A DNA stretch of 22,378 bases from a virus. The stretch lies in IMG/VR virus record IMGVR_UViG_3300020195_000173, positions 1 to 22,378 of that record, one strand, 5' to 3'. The position numbers and the translations under genes are program-made. Positions 1-22,378 of this stretch are shown one piece after another; positions within the stretch are counted from its first letter, which is position 1; the number at the start of each line of letters is the position of its first letter. The notes under the pieces are model-generated. The model did not search any database and was not told the origin of the DNA. It saw only the letters and a program-made list of their open reading frames with translations.

Positions 1-66
1 GCGTAGAGAAATCTGAGTTTTGAAAATCCAATTGACCAATACGTAAAGAATTATGATATAAATGTG
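1..66 (+). promoter_or_regulatory. AT-rich leader with a possible sigma70-type promoter
   Basis: This stretch is clearly more AT-rich than the rest of the window and has no convincing gene. TTGACC at 32-37 matches five of six bases of the -35 consensus. TATAAA at 57-62 matches five of six bases of the -10 consensus, but the spacer is 19 bases, longer than ideal. TATGAT at 52-57 is an alternative -10 but would leave only 14 bases. The placement, directly before a long co-directional operon, makes a promoter plausible. It could equally be an AT-rich end of an upstream intergenic region cut by the window edge. Confidence 0.35.
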
Positions 67-120
67 GTTCGCCCACCGGCTGGAACCGAGTGGGCGAAAA
101 ATCCACCCATCGAGGTTGCG

Positions 121-822
121 ATGAGCGAACAGAACCATTTTGCCACGAGCGAGGAAACCTGCAACTACGTGGCGAGCGCGAGCGATACCGCGCTGCTGGC
201 ATTTTCTACCGGGAAGGACGCGATTGGCGCGTATATCCAGATGCGGAGGCACTTCCGGCGCATTGTGCCGTACTACATGTACCTAGTGCCGGATCTGGAA
301 TTTATCGAGGAGTCGCTGGAATATTACGAAAAATGGATGGGGCAGAAGATCATCCGCATTCCGCATCCGAGTCTCTACCGCTGGATCAACTCCGGCGTGT
401 TTCAGCCGCCGGAGAGGGGCGCGGTGATAAAAAAACTGGACCTGCCGAACCCAGAATACAGCGATATGCAGCAGGCCATCCGCGACGACCTCGGATTAGG
501 CGACGAGTGCTATGTCGCGACCGGCGTTCGTGCCGCTGATTCGCCGATGCGGCGGGTAGCACTGACCAGATTTGGCTCGGTCAACCATGGCAAAAAACAA
601 TTTTGGCCGGTGTGGGATTGGAATAAAGAGCGGTTGATTACCGAAATCGAATCCGATGGCGTGAGGCTTCCGGTGGATTACCTCATGTTCGGCCGGAGTT
701 TCGACGGGATCGACTATCGCTTTCTGGAGCCGTTGAGCCGTCATCGGCCGGCGGATTACCGGCGAATCCTAGAATGGTTCCCGCTGGCTGAATTGGAGAT
801 CAAGCGGAGGCAGTATGCTTGA
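121..822 (+). CDS. PAPS-reductase-like (PP-loop ATP pyrophosphatase) phage protein
   Basis: This 233-residue protein resembles the phosphoadenosine phosphosulfate reductase / adenine nucleotide alpha-hydrolase family. Near residues 27-34 it has AFSTGKDA, a PP-loop of the SxGKDS kind in which the final Ser is Ala. Further on are VPDLEFIEESLEYYE and GVRAADSPMRR, both typical of phage PAPS-reductase homologues. It lacks the C-terminal Cys motif of true sulfate-assimilation reductases, so a role in sulfate reduction is unlikely. Related PP-loop enzymes act in DNA phosphorothioation (DndC) and in nucleic acid base modification, but no partner dnd genes are visible here. The ATG at 121 is chosen because GAGG lies five bases upstream. 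An in-frame start at 64 would add 19 residues with no good ribosome site. The gene overlaps the next one and probably forms a unit with it. Confidence 0.72.
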   Translation: MSEQNHFATSEETCNYVASASDTALLAFSTGKDAIGAYIQMRRHFRRIVPYYMYLVPDLEFIEESLEYYEKWMGQKIIRIPHPSLYRWINSGVFQPPERGAVIKKLDLPNPEYSDMQQAIRDDLGLGDECYVATGVRAADSPMRRVALTRFGSVNHGKKQFWPVWDWNKERLITEIESDGVRLPVDYLMFGRSFDGIDYRFLEPLSRHRPADYRRILEWFPLAELEIKRRQYA

Positions 823-1213
823 GCGTGTCGAACTGGGCGTTGAAGCGCTTGATCGCGTAGAGCTGGGCGTTGATACTTCACCGCTCGCAAAGATCGAATA
901 TACCGGCGATGTCGAGAAAGACTGCTCGGCAGAATTCCGGGTAGCCAAAACCGCATTCCAAGAGCGCGCTGCAACTGATGCAGCTAGGCGGTTGAAGGCG
1001 ACTGATTCCGAGTATTGGGTTTGTCTCTGCTTCCAGACTCGGGCGCAAGTCGAAGAATTTCTTCGCAATTCCGGGCATCCCGCGCCGGAAGAAAAGTATG
1101 TAGATGGTGTGGCATTTGCCGAGCGACTTGGCGTTACGGTAACGCCAGACGTGACGCCGTATGGCCAAACCAAGATTGATAGGAAATGGGCTGAGATAGC
1201 CAGAAAGGAATAG
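815..1213 (+). CDS. Conserved hypothetical phage protein, partner of the PP-loop gene
   Basis: This 132-residue protein is of unknown function. It starts inside the last codons of the PP-loop gene (eight-base overlap), with GGAGG at 805-809, so the two are likely translationally coupled. The N-terminus contains an imperfect internal duplication (RVELGVEALD then RVELGVDTSP). The core, with WVCLCFQTRAQVEEFLRNSG followed by EKYVDGVAFAERLGV, resembles small phage proteins that I recognise only as uncharacterised. It is soluble, charged and mixed alpha/beta by inspection, with no signal peptide or membrane segment. Position next to a PP-loop enzyme suggests a joint function, but this is inference from context. 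Confidence 0.6.
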   Translation: MLERVELGVEALDRVELGVDTSPLAKIEYTGDVEKDCSAEFRVAKTAFQERAATDAARRLKATDSEYWVCLCFQTRAQVEEFLRNSGHPAPEEKYVDGVAFAERLGVTVTPDVTPYGQTKIDRKWAEIARKE

Positions 1214-1216
1214 AGT

Positions 1217-1303
1217 ATGAGAAATCGAACAACTGACGGTCGAGGAGGTCTCTTCGCTGCCGCTCGCGCTCGCGGTGGGGGCGGATCTTCCAGCGGTAGC
1301 TAA
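1217..1303 (+). CDS. Arg/Gly-rich micropeptide, copy 1 (28 aa)
   Basis: This tiny reading frame opens with MRNR and closes with RGGGGSSSGS before TAA. AAAGGA lies about seven bases upstream of the ATG. It begins three bases after the stop of the 132-residue gene. Its ends match those of the frame at 1382-1462. In the final eight codons (GGGSSSGS) four codons differ between the copies and all four differences are synonymous, including AGC versus TCG for Ser. That pattern points to selection on the peptide. The function is unknown. A basic, glycine-rich peptide next to the terminase genes could bind nucleic acid or be a small virion part, but nothing shows this directly. Confidence 0.5.
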   Translation: MRNRTTDGRGGLFAAARARGGGGSSSGS

Positions 1304-1304
1304 T

Positions 1305-1385
1305 ATGTGCCTGCCAGTGGCGCACACTCCGCCATACGGCGGGAACCAAGATCGACCAGAAATTAACAATGGGGTAAAGCAATGA
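1305..1385 (+). CDS. Possible micropeptide between the two Arg/Gly-rich copies (26 aa)
   Basis: This small frame encodes about 26 residues with a PPYGGNQDRPEINNG core. Its ATG lies one base after the TAA of copy 1, and its TGA overlaps the ATG of copy 2 in an ATGA junction. This chain of stop/start overlaps matches the style of translational coupling seen throughout the window. There is no clear Shine-Dalgarno site, so expression would depend on re-initiation. The sequence matches nothing I know, and chance cannot be excluded for so short a frame. Confidence 0.35.
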   Translation: MCLPVAHTPPYGGNQDRPEINNGVKQ

Positions 1386-1462
1386 GAAACCGACCTAGAA
1401 GTCAAGTCTTTAGAAGCCCGAATATGGGAAGACGTGGCGGCGGATCGTCCAGCGGATCGTAA
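1382..1462 (+). CDS. Arg/Gly-rich micropeptide, copy 2 (26 aa)
   Basis: This is the second member of the micropeptide pair. It starts MRNRPRSQ, continues with a basic middle and ends RRGGGSSSGS. GGGG lies upstream at 1371-1374, and the ATG overlaps the stop of the preceding small frame. It ends four bases before the ATG preferred for the small terminase. The match with copy 1 is limited to the two termini; the middles differ in sequence and length. Function is unknown. The paired layout suggests an old tandem duplication that kept the ends. Confidence 0.5.
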   Translation: MRNRPRSQVFRSPNMGRRGGGSSSGS

Positions 1463-1466
1463 CGAG

Positions 1467-1910
1467 ATGGGACTGAGAGGACCAATAGCAACGAAAGGAA
1501 TTGTGGGGGCGGACGTGGCCGAATATATGCCGCCCCCACCGCACCTAAGCCCTGAGGAAGCGAAATACTGGGAAGGCATCGTAAGGGTACTGAACCGGCC
1601 TGGGGGCAGCCTTTCGCGAGCCGACGAGGGCTTAATCGAGAAGCTGGTGTCACTGGAAGCCCAATGGGCTGAGAACAAAGTGGAGTTGGCAAAATCTGGC
1701 CAGCTCTACAAAGACCCATCGGGGCGAGTTGTGAAAAGCCCACGGCTGGGGATTATGCAGGAACTATCAGATCAGATTATCGGCATATACCGAGAAATGG
1801 GTATGAGCCCTGTGTCCAGGAAAAGGTTTGCGCTAAACCTCCCCGTGAAGGCTTCGCCATCCAAGTTGGCGCTGATGGTGGCAAAGAATGGAACGACAGA
1901 CACGGCCTAA
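1467..1910 (+). CDS. terS: Terminase small subunit (P27 family)
   Basis: This protein of about 147 residues fits the phage P27-type small terminase family, which recognises the packaging site on phage DNA and delivers it to the large subunit. It begins MGLRGP, a start typical of this family. The segment LSPEEAKYWEGIVRVL is followed by a helical region (ADEGLIEKLVSLEAQWAENK), then GQLYKDPSGRVVKSPRLGIMQE, which is characteristic. The C-terminus carries MGMSPVSRKRF. An alternative GTG start at 1434 would overlap copy 2 of the micropeptides. The ATG at 1467 is preferred because the family motif begins there. The end overlaps the large terminase by 23 bases, as is usual for terminase gene pairs. 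Confidence 0.88.
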   Translation: MGLRGPIATKGIVGADVAEYMPPPPHLSPEEAKYWEGIVRVLNRPGGSLSRADEGLIEKLVSLEAQWAENKVELAKSGQLYKDPSGRVVKSPRLGIMQELSDQIIGIYREMGMSPVSRKRFALNLPVKASPSKLALMVAKNGTTDTA

Positions 1911-3483
1911 CGGGGACTTCTACGACGCGGCACGGGTTAAGCGGGCGTGCGAGTTTGCCGAAATGCTTACGGTCGCCAAGTCCACGAAGAGCGGCAAAAC
2001 AGAGCTGATAAGTCTGTTCCCGCACACCAGAAAGCTGATAGAGGGAATTTATGGTTGGCGGAGGTCCGACGGAAGACGACGAACGCGGCGAGTATTTTTC
2101 TCCACCGGGCGAAAACAGGGGAAAACGCAATCGGCGGCTATCGTAGTTGCGATTGAATTTTTTCTCGAGGATGAGCCTGAGCAGGAAATCTACTTCGCGG
2201 CTACAGAAACATTGCAAGCATCGGTCTGCTTCGATGCCGTCGCGGGGATGATAAACCGGTCAGAGGAACTCAGCGATGAAGTCCACATAGTCCCAACATC
2301 TCGGCTTATCAGACACAAGAAAACCGGCAGCATCATGCGGGCGCTATCTTCTGATGGTAAAGGCAAGCACGGATATAACCCATCCATGGCTATATTCGAC
2401 GAGTTCCACGCGTGGGGTGCGACCGAGCGCGAGCTACACGCGGCACTTTCTACCGGTTCAATGTCTCGTCGTAACCCACTCTGGATAATCCCGACGACGG
2501 CTGGCAGCGACAAGGAAACGCTATGCGGAGAAGAATACCGCTATGCGAAACGAGTACTGTCTGGAGAAATCGAAGACCCATCATATCTGACCATTATTCA
2601 CGAGATACCGGAGGACGCAGATTGGACGGATAAAAGCCTGTGGCGCCTATCTCTTCCTCTGCTTGACAGCGGCCATCAGAGCTCCGAGGACTACGAAGAT
2701 ACGTTTACGCGCGCTTTGTCTAGACCGGCAGATCAAAACGACTGGCGCAGGTTGTACGGGAATCAGTGGACCTCGAGCGTTACGCAGTGGATCACGATGA
2801 TGGCATGGGACGCTTGCGGAGATACGGAAATAACGGAATCCGAATTCGCTCATTTGGACTGCTGGGGCGGGCTGGACTTGGGATCGACCGGAGATTTCAC
2901 GGCGTTGTATTTGTGCTGGCCACTGCCCGATGGCCGCGTGGTGGTACGTTCCTGGGCCTACGTCCCGCTGGACACGCTAGACGAGCGCCAGAAGCGAGAC
3001 GGCAAGCCGTACCGATACTGGGCAGAGCGCGGCTGGCTGCGGACCACGGCGGGCCAAACTACAGACCAGGATGAAGTCTTCGGGCATATCGAAGAGTTGA
3101 ACGACAGGTACCGAATACAGGGCATTGCGTGCGACCGCTGGCGGATAAAGTACATTGAGAAGCGCATGGAACAGGCAGGTATTGAAGCCTTTGACTGGGG
3201 TCAGGGATATCAAAGCATGGCTCCGGCGATCAATTTATTCGAATCGCTCGTATTCAACAAGCAGATTTCGCATGACAAAAACGAGTGCCTGCGCTGGAAT
3301 ATGGACTGCTGCCAAGTCATGAGCGACCCGGCTGGAAACAAAAAATTAGTGAAACCACAAACCAGTATCAATTCGCGACACATCGATATGGCTGTGGCCG
3401 GGGTGATGGCCATCGGGGCCGCGACGGTTAATATCGGCGAGCTTGACCCGTACAGCAACGGCGCGCGGCTGGTGGCGCTGTAA
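1888..3483 (+). CDS. terL: Terminase large subunit (HK97-like, Terminase_1)
   Basis: This 531-residue ATPase-nuclease packages phage DNA into the prohead through the portal. The ATPase part has an atypical Walker A, STGRKQGKT at about residues 72-80, and Walker B MAIFDEFH at 167-174. The nuclease part has acidic residues in GGLDLGSTGDFTAL (about 327-340), CDRW (415-418) and a late Asp in SRHIDMAVAGVMA (Asp 500), as expected for an RNase H-fold nuclease. Length is normal for the family. It overlaps the small subunit upstream and shares the final A of its TAA with the portal ATG. All key motifs look intact. Confidence 0.95.
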   Translation: MERQTRPNGDFYDAARVKRACEFAEMLTVAKSTKSGKTELISLFPHTRKLIEGIYGWRRSDGRRRTRRVFFSTGRKQGKTQSAAIVVAIEFFLEDEPEQEIYFAATETLQASVCFDAVAGMINRSEELSDEVHIVPTSRLIRHKKTGSIMRALSSDGKGKHGYNPSMAIFDEFHAWGATERELHAALSTGSMSRRNPLWIIPTTAGSDKETLCGEEYRYAKRVLSGEIEDPSYLTIIHEIPEDADWTDKSLWRLSLPLLDSGHQSSEDYEDTFTRALSRPADQNDWRRLYGNQWTSSVTQWITMMAWDACGDTEITESEFAHLDCWGGLDLGSTGDFTALYLCWPLPDGRVVVRSWAYVPLDTLDERQKRDGKPYRYWAERGWLRTTAGQTTDQDEVFGHIEELNDRYRIQGIACDRWRIKYIEKRMEQAGIEAFDWGQGYQSMAPAINLFESLVFNKQISHDKNECLRWNMDCCQVMSDPAGNKKLVKPQTSINSRHIDMAVAGVMAIGAATVNIGELDPYSNGARLVAL

Positions 3484-4793
3484 TGGGGATGTTCGGCGCT
3501 ATCGTGCGCAAGGCTCAAGCGATTGCGACGTGGTCCACGCGCGACCCGGCGCCGTATCTCGACCACGGCTACCTGCGGATGTACGAGCTACTGGGAGGTG
3601 GACAAGGAACTTCGGCCGGCATCGCCGTCAACGTAAAGCTGGCGATGACTTGCTCGGCAGTCAACATATGCACGCGCGTCATCACGGAGTCTCTCGCGTC
3701 TCTTCCGCTGGGCCTGTATTCCAAGCAGGGGATGAGCACCATAGCGGAGCAAAAAGCACCGCTTAGCGACGTGCTTTCAAAGCGTCCAAATCAATACAAA
3801 ACCAGCAAGCGATTCCGTCAAACTTTTTTTCACCACGCGATCAATTATGGGGCCGGTTACGCGCGCATCATTCGCCGCGGGAACGACCCCGAGGGCGAGA
3901 CTATCGGTCTCATTGGATTGCATCCGTCACAAGTAGAAATGCAAATCGAAGATAGCGGCGAACCGCTGTTTTTAGTTCGCAATTCGCAAGGAAAACAGGA
4001 GAAGGTGAAGGATGCCTTCATGCTCCACCTGCTGAATTTTTCAGACGACGGCGATACCGGCGTAGGTGCAATTGAAATGGGCCGCGAGGATATCGCCTTG
4101 GGTCTGGCTATTCAGCGCTACGGTAGCGCGTTCTTTGCCCGCGGCGGTGTTCCTGCCGGCATGATCGTCAAGGAGGTACCGTTCCGATCACAGGAGGACC
4201 GGGACCGATTCAAGGGCGATTGGGCTAAGGAATATGAGGGCTTTCAAGGCTTCTTCAAAAAAATGTTGGTTGAGGGCGGATCGTGGAAGTTCGAGCGGTT
4301 TGGCATTTCCCCAAGCGAATCCCAAATGATAGAGGCGCAGGCAGCAATTTTGGTGTCAATCGCGCGCTACTACAACCTCACGCCCCACATGGCCGGCGAT
4401 CTTTCGCGGGCGCACTTTTCGAACGTAGAGGAGCTGGGGATTCAGTTCCTGAAAATCACACTTACTCCGTGGCTGGTGGGTTTCGAGCAGGAAATTTGGA
4501 GGTCACTCCTAACGCCTCGTCAGCGTGAGTCTGGGTGGTATGCTAAGCACAATATCAACGCCTTCCAGCGGGGAGATTTCCTGTCGCGCATGAGCGGTTA
4601 CGCCACGATGCTGCAAAACGGCGTGATATCGCTCAACGACGCGCGGGCGCTGGAGGATATGGACCCCGTAGCCAGCGGCGGCGAGCATCTCGTGCAGTTG
4701 AATATGCAAAATGTCAAGGACGTGCGGGCCAATTCGGCGGCGAAGGCGTCCAAAAACACATCGGCATCAGTGCCAGCCGGAGGAACAAAATGA
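3483..4793 (+). CDS. Portal protein (HK97 family)
   Basis: This 436-residue protein is the head portal, the ring through which DNA enters and to which the tail is later joined. The N-terminus (YLRMYELLGGG, then VKLAMTCSAVNICTRVITESLASLPLGLY) and the later ARYYNLTPHMAGDLSRAHFSNVEELGIQFLKITLTPW segment are characteristic of HK97-type portals. Length is normal. Translation starts at the ATG that overlaps the terL stop (TAATG). The C-terminus is Ala/Ser/Lys-rich and probably disordered. Its stop overlaps the protease ATG, giving the conserved terL-portal-protease-capsid order. Confidence 0.94.
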   Translation: MGMFGAIVRKAQAIATWSTRDPAPYLDHGYLRMYELLGGGQGTSAGIAVNVKLAMTCSAVNICTRVITESLASLPLGLYSKQGMSTIAEQKAPLSDVLSKRPNQYKTSKRFRQTFFHHAINYGAGYARIIRRGNDPEGETIGLIGLHPSQVEMQIEDSGEPLFLVRNSQGKQEKVKDAFMLHLLNFSDDGDTGVGAIEMGREDIALGLAIQRYGSAFFARGGVPAGMIVKEVPFRSQEDRDRFKGDWAKEYEGFQGFFKKMLVEGGSWKFERFGISPSESQMIEAQAAILVSIARYYNLTPHMAGDLSRAHFSNVEELGIQFLKITLTPWLVGFEQEIWRSLLTPRQRESGWYAKHNINAFQRGDFLSRMSGYATMLQNGVISLNDARALEDMDPVASGGEHLVQLNMQNVKDVRANSAAKASKNTSASVPAGGTK

Positions 4794-5425
4794 ATCATTT
4801 TTTGATGGAATTAAAGGAAATCGCCGAAACCGGCATCTTCCGCGGCATCGCATCAGTGTACGGAGCCGAGGACCTGGGCGGGGACGTGATAGACAAGGGC
4901 GCGTTTACAAAAACCTTGTCAGAAAACCCAATGGTGCCGCTACTCTGGCAGCATCGCTCTTCCGATGTCATCGGCAGTATCTCGCTGAAGGAATGGCAGG
5001 GCAAAATCATGGGCGATGGCGCCCTTGACATGGAAGACCCTGAAGTGTCGGGAAAGATCTACGGGAAAATGAAGCGGCGCATGGTCAAGGGTCTGTCCAT
5101 CGGCTTTCAGGCAATCAAAACGGCATGGGTCGAGGAGTCCGGCAAGCAGATCCGCCATATCGCTGAACTGAAATTGTGGGAAGTGTCAGTGGTGACATTC
5201 CCGATGCTCCCGTCTGCTCAAATCACGAATGTGAAAGAGCACGATGATACCCTCGCGCGCCTGATGCGCGCTGAAGCAGAAATTGAGGCACTCAAGGCAA
5301 AGTACGGCACTCATATTGAGCCGCCGATCGCCGCAGAGCCGCCAAACGCTAAAGGCGCTGAGCCGGGCAACCACTCGCGCGCACTGTATTTGATCGAGAG
5401 CCTTCGCCTCGGTCTAGCCAACTAA
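4790..5425 (+). CDS. Prohead maturation protease (HK97 family, peptidase U35/S78)
   Basis: This 211-residue serine protease should remove the scaffold-like N-terminal delta domain of the capsid protein during prohead maturation. The family pattern is visible: GIFRGIASVYGAEDLGGDVIDKGAF near the start, a catalytic His in LLWQHR (His 55), a catalytic Ser in GLSIGF (Ser 103) and an acidic residue in KLWEVSVVTFP (Glu 131). The last 60 or so residues are Pro/Ala-rich with a short helical stretch and may act as a scaffold contact. It overlaps the portal gene by four bases (ATGA). Confidence 0.93.
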   Translation: MNHFLMELKEIAETGIFRGIASVYGAEDLGGDVIDKGAFTKTLSENPMVPLLWQHRSSDVIGSISLKEWQGKIMGDGALDMEDPEVSGKIYGKMKRRMVKGLSIGFQAIKTAWVEESGKQIRHIAELKLWEVSVVTFPMLPSAQITNVKEHDDTLARLMRAEAEIEALKAKYGTHIEPPIAAEPPNAKGAEPGNHSRALYLIESLRLGLAN

Positions 5426-5427
5426 CC

Positions 5428-5443
5428 GCGCGGCTACCCGCGC
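5428..5443 (+). promoter_or_regulatory. GC-rich hairpin in the capsid gene leader
   Basis: GCGCGG (5428-5433) and CCGCGC (5438-5443) form a perfect six-base-pair stem around a CTAC loop, just after the protease stop. No T-run follows, so it is not a standard terminator. It sits in tandem with the hairpin at 5448-5468. It might set mRNA stability or processing between protease and capsid genes, which need very different expression levels. Confidence 0.4.
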
Positions 5444-5447
5444 ACAA

Positions 5448-5468
5448 CCACTGTCGTGATGACAGAGG
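5448..5468 (+). promoter_or_regulatory. Covarying RNA hairpin overlapping the capsid gene ribosome site
   Basis: The transcript can fold as CC / A-A mismatch / CUGUC - GUGAU loop - GACAG / GG. The 3' GG belongs to the Shine-Dalgarno GAGGAG (5465-5470), which stands six bases from the GTG at 5477. The same architecture occurs before the major tail gene (12241-12260). Two base pairs there are exchanged for other Watson-Crick pairs (C-G to T-A in the lower stem, T-A to C-G in the upper stem) and the A-A mismatch is kept. This covariation points to selection on RNA structure. The role, as a translational operator or a stability element, is inferred. Confidence 0.6.
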
Positions 5469-5476
5469 AGATTATT

Positions 5477-6673
5477 GTGGACCCACTTGAAAAAGCCCTG
5501 CTAGAGTTGCAGGCCGAGCAAAAGGCGAGTTTCGCCCGACTCGAAACCAAGGCAGATGAGCAGTTTGCCAAGTCAGGAAATGTTACCAGTGAACTTAAAG
5601 AGGAATTTGATCGGCTGGTCAAGCGATACGATGATCTAGAAGTTCGAGTGGCCAGCGCGCGCTCGAAGGTCGAATCGAAGTCAGTCTTCGATTTCCTCCG
5701 GGAAGACGAACCGCTTCAGCGATTCATGAAAGACCGCTCGGGCACTTGCCGAGTGGCACTGAATGAAAAGCACGCAGCCGAACTGTTCGCTTACAAAACG
5801 ACCGTCACAACCGGCACGGGAACCGGCTATGCGGCTGCGGGAGTCCTGGAGATAGACCGCGATCCGGGTGTCGTGTACGAGGCGCGGCGTATGCTCAAGA
5901 TGCGCAACGTCATCCCGGCACGGCCCACCGCATTCGGTAAAGTCTACTGGGTCAAGGTGAATGCACCGATGACCAAGGCGTCGCCAGTGGCTGAAGGCCT
6001 TTTGAAGCCGGAAAACCAGATGACGTTCACGACCGTCGGGGAAACCTTGCGCGTCATTGCAACGTTCATTACGGCCAGTCGCCAAGTGCTCGAGGACTGG
6101 GGCGAGCTGATGGGGATTTTGCAAACTTCCCTTCGCTACGAAGTCGACAAGGAAGACGACCGGCAAATTCTTCACGGTGATGGAACCGGCGAGAACTACG
6201 ACGGCCTCATCACCCAGGCGACGGCATATACCACAGGGCTAACCGGCTCCGCAGCGTTCAACCGTGCCGATCAAATCGGGCGAGCCATACAGCAAATTGC
6301 TTCGGCAGACGAAACGGAACCTGGATTTGTCGTCATGAATCCAGCCGATTGGTGGAATGTCCGGCTCACCAAGGATTCCAACGGTAATTACATTTTCGGA
6401 TCGCCATCTCAGCGTGGCGCGCCGGGGCTGTTTGACCTTACGCCAATCGTTACAACTGCGATTGGGGTGGGGAAATTCCTGGTAGGCTCTTCGCAGGCTG
6501 CTGCGGCTGAAATCCGTGATGGCTTTGGGACCGAGGTTGAGATCAGCACTCAGCATGATGTAAATTTTACCAAAAATTTAATTACCATCCGTGCAGAACG
6601 GCGATCCTTGCTCACTGTCAAGCGCCCTGGCGCGTTTATTTACGGCACGTTTGCAACTTCGCCGGCATCCTAA
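5477..6673 (+). CDS. Major capsid protein (HK97 fold)
   Basis: This 398-residue protein should build the icosahedral head. Residues 1-65 are a charged coiled-coil region (LEKALLELQAEQ through KEEFDRLVKRYDDLEVRV), the delta or scaffold domain, likely removed by the upstream protease. The rest matches HK97-type major capsid proteins, with TGTGYAAAGVLEIDRDPG, MRNVIPARPT, ILHGDGTGENYDGL and FVVMNPADWWNVRLTKD as landmarks. The GTG at 5477 is chosen because GAGGAG lies six bases upstream; in-frame GTG and ATG codons at 5456 and 5459 lie within the leader hairpin loop. No separate scaffold gene is seen. A terminator-like hairpin follows. Confidence 0.93.
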   Translation: MDPLEKALLELQAEQKASFARLETKADEQFAKSGNVTSELKEEFDRLVKRYDDLEVRVASARSKVESKSVFDFLREDEPLQRFMKDRSGTCRVALNEKHAAELFAYKTTVTTGTGTGYAAAGVLEIDRDPGVVYEARRMLKMRNVIPARPTAFGKVYWVKVNAPMTKASPVAEGLLKPENQMTFTTVGETLRVIATFITASRQVLEDWGELMGILQTSLRYEVDKEDDRQILHGDGTGENYDGLITQATAYTTGLTGSAAFNRADQIGRAIQQIASADETEPGFVVMNPADWWNVRLTKDSNGNYIFGSPSQRGAPGLFDLTPIVTTAIGVGKFLVGSSQAAAAEIRDGFGTEVEISTQHDVNFTKNLITIRAERRSLLTVKRPGAFIYGTFATSPAS

Positions 6674-6689
6674 CCAGCGAGCAGTACCG

Positions 6690-6710
6690 AGGGGCGGGCC
6701 TTCCGCCCCT
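6690..6710 (+). terminator. Terminator-like hairpin after the capsid gene
   Basis: AGGGGCGG (6690-6697) and CCGCCCCT (6703-6710) form an eight-base-pair GC-rich stem with a five-base loop. The tail TCAATTTA is only partly T-rich, so termination may be incomplete. It lies 16 bases after the capsid stop and seven bases before the next ATG. A leaky terminator here would separate the abundant capsid message from the glycosyltransferase cassette. Confidence 0.55.
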
Positions 6711-6717
6711 TCAATTT

Positions 6718-7518
6718 ATGCGCATCGTATTCCACAGAGACCTATTCAATCCGGCTGTTTACGGGCAAGCCTTCGATGGCGACGTAAAGGAGCTGCCGGA
6801 CGATATCGCGGCATCACTCATAAAGCGAGATTTGGCTAGTGAATGGTACGCGACACCTCCTATTGAGTCAGTTGGTGCTCCCGCATCCGGCCCTGGCTCC
6901 ATTTCCTGCATTATGCCGACCCGCAACCGGAGGAAATGGGTGCCGCGTGCAATCGAGTGTTTTCTATCCCAGACATACGCGGATCGGGAATTGATCGTGC
7001 TCGACAATGGCGAATCAGTCGCCGATCTCATCCCGCGCGACGCCAGAATCAGATACATGAGGATCAGTGATAACCACAAAACAGGCCAGCTTAGAAACTT
7101 CTGCTGCCAACTCAGCCAAGCCGAATTTATCGCCCATTGGGACGACGACGACTGGAGCCATCCCGAGCGATTGGCGGAGCAAATTGAGGCGATTGGCGAC
7201 CAAGCAGTTACGGGTTACCGCACCATCCTTTTCGCGGGAGATACGGGCGTTTTTAGATACTCCGGAGAACAAAACTACGCCCTCGGAACCAGCCTCCTCT
7301 ATCGCCGATCCTGGTGGGCGGAACACCGCTTCCCGGCGGAAATGACAGGCGAAGATGCGGCATTTGTCACGCGGGCGCAAGGCAACATCGTTATCACGAA
7401 CGGGCTGGCGCGAATTGTCGCTAGCATTCACGATTCTCACACATCACCGCGGAGTATCACGGGTCCGGCGTGGTCGCAAGCGTCCACAGATGATTTACCG
7501 AAGGAGTACAGAGCATGA
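6718..7518 (+). CDS. Family 2 glycosyltransferase with extra N-terminal head-protein-like module
   Basis: This 266-residue protein contains a GT-A-type glycosyltransferase from about residue 61. SISCIMPTRNRRKWVPRAIECFLSQTY is the usual GT2 opening, and WDDDDW (141-146) holds the DxD-type metal and nucleotide-sugar site. Residues 1-45 are not part of that fold. Their VKELPDDIAASLIKRDLASEW stretch resembles the short phage proteins that often follow capsid genes, so this may be a fusion that targets the enzyme to the head. No ribosome site is evident; the terminator-like hairpin occupies that place. The sugar and acceptor are unknown. The four-base overlap with the next gene indicates coupled translation. 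Confidence 0.82.
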   Translation: MRIVFHRDLFNPAVYGQAFDGDVKELPDDIAASLIKRDLASEWYATPPIESVGAPASGPGSISCIMPTRNRRKWVPRAIECFLSQTYADRELIVLDNGESVADLIPRDARIRYMRISDNHKTGQLRNFCCQLSQAEFIAHWDDDDWSHPERLAEQIEAIGDQAVTGYRTILFAGDTGVFRYSGEQNYALGTSLLYRRSWWAEHRFPAEMTGEDAAFVTRAQGNIVITNGLARIVASIHDSHTSPRSITGPAWSQASTDDLPKEYRA

Positions 7519-8246
7519 GCGTGTGGTATTGCATTCCCTCCGCGCGGCCGGCAGCCGAGGCGCAGGCGTGCGTTGAGGCGTGGCGCGCGATGGGTTATTG
7601 CGTCGCTGTGTGGCGCGACATCGGAGCCGATTTGCTGGACTGCGATTATTCTCGATACGGCGAGTATCCGGGCTACGCGCGAGCCGTGAACGCGCTCGCC
7701 GCCGATGTGCTTGCGATAGACACGGCTTGCGATTGGATCGTTACCGGCGGCGATGATGTGTTCCCGGATACGACGAAGCTGGCGGAAGAGATTGCTGTTG
7801 GTTGCTCGGAGCACTTCCGCGAATATCGGACAGTTATGTTGCATAGCTTTTCCCCGTCAGAAACCTACGGCGTAATGCAGCCCACTGGCGACCGCTTCGC
7901 CGATGGCAGTATCGACCGCATAGCCGGAAGCCCGTGGATGGGCCGTGAATGGTGCCAGCGCGCCCACGGTGGCACCGGACCATTACACCAGAACTTCACG
8001 CACATGCACGTCGATGAGGCGCTACAGGGCGCGGCTGTGGCGCAGGGCGTATTTTGGCAGCGACCGGACCTTACGCAATTGCACCGGCATTTCATGCGGG
8101 AAAGCGACGATATCAATTCACCAGCCGTCGGCAAGCCGATCCCGGCGCATTTAGTGAAGGCAAATTCTGCTTCCCACTGGGCCGAATCTAAAGCTATCTT
8201 TGAACGTATCAAGAGTGGCGGGTTCGCGGAGTGCTTGCCCGTATGA
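7515..8246 (+). CDS. Glycosyltransferase-like phage protein
   Basis: This 243-residue protein looks like a GT-A-fold glycosyltransferase. It starts with a beta strand (VWYCIPSARP), then GYARAVNALAADVLA and DWIVTGGDDVFPD near residues 73-85, where the GGDD segment is the likely metal or nucleotide-sugar site. The second half is rich in His, Trp and Arg (GTGPLHQNFTHMHVDEALQ, LTQLHRHFMRESDD), consistent with an acceptor site, but the acceptor cannot be named. It starts in an ATGA overlap with the previous gene and ends in one with the next. No membrane segment is present, so it should act in the cytoplasm. Confidence 0.68.
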   Translation: MSVWYCIPSARPAAEAQACVEAWRAMGYCVAVWRDIGADLLDCDYSRYGEYPGYARAVNALAADVLAIDTACDWIVTGGDDVFPDTTKLAEEIAVGCSEHFREYRTVMLHSFSPSETYGVMQPTGDRFADGSIDRIAGSPWMGREWCQRAHGGTGPLHQNFTHMHVDEALQGAAVAQGVFWQRPDLTQLHRHFMRESDDINSPAVGKPIPAHLVKANSASHWAESKAIFERIKSGGFAECLPV

Positions 8247-8473
8247 CGCAGCAAACAGCAGCTAGGCTTGCGCTGGTCGATGACTACGCACGCCAACAAG
8301 TGCCACGAGGTATGGTGACATGCCTAGGCGGGGACGCCAAAGAATTAATCATAAAAGCCATGGAGGCGGAGGGATTGCTGCGGAGGCTGAATCCAAATAT
8401 CAACTACAACGTACGGCGTTATGAAGTGACGACTGCCGGGTGGGAATGGGTATCTGCGCGGAGGCATTTGTGA
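8243..8473 (+). CDS. Small winged-helix-like hypothetical protein
   Basis: This 76-residue protein has the look of a winged helix: KELIIKAMEAEGLLRRL as the recognition-helix region, then VRRYEVTTAGWEWVSARRHL as the wing and final helix. This assignment is by pattern only. The ATG at 8243 is preferred because it overlaps the upstream stop (ATGA); a start at 8231 is also in frame. It ends in a GTGA overlap with the methyltransferase gene. It may regulate the cassette or be a small adaptor. Function unknown. Confidence 0.5.
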   Translation: MTQQTAARLALVDDYARQQVPRGMVTCLGGDAKELIIKAMEAEGLLRRLNPNINYNVRRYEVTTAGWEWVSARRHL

Positions 8474-9150
8474 GCTTCGATAACGTCGCATGGCGACCGA
8501 TGCACTACTCGATAGGTGTCGAGATTGGCTCAGACTTTGCAGACGCGGAGCCGGGCAGCCCGATGCATTGGCAGCATAACAACGTCGGATTTTGGAGTCG
8601 CGAGGAGGCCCGGCTACTTCGAGACATCGCAGCGCAATTCCGGGGGCATTGGATCGAGATAGGGTCTCATACCGGCTGGACCGCGGCGCAAATCGTCGCC
8701 GCCGGCGCAACCGTTACGACGATTGACCCGATGTTCGCGTCGCCTTCATTTTTCCAACAATTCGCGCGGAATATGAACGCTGAAATGTGCGCAGGGCAGG
8801 TGATTCCCTGGCCCGGCCAGTCGGACTGGTACTTCGAGCATTGGGTAGACCATAGATTTATCGGCGGTCTAATTGACGGTGATCACGATCACCCGCACCC
8901 GCTACGCGATGCGATAAACTGCTACCGGCAACTTGAACAGCGCGGCGTGATCGTCCTTCACGACTTCCGCGGTCCTGGACCGTGGGCCGCGGGCGAGTAT
9001 CTAGCGAAGCAGGGGATGCAGTACAAAATTTACGGCTCCGTTCACATGGTCGCCGTGTTCTGGCGCGGGGAGTTCACTCCACCGCCTGAAATAGTCGAGG
9101 GGAATACGAATTGGACGATGAATTACGGGCTGCCGGAGTGGATGAAGTGA
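8470..9150 (+). CDS. SAM-dependent methyltransferase (Methyltransf_24-like)
   Basis: This 226-residue protein has the class I methyltransferase pattern: WIEIGSHTGWTA (motif I, about 61-72), VTTIDP (motif II, about 82-87), GLIDGDHDHPH (about 133-143) and VIVLHDF (about 160-166). The IDGDH...LHD pair is typical of family 24 and cephalosporin-hydroxylase-like enzymes, often found in glycan clusters, where they O-methylate sugars. The GTG at 8470 is chosen because it overlaps the previous stop (GTGA) and GGAGG lies at 8460-8464. The context between glycosyltransferases suggests methylation of a transferred sugar, which is inference. Confidence 0.8.
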   Translation: MSFDNVAWRPMHYSIGVEIGSDFADAEPGSPMHWQHNNVGFWSREEARLLRDIAAQFRGHWIEIGSHTGWTAAQIVAAGATVTTIDPMFASPSFFQQFARNMNAEMCAGQVIPWPGQSDWYFEHWVDHRFIGGLIDGDHDHPHPLRDAINCYRQLEQRGVIVLHDFRGPGPWAAGEYLAKQGMQYKIYGSVHMVAVFWRGEFTPPPEIVEGNTNWTMNYGLPEWMK

Positions 9151-9941
9151 AGAAACTCCTCATCACATTTGGCGGATCAGCATACGACTCAGTCACCGCA
9201 AAAACCGTTGAAAGCGCGCCGAGATTAGGCGCTGACGAAGTGCTTGTCTATGATGACAAGTGGCTCACAGAGCAGCCGCTATTCTCCGATTTCAGATTTC
9301 AACATCTGTTCACCCACAAGGGCGTAGGAAACCCGCAAGGGCGCCGCGGATTCGGCTGGATGTCGTGGAAGCCGACAATTATCATGGACGCGCTTAACCG
9401 ATCCAATGATGGTGATATCGTGCTTTTCGTCGATGCCGACACATCCCCGGTCGCTGACTTCAGTGCCTTATATCGCCAGTGTGCGGCTGACGGCGGAATC
9501 ATGGCGTTCATGGCGACTGGAACGACCGGGCCACTACGGAACGGCGACTGGAACAAGCGCGACTGCATGATTACTATGGAAGTGGATGAGCCGAAATACC
9601 TGGACGCCGGGGCCGCTGTAGCGCGCTTCATGTTGCTACAAAAGGGTGCTCCAGGAGTGGCTGAATTCCTAGAAAAATGGCACTATTTCGCGTTAAACGA
9701 ATCGTGCCAGACGTTTGAACCTTCGGTGCTTGCGCCTGAGCATCCGGGATTTCGTGAGCATCGCTGTGAGCAAAGCGTATTTTCGAATCTGGTTCACATG
9801 GCTGGACTAAAACTTTATCGCGAGGCCTGCGAATTTGGCAAAGATTGCCCGCAAGATTGGGACTTGTATCCACAGCTATTTTCCCAAGTCTACGCTGGCG
9901 GAGAAAAGAACCTGAACGGTAGCCGGTTTCGAAATGTATAG
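9147..9941 (+). CDS. Glycosyltransferase-like protein with DAD motif
   Basis: This protein of about 264 residues carries GFGWMSWKPTIIMDAL followed by GDIVLFVDADT (about 90-99), a combination typical of GT-A glycosyltransferases of the capsule/GT32-like kind, with DAD as the metal site. A later VAEFLEKWHYFAL then HRCEQSVFSNLVHM segment matches the acceptor side of such enzymes. The GTG at 9147 forms a GTGA overlap with the methyltransferase stop, with GGAG upstream at 9135-9138. A longer in-frame start at 9111 would lie inside the methyltransferase gene and is less likely. Twenty-one bases separate it from the next gene. Confidence 0.75.
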   Translation: MKKLLITFGGSAYDSVTAKTVESAPRLGADEVLVYDDKWLTEQPLFSDFRFQHLFTHKGVGNPQGRRGFGWMSWKPTIIMDALNRSNDGDIVLFVDADTSPVADFSALYRQCAADGGIMAFMATGTTGPLRNGDWNKRDCMITMEVDEPKYLDAGAAVARFMLLQKGAPGVAEFLEKWHYFALNESCQTFEPSVLAPEHPGFREHRCEQSVFSNLVHMAGLKLYREACEFGKDCPQDWDLYPQLFSQVYAGGEKNLNGSRFRNV

Positions 9942-9962
9942 CGAAAACCTGATTTTACAGCG

Positions 9963-10814
9963 ATGAATTTAACCGCAATCATGCCAGCCCGCAACGAGGC
10001 GTGGGTACTCGGCCTGAGTGCTCGCGCGGCGCTCACGTGGTGCGATTCCATTGTGATCCTTGACCATGCCAGCGAAGACGAAACAATCGCCATAGTTTGC
10101 GGTTTAATGGACGAATTCCGTGGCCGAGTTAGCTTTCTCGGCGAGCCGAGCCCGGTCTGGAACGAAATGAATCACCGGCAGCGGCTTCTCGACTTCGCTC
10201 GAGGAATTGGTGCCACCCATATCGCGCCAGTTGACGCTGACGAAGTGCTCGCGGGCGATATGCTACCAGATATTCGGAGCCATATCGAAGGGCTACTACC
10301 GGGCCAGTTTTTATCTTGTAAAATGCGGAATCTCCACCGCTCCATTGATCGCTATCGGAGCGATAACAGCCCGTTTGGTTCGATGGCGGGAACGATGCTC
10401 GCCTTCGCCGATTCGCCTGGACTGGCATGGGCGGCGCGGAACGGGTACCAGCATCACCAGCGAAGCCCCCACGGATCGTATCAAGGGCCTTGCATTGAGG
10501 GAGGCGGGATCATGCATTTACAGTTTGCAAACTGGGACCGGCTGACGGCAAAGCAGAGCTGGTATCAGTGCATGGAGCGCATAAAGTACCCATCTAAACC
10601 AAGGCAAGAACTCGCACGAGCCTACGGGAGATCGATGGACGAAAGCGGGCTTGAAACGTCCGAAGTCCCGGCTGCGTGGTGGCAGCCATACGAGGCATAC
10701 ATGCACTACCTCCATATCGACGTGAAGCCATGGCACAGGGCGGAAATAAACCGCATGTTTGCCGAGCACGGCGCGGAGTATTTTAGCGGGTTGAATTTGA
10801 TCGGGGTCTCATAA
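9963..10814 (+). CDS. Family 2 glycosyltransferase
   Basis: This 283-residue protein begins MNLTAIMPARNEAWVLG, a classical GT2 start, followed by CDSIVILDHASEDET and APVDADEVLAGDM (DAD at about 91-93). The middle holds GPCIEGGGIMHLQFANWDRL, and the C-terminal region is rich in Trp and Tyr and suggests an acceptor-binding lid. It is the last cassette gene and stops directly against the start of the head-tail connector gene, so the cassette sits seamlessly in the structural operon. No good ribosome site is seen in the 21 bases before its ATG. Substrate unknown. Confidence 0.82.
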   Translation: MNLTAIMPARNEAWVLGLSARAALTWCDSIVILDHASEDETIAIVCGLMDEFRGRVSFLGEPSPVWNEMNHRQRLLDFARGIGATHIAPVDADEVLAGDMLPDIRSHIEGLLPGQFLSCKMRNLHRSIDRYRSDNSPFGSMAGTMLAFADSPGLAWAARNGYQHHQRSPHGSYQGPCIEGGGIMHLQFANWDRLTAKQSWYQCMERIKYPSKPRQELARAYGRSMDESGLETSEVPAAWWQPYEAYMHYLHIDVKPWHRAEINRMFAEHGAEYFSGLNLIGVS

Positions 10815-11393
10815 ATGGCACGCCTAAAACTCACTGTAACATCGCCGCCGCAAATCCTCACTGAGCCGATTTTCGCCAGTGATGTTCTAGAGTATTTGGA
10901 AATCCCAGCCGCAGACACAACGCGGGCGAGCCTTATCGCGCGACTCATCACGGCGGCGCGGACAGTTGCCGAACTGCGCCAAGGCCGAGACCTTGTTTCT
11001 AAGCAGTGGGACCTGACGACCGAATCCTTCCCTTCATTTATTCAGCTACGAGAAGGAGCCTCATCCGTAGACCTTATCCGCTATCGCGATTCAACTGGGG
11101 CATATGTATCACTCGTTGATTCCACTGAATACATTTTTGACTCCATGGACGGTGTTATCACTCCGATTTATGGAGGCTCCTGGCCATCCTTCACTGCATG
11201 GCCAAACTCTCCGATCCTAATCCGATACACGGTAACCGCGGCGGCTGTTGAGGCCGACGTCATACAGGGAATGCACTTCCTGATTACCCAATGGTATTTT
11301 AACCGCGTGCCGGCGGAAATCGCGGGCTCAAAAGTAGCTGAATATCCGTTCGCGCTGGCACTGCTTGACCATGGCAAAGTGGAGAGCGTCTAG
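10815..11393 (+). CDS. Head-tail connector protein (phiE125 gp8 / HK97 gp6-like)
   Basis: This 192-residue protein matches the phiE125 gp8-type family, a relative of HK97 gp6 that binds under the portal and forms the upper neck. The helical start (ASDVLEYLEIPAADTTRASLIARLITAARTVAELRQGRDLVSKQWDL) is followed by SVDLIRYRDSTGAYVSL, YGGSWPSFTAWPNSPILIRYT and a C-terminal helix pair with FLITQWYFNR. In most phages with this gene order it sits soon after the capsid gene; here the glycosyltransferase cassette separates the two. The ATG directly follows the upstream stop. Confidence 0.82.
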   Translation: MARLKLTVTSPPQILTEPIFASDVLEYLEIPAADTTRASLIARLITAARTVAELRQGRDLVSKQWDLTTESFPSFIQLREGASSVDLIRYRDSTGAYVSLVDSTEYIFDSMDGVITPIYGGSWPSFTAWPNSPILIRYTVTAAAVEADVIQGMHFLITQWYFNRVPAEIAGSKVAEYPFALALLDHGKVESV

Positions 11394-11761
11394 TGTTCGG
11401 CGTCCAACGATCCGACCGCAATCCGGGCCGGTTTAACTGCGCGCTGACGCTCGAGCCATCGTCAGAAGCGCAAAGCACCGCGGGCGACCATCAGCCCGGC
11501 TGGGATACCGCTCAGCCCATTGCCGTCCACGGGCGATGGATGCCAGCTAAATCAATAATTGGCCAGTCCGGCATGGCGCAAACGAAATTCGACGAGTCTG
11601 AGGGGCGATGGGAGATCCCTTGGGTCCAGGCATTAACTTCTGAGTACCGGGTTGCATTTGGAGTTAGGCTCTATCGCATCATCGGTATAGAAAACCTGGG
11701 CGAACGCAACCGCGAACTGCATCTTTATTGCGTCGAGGATGAGGGGGCAAAGGGCGTATGA
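11393..11761 (+). CDS. Head-tail adaptor / stopper-like protein
   Basis: This 122-residue protein is probably a head-tail joining protein (SPP1 gp16 / HK97 gp7-like neck family). The small beta-barrel pattern is consistent: PIAVHGRWMPAKSI, then WVQALTSEYRVAFGVRLYRIIGIENLGERNRELHLYCVED, in which the last part (RLYRIIGIENLGERNRELHLYC) is the strongest match. It starts at GTG in a TAGTG overlap with the connector stop and ends in an ATGA overlap with the next gene. Position between connector and DUF3168-like gene supports the role. Confidence 0.72.
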   Translation: MFGVQRSDRNPGRFNCALTLEPSSEAQSTAGDHQPGWDTAQPIAVHGRWMPAKSIIGQSGMAQTKFDESEGRWEIPWVQALTSEYRVAFGVRLYRIIGIENLGERNRELHLYCVEDEGAKGV

Positions 11762-12198
11762 GAATCCAATCCGCCATCGTCGCGTACCTGCAGCAGGCAT
11801 CTACGGCAACCTATGCGCTTGTGGCTTCACGCACGTCCTGGGCGATCCCCGAGACAAACCCGGCCCTACCATTCATTCGCGTTCGCAAAGCCGGACACAG
11901 GCCGCTGGCGAAGGCTATGGCGACACAGACGCAATACCCATCTGATGCAAACATTGAAATCGTCGCCTACGCCAAATCACAGGACGGGGCGGCGGACATC
12001 ATGGACGCGGTCACAGCCGATTTGCTCGCCGTCATCAGCCAGCGATTGCCGGTTACATCCCCGGTTACTGCTGGTGTGCCGTGGGTGAATATGATTCACG
12101 TCGCCGACGAAGAAGACCTCGTATCCGAGGAGGCCCGCGCAAAAGGGATTTTCGCTGAAGCGCGGATGTACTCCGTAATATACGATTTCAGACCTTGA
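11758..12198 (+). CDS. Tail completion / tail terminator-like protein (DUF3168-like)
   Basis: This 146-residue protein resembles the DUF3168 tail completion family, which caps the tail tube and joins it to the neck. It has a leading helix (IQSAIVAYLQQAS), FIRVRKAGHRPLAKAMATQTQYPSDANIEIVAYAKSQDGAADIMDAVTADLLAV in the centre, and a last strand AEARMYSVIYDFRP. It starts in an ATGA overlap with the adaptor gene. The next gene is the major tail protein, the usual order. Confidence 0.7.
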   Translation: MRIQSAIVAYLQQASTATYALVASRTSWAIPETNPALPFIRVRKAGHRPLAKAMATQTQYPSDANIEIVAYAKSQDGAADIMDAVTADLLAVISQRLPVTSPVTAGVPWVNMIHVADEEDLVSEEARAKGIFAEARMYSVIYDFRP

Positions 12199-12202
12199 TT
12201 CC

Positions 12203-12226
12203 GCGGACTGTCGTGAGATAGACCGC
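12203..12226 (+). promoter_or_regulatory. First leader hairpin before the major tail gene
   Basis: GCGG / A-A mismatch / CTGTC - GTGA loop - GATAG / CCGC can pair along nine base pairs, including one G-T wobble. It shares the A-A mismatch, CTGYC stem and GTGA loop with the hairpins at 5448-5468 and 12241-12260. It begins a few bases after the tail completion stop. A GUGA loop closed by C-G is a GNRA tetraloop, a stable RNA element. Confidence 0.55.
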
Positions 12227-12240
12227 TAACCACAAACTAA

Positions 12241-12260
12241 CTACTGCCGTGAGGCAGAAG
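12241..12260 (+). promoter_or_regulatory. Second leader hairpin overlapping the major tail gene ribosome site
   Basis: CT / A-A mismatch / CTGCC - GTGA - GGCAG / AG can fold, with the 3' strand taking in the first bases of the Shine-Dalgarno AAGGAG (12258-12263). That site lies six bases before the ATG at 12270, the same spacing as in the capsid leader. It matches the capsid hairpin with two compensating base-pair changes. Pairing of the ribosome site suggests translational control. Confidence 0.6.
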
Positions 12261-12269
12261 GAGCCCCAC

Positions 12270-12698
12270 ATGCCTTATTCAGCGTCCGCCGTAGCAGGCC
12301 GCATTCTCGCCTACTCGGTCAGCAACTCTCCATTTTCATACATAACTATTCGCGGCGCGTCGAGCCTTTCCTATGGCAACGCGCAAAAAAACGACATCAA
12401 CGTAACCGCTATCAGTGATGAGGATGAGGTCTTTATCGCCGGTCGCCGGCAGGCGGCTGAAATCACTTTCAGCGTATATGTTGATTACGATGAACCCGCT
12501 CACGTGGCGCTGCTCGGCAACTTCGACGCAAACGCGCAAACGCTGATGTATTTTCGCGATACCCTGGACGCCACAGGCGCCGCAGCCAAGACCTTTGCTG
12601 CTTACGTAAAGCAATGGCAGGACTCCGCCGATGTTGACGGAGCTAACATGGCTGCAGTCGTGCTAAAAGTGTCGGGCGGCGTAGTAACTACCCCTTAA
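12270..12698 (+). CDS. Major tail tube protein
   Basis: This 142-residue protein is most likely the major tail protein that polymerises into the tail tube. It sits between the tail completion gene and the tail chaperones and tape measure, and is preceded by the same kind of leader hairpin as the capsid gene. The sequence is beta-rich with alternating polar and hydrophobic residues (ITIRGASSLSYGNAQKNDINVTAIS, EITFSVYVDYDEPAHVALLG). The family could not be confirmed by eye beyond this. The ATG at 12270 has AAGGAG six bases upstream. Confidence 0.75.
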   Translation: MPYSASAVAGRILAYSVSNSPFSYITIRGASSLSYGNAQKNDINVTAISDEDEVFIAGRRQAAEITFSVYVDYDEPAHVALLGNFDANAQTLMYFRDTLDATGAAAKTFAAYVKQWQDSADVDGANMAAVVLKVSGGVVTTP

Positions 12699-12702
12699 AT
12701 TT

Positions 12703-13134
12703 ATGAGTCCATTAACCAAGTCCGTTCAGATCCCCTGGAACGGAAAAACGTACCCTTGCCATCTCAATAACGGGAGTTTGGCAAGGGCAGAATTTGAACT
12801 GAACATCAGCATCATTTCGCCCAGCGAGGTTCCGTTTGGGTCGCGTCCTCTGATTACGCAGTTCGCGATTTACCTGTACGCGATGATGGCACGCAAGCCG
12901 TTCGTCGTGACGCTCGATGACTGCATGGATGCGGTCACAGGCGAAAACGGCCGGCGCATCATGGACCGCATAAATGAGGCGCTAGAAGCCCTGCTTCCGG
13001 ACATCAAAAAACTCGCTAAAAACCTTGGCGCGGAGGAGCAGGGAAGCCCTTTGGCGCCCGCGAGTGGTGGGCTAGACAGTACGCCGCCGCTCGCCTCATC
13101 CTCAGAATTGGAGAACGCGAATTCTGGCGCATGA
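12703..13134 (+). CDS. Tail assembly chaperone G (short, non-shifted product)
   Basis: This 143-residue protein is the G-type chaperone that helps the tape measure recruit tail tube protein. Position between the major tail and tape measure genes, the helical core (PLITQFAIYLYAMMARKPFVVTLDDCMDAV, GRRIMDRINEALEALLPDIKKLAKNLG) and the frameshift extension support this. The low-complexity end (APASGGLDSTPPLASSSELEN) is what the zero frame reads while the -1 frame carries the conserved T domain. The ATG has no clear ribosome site and starts four bases after the upstream stop, so re-initiation is likely. Confidence 0.75.
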   Translation: MSPLTKSVQIPWNGKTYPCHLNNGSLARAEFELNISIISPSEVPFGSRPLITQFAIYLYAMMARKPFVVTLDDCMDAVTGENGRRIMDRINEALEALLPDIKKLAKNLGAEEQGSPLAPASGGLDSTPPLASSSELENANSGA

Positions 13135-13223
13135 CGCCCGGACAAGTGGCTGATTTGTGGGCCATGAAACTTGAGATAAACGAGGCGCGCAATGGCAACA
13201 CTTCAAACAAGCGGCGGAAATAA
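12703..13223 (+). CDS. Tail assembly chaperone GT fusion made by -1 frameshift
   Basis: The product would read 12703-13053 in the zero frame, slip back one base at CCCTTTG (13047-13053), and continue 13053-13223, giving about 173 residues. The heptamer is in the canonical phase X XXY YYZ: AGC CCT TTG becomes CCC TTT G. The -1 frame is open only after a TAA at 13017-13019. It encodes EWWARQYAAARLILRIG, then EREFWRMTPGQVADLWAMKLE, a sequence typical of tail chaperone T domains. This mirrors lambda G/GT. The slip site was assigned by eye; G GGA AGC at 13041-13047 is a weaker alternative. Confidence 0.72.
13047..13053 (+). other. Predicted -1 frameshift slippery heptamer (CCCTTTG)
   Basis: The heptamer lies in the correct codon phase of the G frame, and both codons keep pairing at two or more positions after the slip. 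A possible four-base-pair stem, GCCC (13056-13059) with GGGC (13069-13072), follows three bases downstream and might assist. The conserved FWRMTPGQ motif in the shifted frame starts before any ATG of that frame, so frameshifting explains it better than re-initiation. Confidence 0.6.
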
Positions 13224-13746
13224 ACAGTGGAGGATCGAATTCAAAAACCTAAGATCATTGCAGCGTAATTTCAGAGCACTGAGCGACACTATTGACGGTA
13301 GAACGAACGGCGGCTTTTATCAGAAGCAGTCGGAGTATTTGAAATTTCAGTTTGGGATCATCGCAGCCAGCTTGCGCAATAGAATTCGGGCAAAGTCATC
13401 TGGATTGGGCGTTCCGAGCCGCGTCCAGCGGGCCGTGTTTTCGTTCGCCGACTTCGACGCCGCAAGAAGTTCGGCTGGCAAGAGATCGGCGCTCGTTGGG
13501 GTTCGCACTGGAGCTCCTCCGCGCCACGACAAAGCCATCTTTCGGCAATGGCAAGGGAAGCAGCAAGGCCGGAAACTCGGCATATCGTTGGCACGTATAT
13601 TTGAGAGCGGAACGAAGCGTGGCATCACGCCTAAACGCTACTTTGAGAGCTCGATAGAGGCCTACAAGTCGAGTGTATTGCAAGCAGTGGCGGAAGCATA
13701 CAAGCAGGCAATTCAGGCCTTCAGGCAGGACGCGCGACTGGATTAA
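13192..13746 (+). CDS. HK97 gp10-like tail protein, tentative
   Basis: This 184-residue basic protein lies between the tail chaperones and the tape measure. Features reminiscent of HK97 gp10-type proteins are a leading helix (FKNLRSLQRNFRALSDTID), a central ALVGVRTGAPPRHDK, and LARIFESGTKRGITPKRYFESSIEAYKSSVLQAVAEAYKQAI, where the E-x-GT...P...F/Y-x-x-S/A-x-E pattern recalls the gp10 FlexGT...pFlrPAle core. Such genes usually precede the DUF3168 gene, so the position is unusual. It overlaps the T frame by 32 bases and has GAGG six bases before its ATG. The assignment is uncertain. Confidence 0.5.
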   Translation: MATLQTSGGNKQWRIEFKNLRSLQRNFRALSDTIDGRTNGGFYQKQSEYLKFQFGIIAASLRNRIRAKSSGLGVPSRVQRAVFSFADFDAARSSAGKRSALVGVRTGAPPRHDKAIFRQWQGKQQGRKLGISLARIFESGTKRGITPKRYFESSIEAYKSSVLQAVAEAYKQAIQAFRQDARLD

Positions 13747-16122
13747 ATGGCAACGACCAAACTTTTAACAACCATCGAAGCCGACCCGTCATCTTTTGTC
13801 AAAGCGATGGGCGAAGTAAACGGCGCGCTTGCCCGTTCTGCGTCTCAAATTCAAAGGAGTTCAGGCGGCATGGCGGCGTTCGGCGGAACTCTGCAAAGCA
13901 TCGGGCTAAAACTTTCGGCTGCTATCACATTGCCACTTGTTGGACTCGGCATAGGAACGATTAAAGCATCCGCAGACATGGACGTGTTAAAGCGGGCGCT
14001 ACTCTCAACTACCGGGAGCGCGGAGGAGGCCGCTAAGCAGTTCGACCGGCTACAAGTGATTGCTAAGCTGCCCGGCATAGACCTTCCGGGTGCTGTTCGT
14101 GGCTCCATCCGGCTTCAGAACTACGGATTAAGCGCGGGGCTGGCAGAAAAGGCTCTGAAGGTATTCAGCAACGCTGTGGCTGGCGCCGGCGGAACTGCCG
14201 ACGATACCGCCGAATCCTTGCGCCAACTTGGGCAGATGTACGGGCGCGGTAAAGTGACCATGGACAACCTCCGGATCATCCTGGAGCGCGTCCCTCAAGC
14301 CGCCGCGGTTATACGTAAGGAATGGGGTTCTGAAGCGCTGGCGGACCCCGCGAAGGCATTCGAAAAGTTAGGACTGACATCTTCGCAGGTCATCGAAACG
14401 CTTATCGACCGCATGGGCGATATCCCGCAAACGACGGCTGGTGTTAAAACGGCCATCGAAAATCTAAACCAGGAAATCACGAAATCGGCGGCGCGGATCG
14501 GTGAGCATTTAGTGCCTGCCGTGGTGGCCGTTATCCCGCACCTCGAGAAAATGGCTGAGGCGGTGGCTGACGCGGCGGATGGGTTTATGCAATTGCCGTC
14601 GCCGGTGCGTAATACCGGGCTGGCCTTGGTCGGGATTGCCGCAGCATTGCCAGTGGTCATTGTCGCTCTAGGAACGGTGCTATCAAACGTGGCTGCTCTG
14701 CGCATAGCTCTAGCGGGGACAAGCATCAGCCTAAAAGGATTTGCTGGGGCTTTTTCAGTCATCGGAACTGCTGCTGCCGGTGCCGGTGCCGCAGTCGCGT
14801 ATTTCATGAATTTGTTGATTACGAACCGACAAAATACTGTCGATACAACAGCCAGATCAATCGAAGAACTGAACAAGAAACTAGGCTATGGAACCCCGGC
14901 TGCATTCCGAAGTGGCACGGATGCCATCCTCGGCTATATGCGCGTGCTGGCTCCGGCTGAGAAGGGAGTCGTGGTTGTTGGCGATGCGACCGAAGCGACC
15001 GCCGCATCGGTTGAGAAACTTACAAAGAAAATGCCGGCGCTCGCCAAGGTGACCGCCGATTCAGAAATCCTAATGCGGCTGATGGCCGAATCAACGCAGA
15101 ATCACGCCCGTCAGTTAGACAAGGCTGCGGATATTCTGCGCACGTACGGCACCGTGTCGATTGACACAGCGATTTCGCTCTTGAAAGTTGCCGACGCACA
15201 ATTTCGTATTAATCAAGCGTTAGACGAAGCGCCTGAGATTCATCAGAAGTTCGACTTCAAAGACATTCCGAAGTTCAACGCGCCGTCATTGCCTTTCAGC
15301 GACCCGGCTGAATTCCAGCGGATGAGTCAAAATATCGGTGAATTTGGCATGCAGACCAGAGAGCAATACGACCAGATGAAGGCGGCAGCCCAATCATCTG
15401 GTAAGGGGCAATCGAAGGCGCTCCAGCAGGTCTCACTTGTCATAAACGACCTAGGCAGGAGTATCACAGACATCATTTTCAAGGGCGGAAAATTTGGCGA
15501 CATGCTGAAGTCAGTCGCAATGCAGGGCGCGCAGAGTATAACGCGGCTGTTGATAGAAGGCGCGCTGACTAAGCTGACGAAAAAGCTAATCAGCGTCAGT
15601 GGTCTCATGGGGAAAATCTTTGGCGGCGAGGCTGGTGACGGAGCAAAAGCGGCGGCGGCAAAAGCGGCGGCGGCAAAGGCTGGCGACGCAAGCGGCGGCA
15701 TTGGCTCGTTAGCGGCTGCTGCCAATCCAATTACAGCGATAGTTACCGCTGTATCGAGCGTGGTCTCAGCCATCTCTGCTGTAGTCGCTAACTTCCAATT
15801 TGCGGCGATGAACAAGACTCTCGACCTGATCGAGCGGGAAGTCAGATACACCAAAATCTACACCGGCGAGCAGGGACAGTCGATCCTTTGGAGCACGCAA
15901 ACAACCGCTGCGCGGCTTTTGCTCGCCAACGCCACGCTCGATTCCATCGCCGCATTCAGTTCGGACATGCTCGGCAATCTTCAGCAGTTGAACCAGCGCG
16001 GAAGCGGAGGAAGCGGCAACACGTACGTATTTCAACCAGCCGGAGGATACTACACTTCGGACAGCGCGCTGCGCGACCTGTTCGACCAATTCGCGCGGTA
16101 CATGAAGGCGCAGGGAGCATAA
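13747..16122 (+). CDS. Tail tape measure protein
   Basis: This 791-residue protein sets tail length and fills the tail tube until DNA ejection. The start (SSFVKAMGEVNGALARSASQIQRSSGGMAAFGGTLQSIGLKLSAAITLPLVG) and the tape-measure domain (ASADMDVLKRALLSTTGSAEEAAKQFDRLQ, then LGQMYGRGKVTMDNLRIILERVPQAAAVI) match the family. Hydrophobic stretches at about residues 293-315 and 330-360 suit membrane insertion during ejection. A run of KAAAA units near residue 633 forms a predicted rigid helix. By analogy with lambda H (853 residues, about 135 nm tail) a tail near 120 nm is expected. It directly follows the upstream stop. Confidence 0.92.
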   Translation: MATTKLLTTIEADPSSFVKAMGEVNGALARSASQIQRSSGGMAAFGGTLQSIGLKLSAAITLPLVGLGIGTIKASADMDVLKRALLSTTGSAEEAAKQFDRLQVIAKLPGIDLPGAVRGSIRLQNYGLSAGLAEKALKVFSNAVAGAGGTADDTAESLRQLGQMYGRGKVTMDNLRIILERVPQAAAVIRKEWGSEALADPAKAFEKLGLTSSQVIETLIDRMGDIPQTTAGVKTAIENLNQEITKSAARIGEHLVPAVVAVIPHLEKMAEAVADAADGFMQLPSPVRNTGLALVGIAAALPVVIVALGTVLSNVAALRIALAGTSISLKGFAGAFSVIGTAAAGAGAAVAYFMNLLITNRQNTVDTTARSIEELNKKLGYGTPAAFRSGTDAILGYMRVLAPAEKGVVVVGDATEATAASVEKLTKKMPALAKVTADSEILMRLMAESTQNHARQLDKAADILRTYGTVSIDTAISLLKVADAQFRINQALDEAPEIHQKFDFKDIPKFNAPSLPFSDPAEFQRMSQNIGEFGMQTREQYDQMKAAAQSSGKGQSKALQQVSLVINDLGRSITDIIFKGGKFGDMLKSVAMQGAQSITRLLIEGALTKLTKKLISVSGLMGKIFGGEAGDGAKAAAAKAAAAKAGDASGGIGSLAAAANPITAIVTAVSSVVSAISAVVANFQFAAMNKTLDLIEREVRYTKIYTGEQGQSILWSTQTTAARLLLANATLDSIAAFSSDMLGNLQQLNQRGSGGSGNTYVFQPAGGYYTSDSALRDLFDQFARYMKAQGA
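15644..15673 (+). repeat. Two tandem 15-base repeats in the tape measure gene
   Basis: The unit CAAAAGCGGCGGCGG occurs twice in tandem and is followed by a partial third copy (CAAAGGC). It encodes KAAAAKAAAAKA, an alanine-lysine helix repeat similar to rigid helical linkers. In-frame change in copy number would alter tape length in five-residue steps. Confidence 0.75.
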
Positions 16123-17721
16123 GTGGGGATCTCGGTCCTGATCGCCTCCACGCTGCGAAATGCGCGTGTGGCGCCAGCGTCGATTTCAATCCGCAAGGCG
16201 CTTAGCGAGGCGGCGACGTGCCAGGTCATAACCAAAGACGCAACAGGCGCATTCATTCCCGCAGTTGGGAACATTCTGGAAATCCAGGACCAAGCGAGCG
16301 TTACTCAGTTTTTCGGCTCGATCCAGGACGTTGAGTCAGCGAAAATTGAGAACCGAGTGGGGATACAGTGCAGTATCTCCGCTACCGATCTAAACCACGC
16401 AACGTCGCGAAGGCTGGCAGGTGAGTATTCCTGGGCAGAAAAAACGGTTCTACAGATCGTAACTGACATCGTTACTGACTCACTTTCAGGCGATCTGACA
16501 GACATCACACTAGTCCAAACCGGGCCGACCATCGCAAACTTTGCAGTGTCTTACCCTACGGTCCGCGAGGCGTTTGACGCGCTCGCTGAGATGGCAGGCA
16601 TGAGATGGTTTATCGACGAACTGAATAAGCTGAGATTCTTTACGCCAGCCGGAGCAACCGCTCCTTTCTCGATCACTGACACAACGAACGTATCGGCTTT
16701 GTCGATACGCGAAACCCGCGAGGATTACTCTAACTCGGCTGTGGGTCGCGTCGGGTCCGGGCTCGTTGACCCAGTGACCGAGAACTTCATCGGCGACGGC
16801 GTTAAGACATCATTTGAGCTTGTTCTGCCGGTGGGTCAAGTGCCGGGTATCCAGCTGGATACCGTTGTACAAACAGTCGGAATCGGCGGCGTTGATACCG
16901 GCAAAGACTGGTATTGGAACGAGAATTCCAACGAAATCAGGCAGGATTCTGGCGGCGTGGTCCTGATTGCTGCGAACACTCTCGCAGTTACTTACGTCGG
17001 AATCGAACAGTTCTATGTGTCCTCCGTCAACGCTGCCGAAGTAACGGCCCGCGCCTTGGTCGAAAACAACTCCGGCAACTATCAAAAATTCATTGAAGTT
17101 GATGGGCTAAAAACTCGTGGGGACGCACAGGCATCAGTCGCTGCTTATGTGGCGAGGCAGTCCTCAATGACGCACGCGTTGGGCTTCGAGACTAACGATT
17201 TCCTAGAGCCAGCGATCCTCGGCCTACGGCCAGGTGACGTTCTATCCATGACCGCGCCGGGCTTCGGTACAACTGGTAGTTTTCTGGTTCAGGCTATCGT
17301 CCTTACGCACATGGAAGGAGTCACCGATCAGGCTACATATCAGTGGCGTGCGCGCGTCGATGCCGTTAAGGGGCCTGTATTGCGGGGCTTTCTCGACCTG
17401 TTATCTACGGGAGGCGGGAGCGGAAGTACGTCCGGTGCCGGCGCAGTCTCAATTGGCGGCGCGGGCTCATTTGTTTACGAAGTCGTACTGACAGCTAATA
17501 CTACGATTACTCCGCCAGTGGCATCCACCCCAGGCGGTCGGATAACCATCTACGTGACGCAGGGCGCGGGGCCGTATACCATTTCGTTCTCGACCGAATT
17601 TAAGCAGGTCGTAAACACCAATATTTCGGCCACAAATGGCGATGTTTCAGTGTTTGACTTCACGGGCCGCGCAGATGGCCTGTGGTGGCCTTCCAGCTTT
17701 TCAATGACAGGACTCGCATAA
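16123..17721 (+). CDS. Tail tip / hub protein with C-terminal beta module
   Basis: This 532-residue protein follows the tape measure and is probably the tail hub (Dit/Tal or gp27-like role) that closes the tail tube and carries the fibre. The N-terminal half has beta-rich hub features (GNILEIQDQASVTQFFGSIQDVE) and a helical insert SWAEKTVLQIVTDIVTDSL, then TVREAFDALAEMAGMRWFID, which recalls gp27-type hub proteins. A Gly/Ser-rich linker at about 429-444 leads to a C-terminal module (VVLTANTTITPP, GGRITIYVTQGAGPYTISF, DGLWWPSSFS) of a kind common in phage tail-tip and fibre proteins. The GTG start has AGGGAG upstream and follows the tape measure stop directly. No separate Dit gene is seen, so this gene may combine functions. 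Confidence 0.7.
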   Translation: MGISVLIASTLRNARVAPASISIRKALSEAATCQVITKDATGAFIPAVGNILEIQDQASVTQFFGSIQDVESAKIENRVGIQCSISATDLNHATSRRLAGEYSWAEKTVLQIVTDIVTDSLSGDLTDITLVQTGPTIANFAVSYPTVREAFDALAEMAGMRWFIDELNKLRFFTPAGATAPFSITDTTNVSALSIRETREDYSNSAVGRVGSGLVDPVTENFIGDGVKTSFELVLPVGQVPGIQLDTVVQTVGIGGVDTGKDWYWNENSNEIRQDSGGVVLIAANTLAVTYVGIEQFYVSSVNAAEVTARALVENNSGNYQKFIEVDGLKTRGDAQASVAAYVARQSSMTHALGFETNDFLEPAILGLRPGDVLSMTAPGFGTTGSFLVQAIVLTHMEGVTDQATYQWRARVDAVKGPVLRGFLDLLSTGGGSGSTSGAGAVSIGGAGSFVYEVVLTANTTITPPVASTPGGRITIYVTQGAGPYTISFSTEFKQVVNTNISATNGDVSVFDFTGRADGLWWPSSFSMTGLA

Positions 17722-20700
17722 TGAAAAAATTGATTTTATTCCTATCGTGCATGTGTGCCTTCCCGCAAGCGCAGACACCGTTTACGGTGTATCAGTCGTC
17801 CGGCTCCTCAACCGGGGCGGTCTGGCTCCAGGAGCGGCGGACGAATGGAGTAAACTTTCTCAAGTTGGAGGCGCCGCAAAGTATTGTTTCTGACTTTTCT
17901 CTAATTCTTCCGTCAGCGTTGCCAGCAGTAAACGGCGAGTGTGTCACAGGCACCACGGCAGGGGTGCTTTCTTTCGGCGCGTGCGCGGGCGCGGGGTCGT
18001 CATTCTCGCACAACGGTAATAGCTTCGGCGCGGCGGCGTTCCTCGGTACGAATGACAACTACGCGCTGGCAATCGAGACCAATAGCGTGCAGCGCTGGAC
18101 ATTTGACGCGACAGGGCATTTATACGCAGCGAGTGACAACAACTACGACATCGGCGCAGGAGCCTCCAATCGACCGCGTTCAATCTACGCGGCAACGTCA
18201 GTAGTGGCGCCGCTTTACGGGACAATGACGAGCTCGGCAATCGGGTTTCAGACGGATTCTGCGACGCGATGGAATGTTACGGCGTCTGGCATGTTCGTGC
18301 CGTTCATACATGACACCTATGACATCGGCCTCACCGGCACGAGGGTACGCGGGCTGTACGCAGGATTTGGCGAGTTTTGGAAGGCTGGCGGGACGGCATC
18401 AAGCGACTACGTTGACACGCGGAAGGTAAAAATACGGTCTGATGACGGTGCATCCGCTGCGTGGGACTTCCAAACGTTTGTTCCGAACAGCGGCGCGTCT
18501 TCCAATATTTATGTAAGGGATAATTCAGGGAGCCGCTGGCTCAAAGGGTGGCGAATAGAGTTATCCGGGGCGGTCAATTTTACGGAAGTCTATTCAGATT
18601 GGCTTCCTGCGAAGCGGGCAACAGTTGATGGCGATGCGGTTAATGATTCGTCATTTCCGTCGTTGGGGAGGAGCGGCTCGCGTTGGCTGAAGCTGTGGGC
18701 TTTAGATATCGACGCTTCGGGCGGTTTGGAAGTGACCGGCGGAACTCTATTGACTGGCAATGCGGTTTTGAGCGGCGCATCAAACACGATGTCAGGCACG
18801 ATTGCCCCTGGCTTTGATGGCCTGGGGTCAATTGGTACGGCGAGCTATAAATACGGGGCGATGCACACCGTAGCACTCACCGCAACCGGCACAACCACGC
18901 TAACAGCAACCGGCGCAACGGCGGGCAAGGTTTGGACTTCGACAAACACCACAGGGCTTGGATCATGGCAATCGACAGCAGCAACCGCATATGACATCCG
19001 AGATTACGGCGGACTCTGCGATGGCGTGGCTGACGACACGGCGGCATTCACCGCGGCTTTTTCTGCTATCGCCGGGAACTTCGGGCGCATCACGATTCCG
19101 AGCGGGCGCTGCATGGTTACGCAGATCGTGCCGAATAACTCGTACATCGGCATATCTGGACAAGGTAAATGGTCGAGCTCTATCGAGTCGATATCCACGA
19201 GCGGTGAGTCCATCATTAAAATGACGCCGTTCAGCAAGTTTTATTATCTGGAGTTTTCCAGCTTTGCGTTGCGAGGAAAGGGTGATATAAACTCGCTGGC
19301 GCAGGTTGGAATCGAAGTAACTGGTACTTACGGAATGAATGATAGTTCTATTCATGACATGGAATTCCGCACTCTCGGGAAAGGTATCTATGACCGCAAC
19401 ACTGGCGTGACAGGCTCGAGCCATATCCAAATTCACAACAATCAATTTTCGATGGGATTTTATCCCACACTGCCAACTGTCACGGCGGCATCAAATGCAA
19501 ATCCGGTGAGTTTCACATCCACTGCACACGGTCAGACCGGTTCGATAAGTATTTCTATCGGTGGCGCAACCGGATCTTGGACTTCGGTCAATGGGACATT
19601 TACCGGCACGGTGACATCCGCGAATACGTTCACGATACCTGTTGACTCAACTGGCTTTGGCGCGCTCACCGGGTCGCTGGTAGTTACGTTGCTAGTCCAC
19701 AATCCAGGCATCGGCATTGAGAGGGACAACGAAGAGGGGTCTGGATGGCAAATTACGGATAACGACTTCGGCGGTCTGGCAGAGATTAGCGGTGCGACTT
19801 CCGGGAATCGAGCCATCTATTTTCACAGGTTCGTGGGCGATTTGATGATAGTCGGCAACCACATCGAGGGTGGCTGGATTGGTATTGACCTGTCGTGCGA
19901 CAACGGCACCTTCGCTACGGGAGCATGCTCCTACGGGCAAAACGTACTAGCGGTGGGAAACAAGATCGATGGAATACCATACGAATACCGTCTATACAAC
20001 ATTTCCAGTTCCGATTTTACCGGGAACCGCGGGCGAGGAATCGACCGGTCCTATATCACGTCAGGCGGCGGCGGGTCATCTACTCAAAATCAGTACACGC
20101 CTAACGCCGTAGCGGCATCAGGCAACTCAGCAGCAGGACTGGAGATGAGTGGAGTGGGCGGTAATTTGGCGCTCAACACGTACGATTCTGGACGTATAAG
20201 AATCGGAGATACCGCTACGAATTTATCGGCGCTGACGAATGGGATCAGCGTCTTCGATGCATCCGCATCGAGCGGCATAGCGTTTGGTCAATCAGATACG
20301 CGAAAAGTGCTACTGGCGTGGACGTACAACGCAACCGCCGGCAGCGCGCTCGCCACACTGTCCACGTCCGGCCAGGCGAATCCAATCCAATACGGGGCAG
20401 AGTATCATCTATTCCAGACCGGAAGCGTGTCGCGCTGGGCGATTGACGCGACAGGAAAGTTCCAGCCTCAAGCAAATAATGCGTACCCGATTGGAGACTC
20501 ATCGCTCCGGGCGTCTAACGTATTTTCAGTTCTTGGGAATTACTCTGGGTTGCTGACAGCCAGCGCGGGGCTAACGGTTACAGGCGGGGACACGACCGTC
20601 GAGGAAATACGGTTCGGAACTGGCAGCACGTACAATATAGGCACGACCGGCGCGCGGGCGCGTCGCGTATTTACGCAAGGCATCACGACCGGCGGGCCGT

Positions 20701-21359
20701 CTTACTGGGAGTCAGGCTCAGAGTTTATTATGCGCTCCGGGTCTATTATGACGCTTGAATTCGGCACGCCCGGCGCTGGGAAGGTACTCACATCTGACGC
20801 GGCTGGCGTCGCAACATGGCAAGCCGGAAGCACGCTGCCTGTAGCGGATACCACTAGCATTGTGAGAGGGTCTGTTGATCCCAGCAAGCTGCTGGCTTTT
20901 GAAGTTGATGGCTTTTCCGTTGGGACCACGCGAACGCTGACTCCTCAAAATGCCAACTATACAATTGCCGGTACTGATATTTCTCAGACGTTCGGCGCGA
21001 CGCAAACATTTCGCAACATAGCCTTCGAAACGGGCACTACATACAATGTAGGGACATCCACGGTATACGCGCTTAACATTTGGGCAAGCTACGTAGAACC
21101 AAAAACGCAACTGGTGATGGGTAGCGGTGTCGATGTGTCAGGGGATTTGACTCCGGCCACAACATCTTTTTACAAGCTTGGGAATTCCAGTCTCAAGTGG
21201 TCCGCAGTCTACACAGACAACCTCTACGTGTACAACAGTATTCAGGCGCCGAGCGGCAACTTAGGCTATACAGGCACGGTCACAGTGCGGGACGCTGCGG
21301 GGACTGGCACTTGTACTAATATTTTTTCAGGCGGGCTGAGAACCGGCGGAACGTGCTAA
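17721..21359 (+). CDS. Tail fibre / tailspike with beta-helix and signal-peptide-like N-terminus
   Basis: This 1212-residue protein should be the host-binding fibre or spike. Residues 1-18 (MKKLILFLSCMCAFPQAQ) look like a signal peptide, which is odd for a virion protein. From about residue 424, YDIRDYGGLCDGVADDTAAF begins a pectate-lyase-type beta-helix with coil repeats to about 775. A domain at about 587-665 (TAHGQTGSISISIGG, VNGTFTGTVTSANTFTI) resembles the E1 FCCH-like module of phage fibres and appears inserted into the helix. Both arms carry repeated DxG/RW...YDIG...R...IYA fibre modules. The C-terminus ends GTVTVRDAAGTGTCTNIFSGGLRTGGTC. Any enzymatic action on a polysaccharide is unproven. 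The ATG overlaps the hub stop (TAATG); a start at 17682 would bury the signal-like segment. Confidence 0.85.
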   Translation: MKKLILFLSCMCAFPQAQTPFTVYQSSGSSTGAVWLQERRTNGVNFLKLEAPQSIVSDFSLILPSALPAVNGECVTGTTAGVLSFGACAGAGSSFSHNGNSFGAAAFLGTNDNYALAIETNSVQRWTFDATGHLYAASDNNYDIGAGASNRPRSIYAATSVVAPLYGTMTSSAIGFQTDSATRWNVTASGMFVPFIHDTYDIGLTGTRVRGLYAGFGEFWKAGGTASSDYVDTRKVKIRSDDGASAAWDFQTFVPNSGASSNIYVRDNSGSRWLKGWRIELSGAVNFTEVYSDWLPAKRATVDGDAVNDSSFPSLGRSGSRWLKLWALDIDASGGLEVTGGTLLTGNAVLSGASNTMSGTIAPGFDGLGSIGTASYKYGAMHTVALTATGTTTLTATGATAGKVWTSTNTTGLGSWQSTAATAYDIRDYGGLCDGVADDTAAFTAAFSAIAGNFGRITIPSGRCMVTQIVPNNSYIGISGQGKWSSSIESISTSGESIIKMTPFSKFYYLEFSSFALRGKGDINSLAQVGIEVTGTYGMNDSSIHDMEFRTLGKGIYDRNTGVTGSSHIQIHNNQFSMGFYPTLPTVTAASNANPVSFTSTAHGQTGSISISIGGATGSWTSVNGTFTGTVTSANTFTIPVDSTGFGALTGSLVVTLLVHNPGIGIERDNEEGSGWQITDNDFGGLAEISGATSGNRAIYFHRFVGDLMIVGNHIEGGWIGIDLSCDNGTFATGACSYGQNVLAVGNKIDGIPYEYRLYNISSSDFTGNRGRGIDRSYITSGGGGSSTQNQYTPNAVAASGNSAAGLEMSGVGGNLALNTYDSGRIRIGDTATNLSALTNGISVFDASASSGIAFGQSDTRKVLLAWTYNATAGSALATLSTSGQANPIQYGAEYHLFQTGSVSRWAIDATGKFQPQANNAYPIGDSSLRASNVFSVLGNYSGLLTASAGLTVTGGDTTVEEIRFGTGSTYNIGTTGARARRVFTQGITTGGPSYWESGSEFIMRSGSIMTLEFGTPGAGKVLTSDAAGVATWQAGSTLPVADTTSIVRGSVDPSKLLAFEVDGFSVGTTRTLTPQNANYTIAGTDISQTFGATQTFRNIAFETGTTYNVGTSTVYALNIWASYVEPKTQLVMGSGVDVSGDLTPATTSFYKLGNSSLKWSAVYTDNLYVYNSIQAPSGNLGYTGTVTVRDAAGTGTCTNIFSGGLRTGGTC
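18060..21230 (+). repeat. Degenerate fibre repeat, about eight copies flanking the beta-helix
   Basis: The protein motif aromatic-x-(I/L)G-x(3-6)-R/K-x(2)-(I/L)(Y/W)A recurs at about nt 18140, 18310, 18650, 18815, 20480, 20630, 21045 and 21160. Three copies have a preceding S-x-x-RW-x-(F/I/V)-x-A-(T/S)-G strand pair. Four copies lie before the beta-helix and four after it. Repeats of this kind build long trimeric fibre shafts. DNA identity between copies is low, so these are old duplications. Confidence 0.65.
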
Positions 21360-21370
21360 AACTTAACTGT

Positions 21371-21655
21371 ATGCGAATTATTTCGATAATCCTACTGGGC
21401 GCGGGCCTGGTGGGTGCGGCTGAAACCGCCAAACCACCCGCAGCAGCAACCACACCGGCTCCCCGTCTCAACACGGCGGAGATCGTCGCATTTTCCGCCG
21501 TCGAGGCGCGAATGAAATCCATCCGCGAGGAATTCGACGCACTCACGAAACAGCGGGCGGAGATTGTTGCGGATACATGCCGCCGCGCGCTCAGCGTGCC
21601 GGCCTGCGACATCAGGCCCGACGGTACAATCGCCAAACTCGCGGAGGTAAAATGA
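21371..21655 (+). CDS. Small exported hypothetical protein with coiled-coil tendency
   Basis: The protein of about 94 residues begins MRIISIILLGAGLVGAA, a signal peptide with likely cleavage after GAA, or a single membrane anchor. A Pro/Ala/Thr-rich linker follows, then a charged helix (VEARMKSIREEFDALTKQRAEIVADTC) and two Cys residues. A GTG at 21353 would extend it and overlap the fibre stop; neither start has a strong ribosome site. The layout of anchor, linker and coiled coil, next to an endolysin gene, is compatible with an inner-membrane spanin-like lysis protein, but no family match is evident. It ends in an ATGA overlap with the next gene. Confidence 0.55.
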   Translation: MRIISIILLGAGLVGAAETAKPPAAATTPAPRLNTAEIVAFSAVEARMKSIREEFDALTKQRAEIVADTCRRALSVPACDIRPDGTIAKLAEVK

Positions 21656-22011
21656 TATTTAAGATCATTTCTTTGGCACTGCTAGGCGCGGCGTGCTGGG
21701 CGCAGGGAAAGCCTATCTGCGGCGACCAGCCGACGACGCCGCACACAACGCTAGTACAGGTTTCTTGCATCGATTACGATGCGCTGGCTAAATACATCCC
21801 GTTCATCACGCAAAAAGGCATGGCCACCAAAGTACTTATCCACGCCAAAACAGGGACCGTGGTTCGCGTAACGCTTATGGGCAAAGACGGTCCTGTGACC
21901 AAGTACGAGCCCATCATCCGCGACTCGTGGAATCGGTTCGTAGCCATGATCCAATTCGAGGGTTTGTACACCGAGATCGTGGAAATAGTGGTGTATGCAA
22001 AGTTAGAATGA
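21652..22011 (+). CDS. Small exported hypothetical protein
   Basis: This 119-residue protein starts with a clear signal peptide (MIFKIISLALLGAACWAQG). Cleavage after CWA is likely; LLGAAC is a weak lipobox, so a lipoprotein is possible. The mature part is beta-rich (ATKVLIHAKTGTVVRVTLMG, TEIVEIVVYAKLE) with Cys in KPICGD and VSCIDYD that could form a disulfide outside the cytoplasm. GGAGG lies four bases before the ATG, which overlaps the previous stop. Its role may be lysis, superinfection exclusion or a host-surface function, but no family is recognised. Confidence 0.6.
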   Translation: MIFKIISLALLGAACWAQGKPICGDQPTTPHTTLVQVSCIDYDALAKYIPFITQKGMATKVLIHAKTGTVVRVTLMGKDGPVTKYEPIIRDSWNRFVAMIQFEGLYTEIVEIVVYAKLE

Positions 22012-22014
22012 TCC

Positions 22015-22378
22015 ATGACTACCACACAACCCACGCAATTCGCCATGACGAACATGGCGACTACACAACGCGCCGCTCGCGCCGCGAATCTTAAGCTGAT
22101 CGCCAATGGATCGGTATCAATTGAGCGCAAATACTCAATCCCGGCTGAACTTTCGACGGGTCAGTGCATCATTGAGAGCGCGTGGCTGGCAAAGGCCCCG
22201 GCCAATAACTGCTTTGGGCTGAAATCGCCAAAGGGCGCGGCGATCTACCAGACGCTGGCAACGAAAGAATTGCTCACAAATGCGCAGATAGAAGCCGAAA
22301 GAAAGCGCGGGAAGAATATCATATCTGTTGGACTGCTGATCAACGGCAAACGGACTGTGGTGATCGAGGAACGCTTCC
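22015..22378 (+). CDS. Endolysin, glucosaminidase (FlgJ-like) domain, cut by the window end
   Basis: The first 121 codons resemble the mannosyl-glycoprotein endo-beta-N-acetylglucosaminidase (FlgJ/AtlA) family, which cuts peptidoglycan glycan strands. Visible landmarks are AARAANLKLIANGSVSIERKYSIPAELSTGQCIIESAWL, with the likely catalytic Glu in IIESAW, and NNCFGLKSPKGA, a hallmark of the family; EERF at the edge begins the conserved continuation. No signal peptide is seen, so release would need a holin, which is not identified in this window. The ATG lies three bases after the upstream stop. The gene continues beyond the right edge. Confidence 0.82.
   Translation, partial: MTTTQPTQFAMTNMATTQRAARAANLKLIANGSVSIERKYSIPAELSTGQCIIESAWLAKAPANNCFGLKSPKGAAIYQTLATKELLTNAQIEAERKRGKNIISVGLLINGKRTVVIEERF

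Follow-up and report, generated by a model that had tools for sequence, protein, structure and literature searches.

The window analysed here, the whole stretch of 22,378 nucleotides of viral DNA, carries three small hairpins in the leaders of two virion genes. The features are as follows:

5448..5468, + strand: hairpin adjoining the Shine-Dalgarno (SD) site in the capsid leader, CC A CUGUC GUGAU GACAG A GG (direct reading, motif scan, folding and covariance model match)
5467..5470, + strand: capsid SD site, GGAG (direct reading); the lower stem includes its first two G
5477..6673, + strand: major capsid protein, HK97 fold family (PF05065, E 3.4e-32); GTG start 6 nt past GGAG
12203..12226, + strand: upstream partner hairpin with a longer lower stem, GCGG A CUGUC GUGA GAUAG A CCGC (direct reading, motif scan and folding)
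12241..12260, + strand: hairpin adjoining the SD site in the tail tube leader, CU A CUGCC GUGA GGCAG A AG (direct reading, motif scan, folding and covariance model match)
12259..12263, + strand: tail tube SD site, AGGAG (direct reading); its first AG pairs with the CU of the lower stem
12270..12698, + strand: tail tube protein (PF16460, E 9.9e-9); ATG start 6 nt past GGAG

Direct reading of the window bears out the coordinates and the three hairpins drawn in an earlier sequence-only reading, which had also named the two genes correctly (the PF05065 and PF16460 matches have E of about 3e-32 and 1e-8). As it had claimed, the start codon lies six bases past the SD site in both leaders (GGAG, exactly 6 nt, then GTG at 5477 for the capsid or ATG at 12270 for the tail tube), and the two leader copies differ by two compensating pair changes, C-G/U-A in the lower stem and U-A/C-G in the upper stem. 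The third hairpin (12203-12226) does have the A-A mismatch and GUGA loop ascribed to it; its stem includes a G.U pair.

A scan of both strands of the window for two base pairs, an A.A mismatch, five base pairs and a GTGA(N) loop gave three matches, all in the capsid and tail tube leaders. When short segments were folded, the minimum free energy structures were the drawn hairpins, with z-scores of -2.2, -3.4 and -4.1 (the last for the copy at 12203). A covariance model (R2), built from other phages only and without sequences from the window, found the tail tube copy (E 2.4e-10) and the capsid copy (E 2.6e-7) in the window and no other match; R2 did not report the copy at 12203, a member of another class with longer stems. 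The hairpins do not have the form of an intrinsic terminator (a GC stem and a T run), as they run into AGGAG or CCGC without a T run, and the + strand has no listed intrinsic terminator close to the capsid leader.

Searches of IMG/VR with single proteins (capsid, tail tube and terminase) yielded just one close relative, in which the capsid-leader hairpin is identical to that of the window, and a motif scan was therefore undertaken. The element was found 5' of virion structural genes in many unrelated families in IMG/VR: at least seven major head families (phrog_10, 334, 283, 371, 1328, 247 and 29), four major tail families (phrogs 1407, 158, 584 and 290), one tail sheath family (phrog 23) and a few protease, portal and fibre-like genes. 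Nearly all leaders precede major head, major tail or sheath genes, but most of the initial matches were chosen by pattern, so that these gene-class frequencies are biased. The restriction to capsid and tail tube genes in the sequence-only reading was thus too narrow, given the portal, protease and sheath genes, and so was its definition of the motif: the loop is GNGA(N), some copies have A.G for A.A, and the stems are NYGYY. The consensus is CU-A-NYGYY-GNGA(N)-RRCRN-A-AGGAG, and the distance from the mismatch to the start codon is 10-15 nt (10-12 nt in 86 out of 95 leaders).

By pair counts, 98.5% are paired, and two-sided changes occur at six of the seven pairs; the covariation score is 0.53, as compared with 0.24 for shuffled and at most 0.18 for slid alignments. 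The lower CU/AG pairs, which occupy half of the SD site, covary as well. A database scan in which three stem positions were unconstrained gave 52 new matches, of which 38 were fully complementary (∼5% expected), and the stems recovered beyond CTG include TCG, CCG, ACG and ATG. The middle stem pair is G-C in 39 out of 39 cases though the scan did not constrain it, and each of the 66 distinct leaders in the set used for spacing has G as its third loop base; these invariant residues argue for something that reads the hairpin rather than for mere stability. In a sample selected by protein homology and blind to the motif, all 26 tail tube leaders carry the element, with three stem types and five loops. 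The relatives in IMG/VR neither conserve the sequence without covariation nor lose the hairpin, two of the outcomes that the sequence-only reading had set against itself: covariation is strong and tail tube retention is 26/26.

An explanation at the DNA level, with the hairpin as a palindrome such as a transcription-factor operator or part of a promoter, is very unlikely. Inverted repeats also covary, but every leader examined has the element in the sense orientation just 5' of the SD site, conservation extends to the A.A or A.G mismatch and to a loop, GNGA(N), that is not palindromic, and this loop alternates between four and five bases while some copies retain G.U pairs. A chance resemblance among a few short hairpins might be argued from the frequency of such hairpins and from the capsid copy, whose fold is not unusually stable in a 51-nt context (z -0.56); it is refuted by the E-values of the independent model, the scan counts, the 26/26 homologous leaders and the covariation, and we consider its probability negligible. 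In sequences not chosen by the motif, most pairs of the hairpin show compensatory changes, its distance to the SD site is fixed and it stands before virion genes, as expected of a new covarying leader element; that the hairpin is a genuine cis-acting RNA is very probable.

The third copy of the window is a member of a recurrent class of longer-stemmed partner hairpins, which is present in 15 of 71 leaders (1.9 expected). One of them (L049) has the same form as the copy at 12203 upstream of its SD hairpin, and related forms are found at that place in four others (L006, L009, L046 and L074). A contact between hairpins, by a GUGA loop and a CU:AG receptor, was considered and set aside.

The element has a patchy distribution. 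In a scan with one HK97 capsid family, a hairpin at the same place is kept in relatives of at least 69% identity (often with a degenerate loop) and no hairpin was found in those of at most 42% identity, so that the element is a lineage-level trait; capsid homologues of cultured phages, at ∼30% identity, do not have it. The hairpin is retained in the IMG/VR relatives and absent from more distant ones. Among cultured phages the element is nearly absent (in INPHARED, blastn with six variants of the hairpin returned hardly any match at virion genes), and it is nearly absent from bacterial genomes, a few Spirochaetota prophages excepted: a covariance model search of 393 Spirochaetota genomes gave six matches, and the five inspected all precede phage virion genes (two capsid, one portal and two fibre-like). 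Several other matches were rejected: a 23-nt exact match in Klebsiella phage phiKp_21 is in a non-coding stretch with no start codon beside it, those in KVP40-like phages and Vibrio F86 are located in tRNA clusters, a copy in Vibrio phage R16F is inside a group I intron (RF00028), a different context, and a match upstream of the coat gene of an ssRNA phage has no A.A mismatch and is probably due to chance.

The hundreds of capsid and tail tube subunits that a phage makes from its polycistronic late messages are usually credited to promoters and SD strength. Judged from sequence, the element most likely controls the translation strength of virion genes. Our preferred reading, to which we give a probability of about 0.4, is that it is a portable cis-acting RNA of phage structural-gene mRNAs which acts in translation initiation and is read by a conserved host factor. 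The leader would fold into a small hairpin (CU/AG lower pairs, a purine-purine mismatch, a five-pair NYGYY/RRCRN stem and a loop of GNGA or GNGA plus one base) whose 3' foot extends into the SD site; a conserved host component, most plausibly the 30S initiation machinery, would recognise the folded hairpin, and the hairpin may thereby set a high, standardised initiation rate for the gene products needed in bulk. The second, longer-stemmed hairpin upstream in some leaders probably strengthens the effect. What is established is the existence of the element, its covariation, invariants, orientation and spacing to SD site and start codon, its link to virion genes in phages that are unrelated and its loss in distant relatives; its action on translation, the positive sign of that action and the host origin of its reader are inferred.

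The sequence-only reading had suggested a shared translational operator, possibly bound by a phage protein. A covarying RNA at the SD site of abundantly needed virion genes agrees with that suggestion, but a search for a shared trans-acting gene found none: 18 hairpin-bearing records (GC 0.36-0.63, mostly incomplete) have, at the BLAST level, nothing in common beyond ordinary head, packaging and tail genes. Since there is no extra common gene and stem types differ within a single phage, a host factor is favoured over a phage factor, and the product itself offers no common binder, as the capsid and tail proteins encoded behind these leaders are unrelated. As an operator, the hairpin would be bound by a phage-encoded protein, which would make the weak lower stem more stable and cover the SD site, so that several virion genes are jointly restrained or balanced. 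The covarying lower pairs do consume half of the SD site; the invariant mismatch, middle G-C pair and GNGA loop resemble a recognition surface, and paired hairpins would suit a dimer. The predicted accessibility of the SD site is also lowered by the hairpin (0.40, as compared with 0.48 when the 5' arm is complemented and 0.42 in other AAGGAG leaders). The folding model therefore gives no support to a simple role in keeping the SD site open, and a switch or an operator fits this result at least as well; all told, we regard the phage-protein operator as doubtful.

Unlikely in our estimate is an element of message stability or processing, by which the hairpin would shield the 5' end after cleavage of a polycistronic late mRNA and the capsid and tail tube segments would outlive their neighbours. 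It would suit the intergenic place of the element in a co-directional operon (no promoter-like site was found near the capsid leader), the second stable hairpin upstream in several leaders, and the marking of genes needed in most copies. For a mere shield, however, any stable loop would do in place of GNGA, and neither the purine mismatch, the invariant G-C in the middle of the stem nor the constant distance to the SD site would be needed.

For the initiation reading, the near-absence from cultured phages and bacterial genomes and the loss in distant relatives are odd if the element is a generally useful enhancer. Possible rather than probable is a wider form of it, in which unrelated tailed phages start their virion genes from a shared signal, a horizontally mobile, phage-wide RNA control element that extends the SD site by a structured part, is read by a universally conserved host component (e.g. 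the 30S subunit) and is unused by hosts. A small RNA element that many unrelated phages share, and that is apparently missing from the hosts' own genes, would point to a level of translation or stability control that has escaped notice. The element also allows virion genes to be recognised in metagenomes and, being compact (about 26 nt), is a candidate translation module for laboratory bacteria.

The element appears to be undescribed, in line with the sequence-only reading. No Rfam 15 family matches the window up to E 5 or, at six related loci, the hairpins up to E 1, and open-licence papers searched by sequence and by concept yielded no account of it. Among known RNAs, Mu-gpT-DE is a phage-associated cis element of Rfam, a conserved RNA before a phage head gene, but there was no Rfam match at the hairpins tested, including those of two Mu-gpT-like capsid leaders. 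The type I-F CRISPR repeat hairpin, which is cleaved by Cas6f, is CUGCC-GUAUA-GGCAG, and its stem equals the commonest tetraloop stem of the element (CUGCC/GGCAG, as in the tail tube copy of the window). A relation to it, as a mimic, a decoy or a processing site, is nevertheless hardly credible: loop, flanks and variability of the basal pair differ (the base pair is A-U or U-A in other copies, and CCG, ACG or TCG stems occur), the element is tied to the SD site and virion genes, and three unevenly placed copies in 22 kb do not form a repeat array. The 5' stabilising stem-loops of the ompA type, and those of segmental mRNA stability in operons, are likewise stable hairpins just upstream of the ribosome-binding site; to our knowledge, unrelated genes do not share the sequence or the loop of such hairpins, whereas the present element has invariant residues.

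The coat-protein operator of ssRNA phages (MS2, Qbeta and PP7) is similar in being a small sequence- and structure-specific hairpin at a phage ribosome-binding site. In that operator a 4-nt ANYA loop has a bulged A two pairs beneath it, and the hairpin spans the start codon region. The present element has no bulged A or ANYA loop; it has a GNGA loop and, five pairs beneath it, a purine-purine mismatch that is symmetric, is located 5' of the SD site with the start codon outside the hairpin, and precedes the capsid and tail genes themselves in many unrelated dsDNA phages, in which no common binder was found. The boxB hairpin of lambdoid nut sites, bound by arginine-rich peptides of the N type, is in the same size class and likewise has a 5-bp stem and a GNRA-like tetra- or pentaloop. 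A nut site also has boxA a few nt upstream of its hairpin, which the present element lacks: the window has five boxA-like matches (7.6 expected by chance), none of them at a + strand leader. The present element differs from boxB in being located at the SD sites of late virion genes, in its conserved purine mismatch and lower pairs, and in occurring several times per genome.

Three hairpins of one anatomy (lower pairs, a purine mismatch, a 5-bp stem and a GNGA(N) loop) were read directly in the window, where the sequence-only reading had placed them:

From 5448: capsid leader hairpin, CC A CUGUC GUGAU GACAG A GG, then AG
From 12241: tail tube leader hairpin, CU A CUGCC GUGA GGCAG A AG, then GAG
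From 12203: third hairpin, GCGG A CUGUC GUGA GAUAG A CCGC

A scan of both strands for this anatomy with a GTGA loop found these copies and no others. In both the capsid and tail tube leaders the start codon is indeed six bases beyond GGAG, and Pfam bears out the gene calls (HK97-type capsid, lambda-like tail tube). RNA folding returned the drawn structures; the wider capsid leader context is unremarkable in fold stability. Five genes (6718-10814) that by sequence resemble glycosyltransferases and a methyltransferase separate the capsid gene from the genes for the head-tail connector, an unusual location for them; relatives of these genes occur in two other hairpin-bearing records (G018 and G025).

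The hairpin followed by a Shine-Dalgarno (SD) site was found in 30 IMG/VR contigs (two copies on one contig), where <1 contig is expected by chance as estimated from the number of specified bases. Nearly all matches lie 5-10 nt before the start codon of capsid-, tail- or sheath-like genes that are mutually unrelated in sequence. Dropping the SD requirement gave 56 contigs, again mainly with matches in leaders of virion genes, and across bacterial and archaeal genomes totalling 257 Gb the strict pattern occurred at one site, at a phage-like gene of a Treponema MAG. Whole carrying records have 1-3 copies each, and the stem type may vary among copies within a single phage. The downstream proteins form about 37 unrelated clusters; PHROG assigns them to seven families of major head protein (one Mu gpT-like), four families of major tail protein (one labelled minor tail protein) and a tail sheath, a smaller share coming from genes that are unknown or minor structural.

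The stem covaries, as the sequence-only reading had claimed from its two leaders. Among 40 distinct hairpins (likewise among the 39 excluding the window), two-sided changes occur at six of seven pairs and standard pairs fill >98% of pair cells, a percentage inflated because some alignment rows were chosen by a script requiring pairing. Two samples are free of this inflation. In a scan leaving three stem positions unspecified on both sides, 38 of the 52 new matches among those listed were fully complementary (∼5% expected by chance), with TCG/CGA, CCG/CGG, ACG/CGT and ATG/CAT stems besides CTG/CAG, again before tail and capsid genes; the non-complementary matches were mostly away from genes. 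The other sample, loci fetched by tail-tube protein similarity, had the hairpin in 26 of 26 leaders (independent cases are nearer ten, as many are near-identical), with CTG, TCG or CCG stems and GTGA, GTGAC, GCGAC, GAGA or GACA loops. A covariance model, the kind of check proposed earlier, was built from other phages without window sequences; it recovered both SD-adjacent window copies (E 2.4e-10 and 2.6e-7) and gave six matches at E 0.001 or better in 393 Spirochaetota genomes, the five inspected preceding a capsid gene (two), a portal gene (one) and fibre-like phage genes (two).

Retention in relatives, on which the earlier proposal partly hung, is uneven: besides the tail-tube leaders, HK97 capsid family loci keep the hairpin in close relatives (69% or more), the loop sometimes degenerate, and lack it at 42% or less, as do the capsid and tail tube genes of eight cultured phages with capsids ∼30% alike. 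Degenerate capsid-leader hairpins with a 4-bp CCGC/GCGG stem and enlarged loops (loci L099, 6680-6705; L046, 2110-2134; L198, 4468-4492) possibly show the element decaying within a single lineage.

The third window hairpin proved no accident, since similar partners recur upstream of other leaders: within 90 nt upstream, 15 of 71 distinct leaders have a second GNRA hairpin with six or more pairs (1.9 in shuffles). Many are built like the SD-adjacent element but with a longer lower stem, recurring forms being xCGG-A-CUGUC-GUGA-GAUAG-A-CCGx and GGCSG-C-ACGUC-GUGA-GAUGU-U-CSGCC. Copies also occur in other contexts. The core CUGUC GUGAU GAUAG, with flanking A.A and a longer stem, lies among tRNA genes of KVP40 (L038, 3001-3027) and Vibrio phage F86 (L124, ∼1501), where no Rfam family matches. 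In Vibrio phage R16F (L040, 1918-2188) a core copy is within a group I intron (RF00028), without annotation in its record, upstream of a RecA-like gene. Klebsiella phage phiKp_21 has one exact copy with no adjoining start codon (L037, ∼5000-5026) in 2 kb without annotated genes, rich in AGTACT-type repeats (4092-6182). Hairpin-like sequences at the extreme 3' end of coding regions ending ...EAVTA (L045, 10090-10116; L057, 6282-6308; L064, 11278-11304) may owe their form to an Ala-Val-rich C terminus and not to a role as RNA.

That the element is a real, conserved cis-acting RNA is almost certain. Its consensus is CU-A-NYGYY-GNGA(N)-RRCRN-A-AGGAG, with an A.A, at times A.G, mismatch; variants elsewhere have GGGA loops with A.G or, rarely, GCAA or ACAA. 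Its sense orientation, a loop that is not palindromic, the mismatch and the presence of G.U pairs favour an element made of RNA over a palindrome in DNA. At the middle of the stem, 39 of 39 hairpins have a G-C pair, although the scan had left that pair unspecified; all 66 distinct leaders counted have G as the third base of the loop, and the mismatch is 10-12 nt from the start codon in 86 of 95 leaders. These invariants exceed the needs of stability, which argues for recognition by a reader; an element that stabilizes the RNA would be the least likely of three readings. An operator bound by a phage protein is somewhat likelier, still improbable: 18 carrying records (GC 0.36-0.63) share no gene besides ordinary head, packaging and tail genes, which only weakens a phage-encoded binder because the search was at BLAST level and most records are incomplete. 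We prefer, at a probability of roughly 0.4, a translation-initiation element whose reader would be a conserved component of the host. When the leader is folded, the lower stem takes in part of the SD; simple SD exposure by the hairpin is unsupported by folding.

The sequence-only reading knew of no description, and we likewise found no match to any Rfam family and no paper, by sequence or concept, in a library of open-licence papers. Hairpins at phage ribosome-binding sites are already known as a kind; so far as we could see, a covarying family that sits at virion genes and is common to many unrelated dsDNA phages is undescribed.
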